Shown in pieces: positions 1-64,000 of a stretch of 64,000 nt of DNA. Source of the stretch: a virus. Under the pieces are notes generated by a model. That model saw only the letters and a list, made by a program, of their open reading frames with translations. It had not been told where the DNA came from and did not search any database. The stretch covers positions 1 to 64,000 of IMG/VR virus record IMGVR_UViG_3300021964_000024. One strand, written 5' to 3'. The translations under genes were made by a program, and so were the position numbers. Every line of letters starts with the position of its first letter. Within the stretch, counting starts at the first letter, position 1.

Positions 1-3000
1 GCGGGGAAGTTCTGATATAACAAGTTTGATTGATCTGAGTAACGAGGTTGTCCTGCAGCCGCAGTAAATGTCACAACACTATCACGAGTCGATGTACGAG
101 TATATGCACTGACACGGTTTCTTACACTGGTGCGACTGTATGCAGAGAATCTGGTTCTCGTTGAAATACGAGTGTACGCAGAAACTCTGTTACGAGTACT
201 GATTCGAGTGTAAGCACTTACACGGTTTCTAGTATAATCTGTTGCACGAGTTCTACTGTATGCAGAGTATCTTGTTCTCGTTGAAATACGGGTACTGTCA
301 CGAGTATAGGCAGATGGACGAGTACGGGTACTGATTCGAGTATAGTTACCCGTAAAGTTACCCGCATAGAATCCGGTACGCACATAGTCACCCACGAAGT
401 TACCCGCATAGAATCCTATGCGAGTGTAGTTACCCGTGAAGTCACCTGCATAGAATCCTATACGAGTGTATGGTAAAATACGAGTTGACGTTCTTGTACT
501 GATACGAGTATAGTTACCTGTATACGACAGAATTCTAGTATAGTTACCTGTGTAATACAGAATTCTAGTATAGTTACCAGTGTAGTATACAATACGTGAG
601 TAGTTTCCAGTGAAGTTACCTGCATAGTAACCAGTACGCACATAGTTACCAGTATAGTTTACAATACGAGTGTAATTTCCAGTGAAGTTACCTGCGTAAT
701 AAAGAGTACGTGAGTAGTTACCAGTAAAGTTACCCGCATAGTAACCAGTACGCACATAATCACCCGTAAAATAATTACCTGTCTTTGGCCCGAATCGATC
801 ACGAGTATAGTTCAATATACGAGTTGATGTACGAGTCGATATACGAGTGTATGAAGCAGCCGCTGCTCTAGTTCGAGTTGATATACGAGTGTAAGCAACA
901 GTTGCGGGTCTAACACGAGTATATGCCAGAATACGAGTTGACGTTCTTGTACTGATACGAGTATATGCAACAGTTGCAGCACGTGCACGAGTGTACGTTC
1001 CGGTTGCGGTACGTATTCGAGTATAGGTGCCTGTCGCAGTACGAATACGAGTATAGTTTCCAGTGAAGTTACCTGCATAATAACCTGTACGGTTATACGT
1101 CAAAATACGAGTTGACGTGCGGGTAGATATTCTGGTATAATCTAAGATACGTGTACTAGTTCGAGTACTTGTTCTTTGATAGTTAAGAATTCTTGTTGAG
1201 GTACGTGTTGAGATACGAGTATAGTTTCCAGTATAGTTACCTGCAAAGTTACGGGAATAGTTACCTACAAAGTTGCCTGTATAGTTCCCTACAAATCCAC
1301 GTGCATAGTTCCCTACGAAATTACCAATATAGTTACCAACAAAAGTTCTGCTGTAGTTACCCGTATAATTTCCGACAAAAGTTCTAGAATAGTTACCTGT
1401 GTAGTTACCCGCAAATCCACGTGAGTAGTTACCGACATAGTTACCTACAAAGGTTCTAGAATAGTTACCTGCAAAGTTACCAGAGTATGCAAGAATCTCA
1501 TCACGAGTATATGTAGAAATACGACCACGTGTACTAGTTCGAGTATAGGTAGAAAAACGAGTACGTGCAGAAATACGTGTAGAAGTACGTGCGTAGTTAC
1601 CTACGTAGTTTCCTGCAAATCCACGTGCGTAGTTACCGACAAATGTTCTGGAGTAGTTACCGACAAATGTTCTTGAGTAATTACCTACGAAGTCACCCGT
1701 GAAAGTGACAAGACGATCAATTATATATGCAGAAGGACGACCACGTGTGTAATTACCTACAAAGTCACCTGCATAGTTCGAGGGACGTGTTCTAGTGTAA
1801 GTTGACACACGAGTTCTAGTGTAGTTTCCTACAAAGTTACCTGCGTAAGTAGAGTTTCTAGTTCTGGTGTATGTAGATACTCTGGTACGTGAGTAGTTAC
1901 CTATAAAGTTACCCACGAATGTAGTTGTATAATCATCAATATATATTGATGATCGAGTTCTAGTATAAGTCGATACACGAGTTCTTGTACTGTTACGAGT
2001 GTAAGCAGATACACGGTTCCTTGCATAGTTACCTATGTAATCGCCCAAGAATCCTCTGGTACTGGTTCTGGTATATGCACTTGATCTGTTTCGTGTATAT
2101 GCAGAAACTCTGGTTCTACTGTAAGTATCAGAGTAAGTGGACACACGAGTACGACTATAATTACCGACAAAGTTACCAATGTAGTTGCCGATAAAGTCCG
2201 TGGTATATGCAGAAGTACGAGTTCTGGTGTATGAACTAATACGGTTACGTGTACTGTTTCTGGTGTATGTAGAAAAACGAGTACGAGCGTAATTGCCTAT
2301 GAAGTTACCGACAAACGTATTGAGACTATCACGAGTGTAAGTCGAGATACGATTTCTACTGTAGTTACCTAAAAAGTTTCTTGAGAATGTGTTCGTGCTA
2401 TTACGAGTATAAGTTGAGACACGGTTTCTTGAATAGTTTCCAGTATACTCTCCTGCGTAATCTCCTGCAAAACCACGAGTGTAGTCACCAATGAAATTAC
2501 GGGAGAAGTTACCTATGTAATCCCCAATGAAATCACGAGCGAAATTTTGAGTACTGTTTCTAGTGTACGTTGAACCACGAGTACGGGTGTAAGCTGATCC
2601 ACGAGTTCTCGCATATGAGGATGCACGAGTACGAGTATATGCAACCTCAGAAGTTGTTCGTCTGGTATTAGTCGCAGTCCCTTTGGATGCCCAAGTTCCT
2701 GCAGCGGTTGGTGCACCTTGAGTAGCAGAGCGTAACTGATACGATCCAATTGCACCTGATACACCACGCAATGTTTTACAGTGTTGACCCAGTGTAAACT
2801 TGATCTGCGGATCAGTCATCTCTTGAAGACCACCAAATGATCCTGCCGAGTCTGATCCTATGAGACCTACCGATTGGATTTGTGTCGGTGCGGTCATTGC
2901 TGTTCGTTTGTAGATGTTATAAGTCGATATAGTACCATTGGCGGTAGTGTCTTCGAAGACTCCAGAAATGTGAGTTGAGTAATCACCACTTGGAGAAGAA

Positions 3001-3443
3001 GAACCTAATTTATATACGCCTGGGTAATCAGATGTCGCAATACGTGAGTTCAGACGTGTACACAAAGTGTCCATGTCTGAGTCTGTAAACTCATGAAGAC
3101 CTACGTTTCCGGATGCATTCCATCCGGCGGGACGAACGTAATTTGCATTACTCAGATCACCTGCAGTAATGTTACCACCCTTTTGATACAGAGTAGTTGT
3201 AGTTGATCCGGAAGTAATTGCAGATGCGGGATGAGTACCGTCTGGTTCGTTGTAAAAAGTATCAACAAAAGAACCTATGTTGGTTCCTTGAGCATTTACG
3301 TTTAGAGATCCGTTACCTGTAACCCCTGCTTCACCTAACTTTAATCCCGCCTGATAGGCCAAATAGTTCTCTTCCGTAGGAGTCATCTCCTTCAGATCAC
3401 CATTTGTTCCTTCTAATTTTAGTGGGATATTAGACGCAGCCAC
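1..3443 (-). CDS. Tetrapeptide-repeat tail fibre A (3' end outside window)
   Basis: Open minus-strand frame from a GTG start (codons Val-Ala-Ala-Ser-Asn) to the left edge, at least 1147 codons with no stop in the parts I read. The start is chosen because the first ~260 residues align with the next gene's product (PLKLEGTNGDLKEMTPTEEN versus PLKLKDSDGKLQQITSAEKN). The rest, from about nt 2650 down to about nt 60, is a strict 4-residue periodicity [Tyr/Phe]-[Thr/Ser/Ala/Ile/Val]-[Gly/Arg]-[Asn/Asp], for example YTRN-FIGD-YTRG, alternating with STRT-RVSS blocks. Near the left edge the repeat ends and a different tail (TFTAAAGQPRYSDQSN) begins. Probably a virion fibre made late, from the TATAAATA site just upstream. 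The repeat family is not one I can name; the N-terminal domain resembles those of marine T4-like virion proteins. Confidence 0.8.
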   Translation of the reverse strand, partial: MAASNIPLKLEGTNGDLKEMTPTEENYLAYQAGLKLGEAGVTGNGSLNVNAQGTNIGSFVDTFYNEPDGTHPASAITSGSTTTTLYQKGGNITAGDLSNANYVRPAGWNASGNVGLHEFTDSDMDTLCTRLNSRIATSDYPGVYKLGSSSPSGDYSTHISGVFEDTTANGTISTYNIYKRTAMTAPTQIQSVGLIGSDSAGSFGGLQEMTDPQIKFTLGQHCKTLRGVSGAIGSYQLRSATQGAPTAAGTWASKGTATNTRRTTSEVAYTRTRASSYARTRGSAYTRTRGSTYTRNSTQNFARDFIGDYIGNFSRNFIGDYTRGFAGDYAGEYTGNYSRNRVSTYTRNSTNTFSRNFLGNYSRNRISTYTRDSLNTFVGNFIGNYARTRFSTYTRNSTRNRISSYTRTRTSAYTTDFIGNYIGNFVGNYSRTRVSTYSDTYSRTRVSAYTRNRSSAYTRTSTRGFLGDYIGNYARNRVSAYTRNSTRTRVSTYTRTRSSIYIDDYTTTFVGNFIGNYSRTRVSTYTRTRNSTYAGNFVGNYTRTRVSTYTRTRPSNYAGDFVGNYTRGRPSAYIIDRLVTFTGDFVGNYSRTFVGNYSRTFVGNYARGFAGNYVGNYARTSTRISARTRFSTYTRTSTRGRISTYTRDEILAYSGNFAGNYSRTFVGNYVGNYSRGFAGNYTGNYSRTFVGNYTGNYSRTFVGNYIGNFVGNYARGFVGNYTGNFVGNYSRNFAGNYTGNYTRISTRTSTRILNYQRTSTRTSTRILDYTRISTRTSTRILTYNRTGYYAGNFTGNYTRIRTATGTYTRIRTATGTYTRARAATVAYTRISTRTSTRILAYTRVRPATVAYTRISTRTRAAAASYTRISTRTSTRILNYTRDRFGPKTGNYFTGDYVRTGYYAGNFTGNYSRTLYYAGNFTGNYTRIVNYTGNYVRTGYYAGNFTGNYSRIVYYTGNYTRILYYTGNYTRILSYTGNYTRISTRTSTRILPYTRIGFYAGDFTGNYTRIGFYAGNFVGDYVRTGFYAGNFTGNYTRISTRTRPSAYTRDSTRISTRTRYSAYSRTRATDYTRNRVSAYTRISTRNRVSAYTRISTRTRFSAYSRTSVRNRVSAYTRTSTRDSVVTFTAAAGQPRYSDQSNLLYQNFP

Positions 3444-3477
3444 GAATCACTCTTTTTATCAAAATTAAACCTATCTC

Positions 3478-3485
3478 TATTTATA
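3478..3485 (-). promoter_or_regulatory. T4-like late promoter for fibre A
   Basis: Exact TATAAATA on the minus strand, 35 nt upstream of the GTG start of fibre A, in the short gap between the two paralogues. This is the T4 late promoter core recognised by the gp55/gp33/gp45 system; the same octamer recurs before most structural operons here. Confidence 0.75.
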
Positions 3486-3492
3486 AGTTTAT

Positions 3493-6411
3493 TTAGGCTG
3501 TACGAACATATAACGTATATGTGTCAACGGCAAGTACCGTGTTGCCGATTGTTTGACCTACGTAATCTCCTATAAAGCTTCTTGAATAATTTCCTACAAA
3601 CGTGCGTGAGTAGTTACCAGTATAGTTCCCCGCAAAACCACGAGAGAAATTTTGAGTACTGTTTCTAGTATATGTAGAGACTCTTGTACGAGTAAAGTCT
3701 CTCGTTGATGTACGAGTTGAATCTAAAGTACTGTTTCTAGTGTATGCACTTATACGAGTTCTGGTATAGTTACCAAGGAAGTCGCCAGTGTAGTTACCTG
3801 TATAATCTCCCACATATGCTCTAGCGTAATTGCCGACATACGCAGACGGTCTGGTTCTTGCGAAAGAACTTGTTCTGTTAACCCTTGTGTAATTACTGAC
3901 ATAGTTACCCGTGTAATTTCCTGCGAATCCACGTGTATAATTTCCTACGTAAGCTGCATCAATTGTGTAGGAAGACACTCTGGTTCTATTGTACGAAGAA
4001 AGACGAGTACGAGTCGAGGTTCTTGTACTAATACGAGTATAGTTTCCTATATAGTCACCCGCAAAGTTACGAGTGTAATCACCCACGTAGTTACCTGCAA
4101 AGTTACGAGTAAAGTTCCTTGCATAGTTACCTGTATAGTTGGGTATGTAATCACCTACGTAGTTACCCGTAAAGGTTCTGTTGTAGTTACCCACGAATGC
4201 ACGAGCGTAATTACCAACATACGCACGTGAAAAATCTTGAGTGAAGTTTCCTCCAATATAGTCACCTGTGTACACGTCCTCGTTGATGTAATCACCTACG
4301 TAGTTACCTGCAAAGTTACGAGAGTAAGTAGAAGATCGATTTGCTGTACTATCTCTAGTATAGTCACCAATAAAGAATCCAGTACTATCACGAGTATAGG
4401 CAGAGAACCTAGTTGTGGTGAAGTTACGAGCGAAACCACCGGCACCATAATCACCAATAAAATCACCAGTGTAATAGAATGTAGACGCTCTATCTCTGGT
4501 AAAGACCTGTCCAGATTTAGGTTCTCCTACGTAGTCACCAGTATAGTATACTGTATTGGTACTTGTTGCTGTACGATTACGAGTATAAGAGAGACCGGCA
4601 TAATCACCAATGTAATCAACATTTCTAGTAAATACAGATTCACCTGTTTTTCTAGTAGTCACAAATCCAGTATATTCAAAAACGGATGTTCTGGTTCGAG
4701 TGTAATTAGGTATAAAGAGTCTAGAGAAATTACCTGTAAACGATCTCGAATAATTACCTGCATATTGTACTACCCTATCTCTTGCATACTCACCAATGAA
4801 ATTGCCAGCAAAGTTGCGTGAGTAGCTAGACACTCTAGTACGTGTAGAGGTACGAGTAAAATTCGAAGACCTAGTTCGAGTGTAATTTCTAGAGAAGTTA
4901 CCTGTAAAGTTTCTGGTATAGTTACCCGCATAGTTACGAGTGTAATCACCTGCGTAAGAAGATGGTCTAGTACGTGTTGACGTTCTAGTAAACCCTACAG
5001 TTCTTGTATAATCATCACTGTAGTTTCTAGCATAATTCGATACACGAGTACGTGTAGAAGTACGAGTATAATTCGAGGGACGGGTTCTGGTTGAAGTCCT
5101 CGTGTAATTACCTAAGTAGTTACCGGCAAAATTACCTGCGAATCCACGACTATAGTTACCAATAAAATCCCTAGAGAAGGTAGAAAATCTGTCTCTGGTA
5201 TATGCAGAAGTTCTAGTGCGTGTTGATACTCTAGTAAAGTTACCGGCATAGTTACCCGTATATCCATCAGGGTCAGTATAGTTACCTATGAAATTACGTG
5301 AGTATTCACCTGCAAAATTACGAGAGTAAGTGCCTATGTAAGTGTCTGAAAAAACACTAGTACTATTACGAGTATAATTACCTAAGAAGTTACGTGAGTA
5401 GTTACCAGTAAAGTCTCCGGTATAGTTACCAATATAATCTGCAGTATAGTCACCAATAAAGTTTCTGGTATAGTTACCTGTAAAGTCACCAAGATAATTT
5501 GATGTTCTGGTTCTAGTAGAGACTCTAGTATATGCACTTGATCTGTTTATAGTATACGTAGAAACTCTTGATCGAGTATAGTTCTGTTCGTCTACTAGAC
5601 GAATTGTATTTGTTGCAGTTCCTTTTGATACCCATGTACCTACTGCGGGTGCACCCTGAGTTGCAGTACGAATTAAATAAGATCCAAGGTTATCTTGAAT
5701 CGCTCTACGAGTCTTTGCACGTTGTCCAAGAGTGACCTTAACTTGACGATCAGTTACTTTCTGTAATCCTTGATATGTACCAGACGATCCACTACTTCTC
5801 TTAATCGACATGATAGCAGATTCACCATTCTTATCGTCACGAATAGAAGTGGGTGCGGTCATAGAAGTTCTACGCCAGACACTATAATCGTTGATCGTAA
5901 ATGCACTACCTGAACTGTCTGCACGTTGATCCACAAGAATACTTGGAACCAATATATCCCAGTCAGCACTAGGACGGGTTGCAGAAAGTCTCAGAGAGCC
6001 AGGATACTCAGATTGTGCAATTCGAACGTTTAGATCGTCTACGAGAGTGTTCAGATTAGAACTGTTCATCTCATAGACATCACCGTCAAAGTGTGCTACA
6101 GGTAATCGGAAATCACTATCGGTTTCTGCCGCAGTACCGTTGATCTGATATATGCTTTGTGACGTAGTAACAACAGACTGTTGATCGTATGGGTGAGTTC
6201 CTACAGGTTCAGGAAAGTACGTATCGGTCAGTGTACCAATAAGTCGGTTGCCAGTAGATGTGGTTGTAAGAAGACCGACATCTGAACTATCGGCCACAGC
6301 ATTATGACTACCTACTAAGTATGCAAGGTAGTTTTTCTCTGCAGAGGTGATCTGTTGTAGCTTACCATCACTGTCTTTTAACTTTAACGGTAATGCCTTA
6401 TTATCCGACAT
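3493..6411 (-). CDS. Tetrapeptide-repeat tail fibre B
   Basis: 972-residue paralogue of the neighbouring fibre A. Residues 1 to ~285 are a globular domain shared with A. Residues ~287-950 are almost uninterrupted tetrapeptides of the form [YF]-x-[GR]-[ND], e.g. GNYTRNFIGDYTADYIGN, with interspersed STRTRVSS segments. The C-terminus (QTIGNTVLAVDTYTLYVRTA) is non-repetitive. At DNA level this is a degenerate 12-bp repeat. An aromatic every fourth residue on a Gly-Asn background suggests a beta-structured, shaft-like or solenoid fibre, but that is inference. It lies just downstream of the LDADG-repeat fibre and has its own late promoter at 6511-6518. A tail or accessory fibre role is likely; receptor binding is unproven. 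Confidence 0.85.
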   Translation of the reverse strand: MSDNKALPLKLKDSDGKLQQITSAEKNYLAYLVGSHNAVADSSDVGLLTTTSTGNRLIGTLTDTYFPEPVGTHPYDQQSVVTTSQSIYQINGTAAETDSDFRLPVAHFDGDVYEMNSSNLNTLVDDLNVRIAQSEYPGSLRLSATRPSADWDILVPSILVDQRADSSGSAFTINDYSVWRRTSMTAPTSIRDDKNGESAIMSIKRSSGSSGTYQGLQKVTDRQVKVTLGQRAKTRRAIQDNLGSYLIRTATQGAPAVGTWVSKGTATNTIRLVDEQNYTRSRVSTYTINRSSAYTRVSTRTRTSNYLGDFTGNYTRNFIGDYTADYIGNYTGDFTGNYSRNFLGNYTRNSTSVFSDTYIGTYSRNFAGEYSRNFIGNYTDPDGYTGNYAGNFTRVSTRTRTSAYTRDRFSTFSRDFIGNYSRGFAGNFAGNYLGNYTRTSTRTRPSNYTRTSTRTRVSNYARNYSDDYTRTVGFTRTSTRTRPSSYAGDYTRNYAGNYTRNFTGNFSRNYTRTRSSNFTRTSTRTRVSSYSRNFAGNFIGEYARDRVVQYAGNYSRSFTGNFSRLFIPNYTRTRTSVFEYTGFVTTRKTGESVFTRNVDYIGDYAGLSYTRNRTATSTNTVYYTGDYVGEPKSGQVFTRDRASTFYYTGDFIGDYGAGGFARNFTTTRFSAYTRDSTGFFIGDYTRDSTANRSSTYSRNFAGNYVGDYINEDVYTGDYIGGNFTQDFSRAYVGNYARAFVGNYNRTFTGNYVGDYIPNYTGNYARNFTRNFAGNYVGDYTRNFAGDYIGNYTRISTRTSTRTRLSSYNRTRVSSYTIDAAYVGNYTRGFAGNYTGNYVSNYTRVNRTSSFARTRPSAYVGNYARAYVGDYTGNYTGDFLGNYTRTRISAYTRNSTLDSTRTSTRDFTRTRVSTYTRNSTQNFSRGFAGNYTGNYSRTFVGNYSRSFIGDYVGQTIGNTVLAVDTYTLYVRTA

Positions 6412-6427
6412 TCTACTTCCTACTTTG

Positions 6428-9400
6428 TTAGTTTAGTAGAGTGCCACTCTCATCATAGATTAGGACAGCCCTACTTGCTAGTTCGTTCAACGCATTAACG
6501 ATATTATCATTATTTATACTCGCAGTAGCGAAGAATCCACCGTCCGTACTTGAGTCTAAATTATACAGTTTTCCAACTCTTGAGTCAAGTTCCGCAATGT
6601 CACTGTCATTTGAGACTATATCAGCATGGAGTTCGTTGATACCACCCGCAACATCTTGTGCAGTAGTATCAAGGTTTTCGTCTGTATGAAGAGCACGTCC
6701 ATGAATCTCGACTTTACTTGCAGTCATCTCCACCGCAAGAGTAGATCCAGACCAGATATCTAGTTCACCACTACTGTTCTGTAAACGACCAAACTGAGTT
6801 CCTGCATCCTTGAGGTATATGTCACCACCATCTGCATCAAGAGTGATATCTCCTGCAACATCATATGTCAAGGATCCTACAACATCAATCTCTTGGTTGG
6901 TGCCAAGGTTGTAGGTCAACTTAGTTACTGCATTATCCTTAAAGAATATATCCGCACCGTTTGCATCTAGTACGATGTCACCGTCTGCATCCAATGTGAT
7001 ATTGGATCCTGCAGTGATAGTTGTGTTACCACCTGAAGTGATACTCTGGGTTGTTCCTGCAGTTGATGCAATTGCACCTGTCGCAATCTCTGAGATACTT
7101 GCAGCACTATCTGTTAGTGCACCAGTTATAGTGTTTGCATGGTTTCCTGTGGTTGCAACAGTATTTGTTGTACCTAAAGTATAACCGATACGGGTTGTAC
7201 CCGCATCCTTTAAGGTGATGTTGTCACCACCTGCATCTAATACTATATCACCTGCAACGTCAAGTGTCAAGTTACCAGATGGAACATCAATCTCTTTGTT
7301 TGTTCCTGCAATGAATTCGAACTGAGTAGTACCGTTGTCTTTGATGTAGGTGTTCCCACCATCAGCATCAAGAGTAATGTCTCCTGTTGCGTCTACGATA
7401 AAGTTACCAGATACGTCTACCTCTTGATCAGTACCAAGATTCCAAGTAAGCTTTGTTACACCTGCTTGTTTGAAGTAGATATCATCTCCGTCTACGTCAA
7501 GAGAAATATCTCCGGACGCATCTACTACAAAGTCCCCAGTCACATTGTGGGTTTGCCCCAATGACGTTGTAGTCAAAGTACCTAAAGTAGTACTTGACAT
7601 ATTTCCAGTAGATGTTATACTGTATGTACCATTCGCTGAATCAGAATAGTTACCTGATACTGTACGGTCTAGATTACCAGTGACATCCAGAGTATTCGTT
7701 GCACCCATACCATACGCAAATCGTGTAGTACCTGCGTCTTTGAAATCAATGTCTGCACCGTTTGCATCAAGGACAATATCCCCTTCTGCATCTACAGTAA
7801 AGTTACCCTCTGCATCAATAAGAGCATTACCCCCTGCAGCGATAGTAGCGTTACCATCGGCAGTCATGGCGATTGCACTGTTAGTATATACAGTGAATCC
7901 ATCGGATGCATTTATTGTACGGATACCGGATGCTGAGTCGGTGTGATCACCAGTAACATCCATTGTGTAATTACTAGATACCGTTTGTGCAAGTGATCCA
8001 GTTACATCTAAAGTATTGGCAGCACCCATACCATATGCAAAACGAACAGTCGTACCATCTTTTAGGTCGATGTCACCACCGCCAGCATCTAGAACGATAT
8101 CAGTTTCAACGTCATAGGTCAGAGATCCTGCAACATCAATCTCTTGATCTGCACCTAAGTTATACGTAAACTTGGTCTGACCACCGTCTTGAAAATAGAT
8201 GTCTGCACCGTGAGTATCCAAAGTGATATCATCAGATGCATCTACTTTATAAGTTCCGGTCACTGTATGGAGTTGTGCACCAGACTTAGTGTTGAATGTG
8301 CCAGAAGTGCTAACGTCAGTGTTTCCAGTCGCACCGATATGATACGTACCTGCTGCACTGTCTGAGTAATTACCCGATACGGTTTGTGTTAGGTTTCCAG
8401 TGACATCAAGTGTATTGGAAGCACCCAACCCGTATTCAAAACGAGAGTTTCCATTATTTTTGAAGGTAATGTCGGTTCCACCGGCATCAAGTACAATATC
8501 TTGAGCAACATCAAGAGTATATCCTGTTGCTCCGGACACGGTATGTAAATAGTTTCCTGTGGATGCTAACGTTAATCCCGATCCACCTAATGTGTAGGTT
8601 TGATGATCCCCACCATTCAATTGAAGTTTAAAGACATCATTAAGTTGGAAAGTGACATTGCCCTCAACATCCGCAAGATAGTTTCCACGGACAATATGTG
8701 TCTGACCATAACTAAGAGTATCTAAAGCACCAGTAGCACCAATATGGTAGGTGCCATTTGCACTGTCTGACATATTACCAGATGTGGTCTGAGTAAGATT
8801 ACCTGTAATGTCTAATGTGTTGGTTGTACCAAGTCCATATTCGAAACGAGAAACACCTGCGTGTTTAAAGTCGATATCGTTACCACCTGCGTCGAGAACA
8901 ATGTCTCCCGCAACGTCATAAGTCAAAGAACCTGCTACGTCTACTTCTTGGTTTGTACCCAAGTTGTAAGTAAATTTGGTTGTTCCTGCTTGCTTAAAGT
9001 AGATGTCATCTCCATCTACGTCAAGTGTAATATCTCCTACTGCATCTACGATGTAGTTAGAAGGTGCAGCAATTGTGAAGTCTGCGTTATCTGCAAGAGT
9101 GTGAGTTACAGTATCAGCACCCGCACCGTTCTTAAATACGATGTCGTTGCCGTCTGCATCAAGAGTGATGTCTCCACTTGCATCTATTAATACGTTACCA
9201 GTTACCGTGGCAGTCAGATTACCACCAGAGGTAAAGTCCATGGTGCCAGTTGCGTTCAGATCATATAGACCAGAAACGTCAATATCATAAGCACCAGTTA
9301 CGTTCTGGTAGTTGGTTGTACCTAAAGTAAATGCAATGCGATTGACTGAATCATCAAGGAAATTGATGTTCGATCCACCTGCATCTAAATTGATATCTGC

Positions 9401-9712
9401 GACAGCATCTATGAATGTATCATTACCTGATTTCAGGATGATATCAGTACCACCATTCTGAGCAGTAGAGATTAGGAGTCTAGTGTTAGTTTCATAACTA
9501 GAACCTTCGTCCCATTTACTTCCGTTCTGGGGATAAAGAATTTCACCCGAAGAAGCATCGAATACCAGTTCAATTTCGTTGATAGCAGATACAACATCAC
9601 TATCATTATAGGTATTGAGGTCAACGGGATCGCCTACGTTATAAGAAACCGTATTGAGATTGTCTCTTAGTATCTTGAACGAGTCGCTTAATCTTGTAAA
9701 AGGACGTGCCAT
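6428..9712 (-). CDS. LDADG-repeat tail fibre protein
   Basis: 1094 residues. The N-terminus (MARPFTRLSDSFKILRDNLN) is followed by many imperfect blocks of roughly 45-100 residues built from GDIVLDAGGNDIDFKHAG, TRFAYGMGATNTLDVTGN and SGNYSDSANGTYHIGATGN. Such 'GDI-LDADG-DI-LKD-G' repeats are common in virion structural proteins of marine T4-like phages. The last ~90 residues (LHTDENLDTTAQDVAGGINE onward) form a helical tail domain. The alternation of Gly/Asn/Asp turns with short hydrophobic strands fits a beta-solenoid shaft. A late promoter lies at 9874-9881. Likely a long fibre or baseplate-attached fibre; which T4 fibre it replaces cannot be told. Confidence 0.85.
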   Translation of the reverse strand: MARPFTRLSDSFKILRDNLNTVSYNVGDPVDLNTYNDSDVVSAINEIELVFDASSGEILYPQNGSKWDEGSSYETNTRLLISTAQNGGTDIILKSGNDTFIDAVADINLDAGGSNINFLDDSVNRIAFTLGTTNYQNVTGAYDIDVSGLYDLNATGTMDFTSGGNLTATVTGNVLIDASGDITLDADGNDIVFKNGAGADTVTHTLADNADFTIAAPSNYIVDAVGDITLDVDGDDIYFKQAGTTKFTYNLGTNQEVDVAGSLTYDVAGDIVLDAGGNDIDFKHAGVSRFEYGLGTTNTLDITGNLTQTTSGNMSDSANGTYHIGATGALDTLSYGQTHIVRGNYLADVEGNVTFQLNDVFKLQLNGGDHQTYTLGGSGLTLASTGNYLHTVSGATGYTLDVAQDIVLDAGGTDITFKNNGNSRFEYGLGASNTLDVTGNLTQTVSGNYSDSAAGTYHIGATGNTDVSTSGTFNTKSGAQLHTVTGTYKVDASDDITLDTHGADIYFQDGGQTKFTYNLGADQEIDVAGSLTYDVETDIVLDAGGGDIDLKDGTTVRFAYGMGAANTLDVTGSLAQTVSSNYTMDVTGDHTDSASGIRTINASDGFTVYTNSAIAMTADGNATIAAGGNALIDAEGNFTVDAEGDIVLDANGADIDFKDAGTTRFAYGMGATNTLDVTGNLDRTVSGNYSDSANGTYSITSTGNMSSTTLGTLTTTSLGQTHNVTGDFVVDASGDISLDVDGDDIYFKQAGVTKLTWNLGTDQEVDVSGNFIVDATGDITLDADGGNTYIKDNGTTQFEFIAGTNKEIDVPSGNLTLDVAGDIVLDAGGDNITLKDAGTTRIGYTLGTTNTVATTGNHANTITGALTDSAASISEIATGAIASTAGTTQSITSGGNTTITAGSNITLDADGDIVLDANGADIFFKDNAVTKLTYNLGTNQEIDVVGSLTYDVAGDITLDADGGDIYLKDAGTQFGRLQNSSGELDIWSGSTLAVEMTASKVEIHGRALHTDENLDTTAQDVAGGINELHADIVSNDSDIAELDSRVGKLYNLDSSTDGGFFATASINNDNIVNALNELASRAVLIYDESGTLLN
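6511..6518 (-). promoter_or_regulatory. T4-like late promoter for fibre B
   Basis: Exact TATAAATA on the minus strand inside the 3' end of the upstream fibre gene, 100 nt before the start of fibre B. Confidence 0.6.
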
Positions 9713-9964
9713 TTATAGTTTCTCTACTAGTTGTGAAAGTAAAGATTTTATATCTCGCATATCATTCTCTAACGAGTCAACCTTTGACTGCAGTACAGAT
9801 TCGTTAGCTTTTCTTTCCGCTTCCTTCATCTGTCTCTGTCTCTTTGCCTCACGTGCAAGATGAATCTCTCTTGTATTTATATTAATAATTGCATTAGATT
9901 CAGGACATCTTCCTAAATCAGGTTCGTCTTTCACTCCAATCAATTTTCTCTGTTTTACTGTCAT
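9713..9964 (-). CDS. Small coiled-coil protein between fibre genes
   Basis: 83 residues from ATG at 9964, which lies one base after the TAA of the DUF4815 gene; an in-frame TTG at 9982 is a less likely start. The N-terminus is basic (MTVKQRKLIG); residues ~30-83 are strongly helical with heptad-like Leu/Val spacing (VDSLENDMRDIKSLLSQLVE), so a C-terminal coiled coil is likely. Its position between two virion genes suggests a small structural or fibre-assembly protein. No family recognised. Confidence 0.65.
   Translation of the reverse strand: MTVKQRKLIGVKDEPDLGRCPESNAIININTREIHLAREAKRQRQMKEAERKANESVLQSKVDSLENDMRDIKSLLSQLVEKL
9874..9881 (-). promoter_or_regulatory. T4-like late promoter for LDADG fibre
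   Basis: Exact TATAAATA on the minus strand, about 160 nt upstream of the 9712 start and inside the small coiled-coil gene. Confidence 0.6.
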
Positions 9965-9965
9965 A

Positions 9966-12900
9966 TTAAATCGCCAGTGCAATTGCCCTCAAGTCACGGA
10001 ATGATGGTACTTGTGCAGAGTTAGTTGACTGCATAACAAGTTTTAACTGGAACGAAGTGAACTTAGCCAAGTTACCGCCCTCACCACCAATTAGATACTG
10101 GTATTCACGGAATACGTTCTTATTGGAATCCGGAGAATGATTTACTGCAGGTTGTACAAGGTTCCATGCGTTAGTGTGAATTGACTCAGCACCAGTTGAT
10201 GTTCTCCAGTACAATTGGAAGTCACACGCTTTAGGTTTGTTAGCAGCCAAGAAGACTTTCAAACCAACCGCATCGGTTGCCAAAGTGGTCACCTTAGTGA
10301 TATGTTTCGCAGATTCAGTACCCGCATTTGGGTGAGTCTCAGGAACATATGTAAGTGGTACGTTAAATCCTGCAACACTAGTAGATTGTACGTTTGCAGC
10401 TTCACTGATTGTAGTGACATTATCAGTCGATGCGATACTAGTCGCACCGTCTGTTACAGACCATGTACCCGTAGACGAAGAGTGAACACTCACACTAAAC
10501 TGAGATCCATCTGATCTAGAGATAACTAGACCATCGGAATCCCCTTCAACTGAAGAGAATACATAACCTCTTCTGAAGGAAGGATATCCTTGAGGAATAG
10601 TCTGACCACCTACGAAGGACTGATTGAGTCTAACATTACCAATTCTAGTGTTAGTACTAGTCAACAATAGGTTAAGGTTTTCACCACTATCATATCCAGA
10701 GAAGGTCAGTGTCTTAGTAGTTGCTTCAACCCCACTGGTTTGTTTTGAAATCAAGTTATGTACACAGTCAACGTGTGCAGACTGCATATCAATAACAGGA
10801 GATACAAACGGATCAACAGTCTTCATGGTGATCTGCATCGTCAGAGATCTTTCACCATTCAACCCAGCAACAAGATTCTCTGTACTTCTGTTGTAGATAG
10901 CACGAGGAGTCTTGAACGTTGAGTTAGACTTGTTCTCAATGATTTGATACTTAGCATCTTTGACGAATCTAGTCTCACTACCCGCTAGAGATGATTGTGT
11001 AGTTGTCTTAATCGAAGTAGTAGCAGTAGTTCCTCTTGGTATCGTAATCTCAACTTCGGGTCTTAATTGTTCGTAGTTGATATTATGTTGAGAGGTAGCT
11101 GAACTACCACCAAACCATTTTCTGCTAGTTGCGGTTGCATCTGCAGTGTAGGTGAAACCAGAGTTGTCGTGCCTTACTACTGTTCTCTTACCAATTACTT
11201 GGTTACCAGTTAGACCGTTTCCAAGGTTTTCAGCAGAGTCGATACCACGAATCCATGCGATATCTCCAGTACGTAAACCATGACCTTGCATTAGTACACG
11301 AACTTGGTTACTGCCAGAGTCCATAAGTAAAGAATGTCTTCGCAACGGTACAGGAGGAATGTTAACATTCTCTAAGATAGCGTTACCAGAACTTCTAAAC
11401 TGTGCAACGTTAATTCTGTACGCCAGATCTTGGTTACTGGAAGGTTCCCAATGCCTGTTGTTCTGCGACTTAAACAACACACCCATAGTAGGTTGTTGAG
11501 TAATGAACGACTCAGTAGAACCAATTGCATGTTCACCAACAGTTGCGACATAAACATTATAGTTAGTGTCGTTTCTCTCAGGAACCAATACAATCGCATA
11601 CTCACCCTTAGACAAATACTGAGGTGCATCGAAAGTAAATGTAGTACTGTTCTTCAACATCGTTTTGTTGTTAGCACCAGTAGGTACTAGACTTACTTGA
11701 GCAGGAGTAAGTGTCTTCTTACAAATGACCTTTGTTGCAGATGGTACACCTTGTACTGTAGGTCTGATTTCGCAACGAACACCAGCTTCAGAAGACTTAC
11801 TCGCAAAGTAGACTTCAACCGAAGTGATAGTAATACCAGACTTTCTTTCTACTGCGAAAGTCTGAGCGAGAGGATCATGGTGAATCATAGCAACGTCTTC
11901 AGCAGTATGGGCAAACCCCCCTCTTGATGTTCGTGCTACCGTCGGTGATGGATGCGTCGAAGCAAGAACTTCTTGATCTGCTACAGATTGATCAAGTTCT
12001 GCTTGGAACTGTTGAGAACCTTTCTGGTTACCGCCACCACCATTGTCCGGATCACCACCACCTGGCGGTGTAGTATCTTGATTGGTGTCGGTGTGATCAA
12101 CTGGTTGGATACTATTCAGATAACTGTATTCGTAGCTAACTTCACTACCAATAAATTCTTCTGTAGTCTCAGTACCAGTTGTAATAACACTTGTAGTTGA
12201 AGTTGATTTGACATCTTCAGCAACCTCTGTCGTAACAACCGAATCTGTCCAAGTAGTTCTTTCAATTTCAGTATCTCTTGAGACATCGTTAGTGGTTGAT
12301 CCAACTACCTTCAGTACTCTTGTAATGTAGATCTCTTCTTCTCTGTGTTCTAGTACACCAGTAGATTCGAACATCGCTCTAGCGAAAGACATTCCTCCAC
12401 CAATATCAGCAGAGTTTACATCATTGAGTATGAATTCACGTTTACCAGTGTGGAAACGCATTGCTACGTTACTAGGAACTTCGAAAGATCCTTCAAATTT
12501 ACCATCAGCGTCAGCAATTAATTGAGTATATCCCGCACTGTGACCCTGAGTTTGTTTTTGTGTTCCGTTATCATCGCCTTCTCCTGATCTGCCACGAGCA
12601 GCTTCCTTAGAAGTCATGGTTTTAAATGGTTCTTCTCTACAGAAGTTGGAGACATTCGTCTTATCGAAGAATGGGAAGTATTGAGTGTTCGGACGTAATC
12701 CAGTCGCTTTGAACATAATCTCAATAGGTCTCATGAACGGAATCGCACTTACCTCTACGACTTTTTCACCCACCACGTCACGAATAGTTGACTCACTAGA
12801 AATACGGTTTACTGTACTTTCTGTGGTTGTAGTGGTAATGATTTCTGCAAGACCTTCATACTGATTATTAGTAGTAATAGTCTTTGTCTGTTCGTAAGTA

Positions 12901-15900
12901 GACGTATTTGTAGTTCTTACTGTATCACGAGTTTCTGTAGTTACGGTATCCCATTGTTCGGTAGTAACCTCATCAATCAGATATCTGTAATACCAACCAG
13001 TGTAATAACCATTCCATCCCCACCATTGACCGTTATAGTATTCACGGTTCCAATCGGTGTACCACAGATCCATATAATCCCACCATGCATCGATGGTAGT
13101 ACGAGAAACTTCTCTGTATTCACTGTCACGGTTAACTTCTACGGTTTCGGTAGATAGAACTTCAACGTCAGTTGTGTGACCAGTCTCAACCCACTCACCT
13201 TCTTCAACAACAGTTTCAGAACCAAGTAATGTAGGATCCTGTGCATCATAAGTTTGAGTTGTAGACGTACCAGAAATAAAACTACGTGCCTGATCACCGA
13301 CTTCTAGAGTAGAAGGGTCAACACCATACCACTCGTTTTCACTATTATTCCAGTTCAGTGATTGTGATAGATCAAACTCAGTTTTAGTTCCTAAGATCTT
13401 CTCACCTACAATCTCATGATCGTAGAACTTATCAATTTCTGGACTCAGGATTAAGTCACCATGAATCATAGGCACAAAGAACGGTGCGAGGTTTTCTGTA
13501 CCTGAAGCAAGTTCTTGTGATTGGAAAGGTTTTGTCTTGTAGTCCAACATTACGAAATCGTCTCTTAGGACTGTACGTAATTGTTTCGTATTGTCAGAGT
13601 CGTACCACAATCTGATATTGTTTTCTTGATATCTAGGACGTAAGAGTTTTCCTCTCTTATCGATAGCAGCACGGTATGAGTTGTTTTTCTTACCATTAAT
13701 CTTGGTTTGAGAATAAGCATGGTTGGAGAAATTGTCTACAAAGAATCCTGCTTTAGTTCTATCCAAACCGGCAGAGTCTAAAACCTGCAAGAACTTAGTG
13801 TTAAGTTCTAGTAACGACAGGGTAGTCATTTCTTCAAGTCGGTCTAGTTTTTGTTCCAACTTGTTGATGTCTGCCATCGTATAACCCTTACGTGGAATAA
13901 GGGATGTCTTCAGATCACGTGCATGAAGCGTGTTAGGATTCAAACGAATTTTGTACAGATCCATACAATCTTCTGGTACTTCTGGGTACTTCGGATTTAA
14001 TGAAGGCGAACCTTCAAGAAGACGTAATTCACCGTCTCTTGAAATTACAAGTTTGTCTGCACGAGGAAGATAGTATTCTGCCTTTGCCTCTATTGTATTT
14101 GTAGGTACAGGAAGAGGAGGTACGGTTGTAAAACCTCCAGAACCATCTGTAGAGGGACGGAAGTCTAGAGCATCTCTCAGAGATACTTTACCACCATCGG
14201 GTAGTGCTTGTGCAGGAATTTTCAGGTAGTCTAATTGACCACTGTAAGAGTTAACCGCAAAGAACTCACCCGTAGGAGAGTGAGAGAAGTACTTGAATCT
14301 TACAAAGATAGGAATACCATCACTATCAAGACCACCACCAGACCAGATCAAACGTCCGTCATCGTAGTGAGTCATCGTGCCACCGGCATCGAAACTGAAG
14401 TGTGGGAAAATATCATCACCGTTAGAATCGACAGTACGAACTCTATCGATACTGTAAATATCTGATTTACCAAGGTTCAGTACTTGCAATCCATTACCAA
14501 CTTCTTCTAGAGAAGCAGTAACAGTCGCTTCTGTCAACGTCTTAGTCTTAATACTTGCATTTGTCTTATTGATAAAAACGATTACTTCGTATGAAGTGTT
14601 TCCGGTCAGACCACTGAAAATGATCTGCGAGTTACCAGCTTGAATATCTGCACTTGCACCCGAAGCAGGGAATTGTGTACTAGACGCAATGATAATATCA
14701 TTTTCGTTTACAAAAGATTCACCTGCGTCTGTTAGATTTAAAGTGTAAGTAGTCGCTCCAACACCAGTAGTGAAGTTTTCCTTTCTCATGAAAGTATAGG
14801 AAACGTCCGTGAAACTTTTCGGTCTCGCTAATGGAGTATCAAACAACAACGCTGTCTTTCTTGGTTCATGAAGAATCGCTTGATTACCAGTAGTAGGAAC
14901 AAGGTTGATTAAATCATTGTTGGCTGCGGATTTGATAGACCTTACATCTTCAATTGTAAAATTGAAGTTGGTTCTATTCAAATTAAATATGTGTGCCTTG
15001 TAAGGGATATTCCTTTGATACTGTGCCAGTGATCCCGAAGACAGTCTGTACTGTGCACCATTTCTTCCTTCAGTGATTGCACGGATATTACCTACAGCAA
15101 TCTGTGCTCCAGTACCATCGTATCCACTGTAGAGTCGAACTCTTTCTGCAGTATCAATATCCAACATCCCTTGACCACTGTCAAAGAAATAGAAGTTACC
15201 GTAGTCGATACCGACTTGTTCATCTTCATCGACAAACGTATCAATCGCTTTTCTAAGAGGAATACTTTGCGTCATCATAGTTGCTGCTCGATGACCGTCG
15301 ATATAGGCAGTGCCGGGATCGATCTTCATCATCAAGTAGTTTGAATTGATGTTTGCATTTGGTTCGAATCTAAGTTTCCAGTACTTCTTAATGAAGTCAC
15401 CGTTGATTTCTTTGACACGAGTATTGACAAACTTCTTGACTTCGTTATAACCATCTGTAGAAGTTACTTGTCGAATTACTTTACCGTTCTGTACGGTTGC
15501 GAAGTAAACAAAAGACTCACCGATAATAAAGTCAGTTTTCTTAATGAGTATTAATCGGATACGATATCTGTCAGCACCAGGCGAAGAACGGTTAGGTGTT
15601 ACGTTTTGGTTATCGTATAATGCTTCGGTGTCATTAACAGTAACAATGTCTTGTACAAGTTTAAAACCAACGTCCTCAGATCTAAATGCATTGTACTTAC
15701 CAAGGAAGATAGTCTGTTTCGGAACGAATACGAAGTGACCTTTTACATAGAAGGTAGATTCACCAATAGAAATAGTACTACCAAATCCAACTGCAGGGTT
15801 TGCAGTAGTGTTGGTTGATTGAACCGTAAAGTTAACGTTTGACCCATTAGACAAAGTTTCGCCAGGCGTTACTGTAGCAGTAACTTTAAACTTTGTGTTA

Positions 15901-16319
15901 ACAGAGACCGTGGACGGGTTGTCCAAATACTGAACATAAAGTGTGTCAGGATCTCCACCATCAGTTGCGGGTACTGCTTCCAATACCTTAACTTTAATAG
16001 AGGAAGAGGAACCAGTTAAGTTGACACCTACTAGTGCAGTAGGATCACTGAAAGAGTTATTCTGATCTGCTGAAATTTTTACGAATGCATATGAGTTGTT
16101 TACAGAAACCCCACCCGCAGATACAGGAACACCGTCTTTCTGGAAGATGTTGTCAGCAAATCTTGAGATCTCCTTTTGGATGATCGTTTGCATCTGTGTA
16201 AGTTCACGTGCCTGTAGTGCACGACCCGCATTAAATAGAATGCGAGAGTAATTATCACTATCTTTAAAATCGTCCTTGTAGGTCGATCTAAAAGTTTGTT
16301 CAGTAAACGTATTTGGCAT
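9966..16319 (-). CDS. DUF4815 giant virion structural protein
   Basis: 2117 residues, the largest product here. The N-terminus (NTFTEQTFRSTYKDDFKDSD, then SRILFNAGRALQARELTQMQ) is the hallmark of DUF4815 proteins of T4-like marine phages. A later segment (VSAIPFMRPIEIMFKATGLR, then PNTQYFPFFD) is also typical. The middle holds an unusual tract packed with Trp and Tyr (nt ~12975-13095) flanked by Thr-rich, low-complexity stretches. The C-terminal third is beta-rich and adhesin-like. It sits directly downstream of gp8, where T4 keeps its baseplate-periphery and fibre genes, so a baseplate-periphery or fibre-network role is likely. Start is ATG at 16319, 12 nt after the gp8 stop. Confidence 0.85.
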   Translation of the reverse strand: MPNTFTEQTFRSTYKDDFKDSDNYSRILFNAGRALQARELTQMQTIIQKEISRFADNIFQKDGVPVSAGGVSVNNSYAFVKISADQNNSFSDPTALVGVNLTGSSSSIKVKVLEAVPATDGGDPDTLYVQYLDNPSTVSVNTKFKVTATVTPGETLSNGSNVNFTVQSTNTTANPAVGFGSTISIGESTFYVKGHFVFVPKQTIFLGKYNAFRSEDVGFKLVQDIVTVNDTEALYDNQNVTPNRSSPGADRYRIRLILIKKTDFIIGESFVYFATVQNGKVIRQVTSTDGYNEVKKFVNTRVKEINGDFIKKYWKLRFEPNANINSNYLMMKIDPGTAYIDGHRAATMMTQSIPLRKAIDTFVDEDEQVGIDYGNFYFFDSGQGMLDIDTAERVRLYSGYDGTGAQIAVGNIRAITEGRNGAQYRLSSGSLAQYQRNIPYKAHIFNLNRTNFNFTIEDVRSIKSAANNDLINLVPTTGNQAILHEPRKTALLFDTPLARPKSFTDVSYTFMRKENFTTGVGATTYTLNLTDAGESFVNENDIIIASSTQFPASGASADIQAGNSQIIFSGLTGNTSYEVIVFINKTNASIKTKTLTEATVTASLEEVGNGLQVLNLGKSDIYSIDRVRTVDSNGDDIFPHFSFDAGGTMTHYDDGRLIWSGGGLDSDGIPIFVRFKYFSHSPTGEFFAVNSYSGQLDYLKIPAQALPDGGKVSLRDALDFRPSTDGSGGFTTVPPLPVPTNTIEAKAEYYLPRADKLVISRDGELRLLEGSPSLNPKYPEVPEDCMDLYKIRLNPNTLHARDLKTSLIPRKGYTMADINKLEQKLDRLEEMTTLSLLELNTKFLQVLDSAGLDRTKAGFFVDNFSNHAYSQTKINGKKNNSYRAAIDKRGKLLRPRYQENNIRLWYDSDNTKQLRTVLRDDFVMLDYKTKPFQSQELASGTENLAPFFVPMIHGDLILSPEIDKFYDHEIVGEKILGTKTEFDLSQSLNWNNSENEWYGVDPSTLEVGDQARSFISGTSTTQTYDAQDPTLLGSETVVEEGEWVETGHTTDVEVLSTETVEVNRDSEYREVSRTTIDAWWDYMDLWYTDWNREYYNGQWWGWNGYYTGWYYRYLIDEVTTEQWDTVTTETRDTVRTTNTSTYEQTKTITTNNQYEGLAEIITTTTTESTVNRISSESTIRDVVGEKVVEVSAIPFMRPIEIMFKATGLRPNTQYFPFFDKTNVSNFCREEPFKTMTSKEAARGRSGEGDDNGTQKQTQGHSAGYTQLIADADGKFEGSFEVPSNVAMRFHTGKREFILNDVNSADIGGGMSFARAMFESTGVLEHREEEIYITRVLKVVGSTTNDVSRDTEIERTTWTDSVVTTEVAEDVKSTSTTSVITTGTETTEEFIGSEVSYEYSYLNSIQPVDHTDTNQDTTPPGGGDPDNGGGGNQKGSQQFQAELDQSVADQEVLASTHPSPTVARTSRGGFAHTAEDVAMIHHDPLAQTFAVERKSGITITSVEVYFASKSSEAGVRCEIRPTVQGVPSATKVICKKTLTPAQVSLVPTGANNKTMLKNSTTFTFDAPQYLSKGEYAIVLVPERNDTNYNVYVATVGEHAIGSTESFITQQPTMGVLFKSQNNRHWEPSSNQDLAYRINVAQFRSSGNAILENVNIPPVPLRRHSLLMDSGSNQVRVLMQGHGLRTGDIAWIRGIDSAENLGNGLTGNQVIGKRTVVRHDNSGFTYTADATATSRKWFGGSSATSQHNINYEQLRPEVEITIPRGTTATTSIKTTTQSSLAGSETRFVKDAKYQIIENKSNSTFKTPRAIYNRSTENLVAGLNGERSLTMQITMKTVDPFVSPVIDMQSAHVDCVHNLISKQTSGVEATTKTLTFSGYDSGENLNLLLTSTNTRIGNVRLNQSFVGGQTIPQGYPSFRRGYVFSSVEGDSDGLVISRSDGSQFSVSVHSSSTGTWSVTDGATSIASTDNVTTISEAANVQSTSVAGFNVPLTYVPETHPNAGTESAKHITKVTTLATDAVGLKVFLAANKPKACDFQLYWRTSTGAESIHTNAWNLVQPAVNHSPDSNKNVFREYQYLIGGEGGNLAKFTSFQLKLVMQSTNSAQVPSFRDLRAIALAI

Positions 16320-16330
16320 TTCTTATAATC

Positions 16331-17707
16331 CTAGATAGTAATTACTATTTTCAAGTCTTCGGTCTGATCATTTGATCGAGTCACCGCAGATCTGTTATCA
16401 ATATATAGCATGTCCCCAGTGTATGGGTTAAACTCTGCACCGACAAGACTAGTAATGTTACCGTTGATACCAGAATTTCCTACAATCTGAATTTCTTCGG
16501 ACGGATCGAAAGGAATGAATCCAGTAGTTTGGTTCTGGTGATACCAGATCCTATCTGAATCATTAGTATCATCGATGATTGCTTTTGCACCAGAGGTCTG
16601 ACCTTCAATCGTTGATTTCTGAACGGTTGCCTTGACAAACCCTGATCCATCATGTACAATTTGTTTTAGTCCATGTGCGGATGCTGAAGTAAGTAAAGTA
16701 CCTTCGGCACTGTCTGTTCTTGGGTTACGGAGTAACAATACTTGACGGAAAATTTCGTCACCTGTAATGAAGTCATCATTCTCTTTACCGTCTGGTTTCG
16801 AGTTGAACATAACACCACTTGCTTTCAAATCAATAACTGGATTTGATCCCAATCCTTTGGGGTTAGGTGTTAGGATTGCACGTCCAGTGGCAGAGTCACC
16901 GCCACCACCAGTGATAACTATATTTGCGTAGTTGTATTCTGATCCGTAGTATGAATTTCCTGAGTTTCCTGCAGAGTCTTCTTTTACTCTAATATCTACG
17001 ATACTTTCACCTGCACGTACTGCATATGCTTGTGCACCTGTACCATCACCTACAACTGTTACTGTAGGTGTAGACGTATAACCCGATCCACCGTTCGTAA
17101 TACGATAACTTAGAATCTGTCCACGTACCGCATTATTCTGTACGATCTCTTGTTGCAGTTCTTCTGCAGGAGAATCTGAGTCAGTTGCCGCAACATACTG
17201 TACTGGTTGATACTGTGAGGACAAGAATTTATCTGCACGAAGTGCACCAATAGAGTAAAGGAACTTCCAAGTGTAACCATCGGATAAGGTAAAAGGAGCA
17301 CCTGTCGTGTTACCTGTAGGCGACACAGTTGACAACTGTGAACTACCGTCCTGTCTCTTACCCTGTTGTAAACATATGTAAACTTCGTTGTTAGAGTTGA
17401 TGGCATAGAATGGGTTCTCTGGGAATCCTACATCGTTGTCATCAAAAGCAGAGTAAATAAGGTTAGCGACCCAAGTTCTACGAGGGATAACGTAAGACAA
17501 ATCCTCAATCAATTTAACAGACTGCATAGAGTTTCTTGCAGTACGCACATCCGCAAAACTATTTGTAGGTACAGTAGCAACGTCTGAATCGTTCCAGTCT
17601 TCTGATCTACCAATAGCAGCGTAGTATCTCACATTATCAGAGTCTCTAAAATCATCAAAGAGATCATCTAGGACTTGTTTTTTAAATTTGTCTGTAATTA
17701 CTGGCAT
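16331..17707 (-). CDS. 8: Baseplate wedge protein gp8
   Basis: 458 residues versus 334 in T4 gp8. The N-terminal third carries IGRSEDWNDSD and YVIPRRTWVANLIYS, matching the T4 gp8 pattern 'FGRSEPW...VIPRRDW'. The C-terminus (GDMLYIDNRSAVTRSNDQTE) matches the T4 ending 'GEMIYMENRPPI...DQTEEI'. gp8 dimers sit in the wedge next to gp7 and gp6. The extra length is a central insertion of Gly/Asp/Ser-rich loops. Late-gene context between DUF4815 and the gp10-like gene. Alignment to T4 is from memory. Confidence 0.85.
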   Translation of the reverse strand: MPVITDKFKKQVLDDLFDDFRDSDNVRYYAAIGRSEDWNDSDVATVPTNSFADVRTARNSMQSVKLIEDLSYVIPRRTWVANLIYSAFDDNDVGFPENPFYAINSNNEVYICLQQGKRQDGSSQLSTVSPTGNTTGAPFTLSDGYTWKFLYSIGALRADKFLSSQYQPVQYVAATDSDSPAEELQQEIVQNNAVRGQILSYRITNGGSGYTSTPTVTVVGDGTGAQAYAVRAGESIVDIRVKEDSAGNSGNSYYGSEYNYANIVITGGGGDSATGRAILTPNPKGLGSNPVIDLKASGVMFNSKPDGKENDDFITGDEIFRQVLLLRNPRTDSAEGTLLTSASAHGLKQIVHDGSGFVKATVQKSTIEGQTSGAKAIIDDTNDSDRIWYHQNQTTGFIPFDPSEEIQIVGNSGINGNITSLVGAEFNPYTGDMLYIDNRSAVTRSNDQTEDLKIVITI

Positions 17708-17716
17708 CTATCTATC

Positions 17717-18715
17717 CTAAGTATTTAATGTTGCGCCGATATTGCTTATTACTATCCACTGATCAGCAAACCAAGCGAGAGTTACCGCAGAGTTCTGAGG
17801 CATGGTAATACTTGCATATGCGGCAAGGTTGTTACCATCTTCACTGATTGTCTGAGTACCAGCACCTTTATTCACCAGATATTTAATCTCACCGTTCTGA
17901 CTGGTTGTACCGTCTGAAAGAGTAACTGCACCAGCCGAAGCATTATTGAATAATGTGATCGGTTGATTTGAACTGGTCGTACCACCACTATTTAGTCCTT
18001 GAGTTGACAAGACTAATCGGGAATCAATTTTAACACCACCGTTACCAGATCCTCTCAAAGATAGAGAAGAAGTAGATTGTCCGGCAGCTTGTATGTATAC
18101 TGGGTTACCACTCGTTGCGTTCTTAATTCTTACGTAGTTAACTGCGGATGCAGAATCTTGGAACTGTATTAATTCGTTACCCGCACTATCAAGAATATCT
18201 CTTCCGATAATTGGAGAGTTGATAGTCGGATTCTGCAATGTCTTGTTCGTTAACGTTGCAGTGTGATCGTTGAAAACTACTGTGTCATTACCTGTCAATA
18301 GAGGTAGTGTAATTGTTCTGTCTGCCGCTAAATCATTGACCGCAACGATGTATTGATGATTCGAACTAGTGTCGTTGATACTGGGTGTAGTAATCGTAGG
18401 ACTCAATATAGTCTTATTAGACAGCGTTTGAGTTGCAGAGTCCATGACCAAGGCACCGCTATAGTTCGGAATGCGAACTTCACGGTCTGCAGTAGGATCG
18501 TCGGAACGTAGTCTAATCTGGAAGCTGTTTGCAGTTCTTCCTTCAAAAACAATAGCGTCTGAATCGAAATCCATAAGTGTCATCAATGCTTGACCATCAC
18601 CTAATTTAGTGTAGATCTCATCAAAGTTCTGTTGGATTTTCAATGACGCAGTACGGAGTGTATCACCCGTACCATCGTTAGCAATTGTTCCTCTGTTTAA
18701 TACCTGTTTAGTCAT
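17717..18715 (-). CDS. gp10-like baseplate/fibre connector
   Basis: 332 residues. The first 35 (NRGTIANDGTGDTLRTASLK then QNFDEIYTKLGDG) correspond closely to the N-terminus of T4 gp10 (NIGNVVDDGTGDYLR...INENFDELYYELGDG), the module that anchors gp10 to the wedge. The rest differs from T4 gp10 and has phage-fibre repeats such as LSNKTILSPTITTPSI and LTNKTLQNPTINSPII, ending in a compact beta domain. I read it as a gp10/gp9-type baseplate pin or fibre adaptor with a replaced body. A late promoter lies 28 nt upstream at 18743-18750. Confidence 0.75.
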   Translation of the reverse strand: MTKQVLNRGTIANDGTGDTLRTASLKIQQNFDEIYTKLGDGQALMTLMDFDSDAIVFEGRTANSFQIRLRSDDPTADREVRIPNYSGALVMDSATQTLSNKTILSPTITTPSINDTSSNHQYIVAVNDLAADRTITLPLLTGNDTVVFNDHTATLTNKTLQNPTINSPIIGRDILDSAGNELIQFQDSASAVNYVRIKNATSGNPVYIQAAGQSTSSLSLRGSGNGGVKIDSRLVLSTQGLNSGGTTSSNQPITLFNNASAGAVTLSDGTTSQNGEIKYLVNKGAGTQTISEDGNNLAAYASITMPQNSAVTLAWFADQWIVISNIGATLNT

Positions 18716-18742
18716 TCTCTTTTACCTAAAGGTTATACTGTC

Positions 18743-18750
18743 TATTTATA
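18743..18750 (-). promoter_or_regulatory. T4-like late promoter (gp10-like operon)
   Basis: Exact TATAAATA on the minus strand in the intergenic gap upstream of the gp10-like gene. It would drive gp10-like, gp8 and DUF4815. Confidence 0.75.
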
Positions 18751-19926
18751 CTAGTAATCGCCATCAATTACGTTTCTTAGTGACAATTCTGAGTCAGAAT
18801 CTCCCACTGGAGTTAATCCAAACGTCAAATTATCAGAATCGATACGACTTACTCTTGGATCCCAATCAAATCTCTCTTGGTCTATTGTTTCCGTACTAGA
18901 GATATCGAATCCGGTCATACCTACACGTGCATTCCATACATCGGAATCTTCTCCGATAGGAGTACTACCAGTCAAGATGCTTGTTCCATCTGAATCATCA
19001 TCCAACGTTGGTGAGTTGGGTGACAAGAACTCTGCCATGCTAGAGTATAGTTTATCCAACTGAACAACAGTTAGATCACCTACGTCATTAAGATCGTTAC
19101 CAGTAAATGTTGGGTAGTCTGTTGACGGGGTTCTACCACCACGTCCAGATCCCATAATCATTCTGAACTGTATACGATCTCCGGTTGGGTCTGTTGGATT
19201 ATTAATATCAAACAATGCAGTGTGTTGTGCGTGTCCCCTTTCATCGAAGTCTGCAGTACCTTCCAATACGATTGGTGGTTTGATTGCTTCGCCTGGATCG
19301 AACTGTAACTCTTCAAATGATCCAGTACCAACGATCTGCGTTAATCCACCAAGGTACATCCCCGCAGGGTGAACCATCAACTTATATGCATCCCTCCATT
19401 GTGCAACCGATAATTCAGAACGAATCTGAATTGCATAGGTCTGGTACAGTTTGTTGTCTGTCAAATATCGAGCAGATTCCGCACCAACCCTAGATTCGTT
19501 TAACTTAAATATATATTGTTTCGTATAAACCACATCTGGTTCAATACCGAAGAAGGTCTTGAAGAACTGACGAATACTATATCGTGTACCCTTAGTTCTG
19601 TAGAGATAACTGGAGTATTTTACTGCAGTTCTCTTATCATCAAATCCTTCGAAATAATTCTGTCCTAGTAGATAGTCATCCTCAAAGTATTGTAAGAGGT
19701 CTAGATCTGTTTGACTTACGTCTCTTGTTTCGAAAACATTATTAAGGAATCTATTTAACGATCCGTCCTGCTCCTGAAGTTCGAAATACTTTTTTAAGAA
19801 GGATACGAACTTAGGATATTCCTGCAGAACGACAGCAGGTAAGAGAGAGTCAATTTGTTGTTCTCTTAAATTGAGGTCTCTACGAATAGTATCCTTTAAC
19901 GTTTTGTCAAGAGTAGTATTAGTCAT
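18751..19926 (-). CDS. 7: Short gp7-type baseplate wedge protein
   Basis: 391 residues. Residues ~25-200 align with the C-terminal part of T4 gp7 (1032 aa): here SSYLYRTKGTRYSIRQFFKT and QWRDAYKLMVHPAGMYLGG; in T4 'FFESRSYDFYSTKGIEASYKFLFK' and 'SRWKSDVIRFVHPVGFGF'. The order gp6, gp7, gp8 also matches T4. The ~650-residue N-terminal part of T4 gp7 is absent, so the wedge initiator is stripped to the part that contacts gp6/gp8. The last ~150 residues are acidic and Asp/Ser-rich. Shares one base with the gp6 stop. Confidence 0.7.
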   Translation of the reverse strand: MTNTTLDKTLKDTIRRDLNLREQQIDSLLPAVVLQEYPKFVSFLKKYFELQEQDGSLNRFLNNVFETRDVSQTDLDLLQYFEDDYLLGQNYFEGFDDKRTAVKYSSYLYRTKGTRYSIRQFFKTFFGIEPDVVYTKQYIFKLNESRVGAESARYLTDNKLYQTYAIQIRSELSVAQWRDAYKLMVHPAGMYLGGLTQIVGTGSFEELQFDPGEAIKPPIVLEGTADFDERGHAQHTALFDINNPTDPTGDRIQFRMIMGSGRGGRTPSTDYPTFTGNDLNDVGDLTVVQLDKLYSSMAEFLSPNSPTLDDDSDGTSILTGSTPIGEDSDVWNARVGMTGFDISSTETIDQERFDWDPRVSRIDSDNLTFGLTPVGDSDSELSLRNVIDGDY

Positions 19927-21944
19927 TAGTTACTGCTCGTTGTACGAAGTCCTTTTGCACTCAGTCGAGTATTATCATATTGCAATATGTATTCACGTTC
20001 TGGAACAATTGCACTTGCGTTCGCAGGAACACACGAAAGTTTAATCACCTTACTTTCATCTGCCTGAAATCCTACTAGATTGACCCTTCCTGTAGAGGCA
20101 ATATAAGACCCCACATTATCTTTTATTTTTTCACCTGTAGCTATATCAACAACCTGCAGTTTAGTACCGGCAGTTAATCCACTTACCGCAGAAACACTAA
20201 CTGTACCATTTACAGAAGCAGTAGATGTTGCAGTGACTAACCCAGTTGCAGTTGTTGTGGTAATAATATCCTGAATGACAATCGGTCTTCCGTAGATATC
20301 GTATTCTATTCGGTTAGAAGAAACACTTGCAGTCGCAGTCGGTTGTACCAACTCATTTCTGATCTTACAGTTCTTACCTCTGAACTTGAATGTAGAACTT
20401 TCAATGATCTGATTCTTATCGTCCGGTGTGGCGATAGGTACAGGGAAACTAAATTTAAAGTCCTGCTCTATTCCGGCAGAAGGTAAAAATCTTTGTTGCA
20501 TCTTGATATCTGCACGAGAAGAAAGAATCGCATTACTGACTTCATCCACATCTGCCAATATCTGAGATCGACGGAATGATTGACCAAACTTACCTGTGTT
20601 TGTAACAAAGTAATTTGTCATAGTGTTACGTACTTTTTCTTGCAACGCATTAATTGACAGGTTAGTATAGTCTGGGTTATACTGGAAGAATACATTTGCC
20701 TCAATAAAAGTCTTAATTGGATCTGTAAACTTCAATCCAAAAGAAGCGATTGACATTTGATCAACGAGTACACGAATGTTGTCTTTGGTTTGATTAATAA
20801 TCGTTTGAGTCAAGTCTGGTTTGAATTCAATCGATAAGAATGCAGTACCATACTCTGGTTCTAGATTGTCTTCTCCACCCCATGCAATAATATCTTTGAT
20901 CAATGCGCCATACGTTCTCAAAATAAGATTCGCATAGTCAACGTGTGTCACCATACGGTTTTGAGTTGCATATCGGAATGGTGCATTCTTTCTAATAGAG
21001 TCTAGTTTCTCTTTGTCTGCACCACCTACAGACTTAGAATTGGTTGATACGATAGGTAGTCTTTCTAGTCCAACACCACTAGGAGGTTCAGTTACCTCTA
21101 CAGTATTTATAGGTTCAAAAATTCTTGCACCGTTTGCGTTAGCACCATCCACTGCCAGATATTCTACAGTAATTTTAGAACCTGCTTTGGGTACTGCACC
21201 AAGTGTAGATCCGTTACCGAATGTTAGTTCGAAGAATCCGTTAGGTGCCTCTTTCAAAATGTATGCAGGTGTAGTAGCAGTGATCTGAGTTGCAGTCTCT
21301 AGATTTGTGTAAGTAGTAAAGTCGGCAGATGTCGCACTTTCAAACACCTTGATGACAGCAGTTGATTTATCCATGTTTTCGTCTGGAATAATATACAACA
21401 TGTTTTCACCAGTACCACCCGCAAAGAATGTCTTAGTACGAGCAATACCCTCATAGATAGGAATGTTTCTGTCACCATTCAGAGTCTTGAATTCGAAGAA
21501 GTTGTTACCATCGTTCAGTGCTTCGATTAATTCTTGTGTCTGGAAGGTATACGATGCATCATCCACTGCAGCAGTAAACTTGTATCCAGAAGAAATCTGT
21601 AATTTCTCTGGGACATTAGGAGTATTCTCTCCCAAGTTAAATGACATATTAATTCTTGCTTGAGATGCAGTTTTACTGCCGGGAATATACCCAAGAGTTT
21701 CTGCATGAGATACTACAGAACTTCTAAGTTGTGCGGTATTCAAGAACGACTCGTTCAGAGCAAAGTTTGCAGTAAGACCGTTGATGTGCGTATTATACGC
21801 AAGTACATCTAACAGGTTAGACAGACCAGATGCCTCAAAATCATAATCCGCAAACTCTTTCTGTTGTTCAAGATACGTCTTTAAATTATTTTTTATAGAA
21901 GTAAAATCTAGAGCAGATGAACTAATAGTTGTGGTTTGTGCCAT
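19926..21944 (-). CDS. 6: Baseplate wedge protein gp6
   Basis: 672 residues, close to T4 gp6 (660). Features typical of the gp6/baseplate J family are LLDVLAYNTHINGLTANFAL, FLNTAQLRSSVVSHAETLGY and ITVEYLAVDGANANGARIF. gp6 forms the iris ring that links wedges around the hub. The gene is translationally coupled at both ends, sharing single bases with gp25 upstream and the gp7-like gene downstream, as expected for proteins that assemble stoichiometrically. Confidence 0.9.
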   Translation of the reverse strand: MAQTTTISSSALDFTSIKNNLKTYLEQQKEFADYDFEASGLSNLLDVLAYNTHINGLTANFALNESFLNTAQLRSSVVSHAETLGYIPGSKTASQARINMSFNLGENTPNVPEKLQISSGYKFTAAVDDASYTFQTQELIEALNDGNNFFEFKTLNGDRNIPIYEGIARTKTFFAGGTGENMLYIIPDENMDKSTAVIKVFESATSADFTTYTNLETATQITATTPAYILKEAPNGFFELTFGNGSTLGAVPKAGSKITVEYLAVDGANANGARIFEPINTVEVTEPPSGVGLERLPIVSTNSKSVGGADKEKLDSIRKNAPFRYATQNRMVTHVDYANLILRTYGALIKDIIAWGGEDNLEPEYGTAFLSIEFKPDLTQTIINQTKDNIRVLVDQMSIASFGLKFTDPIKTFIEANVFFQYNPDYTNLSINALQEKVRNTMTNYFVTNTGKFGQSFRRSQILADVDEVSNAILSSRADIKMQQRFLPSAGIEQDFKFSFPVPIATPDDKNQIIESSTFKFRGKNCKIRNELVQPTATASVSSNRIEYDIYGRPIVIQDIITTTTATGLVTATSTASVNGTVSVSAVSGLTAGTKLQVVDIATGEKIKDNVGSYIASTGRVNLVGFQADESKVIKLSCVPANASAIVPEREYILQYDNTRLSAKGLRTTSSN

Positions 21945-22393
21945 TATCGTAACCTATTTAATTGTGTGGTAAATTCTACTGATTCATTAGAGTTTACTAC
22001 ATTGAATATAATTGTTACTTCCAAGGTGTTGTTGCCTTCATCAAAAACTGGAAGTACTTTTAAAGTCTTTGGATCAACCCTTGGTTCGAACGTTTTAATG
22101 TTTTGTGTGATTGCATACTTAATATCAGATATTGTTCTCCGATCACCTAATTCAAACAAATACTGTTGAAGGTTCGCACCATGGTACGGAGAAAAAATCT
22201 TCTCTGTGCGGTTAGTCATCAACAATAACTTAATCGATTGTTTGATTGCCGCAAGAGACGTTTTCTTATACACGTCACCAGATCCTTTCTTAGCAAACGA
22301 AAGATCGAGATCTATGTACTCACGGTTCTTGGTGGTCTTGACCGTTGTGGTCTTTCCTGTACCACCATCTTCTATTGAAAACGCACGTGCCAT
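21944..22393 (-). CDS. 25: Baseplate wedge protein gp25
   Basis: 149 residues versus 132 in T4. Member of the GPW/gp25 family: an N-terminal DLSFAKKGSGDVYKKTSLAA, then AIKQSIKLLLMTNRTEKIFS and GANLQQYLFELGDRRTISDI, then a C-terminal beta sheet. gp25 forms the core wedge bundle with gp6. It directly precedes gp6 in the operon, with a late promoter 27 nt upstream. Confidence 0.9.
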   Translation of the reverse strand: MARAFSIEDGGTGKTTTVKTTKNREYIDLDLSFAKKGSGDVYKKTSLAAIKQSIKLLLMTNRTEKIFSPYHGANLQQYLFELGDRRTISDIKYAITQNIKTFEPRVDPKTLKVLPVFDEGNNTLEVTIIFNVVNSNESVEFTTQLNRLR

Positions 22394-22419
22394 TATGGGT
22401 TCCTGTAATTATACAATTC

Positions 22420-22427
22420 TATTTATA
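22420..22427 (-). promoter_or_regulatory. T4-like late promoter for gp25-gp6-gp7
   Basis: Exact TATAAATA on the minus strand, 27 nt upstream of the gp25 start, in the 34-nt gap after the preceding gene. Confidence 0.75.
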
Positions 22428-23054
22428 CTAATTTTCTAGAACTTCGACCAGTTCATTTGCACTAAACAACTGACCATTGTAAAAGGTCTGTACACCCATT
22501 GCGAAATCTACGTCATAACTTTCCGTAACTCTCGGCATAGTGACTGCTATTTGTCCATTAATTACACCACTAGGATCCCACTTATCATACTCAAGTGAAA
22601 GCAGTTCATAGTTCATGTAGTCTTTCCAGTATTCCGCAACGTCGAATGTTCTTTCCAAATCAACTTTACCGAATTCGTCTATTACTTTATAGACTACAAG
22701 TCTGCCTTCTTGTTTGAGTATATTATCACCCCGAATCTCTTTTTCGTTATCTCCAAACCCTTCTTGAGGGCCACCACGGTATACTCCTTCAACAATAACC
22801 AATCGTATATCTTTGAATTGATCAGTTTTACCGTTAATGGATCTAAACAACTCTGCATGGAGATATAGGTTACGTGCGAGTTGTTTTAATTCGTCGTTCT
22901 CGTTCAACCTATATTTTTCAATCGAAGAGATACTGCAGGGATTGCCTGATCCTCCAAAGAACTTGGATAGAGTAACGCCGGGTGCAAGTTTAGTGCCCCC
23001 AGTAATTTTGTCCTGAAAATCTGGATTGAATTTTTGGTCGGGTGCTATAATCAT
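22428..23054 (-). CDS. Baseplate-cluster protein of unknown function
   Basis: 208 residues, overlapping the upstream spike gene by 4 nt. It starts MIIAPDQKFNPDFQDK, with a helical stretch NDELKQLARNLYLHAELFRS followed by a short strand (DIRLVIVEGVYRGG). That arrangement loosely recalls M15-type peptidases found near baseplates of other phages, but the zinc-binding His/Asp residues are not evident, so I do not assign a peptidase. Its place between gp25 and the gp5 spike suggests a hub or wedge accessory protein. Confidence 0.65.
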   Translation of the reverse strand: MIIAPDQKFNPDFQDKITGGTKLAPGVTLSKFFGGSGNPCSISSIEKYRLNENDELKQLARNLYLHAELFRSINGKTDQFKDIRLVIVEGVYRGGPQEGFGDNEKEIRGDNILKQEGRLVVYKVIDEFGKVDLERTFDVAEYWKDYMNYELLSLEYDKWDPSGVINGQIAVTMPRVTESYDVDFAMGVQTFYNGQLFSANELVEVLEN

Positions 23055-24538
23055 CTAAATCTCTTACCTCTATTGTTCACTGAATTACCCAGAGCATTAT
23101 ATCCATACTTTGGACTAATCTCTCCACCCTTCGAAACACGTCCTATTTTGGGCGGGTTAGTACTCTTCCAATCAGCAGCGAGTTTACTGTCAGCAACTAA
23201 CTGATCGATAACTTTAACTTCATAATCATTCATGTGTTCACGGTTTGTCTCATCTCTCATGGTAGATCTAATCTCATTGATAGTCGGATGTTTCTCATAC
23301 AGACCACCATAGTCATCACGCAACAATAGTGTGTTACGCATCTCATCCTCTTCATCAATAACGATGGGTTTGATCGAATGGAATCCAGTCATCAATAGAC
23401 TTGCAACCGCATCTGATCTTGGTACAGGTTTGACTGGTGCAAGGGTCTCTTGTTTTTCAATTGCCTGTAACCAATTATTGATCTGATCTTTTACTGTCGG
23501 ACTTGGTTGGCCAGGCGAAGTAGATGATGCGACTGTTGCAGTATTTGCTTTACCTGCATCCGAAGCATAGTCTGCAAACTGTGCATGGTTTGCACTGTAG
23601 GAACGAATTGCTTCGGTTGATTGTCCATGGAATGATCCATAGAATGCAGCACCGGAGTAGAACGGAACATCTCCCAGTGGCCCCATGTACACTGGCCCTG
23701 TGAACTCAACTGCTTCACCACCAATGAGACCTTTCATGGCAACAATAGACAGTTCCGTTGATTGAATGTTTGCATTGAGTGCAGACATGGTGAGTGCTTC
23801 TTCTGCAGATATTTGGAAATAGTTTCCGGTAAAAAACTCCATCTGAGCACCAACGTTGACCTTATTATATCCTTTAATAATTTGGTCATTATTACCCAGT
23901 ACAACATCAACCTTATGCTCAAGCGTTTTGTTTGTTGCAGTACCCTTGGTTTCATATTGAGTATTTGCACCAACAACAGTCTCTATATTCTTGCGTATAC
24001 TGTTGAACGAATTACCCTGTATGTTTAGGTTGTAGTCACCCCCAACGTTAACATTATAGTCACCTTGAACATCTAGGTTTAGATCTCCCTGATAGTGCAT
24101 CTTACCATTACCTTCAATAATAATGGTTTGATCTCCACCAGTGACTTCTACTCTGTTCTTCAGAGCGGATATAACTACAGAACCATCAGCACGGACTTCT
24201 ACTCCCGCACCCTTACGATGTTTGATGAGAATACGTTCACCGCCAGGCGTATCATCATATGAGATGACGTGACCGGATGAAGTCTCTTTTACTTGGTTGA
24301 ATGGAAAACGAGACGGTTCTTGATCTTCTAGATTCAGATCTAAGTTTTCAACACCACCACCAAGATAAAGGTTCTCTACCTTGAGACCACGAGCGGATCT
24401 ATTGATAGAAGATCCATAGTAGTATTCTCTCTTGGGATACTCACCAGTAGGATCTTGAAACCCATCAATAGGTGCACCTTCGGTGTTTTCTATCGCTTCG
24501 TTGTCACCTATCTTTGTCTTTTTAATCGTCGTTGTCAT
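23051..24538 (-). CDS. 5: Central spike protein (gp5 beta-helix part)
   Basis: 495 residues. Residues ~100-180 show a VgrG/gp5-type triple beta-helix pattern: GAGVEVRADGSVVISALKNR, DLNLDVQGDYNVNVGGDYNL. In T4 this needle is the C-terminal part of gp5; here it is a separate polypeptide, with the OB-fold and lysozyme-like parts encoded at 27066-27926. A later region (residues ~240-320) is Ala/Gly-rich; the C-terminal ~130 residues are charged and helical. It overlaps the amidase gene by 4 nt (ATGA-type), so hub parts are translationally coupled. Confidence 0.75.
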   Translation of the reverse strand: MTTTIKKTKIGDNEAIENTEGAPIDGFQDPTGEYPKREYYYGSSINRSARGLKVENLYLGGGVENLDLNLEDQEPSRFPFNQVKETSSGHVISYDDTPGGERILIKHRKGAGVEVRADGSVVISALKNRVEVTGGDQTIIIEGNGKMHYQGDLNLDVQGDYNVNVGGDYNLNIQGNSFNSIRKNIETVVGANTQYETKGTATNKTLEHKVDVVLGNNDQIIKGYNKVNVGAQMEFFTGNYFQISAEEALTMSALNANIQSTELSIVAMKGLIGGEAVEFTGPVYMGPLGDVPFYSGAAFYGSFHGQSTEAIRSYSANHAQFADYASDAGKANTATVASSTSPGQPSPTVKDQINNWLQAIEKQETLAPVKPVPRSDAVASLLMTGFHSIKPIVIDEEDEMRNTLLLRDDYGGLYEKHPTINEIRSTMRDETNREHMNDYEVKVIDQLVADSKLAADWKSTNPPKIGRVSKGGEISPKYGYNALGNSVNNRGKRFR

Positions 24539-27066
24539 ACTGGTTTCTTCTTAACTAAGTCCGCTAGTGATACAGATGCGTCCACTAAAAGATTTTCATA
24601 TATTGATTTTTTACCAAACAGATTCTCTACATAAGACCTTACATCAAAATAAGGATCAGGAGATTCAGGATCAATATCATTGTGACCCAACACTTGACCG
24701 CCAGGCACTTTCTGATAAAATGCTTCAAGTAATGCCTCTAGAGTTTTCATCTGTGCTTGTGTGTAAGATGATGCAGACAGATTTAGACTTGGTGCATCTG
24801 CTTCAGTAGGAACATTGATACCACCGACTAGACACACATCAATACAATTTTGTTCATGTCCATTGATTTTACTTGCATCACTAAAATCGTCTATTGGTTT
24901 TCCTCTCTGCAGTCTACCATCACGTCTGATCACGAAGTGATACTGTAATCCATCATGTCCTGCATCGTTGTGTCTGAGGTGAATTTCCTCTGAACCTATA
25001 TTTGCATTTGTGTAGGTATCGGATGCATGGATAATTACTTCAGAAATTTTTCTGGTGATTTGACTGAACTCAAGTCCAAGTTCTTCTTTAGAGTCTACGT
25101 AAGTAAATGATTCTGTCGCAGCACCAATATACCTGTTGACCAGTTCTGCAAGATCTGTATCTTCCGTATAGAAATCTCCTACCTCTGCGGCAATTGATCC
25201 GGAGATAGTAGTATCCACTTTGTCCAGTGCACTTTCTACTTGGGTTATAGTACCTGATACTGCTTCTCTTTCGGCAGCAGGAACACCTTTCTCGATTGCT
25301 TTTTGATCTATCTGTGCAGACAAATCTGCGATATTATCTACATTGTCTAGGTCTACTTCTTGAATCGCTTCACGCATTTCAGGTGATAAGTTTGGATCTG
25401 CACCAAGAATAGCCTTTGCTGCTTTGGCTAGGTTAGCATCACCACCTTCTAGAATATCTTTAATAACACCTTCAACGACATCTCCTGCTATACCAAAGTT
25501 TGGTAGAATATCGTTCAACAGATTACCTACGCTTCCCGTCAGATCTTCGAATAGATCTTGTGCAGCACCAAATCCTGTGTCAATATCAGGTAGGAGACCA
25601 CCGACAAAATCACCAACATCACCTATTAGATCGTCAACAAGGTTACCAAGACCACCTGCTAAATTACCAGTCCCTCCAATCAATGCACCTACAGCCGCAC
25701 CAATGGCAGTATCCGTACCTATACTTGTTGCGTTACCGACAGTTTCGGCAAGAGCAGATGCCCCAGTACTTGCATATTCTGATACTGCAGTAATACCTGT
25801 CAATAGATCAGTGGTTGCAGAGTCTATACCTGCTTCATCTGGTGTATCAATTAATTCTGGTAAATAACCTTCGATATGCCCAATTCGATTTGACCAACCA
25901 TGAGTATAATCAGTGATTGTAAAGGGTGCGTTTGTCCCATCATTAATAGTGTACGGCCCAAACGGTTTGCCAATGATTGCCATGTTAATATAGAGGTTAC
26001 CCATATCTTGAGGTATTCCCCAAATCTTTGTACTTTGCTGATCCGAACCAACCCCTTTTCGTGAAAAGAATTCATCGTCATGAGTCCAAGACCAAGCGTA
26101 TGGATTTGGTTGTTGAGATAACCATACCAAAGGTATCCCAAATAAACCCGTAATTGGTTCAGAGTTAGGAAACTCAGATACCCAACACCGAAAGTATTGA
26201 CCTTCCCAACCCTGTAAGCCTGGCATATTACTCCAGACCCTCATACTACCTGCGACTTTTTTATCTAATTTATCTGCAGGTAGTATGTGTAACATAATAC
26301 TATTCGTAAAGCCAGCAGATGCAGGTAATCGGTAACCATGGACAGCGTGAAAAGCACCGTTTCTTTTAGCATGAGAATTGTATAGTAATGACTTCTGAAA
26401 ATAATCTAGTGTATTTGCATCCGCAAAAGGATTCTGGATTTTGAGTTTTATTGCGTTGACTTGTTTAGTGAATGAAGAAGGTATTCCGCCAGGCTGCTTG
26501 GTTGTTTCTGACGCAGTTGACGCAATACTTTCTATAAGTTCTACTTTTCTATCTGTTGACGTACCAATCGCAGTAGTTAATTGATCCACTGCCGCACCAC
26601 CTAGTGCGACTATTTCAATAGATTCAACTGGCGGTGCGAACCCCGTAATGTCTGTTGAGAGAACATTTCCAGCCTTGGAGTCTTTAGATGCGGGTTCTGG
26701 TTGTGACGTATTCGCAGTACCATCTGAGTCTACAGGATCATAATTACCACTACCGTCAGAATCAGGAGCATTCATTCTACCAGTATGTTCTACACTAACT
26801 AGATCAAAACTAGGAACAAAATCGGATTGGTTTGTTACTTTGACCAACTGTCCTGCTGTGGATTTACCACCCGTGGTTGTCATTTGGTCTAGACTTTGTA
26901 TACCTTTAAGACTAGTGCCAACCTTGATACCAAGAGCAGTTACGTTTTTAGCAGTTTTAACGTCCTGTGCCTTCTTAATTTTTTTCTGAATTTCATTAAG
27001 AGATTGTTCAGACGTTTTTGCCTTTGCTGCTAGTGCCTGATTAATTGTATCAATAGATTTAGACAT
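24535..27066 (-). CDS. Baseplate hub protein with AmpD-like amidase domain
   Basis: 843 residues. The C-terminal ~150 residues form an N-acetylmuramoyl-L-alanine amidase (amidase_2/PGRP) domain: SEVIIHASDTYT (His ~680), LQYHFVIRRDGRLQRGKP, and LGHNDIDPESPDPYFDV with His ~795 and Asp ~804. The His-His-Asp set is that of AmpD-like enzymes rather than the His-His-Cys of T7 lysozyme. Residues ~215-400 form another domain (SIMLHILPADKLDKKVAG, GQYFRCWVSEFPNSEPITGL); the middle is a Gly/Asp/Leu-rich linker with possible hydrophobic helices (~440-560). It lies between the spike and OB-fold genes, so it probably cuts peptidoglycan during tail penetration. Confidence 0.8.
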   Translation of the reverse strand: MSKSIDTINQALAAKAKTSEQSLNEIQKKIKKAQDVKTAKNVTALGIKVGTSLKGIQSLDQMTTTGGKSTAGQLVKVTNQSDFVPSFDLVSVEHTGRMNAPDSDGSGNYDPVDSDGTANTSQPEPASKDSKAGNVLSTDITGFAPPVESIEIVALGGAAVDQLTTAIGTSTDRKVELIESIASTASETTKQPGGIPSSFTKQVNAIKLKIQNPFADANTLDYFQKSLLYNSHAKRNGAFHAVHGYRLPASAGFTNSIMLHILPADKLDKKVAGSMRVWSNMPGLQGWEGQYFRCWVSEFPNSEPITGLFGIPLVWLSQQPNPYAWSWTHDDEFFSRKGVGSDQQSTKIWGIPQDMGNLYINMAIIGKPFGPYTINDGTNAPFTITDYTHGWSNRIGHIEGYLPELIDTPDEAGIDSATTDLLTGITAVSEYASTGASALAETVGNATSIGTDTAIGAAVGALIGGTGNLAGGLGNLVDDLIGDVGDFVGGLLPDIDTGFGAAQDLFEDLTGSVGNLLNDILPNFGIAGDVVEGVIKDILEGGDANLAKAAKAILGADPNLSPEMREAIQEVDLDNVDNIADLSAQIDQKAIEKGVPAAEREAVSGTITQVESALDKVDTTISGSIAAEVGDFYTEDTDLAELVNRYIGAATESFTYVDSKEELGLEFSQITRKISEVIIHASDTYTNANIGSEEIHLRHNDAGHDGLQYHFVIRRDGRLQRGKPIDDFSDASKINGHEQNCIDVCLVGGINVPTEADAPSLNLSASSYTQAQMKTLEALLEAFYQKVPGGQVLGHNDIDPESPDPYFDVRSYVENLFGKKSIYENLLVDASVSLADLVKKKPV

Positions 27067-27926
27067 TACCTACCATCCGAATTTTTGAAATCATTGTATA
27101 CCATTTGTATTGATCCAGCGAAGTCTTCTTTGTGAGGTGCGTAATAACGACTGAGAATATCAGGAAGATTCTTGGGTTTACTCTTATCAATAACATCGCA
27201 ATTTAAAATTCTACTGTTTGCTTCAATGTGTGTAGTATTTAGTTCATATAGAATGAACGACAATTGACTAGTGAATCTTATCCATTCTCCAGTAAACGCC
27301 TTGAGTCTAGCGAGTCTTTCATTATTCCACATCATCAATCCAGTACCTTTCACAAGATCTTCGCCTAGTGTAAATCCGAAGTTCAACTGATTGATTACAC
27401 CAACAATAGCACATGCTTGTTTTAGAGTGTAGTTATTAGACATAAAGAACTTGACAGATGCCGCCAGTCTTGCATCTCGATCACCAAGATTTGGTTCGAG
27501 GTCATCAATTGCAGGATCATCTCTGTCAAGAGCAGCAATCGATAGGTTGTAAAAATCGATATCAGGGTTAACTCTTTCAAGCAGATCTTGGAAAGCAAGA
27601 CTCTGTTGTACCGCACTAGGATACTCTGTTCGAGGAAGAGACCCAAGGACTAAAGGAACTTGAGACTCTTTACCATCCATAAAGAATCCAAACACCAATG
27701 CACCTGCTTCTAGTCTTGGTGATGTACCCAATCCAGATACTCCACCTTCAGTCGATGGCAATACTACTTGTGCCCAAGGTAGGTCATTCTGTTTTACTTC
27801 TCTGGTAGATGGATTGTGTATCCCGTGTATACGCACACGTACACGACCCTCATATCCATACGGAGGAGATGCATCAATCACGTCAGCAATAAACCAACGC
27901 ATTTTGTCACCGTAATAATCAATCAT
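27066..27926 (-). CDS. gp5 OB-fold hub protein with degenerate tail-lysozyme domain
   Basis: 286 residues. Residues 1-105 are a gp5/VgrG OB-fold (FIADVIDASPPYGYEGRVRV, then GALVFGFFMDGKESQVPLVL). Residues ~155-235 resemble the phage tail lysozyme fold: LKQACAIVGVINQLNFG, GTGLMMWNNERLARLKAF, QLSFILYEL. In active relatives the first motif reads roughly G-N-x-x-x-E-S-G with the catalytic Glu; here Asn occupies that region and no Glu is present, so the domain looks inactive. It shares a base with the amidase gene and overlaps gp27 by 8 nt. It probably caps the gp27 trimer. Confidence 0.75.
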   Translation of the reverse strand: MIDYYGDKMRWFIADVIDASPPYGYEGRVRVRIHGIHNPSTREVKQNDLPWAQVVLPSTEGGVSGLGTSPRLEAGALVFGFFMDGKESQVPLVLGSLPRTEYPSAVQQSLAFQDLLERVNPDIDFYNLSIAALDRDDPAIDDLEPNLGDRDARLAASVKFFMSNNYTLKQACAIVGVINQLNFGFTLGEDLVKGTGLMMWNNERLARLKAFTGEWIRFTSQLSFILYELNTTHIEANSRILNCDVIDKSKPKNLPDILSRYYAPHKEDFAGSIQMVYNDFKNSDGR

Positions 27927-29331
27927 CGTTTGGGCCTTTCTCTAACTTAAAGACTGTCATCGCAACATCGTGTCGAGTGTCTTTAAAGGTATGTCTTGTA
28001 TTGTAAACAATAAAATCTCCACTACGGAATGTATCAAGTTGTGAAGGTGAGTCTGGATCATTATCATCACTCAGAACATTGATTCTAATTCTGTCACCAA
28101 CTGATCCTCCAGATCTAATGAATCCCGGCCCCGGCACAGTTACGTCAATCATGTTTTTAAACATAGCGTTTCGGTATGCCGCTGCTTCAATCTGTTTCAA
28201 GTAGTTGCCACTGTTTACCTCATCGTGTAGACTTTTCTTGTCACCGTATACTCCACGTGAAACTACTTTATGATATGTTTGTGAATCTAGGTTATGCAGG
28301 TAGTCCCCTTCTATGTTCACTGTAGAACCACTTGACAATTTCAAGCTTATATTAGGGGTCTTGTACAGATCATTGTACACGTTTTGTTTGGTGATGTCAA
28401 TCACACCTGCTTCATCTGCCTTACCCAGAGATCTATAGAAACTGTAGTGTTGGGAAGTAGTTCTTCCATTCGAAAGATCGGTGACTGTGTATCTAGCACC
28501 CAGACCACCCGATATCATTTGTTTCATGGTGTTCTGTATTTTAGAGGTCTTCATTGCTTGTACTTGGAAGTACTGCAGTGTAGGATCTGGACTCTCTTCT
28601 TGTTTCTGCGTATTCGATGGTGAGAAAATAAACGGAATGTCTGCGTTCCATGCTTTCTGTTGCAACATCTTTTCGAGCGTACCCAGTCTTAGTCTCTCAT
28701 CGTGAATCGACGCATATAAAAATACAGGCATACCTAACTGTGTTGTAGATTTTTCTACCAACCACTGAGCAGCTTCAAGTGGATGCATGTATGGAATGAT
28801 ACCCTTGAAATTTGTTTTTACAATTGGAGTAGCGGGTGTTTCGTTTGGTGGGGGTGTCTCATCTATATACGATAGATCAATATCCTTACCACACTCGTTA
28901 CCAACCAACTTCAATATCTCAATTTTTAGATCGTCTTTAATCGCTCTTGATACAAGTTTACTCTTACTGACTACTGCGTGTTCGTCTATAAAGGACAATA
29001 CATAGATAGACGATTGTCCGGAGTTAGAGGACTTGAGAGCAGTGTCTATACCTGTTAATATAAACTCTCTGTCCATAACTGTTTCTTCGGATTCTGTATC
29101 CGACAGTTCGGTCATCATTGAGATCTTCAACTTCTCTGTACCGGAAAAAGACAACCCATCAAAGACCGCCTTGTCATCCGATACTGCGATTTGTCCAGTT
29201 ATATAAGGTTTGTCTAGTGCTTCAAAGAACACTAGTTCTACAATCATTGATCTGATATCAATAAAGAAGTCAGTCAATCTAGAGGAAGTTATACTCGCCT
29301 CTTTGTATTTAAACTGTTGCTGTCTTTCCAT
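27919..29331 (-). CDS. 27: Baseplate hub protein gp27
   Basis: 470 residues versus 391 in T4 gp27. gp27/gpD-type tube-like beta domains are suggested by DIRSMIVELVFFEALDKPYI, TGQIAVSDDKAVFDGLSFSG and a C-terminal RSGDFIVYNTRHTFKDTRHD. The order gp53, gp27, gp5-OB, amidase, spike is coherent with a hub operon. gp27 trimers bridge the sixfold tube and threefold spike. The start shares one base with the gp53 stop. Confidence 0.8.
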   Translation of the reverse strand: MERQQQFKYKEASITSSRLTDFFIDIRSMIVELVFFEALDKPYITGQIAVSDDKAVFDGLSFSGTEKLKISMMTELSDTESEETVMDREFILTGIDTALKSSNSGQSSIYVLSFIDEHAVVSKSKLVSRAIKDDLKIEILKLVGNECGKDIDLSYIDETPPPNETPATPIVKTNFKGIIPYMHPLEAAQWLVEKSTTQLGMPVFLYASIHDERLRLGTLEKMLQQKAWNADIPFIFSPSNTQKQEESPDPTLQYFQVQAMKTSKIQNTMKQMISGGLGARYTVTDLSNGRTTSQHYSFYRSLGKADEAGVIDITKQNVYNDLYKTPNISLKLSSGSTVNIEGDYLHNLDSQTYHKVVSRGVYGDKKSLHDEVNSGNYLKQIEAAAYRNAMFKNMIDVTVPGPGFIRSGGSVGDRIRINVLSDDNDPDSPSQLDTFRSGDFIVYNTRHTFKDTRHDVAMTVFKLEKGPNDD

Positions 29332-30395
29332 TACTGTCTCATCAATTCAGCAAATCTATTAGCGATACCTTTAATTGAATTAGGTTTAATCAACTTGATC
29401 TGTCTCAACTCCTCATTCTTTTGAGTCAGATAATCCTTCATAGTGATTTCAATCGCACCCGCCGGTTTCGTTTGACCCAAAGGATTAATGTCGATCCAAT
29501 TACCATCCGCATCTTCGTAGTGATGAGTGCCAAGATATTGTGGCATCTCTCCGTACACAATCATTGACGTTTCTGTTCCTGCAGGGTTGAGGTATGAGAG
29601 TTCTTCCCCTGTTACAAAAGTACCGTCCGTGAGGTTCTTAGTGTTTAAGTAATACGTCAACTTATATGTAGAGGTAGGATTGAAAGGAATATCACTAACC
29701 GTAGCCTTTCTTCCAAATGGATCGATAGTCACTCTGAATGTAGTAACCAGAATATCGTCTTGCAATAAAGACCACAATAAAGGACTTGCAAAAGTCTCTG
29801 CCTCTTGTACGTCTGTTCTTTCCAATTCAACAATACCATTAGAATTTGGTGTGACCACTTGATCTTGAACTACAGATTCAGTAACAACGTTCTCTGTATC
29901 AATAACAAAAGTACCAAGTGCAAGATCACGTTTAATAATACGTCCTCTGGTAGTTGTTTGGTTACCTGTAACTATTGACCCGACTTCAAACTGATCAGGA
30001 TCTTGTCCGACAATTTTAGTTCTAAAGATGGGTTTGTTGTCATCATCGTAGTAATCAACCACGTCCGGTTGTTGCAGTTGTACTGTGACCATACGATGAG
30101 GATATCTTTTCTGAGCAGCACCGTGGACTTCATTTACTGTTAGTGGCCATCCGTTCTCACGTATGTGATCGTTTACTAAGAAGAATGTCCAGTAGTAATC
30201 GGTAGTTCCGTAAATTTTAAAAGAGGTCTGATCAGGTCTCTCATTTACTGGGATAGTATAGTCTTCTAAAAAAAGATCCCTATCCTTGATCTCATCGATC
30301 AAGTCAACATATTGAGTTATGTTGGTAAACAGTGAGTACGAGTTCTCGTTTCCAAACTTATAAAGTACAGGTTTAAAGTTACTGAAGTATGCCAT
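29331..30395 (-). CDS. 53: Baseplate wedge protein gp53
   Basis: 354 residues versus 196 in T4. The N-terminal half has the LysM-like gp53 signature: TSFKIYGTTDYYWTFFLVND followed by HIRENGWPLT. The C-terminus (QKNEELRQIKLIKPNSIKGI) matches the T4 gp53 ending 'ENEKLRQIKIIAKSDIN'. The extra ~150 residues are a central beta-rich insertion (~110-290). gp53 clamps neighbouring wedges together. Coupled to gp48 and gp27 by single-base overlaps. Confidence 0.85.
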   Translation of the reverse strand: MAYFSNFKPVLYKFGNENSYSLFTNITQYVDLIDEIKDRDLFLEDYTIPVNERPDQTSFKIYGTTDYYWTFFLVNDHIRENGWPLTVNEVHGAAQKRYPHRMVTVQLQQPDVVDYYDDDNKPIFRTKIVGQDPDQFEVGSIVTGNQTTTRGRIIKRDLALGTFVIDTENVVTESVVQDQVVTPNSNGIVELERTDVQEAETFASPLLWSLLQDDILVTTFRVTIDPFGRKATVSDIPFNPTSTYKLTYYLNTKNLTDGTFVTGEELSYLNPAGTETSMIVYGEMPQYLGTHHYEDADGNWIDINPLGQTKPAGAIEITMKDYLTQKNEELRQIKLIKPNSIKGIANRFAELMRQ

Positions 30396-31456
30396 TAAAA
30401 TCCTTCCTCAATTTTTTCACGAGTGAGTGCTCTTGTCTCTTGGAAATTAAGAGTCATGTCTACTTCCAAGAAGTGACCGTCTGAGTGCATTGCCATTGAA
30501 CTAGCGTTGTACGTAGTAGAAACGTCTCTCAGATAACAGTCTTGAATTTGCATTAGTCCCGGCATAGGATTACCATCGTATTCAAACTCAATTTTAAACT
30601 TGTTAGGAAAACGATAACCAAGAGAGATCTCAGTATCACCTACCGATACCCCAATGTTAGCAGGATACAGTTCGGTTCTGAGAAACTTGATAATGTTCTT
30701 GACTTCATTTGCCTCTCGTTGTGACCGTGCAAGAAACTTAAATGCAAATGCAAACTCACGAATGTTTGGTTGCTTGAATAGAACACGTGAGTTAGGGTTC
30801 AGAGTAACACCACCTGCAAGTTTCTGTGCTGCTTGTGACTCTGCGGCAAACGTACCAAATTTAGATGCAAGTTGAATACCTGCAAGTTTCGCAACGTCTG
30901 CACCCGATCCTCCTGTCAATCCACTTACAAAAGATCCAACCCCTTTTGTCATAGACTCCGCAAATCCCATTCCACCTTCCATCATGGCACCAGTGGCACC
31001 AAGGTCAAAGTTCTCGTAGGTTACGTTATCACGGAATGCTAGACCCGCAGGTAGATAGAGTTCGACTGAATCATTAGATATATCAACAGTTCCACCTTGA
31101 GTAGAAGCTGATTGTTGACCCCTCCAAGTATCGATATTTCCTTGTAGAGTTCTGATTTGGTTTCGAATATCAGCGAGTTGTTCTTTGAACTGAGTTTCAC
31201 TTTGATCTTCGTTCGCTGCTTCTGCCTGAATTTCTTGGTACTGTTTTTCCAATTCCCTAATGTCTGCTTCCGCTCTAGAGATTTTTTCCTTGAACGCATC
31301 TCCCGCCAACTCTCCAGTAGCTTTAGTTTCTACTAAAGAGAAAATCACTCGTGCTTTGTAGTCATCCTCGTTTTCAAAAGGATAATGAAATCTTCTGCCG
31401 CCATTAGCGTTTGTGTTAGGATCGGTGTTTGATGACTGTCCCAGTATATCTGCCAT
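30395..31456 (-). CDS. 48: Baseplate tail-tube cap gp48
   Basis: 353 residues, near T4 gp48 (364). A coiled coil lies at ~55-115 (RAEADIRELEKQYQEIQAEA), then a Gly-rich hydrophobic segment and a tail-tube fold C-terminus (NIREFAFAFKFLARSQREAN, FKIEFEYDGNPMPGLMQIQD, EVDMTLNFQETRALT). gp48 starts the tail tube on the hub. First gene of the leftward hub operon, 41 nt downstream of an exact late promoter. It could alternatively be a gp54-type protein; the position next to gp53 favours gp48. Confidence 0.75.
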   Translation of the reverse strand: MADILGQSSNTDPNTNANGGRRFHYPFENEDDYKARVIFSLVETKATGELAGDAFKEKISRAEADIRELEKQYQEIQAEAANEDQSETQFKEQLADIRNQIRTLQGNIDTWRGQQSASTQGGTVDISNDSVELYLPAGLAFRDNVTYENFDLGATGAMMEGGMGFAESMTKGVGSFVSGLTGGSGADVAKLAGIQLASKFGTFAAESQAAQKLAGGVTLNPNSRVLFKQPNIREFAFAFKFLARSQREANEVKNIIKFLRTELYPANIGVSVGDTEISLGYRFPNKFKIEFEYDGNPMPGLMQIQDCYLRDVSTTYNASSMAMHSDGHFLEVDMTLNFQETRALTREKIEEGF

Positions 31457-31467
31457 GTTAGAGTTCC

Positions 31468-31475
31468 AATAAATA
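31468..31475 (+). promoter_or_regulatory. Probable late promoter, rightward (gp4 operon)
   Basis: AATAAATA, seven of eight matches to the late consensus, upstream of gp4. Transcription starting ~10 nt downstream would begin after the ATG at 31477, which favours the ATG at 31504 as the gp4 start. Confidence 0.45.
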
Positions 31476-31496
31476 GATGTATAAAATACCTGAAAC

Positions 31497-31504
31497 TATT
31501 TATA
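31497..31504 (-). promoter_or_regulatory. Late promoter, leftward (gp48-gp53-hub operon)
   Basis: Exact TATAAATA on the minus strand, about 40 nt before the gp48 start. It shares the 48-nt divergent gap with a rightward near-match at 31468-31475. Confidence 0.75.
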
Positions 31505-32016
31505 TGAAAACGTACAAGGGAATATACAAAATTAAAAATCCCCAGAAATATAGAGGGGATGCAGATAATGTTGTCTACCGTTCAGGGTGGGAACAGAAGG
31601 TCATGATCTGGGCAGACACTTCTCCGCAAATAGTGGAGTGGTCTAGTGAAGAGGTTATTATACCATACTTATGCGAAACAGACAAGAGAATGCACAGATA
31701 TTTTGTAGATTTTTTAGTACGGTTCAAAGATGGTCGCACGGTATTGGTCGAAGTCAAACCTGCAAAAGAGACATTACCACCCAAATCAGGTAGGGGTGTT
31801 GCTCGTCAGAGAGTACTCAATGAAGGATTGACATATATAAAGAACGTGTCTAAATGGAATGCGGCAAAAGAATTCTGTAAAGACCGTGGTTGGCACTTCG
31901 AAATCTGGACAGAGAATGAATTACGTAAGATGGGACTACTACCCAAACCCATGGGTAAGAAACCCTTCAAACCATTGAAGAAGATGAAACCCTACAGGAA
32001 ACCTAAGAAAAAGTGA
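31504..32016 (+). CDS. 4: Head completion protein gp4
   Basis: 170 residues from ATG 31504 (179 from an in-frame ATG at 31477). Closely follows T4 gp4: NPQKYRGDADNVVYRSGWEQ, SPQIVEWSSEEVIIPYLCE, YFVDFLVRFKDGRTVLVEVK, WNAAKEFCKDRGWHFEIWTE. The Glu/Asp-x(n)-Glu-x-Lys pattern in FVDF...VLVEVKP is the PD-(D/E)xK-like nuclease core of the family. gp4 is needed to complete filled heads before tail joining. The C-terminal ~30 residues are very basic (Lys/Pro-rich). Overlaps the next gene by 4 nt. Confidence 0.85.
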   Translation: MKTYKGIYKIKNPQKYRGDADNVVYRSGWEQKVMIWADTSPQIVEWSSEEVIIPYLCETDKRMHRYFVDFLVRFKDGRTVLVEVKPAKETLPPKSGRGVARQRVLNEGLTYIKNVSKWNAAKEFCKDRGWHFEIWTENELRKMGLLPKPMGKKPFKPLKKMKPYRKPKKK

Positions 32017-32591
32017 ATAGAGTATTTTTTATCGGTATGAATCGCATTGCGACAAAATCGTTTTCGCATCTATTTAGAGACTCAGGATACAAATCATTCC
32101 ATTACAGTTGTATGGACACAATGACAGGTCAGTCCATTATACTTGCACAACAGATGCAGAACAATCTGGATGAATTTAGACCCGTCATGCACGGTATGGA
32201 CAAAGCACACGTCTATAGTGACATGTTCTGGCACAGAGAAAATGTCTGGATTGATGGTGTTAAGATGTATCGTGAAATACAGAATCAACACCCAGATGCC
32301 TATTTTATTTTACAAACAAGGGATATGGACGCATGGTTACTTAGTAAAGAAAACCATAAAGGGGGAGCGTACATAAAACGTTGCATGGACTTTCACGGAG
32401 TCAATCAACAAGAAATGATTGATTGGTTCAAGTACGACAGAGAAAAACACGAAAAGGCAGTGCGTAAACATTTCCTTGGATACGATAAGTTCCTTGAGTA
32501 TGACCTTGACAATGACCCTATCACTAAATTGATCGATTTCTTGAAACCAGAATTTTTCTTGCAGGAAAAGTACTGGGGACACTATAAATAA
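32013..32591 (+). CDS. Sulfotransferase-like protein
   Basis: 192 residues. The N-terminus VFFIGMNRIATKSFSHLFRD resembles the PAPS 5'-phosphosulfate loop of small sulfotransferases (G-x-x-R/K-x-x-T-[KT]-S). A later strand and loop (YFILQTRDMDAWLLSKENHK) fits the 3'-phosphate motif, where Arg-Asp precedes the binding Ser. It is translationally coupled to gp4 by a 4-nt overlap, which is an odd place for a metabolic enzyme. Substrate unknown: a virion glycan or a host surface sugar would be plausible given the sugar-modifying genes at 44-60 kb. Assignment is by motif only. Confidence 0.6.
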   Translation: MNRVFFIGMNRIATKSFSHLFRDSGYKSFHYSCMDTMTGQSIILAQQMQNNLDEFRPVMHGMDKAHVYSDMFWHRENVWIDGVKMYREIQNQHPDAYFILQTRDMDAWLLSKENHKGGAYIKRCMDFHGVNQQEMIDWFKYDREKHEKAVRKHFLGYDKFLEYDLDNDPITKLIDFLKPEFFLQEKYWGHYK

Positions 32592-32602
32592 ACATATAAA
32601 TA
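32583..32602 (+). promoter_or_regulatory. Tandem late promoters
   Basis: Two exact TATAAATA octamers, 32583-32590 and 32595-32602, 12 bp apart. The first overlaps the end of the sulfotransferase-like gene. They precede the ATG at 32629, which has a GGGATAG ribosome-binding region. Confidence 0.75.
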
Positions 32603-32628
32603 AAAGAAGAGTTTTTAAGGGATAGTAG

Positions 32629-33213
32629 ATGTCAGACATCTTTAACAGATTAAGTATTCAAGCGTTTCGTTCGGGGATTACTCCACGTACCGAAGAATCA
32701 CGTAAGTGGTTCTTGAAGAAAGCGCAGAATATGAGAAGCATCAATCGTGAAGCGTTGATGCAAGAAGATCCTCTCAAGTCGAGATCTAAACAGATCGTTG
32801 GCGGGATGTTCATGTTCGGATATGATCCCAAACACAAAGACACACTACCATACTATGATGTGTTTCCGTTAGTGATAGTACTTGGCCCGGCAGAGGGAGG
32901 ATTCTTAGGATTGAATCTACATTACCTACCTCCAAAGTTGCGTCTTTTATTCTTCTCTAACTTGATGGATATTCAGGGTAGTAAGTTGAGTGAAAATGAT
33001 AAGTTCAGTTTGACTTATCGTACACTAAAGAAAGCGTCAAACTTGAGATACTTTAAACCGTGTATTAAGCACTATTTGAATGCTCAAGTAACAAGTAAGT
33101 TCGCAGAAGTACTTGCACCAGAGTGGGAGATTGCAGTGTTCTTACCAACCGCACAGTTCCGTAAACGTTCTAGTGCAAAAGTATTCTCAGATAGTAGGCA
33201 GATGATAGGATGA
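32629..33213 (+). CDS. Conserved tail-module protein, unknown function
   Basis: 194 residues. The N-terminus is helical and basic; the core reads GGMFMFGYDPKHKDTLPYYD, VFPLVIVLGPAEGGFLGLNL, HYLPPKLRLLFFSNLMD, a pattern I associate with a conserved protein of T4-like and jumbo myoviruses without an assigned function. First gene of a rightward tail operon behind tandem late promoters. Overlaps the next start by 4 nt. A tail or neck completion factor is possible from context. Confidence 0.7.
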   Translation: MSDIFNRLSIQAFRSGITPRTEESRKWFLKKAQNMRSINREALMQEDPLKSRSKQIVGGMFMFGYDPKHKDTLPYYDVFPLVIVLGPAEGGFLGLNLHYLPPKLRLLFFSNLMDIQGSKLSENDKFSLTYRTLKKASNLRYFKPCIKHYLNAQVTSKFAEVLAPEWEIAVFLPTAQFRKRSSAKVFSDSRQMIG

Positions 33214-33941
33214 GTTTTAGTATAGAGACACTGAAGGCACAGATTACTCAGTCGGGTGGTCTTGCAATGAAGAATCAGTTCATGGTAGAACTACCACAAC
33301 TTGAGTCGTTCCCTATGGACATTCGTGAACTGGATGTCATGTGTCTGACTACATCATTGCCTGGCAGACAGGTAATGTCGCAAGAAGTTACCGTGGGTAC
33401 GACACAAAGAAAAATTGCAAATGGTTTTGCAACCACAGATATGCAGATGACTTTCTTAGTTGCAAATAACCACATGATACGTCAATACTTCGAAGCATGG
33501 CAAAACGAAGCACATAACCAAACAGAGAAAACTGTAGGGTACTTCGAAGATTATACATATGACGTGAAGATACATACAATAGAAAGAGGACTGAGACTTG
33601 CCTTGTTTAAAAAACAACTGGGTTTCATGGACAACGTACCTAGTGTTATCAAGAATAGACTTCCTGATCTAGGGCCGATTGATCTTTCTCAGGGTGAGAT
33701 AGACTTAGGTGCATCTTTCCCTATGAAACAAACATACACGTGTACACTATTTGAGTGTTACCCGACTTCGTTACAAGAACAAGCGTTGAGTAGTTCGGAT
33801 GAAGGATACATGGAACTCACCGTCCAACTCTCTTACACTGATTTTGAAAGTAAAGCAGGTGAATTTACTAGTGAAGGTGAATCTTTTGGTCGAGGCGTTG
33901 CTGGCGCTGTAGGCGGTTTGATTGGCAGAGCACTTGGTTAA
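33210..33941 (+). CDS. Tail-tube-fold protein (gp54/gp19 type)
   Basis: 243 residues. The N-terminal half looks like a tail-tube beta sandwich: AMKNQFMVELPQLESFPMDI, CLTTSLPGRQVMSQEVTVGT, MTFLVANNHMIRQYFEAWQN. It ends MELTVQLSYTDFES plus a Gly-rich tail. Longer than the T4 tube protein gp19 (163 aa) and shorter than gp54 (320 aa). Because it sits directly before the chaperones and tape measure and next to gp48/gp53, a gp54-type tube initiator is my first choice; the main tube protein is the alternative. Confidence 0.6.
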   Translation: MSFSIETLKAQITQSGGLAMKNQFMVELPQLESFPMDIRELDVMCLTTSLPGRQVMSQEVTVGTTQRKIANGFATTDMQMTFLVANNHMIRQYFEAWQNEAHNQTEKTVGYFEDYTYDVKIHTIERGLRLALFKKQLGFMDNVPSVIKNRLPDLGPIDLSQGEIDLGASFPMKQTYTCTLFECYPTSLQEQALSSSDEGYMELTVQLSYTDFESKAGEFTSEGESFGRGVAGAVGGLIGRALG

Positions 33942-33972
33942 ATTTAATTATTAATATATTGGAGAACACATT

Positions 33973-34680
33973 ATGGCATTACCCAAGTTAAACGAGTCCC
34001 CGAATTACAGTACGACAATTCCGTCTACGGGGCAAAAGGTGACGTTCCGTCCATACCTAGTCAAAGAAGAAAAGGTATTGATGATTGCGTTTGAGACAGG
34101 AGATCAGAACCAATCGCTTCAGGCGATTTGTGATACACTAGAAGCGTGTATCTCTGAGGAAATTGATGTAAAGAATCTTTGCACATTTGACATTGAGTAT
34201 CTGTTCACACAGATTCGATCTAAGTCAGTGGGTGAGACAGCAACCATCACTCTTCCTTGTTCTGAATGCGACAAGAGAACAGAGGTTGGTGTTTCATTAC
34301 AGGATATCAATATCGATGTGGGTGACGTTGAAAACACAATTCAGTTGACCGACAGTATTAGTATTCAGATGAAATACCCTTCGTATGCACAGGTTCTCAG
34401 TCTAGATCTCGCTAATGCGAACGACACTGAAGTAGGATTCAACATGATTGCAAAGTGTATCTCTGCAATTTTGACTGAAGAGGAAAGGATTGATACCAAA
34501 GATGTCAAGGAAGATGAAGTCATGTCATTCATCGAACAGATGACTGCGGATCAGTTCAAGAATGTGACACAGTTCTTGCAGGACATTCCAACGTTGAACC
34601 AAGACGTTGAATATATCTGTAACAGTTGTGGTCATGAAAACAAAACCAGACTTAAAGGGATTAACGATTTTTTATCATAA
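33973..34680 (+). CDS. 26: gp26-like tail assembly chaperone (G-like)
   Basis: 235 residues of the T4 baseplate/gp26 family: FRPYLVKEEKVLMIAFETGD, FDIEYLFTQIRSKSVGETAT. Two CxxC pairs (Cys96/99 and Cys216/219) look like a zinc-binding ribbon. Preceded by a clear GGAG ribosome-binding site. The gene ends in the heptamer TTTTTTA at 34668-34674, in the register for -1 slippage, leading into the next frame. Its position immediately upstream of the tape measure is that of the lambda G gene. Confidence 0.8.
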   Translation: MALPKLNESPNYSTTIPSTGQKVTFRPYLVKEEKVLMIAFETGDQNQSLQAICDTLEACISEEIDVKNLCTFDIEYLFTQIRSKSVGETATITLPCSECDKRTEVGVSLQDINIDVGDVENTIQLTDSISIQMKYPSYAQVLSLDLANANDTEVGFNMIAKCISAILTEEERIDTKDVKEDEVMSFIEQMTADQFKNVTQFLQDIPTLNQDVEYICNSCGHENKTRLKGINDFLS

Positions 34681-34871
34681 ACCTTTCTCACGATAATTTG
34701 GTCAATTACTATAAGACCAATTTTTCGTTGATGCAACACCACAATTATAGTTTGGCAGACATTGAAACAATGATGCCGTGGGAAAGGGAGATTTATGTCG
34801 CTATGTTAGTTGACTGGGTGAAGGAAGAGAATGATCGTATAAAACAAGAACAGATGAAACACGGACATTAA
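34665..34871 (+). CDS. gp51-like extension reached by frameshift (T-like)
   Basis: Open -1 frame relative to the gp26-like gene, with no ATG until 34731. Translated after the slip it reads IINLSHDNLVNYYKTNFSLM, then QHHNYSLADIETMMPWEREI, then YVAMLVDWVKEENDRIKQEQ, ending MKHGH. The motif ADIETMMPWEREIYVAML is typical of short downstream partners of tail chaperones, where such residues fold as helices. The predicted fusion is 299 residues (234 from the gp26 frame plus 65). If translated independently from ATG 34731 it would be only 46 residues and would lose the conserved start. The boundaries give the open frame, not a start codon. Confidence 0.7.
   Translation, partial: RFFIINLSHDNLVNYYKTNFSLMQHHNYSLADIETMMPWEREIYVAMLVDWVKEENDRIKQEQMKHGH
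34668..34674 (+). other. Candidate -1 ribosomal slippery site
   Basis: Zero-frame codons GAT TTT TTA TCA TAA contain T-TTT-TTA, a canonical X-XXY-YYZ heptamer. After a -1 slip the reading continues TTT TTT ATC ATA AAC with no stop for 65 further codons. The previous stop in the -1 frame (TAA, 34662-34664) lies only 4 nt before the heptamer. A 6-bp inverted repeat (TTGGTC 34698-34703, GACCAA 34715-34720) lies downstream, though at a longer distance than typical stimulators. Confidence 0.7.
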
Positions 34872-34874
34872 GAA

Positions 34875-37040
34875 ATGGCAGATAACGAAAAGTTACTTCA
34901 GGCAATAGATGCGTTAAGGTTTGAGAATGCTCAGTACCATGACGAAAACTATCTGAAGCAAGGTAAGCAAGTAGCTAACTCAGAGGTTACCGTCAAACTT
35001 ATGGCGGAACTTGTTGATGAGTTTCGTCAGGGCAGAGCTGACGATAAACTTGATGCCGAAGAACGAAGACGTGACGCTGCAAAAGATCAAGGATCTGGAG
35101 GGCCAAAACCACCCGAAAGAAGTAATCGAGATGACACTGACGTTGATTTCGGACTCAGTGGAATCCTTGCTACTGTTGCAGGAATTGGTGCCGCAGTTGC
35201 AGGATTTGCAGTAGGTCTAGTTCAGGGTGTTTCAAATATCTTCAAACTTGCCACTGCAGCTTTCCGTACACGTCTTACCGCCATCTTTGCACCAGTGACT
35301 AGATTCGTCGATGCAATTACAGATGTATTTGGTAAACGTGGTTCGTCACAATTCCTCAAAGGAAACACCTACAAAACTCTAGGGAATCTGACCAAGTACT
35401 TCCGTGGTTTCGCAGATATCATCAAAAGCGTTGAGACTCGTTTCGCTAGAATAGGTACTCAGATCACACAGTTCAGTAGAACTGTTCGTTCGTATGCAGG
35501 AATGCTTACAAACGTTGTTAAGGATTTTGGTAAATTAAAACTCAATCAAATCGGGGCGGCGTTCTCCAGATTCACACAAGGTATTGTAAACTTCCAGAGA
35601 TCTGTTGTTAAATATATGACGTTCGGTGAGAACAGAGCGCTAACCGGACTCTTAGAAAAGATAACCAAACCAGTCAAGAATTTCATAAACGGTTTACGTG
35701 GTGTTGGTGAAAGCACCAGTAAAATTGCTAAGACCATGAAATCTTTCTTTGGTGCGTTCAAAGTGATTGGACGATTCGTTGCATTCCCTCTTACTGTAGT
35801 AATGGGTTTGATCGATTCCTTCAAGGGCGCAAGAGACAATATGGAAGGCAGAGTTGGTGCATTCGATAAAATTCTTTCTGGTGCAATCGGTGCAATCGCA
35901 GGACTTATTAAAGGTCTTATTCTAGTACCGATTGATCTACTCAAATCTGGTATCTCTTGGGTCGCCAAAAAACTAGGGTTTGAGAACTTTGCTAACTTAC
36001 TTGACTCGTTCAGTTTCGCAGACTCCTTTATGGAATTCACTTCACGATTGACAGATGGGTTCATATACACTTTCAGAAATGCCATTGACAGTATTATGAA
36101 ACCTTTCGAAGATGGTGTAGACTTGGGTTCTATTTTTGAGTTTGTGGTCACCCTACCCTATAAGATAGTAACTAGTCTTCTTGATTTAACTAAGTCTGCT
36201 GTCGGTTCATTGTTAGGTTTGTTTGGTGCAACAGATGCAGAAGAAGCACTAGGATCATTTAGTTTCACAGACATGTTTGATAGTCTGATCCAGTTCGTAA
36301 AGGAACTACCGACCAGATTGGCAAATGCATTGTTAAGTTTCTTCGAAGATCCAATAGGTGCCATCAAAGACGGTCTTCAGATTGCGGGTAACTTTGCAAG
36401 TATGGCAGGGGCAAAAATTAAAAGTCTATTAGTAGGTCTGTTACCAGACCCAGATAGTCTTGTAGCAAATCTAGTACCGGACGCTCTTTATGAATGGGCA
36501 AATGAACCACCACCTGCTCCACCTGAACCTGTAGTTGCAGACGTACCTGCTACTGAGACACAAAATCCAATATCCAGATCAGAAGAACCACAAGAAATTC
36601 GTGGGGTAGATGAAGATGGTTTTGAATACATCGAACGTAGAAGACCCGCTTCTATGGATAGACCCGCCAGTACTGCGATTGCAGGTACTAGGGATATTTA
36701 CGGTGAAGAGTTTATTGATCCGGTAACAGGAGAGTCAAGAAGACAGAAGGTCTTTGAAGCGGATCCAATGATTGCCGCAAAACTGCAGAAGGACAATGAT
36801 GAGTTCTTTGCAGAGATGGATCGACTTGAGGCGGCAAAAAACACTAGGGGTCAAGACTTAGATCAGATGTCTAGAACGAATGCTCAGTCAGCTTCTTCAG
36901 GAATGAATGTTGTGGTGAGTGCACCAAATCAGACAAGTACGACTACAAACAATTCAAATACTGCAGCCATAATAGACCAAAACCTGCCAACCGTAGATAC
37001 GAATGACAGGTCTTGGGGTTTAGGTGGATCTTTCGGTTAA
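34875..37040 (+). CDS. 29: Tape measure protein (gp29-type)
   Basis: 721 residues versus 590 in T4 gp29. Start 4 nt after the frameshift product's stop. Residues ~95-120 are a hydrophobic Gly/Ala segment (GILATVAGIGAAVAGFAVGL), followed by long amphipathic helices rich in Phe, Arg and Lys (TRFARIGTQITQFSRTVRSY) and further hydrophobic segments ~320-350 and ~430-455. The C-terminal ~180 residues are Pro/Glu-rich and disordered-looking. Its place right after G/GT-like chaperones is diagnostic of tape measures, whose length sets tail length. Converges with the next gene, sharing the TTAA at the stop codons. Confidence 0.75.
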   Translation: MADNEKLLQAIDALRFENAQYHDENYLKQGKQVANSEVTVKLMAELVDEFRQGRADDKLDAEERRRDAAKDQGSGGPKPPERSNRDDTDVDFGLSGILATVAGIGAAVAGFAVGLVQGVSNIFKLATAAFRTRLTAIFAPVTRFVDAITDVFGKRGSSQFLKGNTYKTLGNLTKYFRGFADIIKSVETRFARIGTQITQFSRTVRSYAGMLTNVVKDFGKLKLNQIGAAFSRFTQGIVNFQRSVVKYMTFGENRALTGLLEKITKPVKNFINGLRGVGESTSKIAKTMKSFFGAFKVIGRFVAFPLTVVMGLIDSFKGARDNMEGRVGAFDKILSGAIGAIAGLIKGLILVPIDLLKSGISWVAKKLGFENFANLLDSFSFADSFMEFTSRLTDGFIYTFRNAIDSIMKPFEDGVDLGSIFEFVVTLPYKIVTSLLDLTKSAVGSLLGLFGATDAEEALGSFSFTDMFDSLIQFVKELPTRLANALLSFFEDPIGAIKDGLQIAGNFASMAGAKIKSLLVGLLPDPDSLVANLVPDALYEWANEPPPAPPEPVVADVPATETQNPISRSEEPQEIRGVDEDGFEYIERRRPASMDRPASTAIAGTRDIYGEEFIDPVTGESRRQKVFEADPMIAAKLQKDNDEFFAEMDRLEAAKNTRGQDLDQMSRTNAQSASSGMNVVVSAPNQTSTTTNNSNTAAIIDQNLPTVDTNDRSWGLGGSFG

Positions 37041-37255
37041 AGAACAGTTAGCAACTCTTCAATCAGGGTTGCTTTCTTCTTACGTCTATCCAACTCTACT
37101 CCGTTCTCTCTACCCAACTTCTCAAGTTGTGCCTTGGTGAGTTTTCCTAGAGACTCGGCAGTGTGGGTTGGTTCGGAAACTTCATCAAAGATAGTTTTCC
37201 CGAAGTCACCCTCTGCTGAGACAGGAGCAAAGATTTTCTTAAGCCAATTAAACAT
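37037..37255 (-). CDS. Small HeH/SAP-like protein
   Basis: 72 residues. The C-terminal half (KLTKAQLEKLGRENGVELDR, then RKKKATLIEEL) is a helix-extended-loop-helix motif of the HeH/LEM/SAP/Rho-N type, seen in many phage proteins and often nucleic-acid binding. The N-terminus (MFNWLKKIFAP) is amphipathic. It follows gp32 by 11 nt in the same direction, so it may be co-expressed with DNA replication functions. Confidence 0.65.
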   Translation of the reverse strand: MFNWLKKIFAPVSAEGDFGKTIFDEVSEPTHTAESLGKLTKAQLEKLGRENGVELDRRKKKATLIEELLTVL

Positions 37256-37266
37256 AGTGTATCTCC

Positions 37267-38187
37267 TTAGTCTTCTTGGGCCATTTTAGCGAAGTAGGAC
37301 AGAGTGTCCTCTTCATCATCTGTTGCTCCAACTGAAGGTTCAGGGGCGGCAACAATTTCAGGTTCAGGTGCAGATTTACCTACACTTGACTCTGCAGTCT
37401 GAGTCAAAGACTCATTCTTCGCAGTCACATTAGATCCTACCGCAGTACCTAGTACTAGACCAAGACGTGCTTCCAGATCAGTGTATGACTTAAAGTTTGC
37501 AGGATCGATGAACTCATTCAGATCGTACTGTTGATTGTACGTTGCTTCGAGTTTAGTCTCATCCGCATCGAACAATGCAGAAGTAGATTTGAACTCCGAC
37601 TTATCGTAGTTACGATAACCGGCAACGTTACGGATCTTCAGTTCGAAGTCTGCACCATTCCAAAAGTCGAATGGATTGATGGGTTCTTCGCCCGGAAATT
37701 GTGGTTGCATAAGATCCATGATCTTATCAAAAATCTTCTTACCAAATTCATAGTAGAAGACTTTACCGTTATTGGCAGGGTTAGCAGGATCGTTCACAAC
37801 AAGGATGTTGGACACGTAGTGTAACCTACGCTTCTGCTTACGAGCAGTTTCCTTATCTTCTTCGAGTCCTGTGTTCCATAGACGTGAGTTGAGTTCGGAT
37901 ACAGGATCCTTCTGACCAATGGTAGTCAAAGATTTCTCAATGTACCACTGACCTTGAGGGCCTTTGAATCCATGATCCCAATAACGTACCCATGGAGTTT
38001 CCATACCTTCCACTGCAGGAAGGAAACGAATAACAGCATAACCATTACCGCTTTCATCGACGGTTGGTTTCCACTGACGTTCGTCTACGTACTTATTGGT
38101 TTGTTGTTTCTGACCAGACGCTTCTTGTGCAGCGTTGACCAATTTTGAGATGTCGGCAGACCGACTTTTTAGGTTAGCAAAAGACAT
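37267..38187 (-). CDS. 32: Single-stranded DNA-binding protein gp32
   Basis: 306 residues versus 301 in T4 gp32. Key matches are KSRSADISKLVNAAQEA at the N-terminus (self-association region), GNGYAVIRFLPAVEGMETPW and YVSNILVVNDPANPANNGKV, then FYYEFGKKIFDKIMD in the OB-fold core, and an acidic C-terminal tail (ATDDEEDTLSYFAKMAQED) that in T4 contacts replication proteins. The Cys/His zinc set of T4 gp32 is not evident, as in marine relatives. A TATAAATA site is 85 nt upstream, giving late expression in addition to early transcription. Confidence 0.9.
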   Translation of the reverse strand: MSFANLKSRSADISKLVNAAQEASGQKQQTNKYVDERQWKPTVDESGNGYAVIRFLPAVEGMETPWVRYWDHGFKGPQGQWYIEKSLTTIGQKDPVSELNSRLWNTGLEEDKETARKQKRRLHYVSNILVVNDPANPANNGKVFYYEFGKKIFDKIMDLMQPQFPGEEPINPFDFWNGADFELKIRNVAGYRNYDKSEFKSTSALFDADETKLEATYNQQYDLNEFIDPANFKSYTDLEARLGLVLGTAVGSNVTAKNESLTQTAESSVGKSAPEPEIVAAPEPSVGATDDEEDTLSYFAKMAQED

Positions 38188-38271
38188 ATTTTTTCTCCAG
38201 TATGTGCAATATATGCAGTTTATTTACAATTGTTTTCAGCGTATTTTCACTTCAACATAATCAGTATAACT

Positions 38272-38279
38272 TATTTATA
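38272..38279 (-). promoter_or_regulatory. T4-like late promoter for gp32
   Basis: Exact TATAAATA on the minus strand immediately after the gp33 stop and 85 nt upstream of gp32. Between it and gp32 is an A/T-rich leader with a GGAG ribosome-binding site. Confidence 0.65.
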
Positions 38280-38280
38280 C

Positions 38281-38550
38281 TCAAATGTCAAGCGTATTTT
38301 GTTTTTCTAGAAAATTTAGCGACATTGCTTCACTCTCTAGACGTTCCACAATTGAGGGTGTAAGATACTTCTTAACATCCTCAACTTCCATTTTGTTCTC
38401 TTCACATAAGTGAACAATGGTATCTATATAATTCAGACCGCTACGTCTGACAGTCATCTCCACCATCTTCGAGAACCTCTTCCGGTTCATAAAGTTCTCC
38501 TCCTGTTCGGGGGTTTCCTTTTGGTTCGGAAGCGTAAACTCTATCGTCAT
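38281..38550 (-). CDS. 33: Late transcription co-activator gp33
   Basis: 89 residues versus 112 in T4. The core NRKRFSKMVEMTVRRSGLNY, MDTIV-like helix, VKKYLTPSIVERLESEAMSL and NFLEKQNTLDI match gp33 of T4-like marine phages. In T4, gp33 binds the beta-flap of RNA polymerase and, through its C-terminal hydrophobic tail, the sliding clamp, activating TATAAATA promoters. A C-terminal NTLDI tail is consistent with a clamp-binding motif. Its N-terminal 110 nt are shared with the 3' end of the upstream gene in another frame. Confidence 0.8.
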   Translation of the reverse strand: MTIEFTLPNQKETPEQEENFMNRKRFSKMVEMTVRRSGLNYIDTIVHLCEENKMEVEDVKKYLTPSIVERLESEAMSLNFLEKQNTLDI

Positions 38551-39022
38551 GTTCTTTCATCTCCTTTGTGTACTCGCCACAGTCAGAGTAGAAATGTCCT
38601 ATAGTTCTTTTGGGGCGACCATTCGCATCGTAAGCCATGGTGTACACAAAGGTATTCATCTTACCCTCTTTGTGTCTACCATAACGATGGTCTAACCAAA
38701 TACTACTCTCAAGGTAACGTTTCATATTAGAAAGATAGACTTCTAATACTTGATATTCCAACCTCTCCTTCGAATCTTTGGAAAGGCGCTGTTGTTTCTT
38801 AGCACGAAGTTCTTCACCAACTTCTTTGATCCATCCCTTCACCTTTTTCCAGTGTAGGGGATGATCTTCGTCCATCTCTCTAAGAATAGGATGAACTGAC
38901 TTTGAACCGTCATGTCCACGAGCGAGTCGTGCTTTGGCAAGTCTTTCACTTGCCGCCGCACGTTGTTCATCACTCATTGGTTTGCGTTTTTTACGCAAGG
39001 TAGGATTTTTCTTTAAACCCAT
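38441..39022 (-). CDS. Conserved T4-like phage protein upstream of gp33
   Basis: 193 residues. Basic N-terminus MGLKKNPTLRKKRKPMSDEQ followed by RAAASERLAKARLARGHDG, then a conserved DEDHPLHWKKVKGWIKEVGE, helices, and a beta-rich segment (MNTFVYTMAYDANGRPKRTI). Seen in T4-like cyanophages beside gp33; function unknown. The acidic C-terminus is encoded in the 110 nt overlapping gp33. Start 10 nt inside the end of the next upstream gene. Confidence 0.75.
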   Translation of the reverse strand: MGLKKNPTLRKKRKPMSDEQRAAASERLAKARLARGHDGSKSVHPILREMDEDHPLHWKKVKGWIKEVGEELRAKKQQRLSKDSKERLEYQVLEVYLSNMKRYLESSIWLDHRYGRHKEGKMNTFVYTMAYDANGRPKRTIGHFYSDCGEYTKEMKEHDDRVYASEPKGNPRTGGELYEPEEVLEDGGDDCQT

Positions 39023-39327
39023 GACTCACACCGATACTCCACTAAATTTTCGACTCGAAACGATCTCCAGTCGTTGACCTCAAGATCAAACAGAACAACG
39101 ATGGTTTCGTTCTGTTCACGTTTGTCTTCGGTCTTAGGATGTTTCTCTTCAGGGATTATATCAAACTTACGAGTCCCACGCATATTGCGTAAGTCTCCGT
39201 TGACTTTCTTAAACTGAAGATCTACGATCCCGTCTTGGAGTGCTTCAAGAATTCCTTGCCTCTTCGATTCTAGCGACTTCGCCTTCATCATCTCCGGAGT
39301 CATCTCCGAGTCCATCACTTGTTCCAT
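39013..39327 (-). CDS. WYL_2/Sm-like SH3-barrel protein
   Basis: 104 residues from ATG 39327, chosen because AAGGAG lies 7-9 nt upstream; longer in-frame starts lack a ribosome-binding site. The core DLQFKKVNGDLRNMRGTRKF and VVLFDLEVNDWRSFRVENLV matches the WYL_2 (Sm-like SH3 beta-barrel) family common in T4-like phages. Role unknown, possibly nucleic-acid or protein binding. Its first 83 nt overlap the upstream acidic gene in another frame. Confidence 0.75.
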   Translation of the reverse strand: MEQVMDSEMTPEMMKAKSLESKRQGILEALQDGIVDLQFKKVNGDLRNMRGTRKFDIIPEEKHPKTEDKREQNETIVVLFDLEVNDWRSFRVENLVEYRCESWV

Positions 39328-39565
39328 TATCTTCTCCTTTAGCTTGAGCATCTGCATGAAGTTCTTTGACCCACTGGTCACCCTCATCGTAGTAGACGAT
39401 CATACGCTCATTCGCAATGATCAACTCTTCGATATTCTTCAATTCCTCTTCCGGAGCCTTATCCTTCATTCGTTCTTGAATGTAGATAATGTTCTGGACA
39501 TAGGTATCTTTCAGAACCGCCTTAGTCTTTTCTAAAGCTTCTTGAAATTCTTTTTCGGTGTACAT
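39245..39565 (-). CDS. Small helical protein with acidic tail
   Basis: 106 residues. Residues 1-70 are amphipathic helices (EKEFQEALEKTKAVLKDTYV); the last 40 are Asp/Gly/Glu-rich and probably disordered. A GAGGA ribosome-binding site lies ahead of the ATG. The acidic tail is the part that overlaps the WYL_2 start, so it may partly reflect that overlap. Function unknown. Confidence 0.6.
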   Translation of the reverse strand: MYTEKEFQEALEKTKAVLKDTYVQNIIYIQERMKDKAPEEELKNIEELIIANERMIVYYDEGDQWVKELHADAQAKGEDNGTSDGLGDDSGDDEGEVARIEEARNS

Positions 39566-39687
39566 AAACTATCCTCAATTTGTTGGAGTTCTTTCTCCAA
39601 TTCAATGTTAAGACGCTTCTGTCTTCGTTTTGCATTAGATTTCTCTACCGCACTACGAATCATTTGAAATCGCAATCTTTTATCCAT
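39532..39687 (-). CDS. Possible 51-residue basic peptide
   Basis: MDKRLRFQMIRSAVEKSNAK followed by RRQKRLNIELEKELQQIEDS: a basic helix followed by an acidic coiled-coil-like stretch. It overlaps the next gene by 34 nt. Its ATG overlaps the -10 box of a sigma-70 promoter, so only upstream transcripts could translate it. It may be real or just a leader open frame. Confidence 0.4.
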   Translation of the reverse strand: MDKRLRFQMIRSAVEKSNAKRRQKRLNIELEKELQQIEDSLCTPKKNFKKL

Positions 39688-39714
39688 TATATATGATTAT
39701 CCTTAACTTGTCAA
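39686..39714 (-). promoter_or_regulatory. Sigma-70-type early promoter
   Basis: Minus-strand TTGACA (39714-39709), 17-bp spacer, TATAAT (39691-39686): a perfect consensus. It lies at the end of the 39703-39924 gene and would drive the 39565, WYL_2, gp33 and gp32 genes. Confidence 0.7.
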
Positions 39715-39924
39715 GTACTCGTGTACTTTATTTTCAAAATCCTTAACAGAGAATGACTGCAGAGCAATTTTCTCAAGATCTCGTGCGAGATCCATGTTAG
39801 GGGTATAGTGGACTCCACTCAATCGAAACTTTTTCAGATTCTCATAGAGTGCAGATTCCATTCCTTCATCACCCTCGAAGGGTGCGTGTCCTGCATACGC
39901 AAGATCATAACCAAGTCTACTCAT
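39703..39924 (-). CDS. Small protein, unknown
   Basis: 73 residues, MSRLGYDLAYAGHAPFEGDE start, mixed helical content, no recognised domain. Overlaps the upstream gene by 4 nt and ends inside the early promoter that follows. Confidence 0.6.
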   Translation of the reverse strand: MSRLGYDLAYAGHAPFEGDEGMESALYENLKKFRLSGVHYTPNMDLARDLEKIALQSFSVKDFENKVHEYLTS

Positions 39925-40445
39925 GATGCTTCCTTAAACCATGATGGGGGTTGACGTTTAGTCCACTTCATTTCAAAACGAGACTGTTTAGTCTGGTAGA
40001 AGTTCCGGTAGGACGCAACCGGATCTCCTTCAACAATACACTCAGGGTAATCCTTGAATGCAAGTTTGAAAGGGGTGATAGTACCCATCGGAATGTTCAC
40101 GGGTGGAACACACAGACGTGCACGGAACTTTTCTTCAGACTTGTGTACCTTACCATATCGGTAGGTATACTCTTCGCACAATGCAATCCAGTGTGCATAA
40201 TGCCAGTTGTAGTTACCCATGGACTCCATAGTCCACAAGGTAGATGGGTGTCGAGGATGTGCGATCTTGTACAGATCTTCGTTACCTTCGTCACCGTCTA
40301 AAATTCTATGTGCAGTACACAACATCTGGCAAGACTCCAACGGCATCTTGACCACGTGCTTATCGCATTGCGATACTGCAGACTCGACTGCTTCAGGGAA
40401 CGGGTTCTTGCGTTCCGGATCATACTCAATTGCGAAGATGTTCAT
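39921..40445 (-). CDS. Conserved phage protein with QCDKHVVKM motif
   Basis: 174 residues. SQCDKHVVKMPLESCQMLCT, STLWTMESMGNYNWHYAHWI, YRYGKVHKSEEKF and SYRNFYQTKQSRFEMKWTKR form a widely conserved phage family, sometimes annotated as related to pyrimidine-dimer glycosylase but without proof known to me. Conserved Cys, His, Lys and Trp suggest an enzyme. Lies in a tightly overlapping early operon. Confidence 0.7.
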   Translation of the reverse strand: MNIFAIEYDPERKNPFPEAVESAVSQCDKHVVKMPLESCQMLCTAHRILDGDEGNEDLYKIAHPRHPSTLWTMESMGNYNWHYAHWIALCEEYTYRYGKVHKSEEKFRARLCVPPVNIPMGTITPFKLAFKDYPECIVEGDPVASYRNFYQTKQSRFEMKWTKRQPPSWFKEAS

Positions 40446-40591
40446 TGTCCGATCCTATTTTTTAGTTTCTCTATATTGTCGTAGGCTTCCTCAAGAGCAG
40501 ATACCATGTAAGAAACATCTTCAGGTCTTAACTGACCGCCATTCACCACATGATGATAAAAACGTCTTGCTTGTGCTAGCACTTCACTCAT
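40442..40591 (-). CDS. Small helical protein
   Basis: 49 residues from ATG 40591 with GGGGAGAG upstream; longer frames upstream belong to the neighbouring gene's region. Sequence begins MSEVLAQARRFYHHVVNGGQ and is predicted helical. Overlaps both neighbours by a few bases. Unknown function. Confidence 0.6.
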   Translation of the reverse strand: MSEVLAQARRFYHHVVNGGQLRPEDVSYMVSALEEAYDNIEKLKNRIGQ

Positions 40592-40727
40592 CTCTCTCCC
40601 CTTTATGTTTTTTGTATCCATCTTTGTCCCGCTTCTTACGATCAACGTGAGTAGCGGGACGGTTGAACTTATTCAAGTTCTTTGCGACAGGGTTACTCCT
40701 CTTCGGAGTTTTTGGTGTATTTGCCAT
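40584..40727 (-). CDS. Small basic protein
   Basis: 47 residues: MANTPKTPKRSNPVAKNLNK, then Lys/Arg/Asp-rich to the end. Short basic proteins with 'KRSNPVAKN' are common in T4-like marine phages. Overlaps the downstream start by 8 nt and the upstream gene by 35 nt. Confidence 0.6.
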   Translation of the reverse strand: MANTPKTPKRSNPVAKNLNKFNRPATHVDRKKRDKDGYKKHKGERDE

Positions 40728-41067
40728 GGAACGTCTTACCAAACATTCGGTAAGCCTCCTTCTCTTTGACTACGTAGACTTCCTTGAGTCTACCATTCTG
40801 ACCAACCTGAACGATAGTATCCATATCCACGATACCGTCACGCAACATCATGTTGAGCATCAGGTCATACTTTAGACCAAAGTCAGACTTCATGAGTTCA
40901 CCGACAGTAAACTTCTTCTTCTCACGTTTGATCTCTTTGTCGATCACAGGTTTCTCACCCAATGCATGTGCAACACGCATATCACATGTCAGATCCATAC
41001 CCATGAACATACTACGTTCACCAGTAGAACCATAGACAACGTTAACAGTTTGACGTGTACCAATCAT
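40693..41067 (-). CDS. Conserved early protein, unknown
   Basis: 124 residues: MIGTRQTVNVVYGSTGERSM, then DKEIKREKKKFTVGELMKSD and GLKYDLMLNMMLRDGIVDMD. Mixed alpha/beta, ends in an acidic tail (NSEEE). Start has GGAG from the preceding gene's stop region. No domain named. Confidence 0.65.
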   Translation of the reverse strand: MIGTRQTVNVVYGSTGERSMFMGMDLTCDMRVAHALGEKPVIDKEIKREKKKFTVGELMKSDFGLKYDLMLNMMLRDGIVDMDTIVQVGQNGRLKEVYVVKEKEAYRMFGKTFHGKYTKNSEEE

Positions 41068-41069
41068 AA

Positions 41070-41231
41070 TTACTCCTTACCAAATTGAAATTGCTCAGTC
41101 CAAGCGATAAACACGTTCATCGCCTCGACCTTGCTCATATTAAAAACATCCATCAAGACTCGTGGTGCACCAAACATGTTGATGTCACCAGACTCCCGTA
41201 GATCATCCAAAAATTCAAAGTAGGTCTCCAT
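41070..41231 (-). CDS. Small conserved protein (METYFEFLDDLRESG family)
   Basis: 53 residues: METYFEFLDDLRESGDINMF, then GAPRVLMDVFNMSKVEAMNV. This short helical protein, with D-x-x-DLRESG-x-x-NMFGA, recurs in T4-like cyanophages. Shares one base with the upstream stop; its last codons (AAGGAGTAA) provide the ribosome-binding site for the next gene. Confidence 0.65.
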   Translation of the reverse strand: METYFEFLDDLRESGDINMFGAPRVLMDVFNMSKVEAMNVFIAWTEQFQFGKE

Positions 41232-41524
41232 TAGACCTTTCCTCCATAACCAAGTTCACGCATTGCCTTCACAGGACTAGATGCTTTTTCCAACGCAACG
41301 TATTCTTCAACAGAAACGTTCTTGACAAGGAAGTTGACCCATGCCTTCCAAGGTTTGTACTTACCGTACTTGAACCTTGCGATAAACTCAGGTTTGGGTT
41401 TACCGACCCAAGATGGGTGGCAGTCTGGGTGAACATCTTCCATGTTCCTAGAGTTCTCGTGGGCACCTCTGTACATCAAGTACATACCGTCCCAAACAAA
41501 CTCTTCTTTAATAAATGCAGTCAT
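41231..41524 (-). CDS. Conserved early protein, unknown
   Basis: 97 residues: MTAFIKEEFVWDGMYLMYRG, FIARFKYGKYKPWKAWVNFL, VKNVSVEEYVALEKASSPVK. First gene behind a strong sigma-70 promoter and the shared leader sequence. The pattern of aromatic and basic residues suggests a compact fold; no function known. Confidence 0.7.
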   Translation of the reverse strand: MTAFIKEEFVWDGMYLMYRGAHENSRNMEDVHPDCHPSWVGKPKPEFIARFKYGKYKPWKAWVNFLVKNVSVEEYVALEKASSPVKAMRELGYGGKV

Positions 41525-41555
41525 AATTTATATCCTCACTCTCAATTACGTAGTA

Positions 41556-41584
41556 ATTATAACCCATTTTTAGGATCTTGCCAA
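41556..41584 (-). promoter_or_regulatory. Sigma-70-type early promoter cassette A
   Basis: Minus-strand TTGGCA (41584-41579), 17-bp spacer, TATAAT (41561-41556), then leader GTAATTGAGAGTGAGG before the ATG at 41524. Upstream is an A/T tract (AGTGAACTTTTTTTCAAAAA), like an UP element. Shares its layout with the promoters near 55.8 and 63.4 kb. Confidence 0.75.
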
Positions 41585-41612
41585 GCTTTTTTTGAAAAAA
41601 AGTTCACTTTTT

Positions 41613-41789
41613 TTAGACTTTTTTGCTATTAGAATCCTTGATTCTATTACCATAATAGTCGTGAGTACCCTCTTTCATACCCTTTCTGCGGAACTTTTTG
41701 TCCTCATCTACGACTATCGAAGACATAACCGCAATCCATCCCGCAATACCGATAACAATTGCATCTCTCAGAAATTCTAGTAGTTCCAT
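41613..41789 (-). CDS. Small membrane protein
   Basis: 58 residues. MELLEFLRDAIVIGIAGWIA plus VMSSIVV forms one transmembrane helix; the C-terminus is charged (EDKKFRRKGMKEGTHDYYGN). Overlaps the upstream gene by 13 nt. Its last codons belong to the repeated ATAGCAAAAAAGTCTAAAAA block ahead of early promoters. Confidence 0.6.
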   Translation of the reverse strand: MELLEFLRDAIVIGIAGWIAVMSSIVVDEDKKFRRKGMKEGTHDYYGNRIKDSNSKKV

Positions 41790-41956
41790 CCAAATTCCCT
41801 CTGTGCAGTTGCGATCATATCTTTAACCCAAGATGACGGGGTGCCGGGTATCCTGGCCTCGACCTCTTTGATGATGGCTTCCTCAGAGAAACCCTCATAT
41901 ACCATAGGATCGACAATATCCTGCAGATCCATAACATAACTTCCAATTTTACTCAT
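41777..41956 (-). CDS. Small protein, unknown
   Basis: 59 residues: MSKIGSYVMDLQDIVDPMVY, then EGFSEEAIIKEVEARIPGTP and SSWVKDMIATAQREF. The pattern (helix, E-x-I-x-x-E-V, SWV) is seen in small phage helix-turn-helix-like proteins. GAGGAG ribosome-binding site; preceded by a sigma-70 promoter and a palindrome. Confidence 0.6.
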   Translation of the reverse strand: MSKIGSYVMDLQDIVDPMVYEGFSEEAIIKEVEARIPGTPSSWVKDMIATAQREFGWNY

Positions 41957-41969
41957 AATAGTCTCCTCA

Positions 41970-41984
41970 CTGATCTTAGATCAG
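41970..41984. promoter_or_regulatory. Palindrome overlapping -10 box (candidate operator)
   Basis: Perfect inverted repeat CTGATCT-T-AGATCAG. It touches the -10 box (41983-41988) of the leftward early promoter and ends just before the ribosome-binding site of the 41956 gene. Confidence 0.5.
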
Positions 41985-42011
41985 TATATCAGAATTTTGG
42001 GAGGTTGTCAA
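41983..42011 (-). promoter_or_regulatory. Sigma-70-type early promoter
   Basis: Minus-strand TTGACA (42011-42006), 17-bp spacer, TATACT (41988-41983). Directs leftward transcription of the small genes at 41.6-41.96 kb. Its -35 lies 2 bp from the rightward late promoter. Confidence 0.7.
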
Positions 42012-42013
42012 CA

Positions 42014-42021
42014 TATAAATA
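42014..42021 (+). promoter_or_regulatory. T4-like late promoter, rightward
   Basis: Exact TATAAATA, followed by AAAGAA as at 32595-32602. 30 nt upstream of the ATG at 42051. A second exact TATAAATA (42044-42051) overlaps that ATG and is probably not used for this gene. Confidence 0.7.
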
Positions 42022-42050
42022 AAAGAAAATTGAACAAAAAGGGTATAAAT

Positions 42051-42314
42051 ATGAGTGACGATCTATTTGATTTTGGTTTCTCCTTTGCGGATGAATCAGA
42101 AATAGAAGCAGTCCAACAGGCAACCCAAAAGGTTGAAACTGTATCGACAGATGCCCAGTCTACTCAAGAGAGACTGGACAGACTATTCAATGCGATACAA
42201 CCCCTGTTGAACAACTTAAAACAGAATCCTGAAAAGGAATATATTTTGTGGCCAAACCGACTAGATAAGATAGAACAGTTTGAAGACCACATACAAAACA
42301 TCTATCAAGGGTAA
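42051..42314 (+). CDS. Conserved T4-like phage protein (MSDDLFDFGF family)
   Basis: 87 residues. MSDDLFDFGFSFADESEIEA, a polar linker, then RLDRLFNAIQPLLNNLKQNP and EKEYILWPNRLDKIEQFEDH. The C-terminal half is highly typical of T4-like cyanophages; function unknown. Start at 42051 is preferred over an in-frame ATG at 41997, which lies upstream of the late promoter. Confidence 0.75.
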   Translation: MSDDLFDFGFSFADESEIEAVQQATQKVETVSTDAQSTQERLDRLFNAIQPLLNNLKQNPEKEYILWPNRLDKIEQFEDHIQNIYQG

Positions 42315-42317
42315 TCC

Positions 42318-43190
42318 ATGAATTACAGACAGCGCAACGAGTTGATCGTAACCACACCCAGATCTCCTACGGATACTTCGATTGGGAAGTACATCCATAA
42401 AGAAAAGAAGCAAACTGAGTGGGGAAGACTTAACTACACTATTGGTGGTGAAGTCAGACAGAATGATCTAGTCTTGAGATGGAAAGATTTTTGGTCACAT
42501 ACAGTCAATGATGTGTTCAACTACTGTCCTATGTTCCTCAACTATTTGGCGATCAAAGGATACAAGAAGATACTCTTCGTTGGTCACTATAACGCTGCTC
42601 AGACTACATGGACTATCAACCGCAAGATGGACAGGGTAGTACACAAAACTCCAAGTTATCATTCTTTGGATGAGACTATGGTTGACCCTAACATCTGGTT
42701 ACAGTTTCTACCTATTGTCCGTATGGCATATGGGTACATCGATTTCGAAATGCATACAGTGTCTCCTCCGGAATCACGTCACCGTAAAGTCATGAATGCA
42801 CTGTACAAGAGATATGACGTTGATCTAGTGAATTCGGACAAGCAGTACAAGAAAGGTAGAGATGTTCAAATCACAACGCCACCTGATACCCAATATGATT
42901 GTGTAGTACTAGCAGGTGTTCCTAAAGATAGAGATGACTTAGATATCTCTCATCATCACATTCGTTCTGCATTTGCAGGAGTCTGTACTTCAGATTTTGA
43001 TATCGTGGATTTCTACTATAGTGCTCTTCCGTTACAGACTGGTGTATCAGAAGACAACGCCTATTACTTGAATGAAGTGTTTGCGTTGCGTAATGTATGG
43101 GATCAGAGATTCAGAGATGAAAACCCTGAAGACAAGGCAATCCAGTACGCAATTCTAAACGATTCGATTCACTGTTATAAGGGAAGTTAA
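42318..43190 (+). CDS. Unknown late protein, possibly Rossmann-like
   Basis: 290 residues. A strand-loop pattern (YKKILFVGHYNAAQTTW) and QYDCVVLAGVPKDRDDLDIS suggest an alpha/beta fold, but no catalytic motif is clear. Late-transcribed with the preceding gene, 3 nt apart. Ends convergently with the P-loop kinase gene, sharing TTAA. No name offered. Confidence 0.65.
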   Translation: MNYRQRNELIVTTPRSPTDTSIGKYIHKEKKQTEWGRLNYTIGGEVRQNDLVLRWKDFWSHTVNDVFNYCPMFLNYLAIKGYKKILFVGHYNAAQTTWTINRKMDRVVHKTPSYHSLDETMVDPNIWLQFLPIVRMAYGYIDFEMHTVSPPESRHRKVMNALYKRYDVDLVNSDKQYKKGRDVQITTPPDTQYDCVVLAGVPKDRDDLDISHHHIRSAFAGVCTSDFDIVDFYYSALPLQTGVSEDNAYYLNEVFALRNVWDQRFRDENPEDKAIQYAILNDSIHCYKGS

Positions 43191-44059
43191 TTCCACTCTA
43201 CGTTCTTAGGTACGTAGTCTTTAATTTTGCGTCTTATCTCTTTATCGAGCGACAGAATCGGAGTAGGTTGTTTTCCTGCTCGTTTGACGTAGAAGTAGTT
43301 TGCGTCCTTAACATAGGAACCACCCTTACCAGACTTAACTAGAGTTGCGTCAACACCAACCTTATTGAATGCAAACACGATGTCTCCGTCGATGTACTTC
43401 TTGAGTTTCTTACCCATGTTGATGATGTCACCCATCGTATTAGCGGCACCACGGTGAGTGTTGATTAGAATCTCTGACGGTACAGTACGTGCACGTTTTG
43501 CATTTTGTTGTTTCGCAACTTCGATGTCGTTAACTACCCATACGATGTGAACGTTCTTTTTATCGTAACCCAACTTAGCGGCATCCTTTGCGATCTTGTC
43601 AAGTTTGTCCAGTGACTTCAGAGTCATGTCAAATATGATGTTCGGTTTACGATCTGGATCTGCGGCAAGGACACCACGATAGAACGCACGTTCTTTTCTC
43701 TTATCGACCCCCAAGTAGTTACCCATGATGTCATGGAGTTTCTCTACGTTCTTGGGATCTTTAAGGTTCTGTGCAAGGTCTTCGATATCAACACCAAGTT
43801 CATCTGCTACACGCTTCTTGATAGCAGGAGTCTTTGATGCCAACGTTTTGAGTTCGTCAACATCAAAGACTTTACCTTCTAGTCCTACTAGATTGGACAA
43901 TACAAATCCTTTCCCAGATCCCGCACCCCCTGCCATGAGTACGATGTTTCCAAACTTAGGATACGCCTCGCCACCAAAGGTGATGAGTTTCTCCATAAGG
44001 ATATTGAATTCCTCTTGTAGAAAGAGGTCTTCTTTTAAAAATGAGTTAAAGGACTGCAT
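43187..44059 (-). CDS. P-loop (zeta-toxin-like) kinase with capsid-targeting N-terminus
   Basis: 290 residues. Walker A GGAGSGKG at 44-51, then KVFDVDELKTLASKTP and NIIFDMTLKSLDKLDKIAKD, VHIVWVVNDIEVAKQQNAKR: the layout of zeta-toxin/polynucleotide-kinase-like NTPases. The first ten residues, MQSFNSFLKE, resemble the capsid-targeting peptide of T4 internal proteins (MKTYQEFIAE), with a possible gp21-type cut after Leu-Lys-Glu. A late promoter lies at 44093-44100, consistent with packaging into the head. Substrate unknown. Confidence 0.7.
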   Translation of the reverse strand: MQSFNSFLKEDLFLQEEFNILMEKLITFGGEAYPKFGNIVLMAGGAGSGKGFVLSNLVGLEGKVFDVDELKTLASKTPAIKKRVADELGVDIEDLAQNLKDPKNVEKLHDIMGNYLGVDKRKERAFYRGVLAADPDRKPNIIFDMTLKSLDKLDKIAKDAAKLGYDKKNVHIVWVVNDIEVAKQQNAKRARTVPSEILINTHRGAANTMGDIINMGKKLKKYIDGDIVFAFNKVGVDATLVKSGKGGSYVKDANYFYVKRAGKQPTPILSLDKEIRRKIKDYVPKNVEWN

Positions 44060-44092
44060 GTGTCAGTATAGATCCTGTTAGGTTAATAACAG

Positions 44093-44100
44093 TATTTATA
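44093..44100 (-). promoter_or_regulatory. T4-like late promoter for P-loop kinase
   Basis: Exact TATAAATA on the minus strand, 34 nt upstream of the kinase start and overlapping the stop codon of the small membrane gene. Confidence 0.7.
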
Positions 44101-44251
44101 CAAATAAGGCTACTAAGATAATGCATCCCATGATAATCATTACATTTGGATAGACTGACCAACAGTGTTTGAAGTCTTTCCATGTCTCTTGACCAAACCT
44201 TTTTAAGTCAGTACCTAATCCGGCAAAAGATTCTTTTATTTGTTTTTTCAT
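44096..44251 (-). CDS. Small membrane protein
   Basis: 51 residues. Basic amphipathic N-terminus (MKKQIKESFAGLGTDLKRFG), then one transmembrane segment near the C-terminus (VMIIMGCIILVALFV). ATGA-type overlap with the upstream gene. A tail-anchored membrane protein; a holin or anti-holin is possible but unsupported. Confidence 0.6.
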   Translation of the reverse strand: MKKQIKESFAGLGTDLKRFGQETWKDFKHCWSVYPNVMIIMGCIILVALFV

Positions 44252-44880
44252 TTTTTATCCTTTACTATTATTGTTACGTTATCTCCGATAGGAAACTTGA
44301 TCCTATCATGACTATGATATAAGAAGAATTTAGTGTCACTGAACTCATCAAACATCTTAGGCCAGATCGGTCTCCAATTATTTGCTAATCGGTGAGTGTT
44401 CTGTGGACTCCTGTCTGATGCTAGTAGTAGATCTGTGTAACTACGTAGCGTAGTATCAAACATTGAGTCAAATCCATAGATGTGCACTTCACTCGCTTTT
44501 TGCACTCTACATGCATAGTCAACCGCCATGTGACCGCAACTGTAGTTTGTTGCAGCTTGTCTTGCCGACTGTCCCGGCAACTGTGCATACGCAGGTATAT
44601 GTGTATGCATAGCTTTAATTTTCTGGGCGTACTTCAGATAAAACATTGGTTGCATATCCATCCAGTGTCTAGGACGGGTTCCAAGTATCCAATCGTACAT
44701 GTCCAATTTGATCATACCTTCAGCAAGTGCCATCATCATTTTGAAATCAACCATACAGGTTGCAAACACTTCTGTGTTAGGTATATCAAAAGGTGGCATG
44801 TTGCATATCAACAACCTGCCTGGCGATCCCCTCTCAAATTGGTGGGCATGATCACCGTTTCCAAGAACATTCCATCTCAT
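44248..44880 (-). CDS. Sialyltransferase/MptE-like glycan enzyme candidate
   Basis: 210 residues. Opens MRWNVLGNGDHAHQFERGSP, then LLICNMPPFDIPNTEVFATC, and has EVHIYGFDSMFD late. An N-terminal nucleotide-sugar-type loop (N-G-D) and a late 'hIYGFD' strand resemble GT42/MptE-like Rossmann enzymes. Lies downstream of glycosyltransferase genes, which supports a sugar-related role. Assignment is tentative. Confidence 0.5.
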   Translation of the reverse strand: MRWNVLGNGDHAHQFERGSPGRLLICNMPPFDIPNTEVFATCMVDFKMMMALAEGMIKLDMYDWILGTRPRHWMDMQPMFYLKYAQKIKAMHTHIPAYAQLPGQSARQAATNYSCGHMAVDYACRVQKASEVHIYGFDSMFDTTLRSYTDLLLASDRSPQNTHRLANNWRPIWPKMFDEFSDTKFFLYHSHDRIKFPIGDNVTIIVKDKK

Positions 44881-44895
44881 TGTAAAAGCACCCTA

Positions 44896-45378
44896 CTATC
44901 GGTTCCGCATCATATGTAACGCTTTCTCGTAATCTTCCTGCGTCACGACACCCTCTTGAAGTAACTTCTGACGATTCCTCATATGCTTACCAACAAGTTC
45001 GTCTTTAGATCCACCAAAGTAAGGTACTGCATGTCCCTCTTCAATAAGGACTTCAGTGACTTTCTTTCCGTCCGGTAGACGGAAGTCACCAAGGATACGA
45101 CCAAACTTACCTTTCATATCTTCACCATGTTTGTCTTCGGTGGTGATAAGTTTAGCACCTGATTCCATTAGTTCCTTGAGACGTTTCTTTGCCGCCTCAC
45201 CAAATAAGTCTTCTACTCTGTCACTGGTGCGTGACTCCGGAGTATCAATACCAACAATTCTGACTCGCTCATCAGTGAGTACAACATTGAATCCTAAGTC
45301 AATGTCTACGTCCACTGTGTCACCGTCTACTACTTTAATGACCGTAACGTCATACTCGTTTGAGACAATACGTCTCAT
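44896..45378 (-). CDS. Staphylococcal-nuclease-like endonuclease
   Basis: 160 residues. SNase fold motifs: VVDGDTVDVDIDLGF, ERVRIVGIDTPESR (Arg40, Asp45, Thr46, Glu48 equivalent to the catalytic Arg35/Asp40/Thr41/Glu43), and GKFGRILGDFRLPDGKKVTE with the second catalytic Arg. A Ca-dependent phosphodiesterase cutting DNA/RNA. No signal peptide, so it acts in the cytoplasm. Possibly degrades host nucleic acid. Confidence 0.85.
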   Translation of the reverse strand: MRRIVSNEYDVTVIKVVDGDTVDVDIDLGFNVVLTDERVRIVGIDTPESRTSDRVEDLFGEAAKKRLKELMESGAKLITTEDKHGEDMKGKFGRILGDFRLPDGKKVTEVLIEEGHAVPYFGGSKDELVGKHMRNRQKLLQEGVVTQEDYEKALHMMRNR

Positions 45379-45518
45379 AATCTTACCCTCTTTTCTAGTG
45401 TTTCGATCATACGATCTTTATTCTTCTGCCACGCCTCTTGTGTGCGGGTTCCTTTCTCAAAGAACTGTGATTCCTTGAGTCTCTCTAACGCAGACTCACG
45501 TCTACGCTTCTTCGCCAT
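45375..45518 (-). CDS. Small basic protein
   Basis: 47 residues from ATG 45518, chosen for its AGGAG site; a longer frame reaches 45569. MAKKRRRESALERLKESQFF then a Lys/Arg/Glu helix. Overlaps the nuclease start by 4 nt. Unknown. Confidence 0.6.
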   Translation of the reverse strand: MAKKRRRESALERLKESQFFEKGTRTQEAWQKNKDRMIETLEKRVRL

Positions 45519-45526
45519 TGCTCCTC

Positions 45527-45715
45527 TCATTCGAAGTGCTTCTCCAATACAAACAGTTGATCTTCCCACTCTGCAATTGAGTGAAGTTCTTTTTGAACCG
45601 CTTCCATTACATCGGGATGTTCTCCGATACCTGCAGGGTTCTTTAGATACACTTCCACGTTTACCTTGTGTAGTGCAATCTGTCCTTCTGCATACTGACG
45701 TAGTGCAGCTAACAT
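45527..45715 (-). CDS. Conserved small phage protein (HKVNVE family)
   Basis: 62 residues from ATG 45715 (GAGG upstream, inside the preceding stop region). YAEGQIALHKVNVEVYLKNP, then GEHPDVMEAVQKELHSIAEW and EDQLFVLEKHF: a helical protein that recurs in T4-like cyanophages beside lysis-type genes. Function unknown. Confidence 0.65.
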   Translation of the reverse strand: MLAALRQYAEGQIALHKVNVEVYLKNPAGIGEHPDVMEAVQKELHSIAEWEDQLFVLEKHFE

Positions 45716-45716
45716 T

Positions 45717-46148
45717 TTAGTCCTCATTACCTTCTTCCTTGACTGGTTCTTCTTCCTCGTTGGTGTTGATAGTGCGGTAGTACACCACCACTTCTTTCAA
45801 CTGAGTTATATATCTACGAATTTCTTGCATGTTATATGCCATGAGTTCGTAGTCACCTACTGACATCGCCATAAAAACCAACTGTCCCTCATGACGTTTC
45901 TGGATATCTTCCATGAAAGTATCCACGTTCTTGTCCGATACAACATACCACTGAGGATCACGTAGTTTGATACCACGAGGCATTGCGGGATGTGTAATCG
46001 GTATCTGTACTTCTACAGTACGGATCTCTACTGGAATTGGTGCAGGTGGTTCCTTCTTACCAAAGAAGGGAATACCCATAGTGGAACAACCACTAATCGT
46101 CAATAGCATCAATGTCAGCAGTATCTTGTTCGATAGTTCTGAAAACAT
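45717..46148 (-). CDS. Lipoprotein, probable outer-membrane spanin
   Basis: 143 residues. Signal peptide with lipobox LLTISGC (cleavage before Cys21), Pro-rich stretch (PPAPIPVEIRTVEVQIPI), then a globular domain (DPQWYVVSDKNVDTFMEDIQ). Overlaps the membrane-anchored coiled-coil gene upstream by 56 nt, the classical arrangement of Rz1 within Rz. It is larger than most o-spanins, so another lipoprotein role is possible. Confidence 0.6.
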   Translation of the reverse strand: MFSELSNKILLTLMLLTISGCSTMGIPFFGKKEPPAPIPVEIRTVEVQIPITHPAMPRGIKLRDPQWYVVSDKNVDTFMEDIQKRHEGQLVFMAMSVGDYELMAYNMQEIRRYITQLKEVVVYYRTINTNEEEEPVKEEGNED

Positions 46149-46497
46149 CCTTAGTCCCCTTGTTTACTCGTGTTTCAATTAACCCCGGCTTTGCAGCAGC
46201 AAGTTTAGATAAGTTGTGTCTCGCAAAGATAGAGAGGTATCGATTCATCTCACCTTCGATCTCAGCGTTACGTGCAGACTGTGTTTGCAGTGCTTCGGTA
46301 GTCTTTTTCAGGTTACCCTGAAGTGCTTCGATAGTCCTTACCTGCTCTTCCTGTCTGGTTTCAAATGCAGTAATAACCCCTGCTTGGGTTTGTAATTGTG
46401 CTTGCATATCTGCCATCTTGGATTCGGTTGTCTGGAAATAAATGTATCCAACACCCGCACCCGCAACGATAAATGCAAACAGTAGTTTACTCAACAT
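46093..46497 (-). CDS. Membrane coiled-coil protein, probable inner-membrane spanin
   Basis: 134 residues. N-terminal signal anchor (LLFAFIVAGAGVGYIYF), then a long coiled coil (~25-85: MQAQLQTQAGVITAFETRQE) in the periplasm. This is the Rz topology. Its last 56 nt encode the start of the lipoprotein in another frame. Together they would fuse inner and outer membranes after the endolysin acts. Confidence 0.6.
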   Translation of the reverse strand: MLSKLLFAFIVAGAGVGYIYFQTTESKMADMQAQLQTQAGVITAFETRQEEQVRTIEALQGNLKKTTEALQTQSARNAEIEGEMNRYLSIFARHNLSKLAAAKPGLIETRVNKGTKDVFRTIEQDTADIDAIDD

Positions 46498-47188
46498 CGT
46501 GCCAATTCTCCTTTATATATTTTAAGTTACCCAGATCGTGTGGTTTTGGTCTTCCACCACAATCGACAATTTTACATTTAGGAGTAACGTAAGAGGGAAA
46601 CTTCCATTGTCCTAGTACCTTACTACTTAGGTGAAACTTTAAGTTCAGTTTCACACTGGGAAACGTCTCATCTATGTAAAACACTTTCTTACCCAAACGT
46701 TCAATCAAGTGTCCGGTGTACACCTGATCCCCACCATCATATCCAAACTGAGGGTTGTTAACAAACATGTCCCACACGTCTTGCATCTTACCCTTCTCTA
46801 AAATCATCATTGACGAAGAGTATTTATTATTTTTCCACATTATGGCATCGGAAACACACGCAACATCGTATCCACTTTTTAGTTGTTGGATCGAATAGTC
46901 TATCTCCTCATCAAAGTTACGTTGTAAAACGTTGTCGATGTCTAAGTATACCACATACTGTTGCGGAATGTCAAGGTCATATGCCTTCATCTTATTCCAC
47001 CATCCATATCCTTTACCAAAAGGTGGTTGGATAGGAGCACTGAGGTTACTCAGTTCGCCAGGCCGATCAGTAATACAATATGAAAAGACGTTGTATTCTG
47101 TCAGATCCACAAACCTTTTTACGATCTTGTTCGCATACTCCATGGGGTAATTGTCTGTGCAGACTGTAAGTAATGCAATCTCTTTCAT
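46487..47188 (-). CDS. GT8-like glycosyltransferase
   Basis: 233 residues. GT-A fold: EIALLTVCTDNYPMEYANKI, GWWNKMKAYDLDIPQQYVVY, then LDIDNVL with the DxD metal/nucleotide-sugar motif, and GYDGGDQVYTGHLIERLGKK, the late motif with catalytic/binding Asp. Ends FHLSSKVLGQWKFPSYVTPK. Cytoplasmic. Overlaps the GT25 gene by 4 nt. Sugar donor and acceptor cannot be told. Confidence 0.75.
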   Translation of the reverse strand: MKEIALLTVCTDNYPMEYANKIVKRFVDLTEYNVFSYCITDRPGELSNLSAPIQPPFGKGYGWWNKMKAYDLDIPQQYVVYLDIDNVLQRNFDEEIDYSIQQLKSGYDVACVSDAIMWKNNKYSSSMMILEKGKMQDVWDMFVNNPQFGYDGGDQVYTGHLIERLGKKVFYIDETFPSVKLNLKFHLSSKVLGQWKFPSYVTPKCKIVDCGGRPKPHDLGNLKYIKENWHDVE

Positions 47189-47835
47189 ACCACCACCAAC
47201 TCAATACCTTTCTCGTAGTTATGTTTTGCAACACATCCTCTCTCGTATTGAATCGTAGTGAACGAGTCATCTGCCTTTGCAACCCATGGATAACACTCTT
47301 GCAACCAAGGGAAGTTTAAAACGTTCAGGTAGATATCAGTAGGACGTGAATAATGTTCGATCTTGTTCAGTAACTCTTGTGCACCTTTTGGTTTTACGAT
47401 GTACGCATGTGCACCCTTGAAATAGTCTGCCTGCGTCAAAGGATTGACACCAAGAGTCATAGGGGTGTTGTACTTACCGTAACTGGGTTGTCCGATTGTA
47501 AGACACCTATCAAATGACAGGGGTGGAAGACGATCAAAGAAAACAGTATCATGTTCAAGGATCATCACATTCTCGTTGTTCTGAACACTATAGTTCCAAA
47601 GGGATTTGTGCGATAGGAAACACGCTAGCGCATTGTCTGCTCTAGAGTATTGACTCTCAAACATGTGACGTTGTAGTTTGGCGTTATCACACTGCAGTGC
47701 GAAATCCGAATCTCTGGGTGTAGTCGCTTTCCATTTATCTACGTGAATTCCGTACCTCTTCGCAGAAGTGATACACCTGTCTGCCGCACGTTGAGAAAGA
47801 TCGTTGTCAAAAATAGTAATTACAAAACTTTTCAT
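47185..47835 (-). CDS. GT25-like glycosyltransferase
   Basis: 216 residues. ALACFLSHKSLW followed by VMILEHDTVFFDRLP, then GAHAYIVKPKGAQELLNKIE and RPTDIYLNV: the order of motifs of LPS glycosyltransferase family 25 (S-H-x-x-x-W, E-D/H-D, G-x-x-x-Y-x-x-x-x-x-G-A). The usual ExD is EHD here. Paralogous to the next gene. Confidence 0.75.
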   Translation of the reverse strand: MKSFVITIFDNDLSQRAADRCITSAKRYGIHVDKWKATTPRDSDFALQCDNAKLQRHMFESQYSRADNALACFLSHKSLWNYSVQNNENVMILEHDTVFFDRLPPLSFDRCLTIGQPSYGKYNTPMTLGVNPLTQADYFKGAHAYIVKPKGAQELLNKIEHYSRPTDIYLNVLNFPWLQECYPWVAKADDSFTTIQYERGCVAKHNYEKGIELVVV

Positions 47836-48542
47836 TATGTCGTTGTTGTGGATTCGTCTCCACTAACCCTCGTGTAGTATGGGTGTATTACCCTAAGCCA
47901 TGGGAACAGTTCCCGACACATGTATGCGTCATTAGGAAACATTCCATAATCTCTAACTCTATCTAGTAGTTCTTTAGCACCCGCAGGTTCGATGTAGTAC
48001 GCAGAGTTACCCGCAAGTCCTTGTGGTACAGGATCCTCTCCTGCTTCAACTACTCTTGGTACTGGTTGAATACCACCCAACATTTGACTATGATATTGGT
48101 ATGATCTTCGAGTCGCACCACGTGGATCATTCAGTCCTATGACTTTATGTCCCTTGAACGTCTCTAGGTCATCATCGGGTCTACGAATAAACCTTGCATC
48201 TGCTTCACATACGATTCTAGGTTCGTCCTTAGTAACACAGTCATCCCACTGCAACATGTGACTGAGTGAACATGCAACCTTTTTCTTTTGGTCTGCAGCC
48301 CTGTATGCGAACTTGTATAGTCCTGTTTGTAAATCAAGACCGTTCTGATCTTCGGACACCGGCCAGTTCCATCTGAAATTTGACCGATTGAAGTATTTGA
48401 ATTCCATCATCGATGAGTCAATGGTATCTGGTACAACCGCATCAACTACAACAGGTGTCAGTCCACTCTTAACGGCGAACAGACTATTGATTAGAAATTT
48501 TTCAGTTTGGATCTTAGGGATCCTTATGATGTAGACATTCAT
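47835..48542 (-). CDS. Second GT25-like glycosyltransferase
   Basis: 235 residues from ATG 48542, which overlaps the upstream TGA (ATGA) and therefore beats the longer frame to 48620. CSLSHMLQWDDCV then RIVCEADARFIRRP, and NSAYYIEPAGAKELLDRVRD with FPNDAYM. It parallels the neighbouring GT25 gene; the acidic motif here is EAD. The final residues are Ser/Thr-rich. Confidence 0.7.
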   Translation of the reverse strand: MNVYIIRIPKIQTEKFLINSLFAVKSGLTPVVVDAVVPDTIDSSMMEFKYFNRSNFRWNWPVSEDQNGLDLQTGLYKFAYRAADQKKKVACSLSHMLQWDDCVTKDEPRIVCEADARFIRRPDDDLETFKGHKVIGLNDPRGATRRSYQYHSQMLGGIQPVPRVVEAGEDPVPQGLAGNSAYYIEPAGAKELLDRVRDYGMFPNDAYMCRELFPWLRVIHPYYTRVSGDESTTTT

Positions 48543-49330
48543 ATAGACTTGAATAGTTCCTCTACGTTCTCGCCTTGTTCTGGTAACAAGTCTTTCAAAA
48601 AGAAGTGCACGAAGTGACACTCTTCAATTTTAGTATTCGCACCGTACAGACCATTCCATTTCCAGTCCATATGTTGTACAGGTACGTCATACTTCTTGAG
48701 GAAGTAGTTCAATAAAGTCTGATCAGTAGACCACTTCCATGCACCAATACCATCCACAAAGTCCTTGAACTCCATGCGGTTAATAAATTCTTTTGCAGTA
48801 TCGTCTTTCAGATACGGTTTGAAGTTTTGACAGTTGATCACCATCATTCCCATGTTCGCAAACTCAAACCCAAGGTTAGTGGGACTGAAGTCTGTCTGGT
48901 TCGAGTGAAGTTGTCCATACTGCATACGAGAGTAGGTGACTATCTTCTGTTGGTACGCAGGAGTAATGGGCATCTCCCTTTCGTACACACACCCAAACGC
49001 AACGTCTGGATCGATTGCATCAAAGATGTTAGGTGCATCCGGACGAATGTAGATATCCGCATCGATGATTGCGATCTGATCAAACTCATCTAGTAAATTG
49101 AACGCATTCTCTTTCTCGTAGATAGGGAGAAACCCACCATGCTTCATCCAACTATCCGTTGAACGATTGCTAGTGAAAGGATCGGGTTTGATCTTGAGAA
49201 TCCCGTTGCGTTGTACATGTTGCTTCAAGTTGTGCTTCTTAGAATAGTCGCACACACTATCGATGCACTTCTTGTACAATTTACTGTCGCCCTGTCTACC
49301 CAGAGCGACCTGATATATTAATCGTCGCAT
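48539..49330 (-). CDS. GT8-like glycosyltransferase 2
   Basis: 263 residues. GFLPIYEKENAFNLLDEFDQ, then IAIIDADIYIRPDAPNIFDA with DxD, EFANMGMMVINCQNFKPYL, and STDQTLLNYFLKKYDVPVQH. This is the GT8/GT-A pattern with the late D-Q motif and a C-terminal H-x-x-H-F (ECHFVHFFLKD). Part of a four-gene glycosyltransferase run with overlapping stops and starts. Confidence 0.75.
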   Translation of the reverse strand: MRRLIYQVALGRQGDSKLYKKCIDSVCDYSKKHNLKQHVQRNGILKIKPDPFTSNRSTDSWMKHGGFLPIYEKENAFNLLDEFDQIAIIDADIYIRPDAPNIFDAIDPDVAFGCVYEREMPITPAYQQKIVTYSRMQYGQLHSNQTDFSPTNLGFEFANMGMMVINCQNFKPYLKDDTAKEFINRMEFKDFVDGIGAWKWSTDQTLLNYFLKKYDVPVQHMDWKWNGLYGANTKIEECHFVHFFLKDLLPEQGENVEELFKSI

Positions 49331-49560
49331 TAGTGGATCTTTTCTATCTGATAGTCAAATGGGGCAACAGTCTTGATTTCAAAACTATTACCGTCCGTCT
49401 TCACTCCAACTAAGTGAGTGGGTTTCTTCGTGGTGATCTTCTTCAGATGATAGACACGCTTGGTTGTCTTAGGATCAAACTGCGTTCCACCCTTGTACCA
49501 AACGGTTACCACAAACTCTTCAGTGAACCAGTCCAACCATAACTTGCGTAACCAACCCAT
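49330..49560 (-). CDS. Small conserved phage protein
   Basis: 76 residues. MGWLRKLWLDWFTEEFVVTV, then RVYHLKKITTKKPTHLVGVK and EIKTVAPFDYQIEKIH. A small beta-barrel-like sequence common in T4-like cyanophages; function unknown. One-base overlap with the glycosyltransferase gene; GAGG ribosome-binding site. Confidence 0.65.
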   Translation of the reverse strand: MGWLRKLWLDWFTEEFVVTVWYKGGTQFDPKTTKRVYHLKKITTKKPTHLVGVKTDGNSFEIKTVAPFDYQIEKIH

Positions 49561-49563
49561 GAT

Positions 49564-49650
49564 TCAGTCCTCTGAAGTTAATGCAACATACATCATTGTA
49601 ATTGCTGCACATACAGATACCACTAAAATACCAGCTAAAACAGTTTCCAT
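49564..49650 (-). CDS. 28-residue single-span membrane peptide
   Basis: METVLAGILVVSVCAAITMM, then YVALTSED: essentially one transmembrane helix. Preceded by AGGAG. Sits between bS21 and the 49560 gene with minimal spacing, which supports it being a real small gene. Confidence 0.55.
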   Translation of the reverse strand: METVLAGILVVSVCAAITMMYVALTSED

Positions 49651-49651
49651 G

Positions 49652-49897
49652 TTATCTCCTACTATATTTACTTCTACCCTCGTTCAGTAGTTTGAACTTG
49701 GATAGTTTCTTCTTTCTCTTTAATTTAGCGTTTGCAGTATTCTTGATTTCGTTCGGTTTGACATGGAACTGTCTCTTCCTACACTCTGTCACGACTCCCG
49801 CTCTATTTACTGCACGAGACCATCTTCTTAACATCTTGTCAAACGATTCCTCGTACTTCCCTTTATATCCAACTCTTTTTGGTTCTACTCTTGGCAT
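49652..49897 (-). CDS. rpsU: Ribosomal protein bS21 homologue
   Basis: 81 residues versus ~70 in bacteria. ESFDKMLRRWSRAVNRAGVV, then ECRKRQFHVKP and AKLKRKKKLSKFK reproduce the S21 pattern (F-D-x-x-LRR-F-x-x-x-x-x-x-x-G-V-x-x-E-x-R-[RK]-R-x-F-x-x-K-P, then a Lys/Arg-rich helix). An extra N-terminal MPRVEPKRVGYKGKY extends it. bS21 sits near the anti-Shine-Dalgarno at the mRNA exit region of the 30S subunit. Viral S21 is reported from marine phages including pelagiphages. It could replace host S21 and favour phage mRNAs. Confidence 0.85.
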   Translation of the reverse strand: MPRVEPKRVGYKGKYEESFDKMLRRWSRAVNRAGVVTECRKRQFHVKPNEIKNTANAKLKRKKKLSKFKLLNEGRSKYSRR

Positions 49898-49908
49898 GTT
49901 CCTCCTAG

Positions 49909-50910
49909 TTAAAGTGCATTAATATCTCTATAATCATTGAGATCGAACGCAGTGCCGATCATCTTATGGAGATCTCTATTATGATTAGTATACACTAAAA
50001 CTTCGGGATCGTCAAGCAAAAAGTCACAACTTTTACAATAATCTGGATAATTCTTAGTTCTGTGTCCCTCTCTTAGTGCAGAGTATTCAGGGCCACGAAT
50101 GATTTCTTCTATGGTATTGACTGACGTATGACCAAGTACAGCTTCTTCATCACGCCCCAAGACTTGACAACAAGGATGAACAGCACCACGGTGACCGTCC
50201 ATTCCGCCAGCACGTATAACAACGTCTGGACTAAAAGGTCTTCCACAAGTTTTTACCTCTCCCTTTCTGGCGTTCTTGCCGATATCCCATGCACCAGACC
50301 AGTTATGCATTTTCCATATCTCAGTCTTAACACCTAGTTCCTCGACCAACGCTTTGTATTGTTCTAGTTCTTGTTCTATGTTATCGTTATCAGTTATGAG
50401 ATGATACGTCTCTACAACACAATCAGATCCAGACTCCTTGACATACGCAACCATCTCTTCGATGTTCTTCTTGATCAAATGATAGTTACTACCTCTTGTG
50501 TTGTGCATCCATTTGTCATAGAGTTCTGGGGTGGGGCCAATGAAAGAGAATCTAAAAAAGTCTAGTCCTGCATCAACACAATCTCTCATGAACTGACCCT
50601 GCATCTTGAATCCGTTCGAGAAGATGACCGCCTGTGCATTGTACTTCTTTACGATCTTGATGTATTCGGGTAGGTTACGATTGATCGTTGCCTCACCAGA
50701 ACCATCTAGGTTAACTACTCGCAGTCCGTGTTGTGCACAGTCTGCAACGTTATCCTCGAAGTCCAATAGGTTCATCTTACCTATAAAGTTCTTGTGTCTT
50801 CCTCCAGTTCGTTTGTCCTGTGGACACATTGTACAATCGAAATTACATCCCCCTTGTATTTCGATAACTGCTCTATCTATCTTGATAGAATTGTCTACAC
50901 CTTTGCTCAT
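49909..50910 (-). CDS. Radical SAM/SPASM-like protein
   Basis: 333 residues. CNFDCTMC (Cys22, 26, 29) is the CxxxCxxC 4Fe-4S motif after IEIQGG, followed by VVNLDGSGEATINRNL. Extra cysteines at the C-terminus (TCGRPFSP, HPCCQV, YCKSCDFLL) suggest a SPASM-type auxiliary cluster region. Radical SAM enzymes of this type modify peptides or sugars. Next to glycosyltransferases and bS21. Overlaps the upstream gene by 38 nt. Substrate unknown. Confidence 0.8.
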   Translation of the reverse strand: MSKGVDNSIKIDRAVIEIQGGCNFDCTMCPQDKRTGGRHKNFIGKMNLLDFEDNVADCAQHGLRVVNLDGSGEATINRNLPEYIKIVKKYNAQAVIFSNGFKMQGQFMRDCVDAGLDFFRFSFIGPTPELYDKWMHNTRGSNYHLIKKNIEEMVAYVKESGSDCVVETYHLITDNDNIEQELEQYKALVEELGVKTEIWKMHNWSGAWDIGKNARKGEVKTCGRPFSPDVVIRAGGMDGHRGAVHPCCQVLGRDEEAVLGHTSVNTIEEIIRGPEYSALREGHRTKNYPDYCKSCDFLLDDPEVLVYTNHNRDLHKMIGTAFDLNDYRDINAL

Positions 50911-51736
50911 ATTCTATTGCTCGTTTTTTACTTGAACCTAACATCTCAGATAGGTTGTTCATCCAGTAATATATATTACGTGGGTTATCCTCTTCTGCGT
51001 CAGTCTTAACGCAGTGTGGTGTATGGTAATTAGTAATACCCTCAGTACTCAAAATCACCATCGGTGTTTGAAAGTTACGGGCAATGTAATGCCACATACC
51101 ATCATAACACACTACTTGTCTACACGTTGATATGTGATAGAACGCTTCTGATATAGGTGTTCTATATGTCAGTTCAACGGTATATAATCCTGCCTGACGC
51201 ATTAAGCTTATTATATCATCCCATTGCTCATGTGTCAAGACCCTTTTCCAAGTTCTTGGTTGTTCTGCATTGAAGGTAGGTCTCCAGACTACTACCTTTC
51301 TTTTGTCTATTACTCTAGGGACATCTCGAAAGATCCAGTCGGGGAATGGTGCGTTACCACCCTCTCTATCGTCGTATACCCCTGACTGAAAAAAGAATCT
51401 ATTTTTATGACCACGATTGATTGCTGCTATACGTAAGGTTCCATCATCTTCTCTTACGAAGTCATCTGCAAATTTCCAATCACTGTATCGTGTAGTTTGT
51501 CCATATACATGCCTCACCTGAACATCATCTTTTCTATAATAGAAATTGTGCATGTACTCCAATCGTTCTATGATTGTTTCCGGATCTTCGAAGTGGTGTA
51601 GGTGATGCTCGTCGTGTTCCCAGTGAAACTCCAGTACTACTTTCTTCTTGTATTCATAACAATAGTTATGGACACAGTTAAGTGCCCACATGAAGTCACC
51701 TACACCAGGCGTACCTCTCCAAGTTACATATTCCAT
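50873..51736 (-). CDS. GT9-like glycosyltransferase candidate
   Basis: 287 residues. Opens WRGTPGVGDFMWALNCVHNY, resembling the Gly-rich N-terminus of GT-B heptosyltransferases (GT9: 'G-x-G-D...'). RKVVVWRPTFNAEQPRTWKR mid-way and VVCYDGMWHYIARNFQTPMV match the GT9 acceptor/donor loop 'D-S-G-x-x-H-x-A-x-x-x-x-x-P'. The C-terminus is helical. GT assignment is moderately secure, exact family less so. Confidence 0.6.
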   Translation of the reverse strand: MEYVTWRGTPGVGDFMWALNCVHNYCYEYKKKVVLEFHWEHDEHHLHHFEDPETIIERLEYMHNFYYRKDDVQVRHVYGQTTRYSDWKFADDFVREDDGTLRIAAINRGHKNRFFFQSGVYDDREGGNAPFPDWIFRDVPRVIDKRKVVVWRPTFNAEQPRTWKRVLTHEQWDDIISLMRQAGLYTVELTYRTPISEAFYHISTCRQVVCYDGMWHYIARNFQTPMVILSTEGITNYHTPHCVKTDAEEDNPRNIYYWMNNLSEMLGSSKKRAIEYEQRCRQFYQDR

Positions 51737-51744
51737 TCATCACC

Positions 51745-52215
51745 TTATACACTGGTTATCAACACTACGGTTCCTCCGATAATAAACGCAGAAATTACCA
51801 CCGCCGCCAGTATTGCAATACCATCTTCAAATGCCGCTTTACGATCCGCAGCTTCTTTTGCCGCTTGGATCCTCCGTTGACGTATCACACGTCTCTCTTT
51901 CATCATCTCATCGTAGAAGTCTGATTGTCCGGTATAGATTAAGAAATCCTTGAGTTCCTGTTCCATTTGTGCAATTTTACGTCGAGCAGCAGTCACTTGT
52001 AGTGCTTCTGCTTCGACACTGTTACCGGCAAACAACTTCTTTACTCTTGAGTGTGTTGCACCTTTTATCGCTTCCTCAGATATCTGCTCTTTTGCGTCAA
52101 AGAATCGGGCGAAATAGTTATATAGGTCTTCTGCTTCTCGACCTGACTCTACCGCCCTTTTAATCATGTTAAATGCAGATCCGGCAAGCGACAATGCCGC
52201 TCCGATCTCTACCAT
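51745..52215 (-). CDS. Helical protein with C-terminal membrane anchor
   Basis: 156 residues. Long basic/acidic helices (residues ~20-125: QMEQELKDFLIYTGQSDFYD), then a single C-terminal transmembrane helix (ILAAVVISAFIIGGTVVLIT). Resembles conserved membrane proteins of T4-like marine phages located near a holin-like gene. Role unknown. Confidence 0.6.
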   Translation of the reverse strand: MVEIGAALSLAGSAFNMIKRAVESGREAEDLYNYFARFFDAKEQISEEAIKGATHSRVKKLFAGNSVEAEALQVTAARRKIAQMEQELKDFLIYTGQSDFYDEMMKERRVIRQRRIQAAKEAADRKAAFEDGIAILAAVVISAFIIGGTVVLITSV

Positions 52216-52225
52216 GATTATTTAC

Positions 52226-52555
52226 CTACTTTTTACCTGACCATGCTTGAGCACCAAAGAACGCTGCTACGATACCTGCAACTGCAATGAAGTAAACTCC
52301 TGCCATGTCACCCAGTATGTCTGCCGCTTTCTCTAGACCTGTTAAATTTGCACTCACCACGAGTACGGGATACAATAACATACCCCACAGCGAGAACCAT
52401 GCCATGGAACGCTGTGCGTCACGCATTGCATCTGCGTCTTCGAGTTCTTTACGTTTAAACTCCAAGTACATCGCCTCTTCTTCTTTAGAGACTTTACCGT
52501 CTCCGTTTGTGTCAGCAGGGTGGTGTCCCGCTGCCTTGATCTCTTCTTCTGACAT
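52226..52555 (-). CDS. EF-hand membrane protein (holin candidate)
   Basis: 109 residues. A complete EF-hand calcium loop at 15-26 (Asp15, Asn17, Asp19, Lys21, Ser23, Glu26 in DTNGDGKVSKEE), a charged helix, then two transmembrane segments (WFSLWGMLLYPVLVVSANL and GVYFIAVAGIVAAFFGAQAW). Related proteins occur in T4-like marine phages. Two membrane spans and small size would fit a holin or channel, but lysis function is not shown. Confidence 0.65.
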   Translation of the reverse strand: MSEEEIKAAGHHPADTNGDGKVSKEEEAMYLEFKRKELEDADAMRDAQRSMAWFSLWGMLLYPVLVVSANLTGLEKAADILGDMAGVYFIAVAGIVAAFFGAQAWSGKK

Positions 52556-52584
52556 ATTGAATATCCTTTGTAATTTTGATTATA

Positions 52585-53106
52585 CTATTCATTATGTAAA
52601 AGACTGCCTGACATATTCAAATTGAATCCTATAACAATTTTGTGTCCTTGGCAGTTTGGCCCTCTGTGTGGTAACATTGATGGAAAAACCACCAAGTCAC
52701 CTATGTGCAAAACCATGTCTACAAACCCCATCAACTGTGTTGAGTTCTCTGGTAACCCATGAACTTGTAACACTGCAGACAAATTCGTTCCCTCATGTGT
52801 ATGCCACTCAAAGTTGTTCCCCTCGTTGTACTCGGCAAACCACATACTTTCAACCTTAATCCTAGAACATTGCCATTGGTTAGCATAGTTCGTAAGGGCA
52901 GGTTGTATTAATTTAATAGCCTCATCCCAATACGGTGGTCTATAATTAATACCTTCCTTCCATGGAAGTTTGTAATCAGAGAATTGCATGTTCGCAAATG
53001 AACAATCATGCTCTGACTTCACCTTCGTCATTTCCTTCGTCAGATGTTCCTTGAATGCAAAGAACTCTCTTGGTGGAAATGTATAACGTTTAATAAACTG
53101 ATTCAA
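52585..53106 (-). CDS. 2OG-Fe(II) oxygenase
   Basis: 173 residues. Double-stranded beta-helix oxygenase of the PF13759 type: ESMWFAEYNEGNNFEWHTHE with His-x-His ligands, then GDLVVFPSMLPHRGP with the distal His, and GHKIVIGFNLNM with the 2-oxoglutarate-binding basic residue region. Paralogous to the N-terminal half of the 59009-60124 fusion (WFHAYNEGGDYPSHTHT, FPSMLPHRSP). Overlaps the carbamoyltransferase stop by 4 nt. Confidence 0.8.
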   Translation of the reverse strand: MNQFIKRYTFPPREFFAFKEHLTKEMTKVKSEHDCSFANMQFSDYKLPWKEGINYRPPYWDEAIKLIQPALTNYANQWQCSRIKVESMWFAEYNEGNNFEWHTHEGTNLSAVLQVHGLPENSTQLMGFVDMVLHIGDLVVFPSMLPHRGPNCQGHKIVIGFNLNMSGSLLHNE

Positions 53107-54590
53107 AATACTTTAACACCGTATTTATTTTCAAACAATTCAGCATCATGTTCGTCGTTGACCATAGGTCTTCCACGAATGTTCAAACTGGTATTTAGTA
53201 ACATCGGAACCCCTGTACGTTCGTAGTATTCCTCAATTACCTTCCTAAAGACCGATTCACAGTCCTGACGGACTATTTGTACTCGTGCAGTTCCATCTAC
53301 GTGAGTAACCGAATCATAGTCATGAAGTGCCTTTGACGTGTACTGCATGTACTCGTTCATTGGCCCCTCGAAGTATTTATACGCATATTCTTCTAGAACT
53401 GCAGGTGCAAAGGGACGATATTTTTGTCTGCGTTTGATCTCATTCACAGTGTCCTGTACATCATAACGTACATCTGCGATCAGAGATCTATTACCCAGTG
53501 CACGTGGCCCAAACTCTGCCTTACCGTTCGCTATACCACATACCCTATGTTCTAAGAGGTGATCAACTACTTCTCTTGGATTGATCTCTCGTTCAATGTT
53601 GTAACCCATGTAAGGTGTCCAAATCAACTGATCTTGATCGGTCAACCTTGACCAAGACAGTGCGGCAGCACCCAGAGAAGATCCTGCGTCTGTAGGTGAG
53701 ATTGCAATGTGAACGTCTTCGAACAATTCGAAGAGTCTTGAATTGATAACAACATTTTGTGCACATCCACCAGAGTAGACCAGTTTCTTACCATAAAGTG
53801 ATGCGGTTCTCATGATCTGCATGATGGCATATTCTGCGAACTTTTGTACCCCTGCCGCAAAGTCTTCTTTACTGTATTTCGTAACGAAGACTTTTAACAT
53901 GGAACGAAGGTTCTCATACTCCGGATTACCTTTATCGGGAAAGTCGATTTTCTGCTTCTTTTCAATACGAGGATTAATGTCACCTGTATGTTCCCACCAG
54001 TTGACTAGTTTTGACCAGATCTCTTCGGGTGCTTGACCATAGGAAGCAAGTCCCATAGTCACGTATTCGTCTTCTAGTGGACGTAAACCTAACAGACGTG
54101 TTGCGGTAGTGTACACCAACCCTACTGACTTAGGGTAGTGATATTCTTTGATGAGGTTGAAATTGTTGTCGTAGATAGTTGCGGTTTGGAATTCACCTAC
54201 ACCATCGATAGACACCATGACAGTCGTATCACGGTCTTTCCATGGACGGGTAAAGAATGCGGATGCACAATGACTCTTATGATGTTCATAATTGGCATCA
54301 TAATAGATACTATCATAGACAGGGATCTGTTCGTGTGCGGTAATAGAATTCCCTGTGTGTAGGGGATTCTTAGTTTGATCCTTTCTATAGGTCTTCTTCC
54401 ACTCTACGTTTTCGTAGAATGAGAAGTGATCATCATTAGTAGTATAATCCCAGAGATTTTCTGGAATCACCGGATCATTTTTCTTCTTAGTAAATCTCTC
54501 TGCATGAGAGGCAAACTCTATCGTACCGTCCGAATTGACAATAGATAAAGCTGCATCGTGATAGTATTCACTAAACCCAACGTACCTCAT
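53103..54590 (-). CDS. Carbamoyltransferase (NodU/CmcH/TobZ family)
   Basis: 495 residues from ATG 54590 (GGAG 6 nt upstream; an ATG at 54602 is weaker). N-terminal Kae1-like domain with HHKSHCASAFF (metal-binding His) and VSIDGVGEFQTATIY; SGGCAQNVVINSRLFE and SPTDAGSSLGAAALSW; C-terminal FGPRALGNRSLIADVR and KYRPFAPAVL, diagnostic of the family. These enzymes make carbamoyl-adenylate from carbamoyl phosphate and ATP and carbamoylate a sugar hydroxyl. Likely decorates a glycan made by the neighbouring glycosyltransferases. Confidence 0.9.
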   Translation of the reverse strand: MRYVGFSEYYHDAALSIVNSDGTIEFASHAERFTKKKNDPVIPENLWDYTTNDDHFSFYENVEWKKTYRKDQTKNPLHTGNSITAHEQIPVYDSIYYDANYEHHKSHCASAFFTRPWKDRDTTVMVSIDGVGEFQTATIYDNNFNLIKEYHYPKSVGLVYTTATRLLGLRPLEDEYVTMGLASYGQAPEEIWSKLVNWWEHTGDINPRIEKKQKIDFPDKGNPEYENLRSMLKVFVTKYSKEDFAAGVQKFAEYAIMQIMRTASLYGKKLVYSGGCAQNVVINSRLFELFEDVHIAISPTDAGSSLGAAALSWSRLTDQDQLIWTPYMGYNIEREINPREVVDHLLEHRVCGIANGKAEFGPRALGNRSLIADVRYDVQDTVNEIKRRQKYRPFAPAVLEEYAYKYFEGPMNEYMQYTSKALHDYDSVTHVDGTARVQIVRQDCESVFRKVIEEYYERTGVPMLLNTSLNIRGRPMVNDEHDAELFENKYGVKVF

Positions 54591-54619
54591 AAAAAACTCC
54601 ACTTAGTTAGCGAAGTTAT

Positions 54620-55195
54620 TTATCCAGTAATTATCTCGTAGAGTTCTTTCCAGTTCTTGACTCTAGGGATACCGTGATCTCCTGTATTGAAGTCGTGTGC
54701 AATCAAGTGTGAATTGAGACCCAAGTTCTTACCAACTGTTGCGTTCTCAACTTTATCTTCGATCCAGTAACAACCCGTACCTTCGTACTCTTTGAGGATC
54801 TCATCCTTGTCTGCACCAGTATCTAGGTACACATATCTCTCGAACGCAGTCTTACCGAATAACTCAGTAAGGTTCTTGCATCTTAGATACTGTGCGTACT
54901 GGTCATTACTAAGACTGGTGATTGCGTGAAACACGTAACCATGTTCCTCATGAAGTTTTTTAATATACTTCATTGCGTCTCTGAGAGGTGGTATCTTTCT
55001 GATCCACGCACTCTCGTTGAACAATCTTACTAGTCTTTTTGCATAGGGTCTCTCTAACCCGTACTGGTCTGCGACATCATAGACAGTATCATCTACAATC
55101 TCGAAACCTTGTCTGTGCATCCACCCTCTCCAAGAGTGTTGCCAGTCTAGGACTACACCATCGCAGTCCGTAAGTATTACTTTTTCTTTCATCAT
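54620..55195 (-). CDS. HAD-family phosphatase
   Basis: 191 residues. Motif I TDCDGVVLDW (nucleophile Asp10, acid/base Asp12), motif II AITSLS, and motif III/IV in CYWIEDKVENATVGKNLGLN. A small cap is formed by HRQGFEIVDDTVYDV. Nucleotidase or sugar-phosphate phosphatase are the likely activities; the substrate cannot be read from sequence. Confidence 0.8.
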   Translation of the reverse strand: MMKEKVILTDCDGVVLDWQHSWRGWMHRQGFEIVDDTVYDVADQYGLERPYAKRLVRLFNESAWIRKIPPLRDAMKYIKKLHEEHGYVFHAITSLSNDQYAQYLRCKNLTELFGKTAFERYVYLDTGADKDEILKEYEGTGCYWIEDKVENATVGKNLGLNSHLIAHDFNTGDHGIPRVKNWKELYEIITG

Positions 55196-55404
55196 ATAGG
55201 TAATTCCATTTGTTTAGTATAACCTGCAATGGTGTCAGAGATGTTCTTCAGAACAATCTCTTTCTGTGCATCCCCTGCAAGTGCCCAATCTAGTTGGGTC
55301 TTCAAAACTCCATAACAGTACGCATAGTTCTTCGTACCGTTACCTTCCAACGAATGAGTCTTTGACTCTTCTTCAATTATTTCAAAATACTGATCTAAGC
55401 ACAT
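55192..55404 (-). CDS. Small helical protein
   Basis: 70 residues: MCLDQYFEIIEEESKTHSLE, YAYCYGVLKTQLDWALAGDA, then a helix. Overlaps both neighbours (4 and 10 nt). Similar small early proteins occur in T4-like phages; no function known. Confidence 0.6.
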   Translation of the reverse strand: MCLDQYFEIIEEESKTHSLEGNGTKNYAYCYGVLKTQLDWALAGDAQKEIVLKNISDTIAGYTKQMELPI

Positions 55405-55781
55405 AACGTCAATCCTGCATCAAGTTTCTCTGCAATCTCTATGATTGCTTTGGTGTGTTCCTCTCTGTAAGCAACCCATTCATGGTACTGACCAATCGGG
55501 TATTTTGCAGGAGGGGTTATTCCAGTAACATCGTTACTAGTCTCAAACTCTTCATAGTTTGAATACGGGTAGATGGCAAAGGTATCTGCCTTATCCTTGT
55601 GAACAAAGTCTTTAGGTCTGTCGTAACCAACCTTACTGTTTCCTCTGTACCTGACAGTGAACAATCTAGTCCTCATTAGTTCTTGGACTTTAGGGTGGTT
55701 TCTGTATTCCATTGGAATACCCTTGTAGAGACCTGACTCATAGTCGGGACATCTATAATCTTCTAATATCAAATTTTTCAT
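55395..55781 (-). CDS. Early protein of unknown function
   Basis: 128 residues from ATG 55781 (GAGG in the shared early leader). MKNLILEDYRCPDYESGLYK, YGRPKDF-like basic/aromatic segments, and YHEWVAYREEHTKAIIEIAE. First gene downstream of a consensus promoter, so early expressed. No domain recognised. Confidence 0.65.
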   Translation of the reverse strand: MKNLILEDYRCPDYESGLYKGIPMEYRNHPKVQELMRTRLFTVRYRGNSKVGYDRPKDFVHKDKADTFAIYPYSNYEEFETSNDVTGITPPAKYPIGQYHEWVAYREEHTKAIIEIAEKLDAGLTLCA

Positions 55782-55812
55782 AATTAACCTCACTTTTCTC
55801 AATTACATGTTA

Positions 55813-55841
55813 AGTATACATGTTTTTGAAACAAGTGTCAA
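55813..55841 (-). promoter_or_regulatory. Sigma-70-type early promoter cassette B
   Basis: Minus-strand TTGACA (55841-55836), 17-bp spacer, TATACT (55818-55813), followed by GTAATTGAGAAAAGTGAGGT before the ATG at 55781. Upstream TTTTTTTTCAAAAAACCC tract as in cassette D. Drives the carbamoyltransferase/glycosyltransferase island leftward. Confidence 0.8.
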
Positions 55842-55884
55842 GGGTTTTTTGAAAAAAAGTATATATTTTTTATATATAATTTGA

Positions 55885-56709
55885 CTAAGCAAGTATCTTA
55901 AATTTACCTTCTTTGGCATGGCGTAACATATCGATTTTCCAACCACCACCAGTGTAGTGACACATCTTTGCCTTCTCAAAGAACTCATCTTCAGTGGCAT
56001 AATGGGGGGAGTCGTTCCATGTCTGATCCAGTGCTTCGGTGTTTAGATCGAAGTCGTGTTTGATCAACTGTCCAGATATGTACGGTTGATCATTCATCAC
56101 CGACATATGGAACTCTGGTTTTGCGTAGAACCATTCTGTCCAGTCCATGAATACCTCACGTGCACGTAGACGTGCCTCACGTGTCCATACGACAATACCT
56201 GTATTCAGGACAGTTAACTTAGATGGTCTACTAGGTGGTAGTGATGGGACAATAGGAATGTCGTGCATAGAGAACTTTGCAACAAAGTCTTGATATGTCT
56301 TTTCCTTGTAGTCCCAAGAGTTATACCCACCACCATTCGATGTGACGATATCACTCTCAAGTACACCAAAGACATCTCCGTCTTCACACAGATCAAAGAT
56401 GTTCTCTTCGGTGTTTACTACAATGTCGGTATCGGCAAATAACACCTTGTCATACTGGTCAAACATAGGATCATAGATAACCCTCAAACACTCAAACAAA
56501 AGAGCGTTTGCATGGTCATGTCCTGCAGTGTACACTTGCTCATCTGAGTAGAAGTACTCTGCATCAATAATATCAGCATACTCTAGAAAGGAACGTCGAG
56601 ATAAATCTGCTACCTCACGATAGACTTGACTTCTCTGTCTTCCCTCAATCTCTCCCCTTTCGTCTACATTAGGGTTGAGTACCATGTATTGAAATATCGC
56701 ATTTCTCAT
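55885..56709 (-). CDS. GT-A glycosyltransferase with DTD motif
   Basis: 274 residues from ATG 56709 (AAGGAT upstream). YDKVLFADTDIVVNTEENIF carries the DxD; GHDHANALLFECLRVIYDP precedes it, and VLNTGIVVWTREARLRAREV and MNDQPYISGQLIKHDFDLNT follow, with a late CHYTGGGW. Typical of GT8-like enzymes acting on surface polysaccharide. Last gene before the cassette B promoter. Confidence 0.75.
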   Translation of the reverse strand: MRNAIFQYMVLNPNVDERGEIEGRQRSQVYREVADLSRRSFLEYADIIDAEYFYSDEQVYTAGHDHANALLFECLRVIYDPMFDQYDKVLFADTDIVVNTEENIFDLCEDGDVFGVLESDIVTSNGGGYNSWDYKEKTYQDFVAKFSMHDIPIVPSLPPSRPSKLTVLNTGIVVWTREARLRAREVFMDWTEWFYAKPEFHMSVMNDQPYISGQLIKHDFDLNTEALDQTWNDSPHYATEDEFFEKAKMCHYTGGGWKIDMLRHAKEGKFKILA

Positions 56710-56839
56710 TGACAATCCTTTTATCACGGGATCTATTGTAATCAGATCCTCTCATTTTATACCCAGAATCAAACTTGGTTCGATTCTTATGACTGTTACG
56801 TTTCTTGTTTCTTGAATCGTGACGGGTGTATTTCGCCAT
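56669..56839 (-). CDS. Possible small basic protein
   Basis: 56 residues: MAKYTRHDSRNKKRNSHKNR, then KFDSGYKMRGSDYNRSRDKR. Very Lys/Arg/Asn-rich. Overlaps the glycosyltransferase start by 41 nt and lacks a clear ribosome-binding site. Confidence 0.45.
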   Translation of the reverse strand: MAKYTRHDSRNKKRNSHKNRTKFDSGYKMRGSDYNRSRDKRIVNEKCDISIHGTQP

Positions 56840-56850
56840 ATATTTAGACG

Positions 56851-57300
56851 TTAACTAACGTTCTCCAATCTAACCATTAACCGTTCTGCACGGTTAGTTA
56901 CCTGCCTGTGCCAGCGTGAATCACGTCCTTCCACGGCAGCCCTTTTCCAGTCACCCTCTTCGAGAGCGGCACGGAAATTCTTGAAACCACCCAGACGGGT
57001 GCGTCCCATGTTAAACATCATGTTGACCAATACCTGCTGGACTTCATCGGGCCATCCTTCAAACATTGAATCTCCGAATAAAGCATTGCACTCTGATATT
57101 GCAAGGTCAAGGTCGAGTTCGAAACACTCTCTGACTCTATCTTCTGATACGGGCGTTCCAACTGGTTCTCCGTGTTCAGGATCCGATTCAAGCACCAAGT
57201 GCCCGACTCCGAAAGTTTCATATCCAAGATGATCTTTGTATACTTCATATACAACCCCCTCATCTATCTTGAGTTGTTCAAATACTGCTTCTCTGTTCAT
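56851..57300 (-). CDS. e: Endolysin, T4 lysozyme family (GH24)
   Basis: 149 residues versus 164 in T4. Catalytic triad Glu14, Asp23 and Thr29 (KIDEGVVYEVYKDHLGYETF) has the same spacing as T4 Glu11/Asp20/Thr26; GVGHLVLESDPEHG and LVNMMFNMGRTRLGGFKNFR follow, with SRWHRQVTNRAERLMVRLE at the C-terminus. No signal peptide, so it needs a holin. Muramidase that cuts peptidoglycan at lysis. Distinct from the tail amidase at 24.5-27 kb. Confidence 0.9.
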   Translation of the reverse strand: MNREAVFEQLKIDEGVVYEVYKDHLGYETFGVGHLVLESDPEHGEPVGTPVSEDRVRECFELDLDLAISECNALFGDSMFEGWPDEVQQVLVNMMFNMGRTRLGGFKNFRAALEEGDWKRAAVEGRDSRWHRQVTNRAERLMVRLENVS

Positions 57301-57302
57301 TT

Positions 57303-59012
57303 TTATATTTTCCTATAATTGAGTTTTTGTTTCTTGTATTTAGCAATTATGCTACCGTAAGTAGATACGTCCGAATGATTTAGTACAGGTGGGTCGCCTG
57401 AGTATACACGATTCAAATCGTATCCTAGTTGACTGTACCAACCCATATGCCAACCACTCTGACTCTCTGGTTTCTTTCTTAGTTTGATCCTGTCAGAAGT
57501 AAACTCTGCACACCAAGTAATCATGTCAACTTCGTCATAGTCTTTACTAGGATGAACCCATACTTGTTGGAAAGTCTTGTCTTGACGATCTTTTGAGTCC
57601 TCTTCGAATAGTTTTTTCTTAGCTTTATCACTTATGTTGTCTACCAGTGATTGTATGTCAACATTGTCTGGTAAGACTCCATGTTTTCTCCACACGAAAT
57701 CATAGAATCCTATGGTTGCCCGATCAATTATATTTTTTGATCTGAAACTATATCCCCACTTTTTAGGATTCGATTCTATCTCTGATACAGCGTCAATCCC
57801 ATCGTGACCTACATGCTGTGATATGTATAACGAATGTATAGTTACCTGATTCTTCCAATATCTATTCAACCAATCTGCAGTGTTATCCAAAGTCTCAAAC
57901 GTCTCGTGAGGTAATCCTGCTATCATTGACAGGGTTCCGTTATAGTGGTTGCCTGGCAACTTGTTCTTACGGAAGTATTCCTCTCCTTGTAGAAGACCTT
58001 CTTGTATGATCAGAGGCGACATACCTTTCCGTATTGATTTAGCAGAAGCGTGATTGAAAGACTCAAGACCCATTGAATGACTTGTGAATCCCATGGTGAT
58101 CATGTTGTCCCAGTCTTCTCTGGATCGTTTTACAAACAAGTCTCCTCGAATGAATCCATGAAACTGTGGTTGAAAGTCTAGTCGTTTAGTTGCGTTTGCA
58201 AACTTCTCAATTTTTTCTGATCTATCGTTGCATGTCTCATCTGCCAATAGGTAACGAGTTACTCCCCACTTGTCATAGTTCTCCCTGAGTTCTTCTTCGA
58301 AGTCTTCCGCATCTCTTGTGTGATCACCCTTGACTCCCAGTGGAGCGTAGTCGCAGAACGAACATTTAAACATACACCCTCTTGACAGTTCTGTGGTCAA
58401 CACTTCATTCGATCTTATAAAGTCCCTCTCTTCGTATGAAGTCTTTGCCTTCCTATGCGGATAGGCAGGATAGTCTCTAAAACAGTCAATGATTGTATAC
58501 TCACGATGCAGTGATCCATCTATTGATTGAAAAGGATTGAACACCCTTTTTACTTTAGGTTCAGGTGCATCACCTGCAAGATAATCGCACAGTGCAACAA
58601 TCCCATGTTCACCATTACCGATACAATAGTAGTCAACGTTTCTGTGTCGTATCACATTGACCAGTTTGTTAGCACCCACCACGGTCTTGATGTGGGGATA
58701 CTTGTTCTTAATATAAGACAGGATCTCGTTTTGTTTCTGAACGATTTCACCTTCACCATGTATTGAGTACGTAAAGAAAGTGCTAAACCCGATCCATTTG
58801 GTGTGACTACTCACTCGACTGTCTACAAAGTCTTTGAGTTCTTGCACACCCCATGCACTGAAGAAGTCTAAGACTTCTACGTCCCAGTCTCTTGTCTTCC
58901 TTATATGAGATGCAATTCTGTGAGCACCATGACCACGAACCGCAACTTCTATTCCAGTGTATCCAACTGGATACATCACATCTGCTCCAGTTAGGATAAG
59001 AGCATGATTCAT
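57303..59012 (-). CDS. B12-binding-type radical SAM enzyme
   Basis: 569 residues. Residues 1-160 look like a B12-binding Rossmann region, although the canonical DxHxxG cobalamin His is not evident. ELSRGCMFKCSFCDYAPLGV carries CxxxCxxC (Cys213, 217, 220). YLLADETCNDRSEKIEKFAN and MGFTSHSMGLESFNHASAKS match TIM-barrel motifs of this class (E at 'GLES'). The C-terminal ~150 residues are extra. ATGA overlap with the oxygenase-methyltransferase gene indicates a shared pathway. Substrate unknown. Confidence 0.8.
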   Translation of the reverse strand: MNHALILTGADVMYPVGYTGIEVAVRGHGAHRIASHIRKTRDWDVEVLDFFSAWGVQELKDFVDSRVSSHTKWIGFSTFFTYSIHGEGEIVQKQNEILSYIKNKYPHIKTVVGANKLVNVIRHRNVDYYCIGNGEHGIVALCDYLAGDAPEPKVKRVFNPFQSIDGSLHREYTIIDCFRDYPAYPHRKAKTSYEERDFIRSNEVLTTELSRGCMFKCSFCDYAPLGVKGDHTRDAEDFEEELRENYDKWGVTRYLLADETCNDRSEKIEKFANATKRLDFQPQFHGFIRGDLFVKRSREDWDNMITMGFTSHSMGLESFNHASAKSIRKGMSPLIIQEGLLQGEEYFRKNKLPGNHYNGTLSMIAGLPHETFETLDNTADWLNRYWKNQVTIHSLYISQHVGHDGIDAVSEIESNPKKWGYSFRSKNIIDRATIGFYDFVWRKHGVLPDNVDIQSLVDNISDKAKKKLFEEDSKDRQDKTFQQVWVHPSKDYDEVDMITWCAEFTSDRIKLRKKPESQSGWHMGWYSQLGYDLNRVYSGDPPVLNHSDVSTYGSIIAKYKKQKLNYRKI

Positions 59013-60124
59013 TTTAGTTGAAACATCTTTATTTCGTTGTACTTGGTTCTACCCACAGTCTTCCAAGAAGGGTAGGGTTCTATGCACTCTACTTCTTTAA
59101 AACAATCTACTTTGTCCCATCCAGTTTTTGCCCAGAAATTTTCCATAGCAGGAAACGATGCAATAAGATATCCATTAGGTTTCAGACTCTTTACAATTGC
59201 AGGTACACATTCAGCGGTCAACAAACCAAATGCAAATACACCACACATGAAAATTACATCATAGGTCTTAGGTAGTTCACTATAACATATGTCGTGTTGA
59301 GTCACACTCTTATAGAACGGACGTGATTGATTACACATGGTTTCGGAGATGTCATACGCATCCCAAGGTGCAACACCATCCGGATAAAGTTCTTTTGCAA
59401 GTAGACCACTACCCTGTCCTATCTCAGCAACATCAAGTTCGTCAAGGTTGAGATCCAACCTGTTAACCAACTCTGCCATCTTTACATGACTGGCACTGTA
59501 GAATTGTTTGACGTTCTGTTCGTAGGATCCCCAGTTATCATAGAGAGATTGAATCTTCTCCATCTGAGGATGGATGTTCGCCTTCGCCTTTTTCTCCATG
59601 TAGGTTTCTTTTGGTAAGGATTGAATTGGAATGTGATTAGAATTTTCTCCGTGCATATTCCAATTGAATCCTATGATAATTTTTCTACCCGTAACAACAG
59701 GTGATCTGTGGGGTAACATAGAAGGGAACAGTACCACACTACCTACTGGCAACTGAAGACCACTACCAAATATCTGAGTCGCTTCTTCGGGTCTATTCAG
59801 ATCAACCGTAATCACTCCAGTTAAATTTGCACCTGTGTGAGTATGTGATGGATAGTCACCACCCTCATTATATGCATGGAACCACATAGATTCGATATTG
59901 TAATTCTCGCATCCCCAAGTCCTACAGTAGTCTTTCAGTATAGGGTGGATCCTTTTCTTAACAAGCTTATAGTAAGGTTTTCTTTCTGGACGAAACTGAG
60001 ACGGAGAGTCGCTGATATCGTAATCAGATTGTGCAGGCCAGTTACTACTAATAGTAACCGTATCTAAAAACTCTTCTCTAAACTCATCGAAGTTCTTTAA
60101 GTGGAATACCTGTATATAATTCAT
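59009..60124 (-). CDS. Fused 2OG-Fe(II) oxygenase and SAM methyltransferase
   Basis: 371 residues. N-terminal half (1-165) is a PF13759-type oxygenase: WFHAYNEGGDYPSHTHTGAN (His94, His96), GSVVLFPSMLPHRSP (His139), GRKIIIGFNWNM. C-terminal half (~185-371) is a class I methyltransferase: motif I DVAEIGQGSGLLAKEL (~231-246), then AYDISETMCNQSRPFYKS and YDVIFMCGVFAFGLLTAECV. The stop overlaps the radical SAM start by 4 nt. The oxygenase half is paralogous to the 52585-53106 protein. Confidence 0.8.
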   Translation of the reverse strand: MNYIQVFHLKNFDEFREEFLDTVTISSNWPAQSDYDISDSPSQFRPERKPYYKLVKKRIHPILKDYCRTWGCENYNIESMWFHAYNEGGDYPSHTHTGANLTGVITVDLNRPEEATQIFGSGLQLPVGSVVLFPSMLPHRSPVVTGRKIIIGFNWNMHGENSNHIPIQSLPKETYMEKKAKANIHPQMEKIQSLYDNWGSYEQNVKQFYSASHVKMAELVNRLDLNLDELDVAEIGQGSGLLAKELYPDGVAPWDAYDISETMCNQSRPFYKSVTQHDICYSELPKTYDVIFMCGVFAFGLLTAECVPAIVKSLKPNGYLIASFPAMENFWAKTGWDKVDCFKEVECIEPYPSWKTVGRTKYNEIKMFQLK

Positions 60125-60795
60125 CTCATCATTTCTTTGGTCATGATATAGTCACGTACAAAGTCAGACCTCACAATGTCTGCCCAAGTGAATTCTACCA
60201 TCGTAAATTTTTTCATCAATTCTAATATCGCAGTAAACTGATTTACTCCTGCTTTATCCTGCGTCTTAGTAAAGTCAGACTGGTAGTAATCACCACAGAA
60301 GATGATTCTACAATTATGTCCAACACGAGTAATTATACTATCTAGTTCGTGGAATGTCAAGTTCTGCATCTCATCTACGATGATGATTGAGTCACTGATC
60401 GTCGTTCCTCGAATGTGTGATGTGGATATGAAATCAATCACTCCGCACTTCGATAGTTTCTCGTATGCACCACGGTCTTCAAACAACTCAGTACATATCT
60501 GTCGATATGGCCCCGTGTATGCATCTATCTTTTCTTCGAGTGTGCCTGGCAGAAAACCGATCTCTCGTGTAGGTACGATGGATCTGACAATGGTAACGTT
60601 CTCGAAAGTATTGCCCTTGTCAAGGGTATCTTCTAGTGCAAGGTACATTGCAAGAAAGGTCTTACCTGATCCTGCAGTACCAGACATAACTATATGGTTA
60701 CCTTCGTCCCATGCTTTGAAAACAACTTCCTGAGACATAGTAAGAGGTTCAATCGTCCGGAGATGATCGATCTTTAAAATCTGTGGTTTGGTCAT
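60121..60795 (-). CDS. phoH: PhoH-like ATPase
   Basis: 224 residues from ATG 60795, which begins 5 nt after the preceding stop; the in-frame GTG at 60870 would overlap that gene by 71 nt. Walker A GTAGSGKT (39-46), IVRSIVPTREIGFLPGTLEE and SIIIVDEMQNLTFHELDSII (Walker B), then NCRIIFCGDYYQSDF. PhoH is a common gene of marine T4-like phages; an RNA-linked or phosphate-stress role is unproven. Confidence 0.9.
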   Translation of the reverse strand: MTKPQILKIDHLRTIEPLTMSQEVVFKAWDEGNHIVMSGTAGSGKTFLAMYLALEDTLDKGNTFENVTIVRSIVPTREIGFLPGTLEEKIDAYTGPYRQICTELFEDRGAYEKLSKCGVIDFISTSHIRGTTISDSIIIVDEMQNLTFHELDSIITRVGHNCRIIFCGDYYQSDFTKTQDKAGVNQFTAILELMKKFTMVEFTWADIVRSDFVRDYIMTKEMMR

Positions 60796-60799
60796 TTGA

Positions 60800-61036
60800 T
60801 TAGGTCTTAATCGTATTCCCTCTACCGGATCCTTTTTTGATTCGGTTAAGGTGGTCTTTCCATCCGTCACCTGCCGTACTCAATGCGGATTTACCGGCAG
60901 ACACAAGAGCAGGGGTGCTCATAAAGTGTCGGGTTAAATGTGGGTTATCCTTTAAGAAGTTATCGTAGTCTGCGATCTTTACATTCACTTCTATAACTTC
61001 ATCGGTCTCTTTGTTTTTAAAATCATAAATCGGCAT
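60800..61036 (-). CDS. FmdB-like small protein without cysteines
   Basis: 78 residues. MPIYDFKNKETDEVIEVNVK, DNFLKDNPHLTRHFMSTPAL, then GWKDHLNRIKKGSGRGNTIK match the FmdB-type zinc-ribbon regulators next to phoH in marine phages, but no Cys remains, so zinc cannot be bound in the usual way. Lies directly upstream of phoH. Confidence 0.65.
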   Translation of the reverse strand: MPIYDFKNKETDEVIEVNVKIADYDNFLKDNPHLTRHFMSTPALVSAGKSALSTAGDGWKDHLNRIKKGSGRGNTIKT

Positions 61037-61056
61037 AATATGTCCTTTCCATACGA

Positions 61057-61076
61057 CACCCCGCTTAAGCGGGGTG
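61057..61076. repeat. 20-bp perfect palindrome (intergenic hairpin)
   Basis: CACCCCGCTTAAGCGGGGTG is exactly self-complementary, between the 61093 stop and the FmdB-like start, ~20 nt ahead of the latter. No T-run follows on either strand, so it is more likely an mRNA-stabilising or processing element than a terminator. Confidence 0.6.
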
Positions 61077-61092
61077 AAGAGATATGGATCAC

Positions 61093-61260
61093 CTACCTTA
61101 GTTGAGTCACTGTTTGGTCAACAATTGTTTGATTGAGAAACGCTTGTTTTTTCGTTAATTTGTAAACAAGATCGTCCCGGCCTTTTTTCTTCAACCGTTG
61201 GATATAGTGATCCAACTCATGACTATCCCTTTTAAGTCTTTCTAATTGTTTTTCTGACAT
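61093..61260 (-). CDS. Small helical basic protein
   Basis: 55 residues. MSEKQLERLKRDSHELDHYI, QRLKKKGRDDLVYKLTKKQA, then FLNQTIVDQTVTQLR. Likely a coiled-coil hairpin. GAGG ribosome-binding site. Unknown function. Confidence 0.6.
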   Translation of the reverse strand: MSEKQLERLKRDSHELDHYIQRLKKKGRDDLVYKLTKKQAFLNQTIVDQTVTQLR

Positions 61261-61291
61261 CAACACCTCATATGTTTGTTAATCGGAATGG

Positions 61292-61726
61292 TTAGGTTTT
61301 TATTAGGTTTGGAAAGGTCTCCTCCGTTAGTTTTTTAGTTAAGTATTTCACTGGTGGTTGCTTATTCACCATTGACAAAACGAGTTCCGCATCTGCGGGA
61401 TGGATTGCTTCCAACAATCGGATGAACATGTTCTCCCTTTTGTACGCTGGCATGTTATCGCCGGGCCCGCCTTTCACAAAGTATCCAAACTCTTTGTGTT
61501 TTTTCAGTAGGGTAGAGGGAACAGATTCCTCCCGATTAGGAGTGAATGGGGGTTTTCCTTCGGGGAGAAGGAATTGTAGAGAGTCATCAAATGTGCCTCT
61601 CAGTATGTCTTTAAATGCAGGAACGTCTGCGTACTTCAATAGTACTTCCTTCCTTTTCGCTTTACTTGTTTGTTGTTCAAATTCTTCAAAGATCTCGAAG
61701 ACCTGTTTCACAGTATAGTGTACCAT
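61292..61726 (-). CDS. DUF6433 protein
   Basis: 144 residues. KDILRGTFDDSLQFLLPEGK, PPFTPNREESVPSTLLKKHK, YFVKGGPGDNMPAYKRENMF and IRLLEAIHPADAELVLSMVN are the characteristic motifs of DUF6433, widespread in T4-like phages and of unknown function. Separated from the upstream operon by a strong terminator. Confidence 0.85.
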   Translation of the reverse strand: MVHYTVKQVFEIFEEFEQQTSKAKRKEVLLKYADVPAFKDILRGTFDDSLQFLLPEGKPPFTPNREESVPSTLLKKHKEFGYFVKGGPGDNMPAYKRENMFIRLLEAIHPADAELVLSMVNKQPPVKYLTKKLTEETFPNLIKT

Positions 61727-61792
61727 ATTATTTCACCTTTAATGTATATAGGGTTTTGAGGTTGTCTAATGTATATATTCCTCAAATAAAAT

Positions 61793-61825
61793 TAAAAAAA
61801 ACCCACCACCCCGAAGGATGATGGG
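61793..61825 (-). terminator. Rho-independent terminator
   Basis: Minus-strand transcript forms a 10-bp stem (61825-61816 with 61811-61802, two G-U pairs) closed by a TTCG tetraloop, followed by eight or more T residues. Ends transcripts coming from the 61.9-63.8 kb genes. Confidence 0.8.
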
Positions 61826-61871
61826 AAAGGGGGTTCATCAACTATCCATAGGAATCATTACCAATTTTCGT

Positions 61872-62012
61872 CTAGTCAACTTCCCATTCTATCACTTGAT
61901 AGTTATTCATTCCGTTCGCTTCTGCATACTCTATCGCAGCTTCCTCACTCTCGAAACACAACTCAGGTAGGAACTCTCCGTTCTCCTCTAAGTAATAAAC
62001 ACAATCATCCAC
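61872..62012 (-). CDS. Small acidic protein
   Basis: 46 residues from a GTG start with GAGG upstream (no ATG before residue 35). VDDCVYYLEENGEFLPELCF, then ESEEAAIEYAEANGMNNYQV and IEWEVD. Compact alpha/beta look; last gene before the terminator. Confidence 0.5.
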   Translation of the reverse strand: MDDCVYYLEENGEFLPELCFESEEAAIEYAEANGMNNYQVIEWEVD

Positions 62013-62029
62013 AACACACCTCTAAAAAC

Positions 62030-62575
62030 TCACGCATACCAACTTCGGTAAAAATCCTTTCCTTCTTCCGCAGGACTCGCATATCGAACATCATCGATGT
62101 TGATCCCACGACCAGTGATTCGCTTCTTGAACTCTTGTCCAATGAACGCATCTTTGACAGGGACAACACGGTCACACATGAATCCCTCACTACCATCAAT
62201 ACTTTGAAGAGCAATCTCACGAAGGACAACACTCGCACCCTTCTTCTCAACTACTTGGTAGGCATCGACATTAGTCTGTTCCCAACCCCAAGAAGCAACA
62301 AAGATATCACCCTCTTTCACACTCTCCTGTGCCTTGACACGGGCAGCAGCACGAGCAATTTTGCGTTCCTCTTTGACTTTCTTCGCACGTTCAATACCCG
62401 CAAGAAACTCTTCAAGATACTGGTTCATTCGTTCGAAACTACCGAACACATAGTTGAACTCAATCTTGTAACCCAGACGGGCACGAGGTGAAGGACGCAC
62501 ACACATCGCAACAGGACGTTCCGCATCAACAGTCAACTCAAAACCTTCCGCAGCAAACTTCTCAATAAATTTCAT
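62030..62575 (-). CDS. SWGWEQTN-motif phage protein
   Basis: 181 residues from ATG 62575 (GGAG 6 nt upstream; a TTG at 62587 is in frame). N-terminal MKFIEKFAAEGFELTVDAER, a basic helix (ERAKKVKEERKIARAAARVK), then GDIFVASWGWEQTNVDAYQV VEKK-type beta domain. The 'SWGY/W-[DE]QTN-D-YQVV' signature occurs in many phage and mobile-element proteins of unknown function. Confidence 0.75.
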   Translation of the reverse strand: MKFIEKFAAEGFELTVDAERPVAMCVRPSPRARLGYKIEFNYVFGSFERMNQYLEEFLAGIERAKKVKEERKIARAAARVKAQESVKEGDIFVASWGWEQTNVDAYQVVEKKGASVVLREIALQSIDGSEGFMCDRVVPVKDAFIGQEFKKRITGRGINIDDVRYASPAEEGKDFYRSWYA

Positions 62576-62611
62576 AATCATCTCCAAAACAAAAAGGGGG
62601 GGAGAAGCAGT

Positions 62612-62626
62612 GAACCCCGAAGGTTC
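62612..62626 (-). other. Leader hairpin with TTCG loop
   Basis: Minus-strand GAACC-TTCGG-GGTTC between the 62.7-kb promoter and the 62575 start, followed 20 nt later by a C-run and T-run. It may be a leader stabiliser or a weak attenuator. Confidence 0.4.
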
Positions 62627-62667
62627 CTAGTCAATTGTGACACCAGATCTCCCCAATCAACAAAGAC

Positions 62668-62696
62668 ATTATCTCATAGTTATTTCATGGTGTCAA
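62668..62696 (-). promoter_or_regulatory. Sigma-70-type early promoter cassette C
   Basis: Minus-strand TTGACA (62696-62691), 17-bp spacer, GATAAT (62673-62668). Immediately upstream is the ATAGCAAAAAAGTCTAAAAA block also found near 41.6 kb. The leader after the -10 differs from cassettes A, B and D. Confidence 0.75.
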
Positions 62697-62729
62697 CACT
62701 TTTTTTAGACTTTTTTGCTATATTAATCA

Positions 62730-62981
62730 CTATTTGACCCACACATGGTTATATCTCTCAGGTAGGTTGTCACAGGTATATGCGTCATCTGGATGATAAT
62801 TGATCACCTCGACACATTCCCCTGTAGAATTAGACATATGAACATCAGGCATATCGATCACACTCAATAACCCCTGTCCCACCGCAGTGAGGTAAATAGT
62901 CCCCACTACAACGACGAAGATCAACGAGAACCACATCTCGTTAACCTCCATTTGGTGTTTATCTTTTCTTATAGGATTCAT
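62730..62981 (-). CDS. Small membrane/exported protein
   Basis: 83 residues; the ATG overlaps the upstream TAA (TAATG) with GGAGG before it. MWFSLIFVVVVGTIYLTAVG is an N-terminal membrane span or signal anchor; the outside part has two Cys (ECVEVINYHPDDAYTCDNLP) that could pair, then ERYNHVWVK. Similar proteins occur in marine T4-like phages. Confidence 0.6.
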   Translation of the reverse strand: MNPIRKDKHQMEVNEMWFSLIFVVVVGTIYLTAVGQGLLSVIDMPDVHMSNSTGECVEVINYHPDDAYTCDNLPERYNHVWVK

Positions 62982-63331
62982 TATGCCTCCACTCTGTCGT
63001 GAATTGCAACCGCACCGTAGAAAGAACCACCAAGTAGTTTATCACAAAGTCTTGAGAACCTTGAGTCACTCGTACCCGCATAGTTCCCACCGAACATAGT
63101 CCACTTGTCTTTCTTAGACACTGGAATCAATCTGAGGATCTTTCTTCCACCGATTGGTTCTGCCATCACAAGTTCTGCGGCAGGATAGTCCTCGCACGGT
63201 TCAAAAGGCCCTTCTGCGTTCACCACAGTGAAACCCTTTGCGTAAGATGACTCACCACCTGCAGTACAGTCCACGTCACCAAAGAACGAATCAGTCCTGT
63301 CCTGCTTGTATATGTTTACATGAATTCCCAT
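62981..63331 (-). CDS. Early protein, unknown
   Basis: 116 residues. MGIHVNIYKQDRTDSFFGDV, DCTAGGESSYAKGFTVVNAE, FEPCEDYPAAELVMAEPIGG, then a C-terminal helix. First gene after the cassette D promoter with the shared leader and GAGG site. No domain recognised. Confidence 0.65.
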   Translation of the reverse strand: MGIHVNIYKQDRTDSFFGDVDCTAGGESSYAKGFTVVNAEGPFEPCEDYPAAELVMAEPIGGRKILRLIPVSKKDKWTMFGGNYAGTSDSRFSRLCDKLLGGSFYGAVAIHDRVEA

Positions 63332-63362
63332 AATTTACCTCACTTTTCTCAATTACAAGGTA

Positions 63363-63391
63363 ATTATCTCATAATCAAAACAAGATGTCAA
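63363..63391 (-). promoter_or_regulatory. Sigma-70-type early promoter cassette D
   Basis: Minus-strand TTGACA (63391-63386), 17-bp spacer, GATAAT (63368-63363), then GTAATTGAGAAAAGTGAGGT before the ATG at 63331. The upstream TTTTTTTTCAAAAAACCC tract is nearly identical to cassette B. Confidence 0.8.
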
Positions 63392-63425
63392 GGGTTTTTT
63401 GAAAAAAAATTAAACTTTTTTTAGA

Positions 63426-63836
63426 TCATTTTGCTATATGTTTCGAGTGGATTTTGCACCCAATGAACTCGTTATAGTAATCATCTTTTAATAGGACATC
63501 CCGTTCAAACTGTTCCTTTGCCTCATAGTAAGAACACTCTCCCTTGGTCTTGCATAGTCTCAGGATCTCACGGTAGTAGTTGTCAACACCTCTTTCCTCT
63601 ACAAGGGTCTTCAGATCCTCTGAGGATCCGTAGTAGGTCTTCCAATCACTTTCTGATATTTTAATACGCTTACGGGTCTTTCCTTTCAATGGCGGGAGTC
63701 TCCTGCGACTCCAGAAGAATTTTTTACCGATATACTTCTTGTTAGATGACCTTTCGGTAATCATGTAGACGAACCCCTGCCACTGAGATAGTTCTTCTTC
63801 TGTAGGTTCGAATGGTACGTTCTGATAATGCCACAT
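63426..63836 (-). CDS. GIY-YIG endonuclease
   Basis: 136 residues. GFVYMITERSSNKKYIGKKF carries the 'V-Y' and 'YIG' halves of the GIY-YIG motif (Tyr24 and 35-37), followed by basic residues (WSRRRLPPLKGKTRKRIKIS), TYYGSSEDLKTLVEERG and CSYYEAKEQFERDVLLKDDY with the metal-binding Glu, then YNEFIG. Likely a stand-alone nuclease of the Seg/homing type or a host-DNA degrader. No nearby intron seen. Confidence 0.7.
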   Translation of the reverse strand: MWHYQNVPFEPTEEELSQWQGFVYMITERSSNKKYIGKKFFWSRRRLPPLKGKTRKRIKISESDWKTYYGSSEDLKTLVEERGVDNYYREILRLCKTKGECSYYEAKEQFERDVLLKDDYYNEFIGCKIHSKHIAK

Positions 63837-63850
63837 ATTACTATGTAGCT

Positions 63851-64000
63851 TTAGATTACCTCGTTGTTTTCGTCAACCTTAATTTGAGTAGGTTTGGGAC
63901 ACCTGAATCGTGTCGTAAGATACGTGCACATGTGAACTATGTCGCCTGGCATACACAGTCGAGCGCCTGGCCCCCTTACGGAGATTTCACGGGAACCTCT
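63851..64000 (-). CDS. C-terminal end of an unknown gene (truncated by window)
   Basis: Open frame from the right edge to TAA at 63853-63851, at least 49 codons; visible residues include REISVRGPGARLCMPGDIVH and MCTYLTTRFRCPKPTQIKVD. Start is outside the window. Too little to assign. Confidence 0.4.
   Translation of the reverse strand, partial: RGSREISVRGPGARLCMPGDIVHMCTYLTTRFRCPKPTQIKVDENNEVI

Follow-up and report, generated by a model that had tools for sequence, protein, structure and literature searches.

Atkins et al. (2016, PMC5009743) describe the long-tailed phages as conserving the G-T frameshift, 'except T4'. The tail-assembly chaperones of T4-like phages were identified by Vladimirov, Gautam & Davidson (2022, Virology 566:9-15), a study to which two later papers refer (PMC10885494, PMC12846349). 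As cited there, the short and the fused chaperone have separate genes in some T4-like phages (PMC10885494), and T4-like TAC-N genes possess poly-T -1 slippery sites (PMC12846349). It is our own reading, from these citing papers, that the T4-like TAC-N and TAC-NC of that study are the gp26/gp51 family; to the extent that the citing papers relay it, gp26/gp51 had been connected with tail-assembly chaperones in print by 2022, and that link is not new. The value of the present analysis is limited by that publication, and what it may add is evidence for selected hairpins, an extension of the arrangement to jumbo phages, and a tetramer-only variant in Ackermannviridae.

The locus described here lies in a 64,000-nt stretch (hereafter the window, meaning the whole stretch) of a 105.8-kb viral record from IMG/VR. 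A gp26-like gene, the single match to PF12322 in the record, sits between a tail-tube-family gene (33210-33941; phrog_45, 6.8e-33) and a probable tape measure (Table 1). In profile searches the gp26-like ORF matches PF12322 at 6.2e-58 (196.5 bits, against a curated cut-off of 24.5) and phrog_150 at 3.8e-60. The first-pass annotation had named the next gene, which begins 3 nt past the extension, as the tape measure; its position and its phrog matches agree with this, but the best tape-measure family is hit weakly (1.4e-5) and we grade the assignment as probable only. Elsewhere in the window, an ORF with a Sulfotransferase_4 domain (32013-32588; 9.3e-11) lies between the DNA end protector gene and a head-closure gene that has a TnsA-like domain.

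The gp26-like ORF ends GAT TTT TTA TCA TAA, which places TTTTTTA in exact slippery register. The nearest upstream stop of the -1 frame is a TAA at 34662-34664, its last base 4 positions 5' of the heptamer, and from 34674 the frame is open for 65 codons until it is closed by the TAA at 34869-34871. Register, upstream stop, 65-residue extension and 299-residue fusion (234 + 65) had all been noted in the first-pass annotation, and our recalculation returned the same figures. The predicted junction-spanning peptide of the fusion is …GINDFLIINLSHDNLVNYYK…. The second frame had also been called gp51-like, and its homology with T4 gp51 is borne out, though it corresponds to the C-terminal part and not to the whole of that protein; the phrog family that it matches is labelled 'baseplate hub assembly catalyst'.

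Table 1. Features of the gp26/gp51-like locus (positions in the window)
Feature	Position	Strand	Evidence or remark
GGAG, Shine-Dalgarno sequence for gp26-like start	33961..33964	+	Sequence; duplex energy -6.4 kcal/mol
gp26-like gene, short tail-assembly chaperone (G / TAC-N), 235 aa	33973..34680	+	PF12322, phrog_150
AAAGGG, possible internal SD-like stimulator	34654..34659	+	8 nt upstream of slip site
Slippery heptamer T_TTT_TTA, X_XXY_YYZ register	34668..34674	+	Sequence and comparison
-1 frame extension (T-like, gp51 C-terminal part), 65 codons + stop	34674..34871	+	phrog_634 1e-28; -1-frame pN/pS 0.147
Stem-loop, probable 3' stimulator	arms 34690-34703 / 34715-34728	+	Begins 15 nt past heptamer
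Probable tape-measure protein, 721 aa	34875..37040	+	Directly 3' of chaperone; weak phrog matches

We consider it very likely, from comparison of sequences, that programmed -1 frameshifting joins the gp26-like gene to the gp51-like extension. The first-pass annotation had put forward the same interpretation, which is now supported by conservation of the heptamer, the fixed -1 relation of the two frames, selection on the -1 frame, a downstream hairpin and the correspondence of T4 gp51 to the whole fusion. It had also suggested looking for heptamer and split frame in related T4-like marine phages. Among 260 related loci drawn from IMG/VR and from named phages (86 lineages once near copies were removed), an in-register T_TTT_TTN lies 7-31 nt 5' of the gp26 stop in 258 loci and 84 lineages, while in the window's genes this motif occurs in register at only 3 of 18,783 codon junctions, just this one being near a gene end. 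The log10 probability of keeping the heptamer under each lineage's own synonymous codon usage sums to -44 with lineages assumed independent; the lineages are related, so this and our other P values overstate independence. The codon preceding the heptamer varies (D, S, N, A, R, H, T), its third base always being T. Nor does the protein force the heptamer, since the FF of T4 gene 26 is written TTC TTT. Heptamer-bearing loci include those of Synechococcus and Prochlorococcus phages, Pelagibacter phage Mosig, Methylophilales phage Melnitz, Stenotrophomonas, Pseudomonas pf16 and Ochrobactrum phages, the Straboviridae members Aeh1 and Vibrio QD01, and the jumbo phages KP13-7 and 121Q.

Loss of the heptamer with both proteins intact had been named beforehand as an observation that would speak against frameshifting. 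Ackermannviridae, phiA8-29 and two Vibrio phages are indeed without the full heptamer, but they retain a U_UUY at the same place, an open -1 frame and its PWH motif, and at many of the Ackermannviridae loci ATG is absent near the junction. U_UUY tetramers are low-efficiency -1 sites in E. coli (PMC4066793). Ackermannviridae and some Vibrio phages (L094, L275-L292, L090, L293 and L295 in our numbering of loci) may possibly frameshift on a tetramer only, which we offer as a lead. A scan of IMG/VR for relatives of the gp26 of Vibrio D532 returned none.

The extension lies in the -1 frame relative to gp26 at all compared loci, and is approximately 54-61% identical to its relatives in named cyanophages and pelagiphages. 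Across 13 sequences of the window's clade, the -1 frame alone is free of stops, and its pN/pS of 0.147 compares with 1.1 and 2.4 for the other frames. Judged by these substitution patterns, purifying selection acts on the extension as a protein read in the -1 frame.

Immediately 3' of the slip site, RNA folding exceeds that of synonymous shuffles in which -1-frame protein and codon usage are both preserved (mean z -1.93, n = 83 lineages, p 3.6e-12). The excess is about zero in segments farther downstream, and the 40 nt upstream of the slip site show no structure relative to shuffles (z +0.1). By this comparison a hairpin 3' of the slip site is under selection, being stronger than synonymous codon choice allows. 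A consensus fold across 72 ungapped lineages gave no common structure, and an Rfam search gave no relevant match. Because the hairpins differ by clade, paired positions were counted clade by clade, leaving out clade C, in which the register of the fold differs between members. The stem of the window's clade has 12 pairs, with 92% of cells paired and 3 pairs doubly changed, and its covariation score was reached by 0 of 500 shuffles; each of the two further clades counted has at least one doubly changed pair. The window's own hairpin has a z of -2.9 against synonymous shuffles. Two of its traits speak against frameshifting: it is only moderately stable, and its spacer of 15 nt is longer than the roughly 5-9 nt that are typical between slip site and stimulator. 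Relatives of P-SSM2 carry a hairpin with arms GTATGGCTCA/TGAGTCATAC some 6 nt past the heptamer, relatives of S-PM2 one with arms TGTTCTATAA/TTATAGAACA, and another clade one with arms GCCTC/GAGGC.

We also observed, in L005 and its relatives (L100, L135-L181), that GAGTCATAC (ESY in the -1 frame), about 20-35 nt past the heptamer, has invariant synonymous sites in 20 sequences whose neighbouring sites vary; its pairing partner is GTATGGCTC, as would be expected of a hairpin under selection. Across 84 lineages, an SD-like element 5' of the slip site surpasses synonymous shuffles in strength (p 2e-6). In the window itself, the candidate element (-5.3 kcal/mol) is indistinguishable from its synonymous background (-5.6 kcal/mol), and is listed in Table 1 as possible only.

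T4 itself has separate genes 26 and 51. Both proteins match PF12322 over its full length (8.8e-64 for gp26 and 3.9e-52 for gp51), and a profile of T4-type gp51 aligns collinearly with the window, positions 61-188 falling on the gp26-like protein (9e-8) and 200-243 on the -1 frame (1.5e-5). At the level of sequence, T4 gp51 is therefore homologous to the complete fusion, comprising a gp26-like domain plus the extension, and T4 gp26 corresponds to the short product. The earlier suggestion that T4 gp26 and gp51 are a G/T pair is right in seeing a chaperone pair, but the two equate with G and GT, as gp51 has a gp26-like domain of its own. In a tree of the N-terminal domain, T4-type 26 and 51 genes fall together on one side of a branch (95/92), adjoining the single-gene, heptamer-bearing Straboviridae Aeh1 and KVP40-like phages, though this placement is weak (66/92) and the branches are long. 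The simplest history, its direction being presumed, is apparently an ancestral frameshift followed by duplication into 26 and 51 in the T4 lineage. In RB43 (L095, 2501-3794), the two genes share a strand, the gp51-like one coming first and overlapping the gp26-like one by 8 nt, whereas the T4 pair is divergent.

Predicted structures were compared with the PDB. The gp26 model (pLDDT 91.9) has as its highest-probability match the HK97 tail assembly chaperone 2ob9, hit on two chains (prob 0.84 and 0.77, TMt about 0.5 (0.52)), a weak match at E = 0.63. A T4-like gp51 was modelled as a natural fusion in place of the window's own; in it the extension forms a few helices behind the common domain, and no structural match was found for this model. 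Sequence searches of the PDB with gp26 and gp51 profiles gave no relative, and NCBIfam held no matching model.

Could the extension instead be a small gene in its own right (gp51), on which ribosomes reinitiate once they have terminated gp26, as several cyanophages are annotated? Separate gp51 genes stand in public records, S-PM2 and P-SSM2 have a start codon just past the gp26 stop, and in Stenotrophomonas phages, Vibrio QD01 and 121Q a start overlaps that stop as TGATG or TAATG. An ATG falls within the first 12 extension codons in 24 of 84 lineages, among them some cyanophages, where it comes soon after the slip site. A second gene with its own start and ribosome-binding site in relatives had been anticipated as evidence against a frameshift, yet all 24 of these lineages keep the heptamer, and their ATGs have poor Shine-Dalgarno pairing (median duplex energy -1.5, against -5.6 for gp26 starts). 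In 37 of the 84, ATG, GTG and TTG are all absent from these 12 codons, which specify conserved residues (LSHDNL.NYY). The first-pass annotation saw no start near the junction of the window: the first ATG is indeed codon 20 (34731), but a TTG stands at codon 9 (34698). Duplex energies of 0.0 and +0.3 kcal/mol, respectively, indicate no Shine-Dalgarno sequence at either, against -6.4 for the gp26-like start. Moreover, T4 gp51 is a natural fusion. We therefore regard a separate gene as very improbable, although some of the 24 ATG-bearing lineages could additionally make free T protein. Public gp51 annotations at L001:3055, L003:3079, L101:3265 and L096:3250 begin internally and cut off the conserved N-terminus of the extension, and in S-WAM1 (L002) and ACG-2014h (L097) gp51 is left unannotated.

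If RNA polymerase, and not the ribosome, slipped on the T run, the frames would likewise be joined, and this is favoured by the presence of at least six T, with 8 T in C48C1. Six T is short for transcriptional slippage, however, and in most lineages the run is of exactly six, closed by C or A; selection acts both on codon register and on downstream RNA structure, and RNA-polymerase slippage needs neither. We give this explanation marginally less credence than a separate gene. A single gene split by assembly or sequencing error is scarcely conceivable, and is refuted by the comparative data, the same arrangement being found in 258 loci and in the reference genomes of S-PM2, P-SSM2, Aeh1 and 121Q.

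Under programmed frameshifting, the majority of ribosomes would stop at 34678-34680 and release the 235-aa gp26-like protein (G / TAC-N). In a minority, the P- and A-site tRNAs would re-pair one base back on T_TTT_TTA, aided by the downstream hairpin, and these ribosomes would make the predicted 299-aa fusion (GT / TAC-NC), whose small extension has its homologue in the C-terminal end of T4 gp51. Coating of the tape measure would fall to the short form, and recruitment of tail-tube subunits to a few long forms. Slippage itself and the chaperone roles are what we infer, and for the slip rate, the product ratio and binding to tape measure and tail tube lambda serves as the presumed model. The most efficient class of sites in E. 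coli is H_HHU_UUY (PMC4066793); that the window's U_UUU_UUA is outside that class counts against this reading.

Several consequences would follow. In many public marine phage genomes, gp51 is mis-annotated from an internal ATG start or omitted. The slip site and hairpins offer ready test pieces for the tuning of slippage rate in phages of hard-to-culture bacteria. We also lean, with some reserve, towards a broader view in which gp26/gp51 frameshifting with a dedicated hairpin is ancestral across T4-like phages, jumbo phages and Ackermannviridae, the hairpin having been re-invented by lineage, the heptamer having become a tetramer in Ackermannviridae, and T4 having escaped through duplication into 26 and 51. 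Frameshifting of the gp26/gp51 chaperone would explain T4 as an apparent exception: T4-like phages at large would frameshift, and T4 would have substituted two genes.

Set against known systems, the locus resembles lambda gpG/gpGT in that a gene before the tape measure yields a short product and, as predicted here, a -1 frameshifted long one; it differs in its slip site, U_UUU_UUA as against G_GGA_AAG in lambda, and in its downstream hairpin. With the tail-assembly chaperones of Vandenendeviridae and Andersonviridae (PMC12846349) it shares, on our reading, a -1 frameshift at a poly-T motif ending TAC-N, though there the motif is GTTTTT and the phage families are others. T4 gp26 and gp51 are like the window's products in that both belong to PF12322 and gp51 is collinear with the putative fusion, but in T4 they are encoded by two divergent genes, each with its own start and with the heptamer absent.
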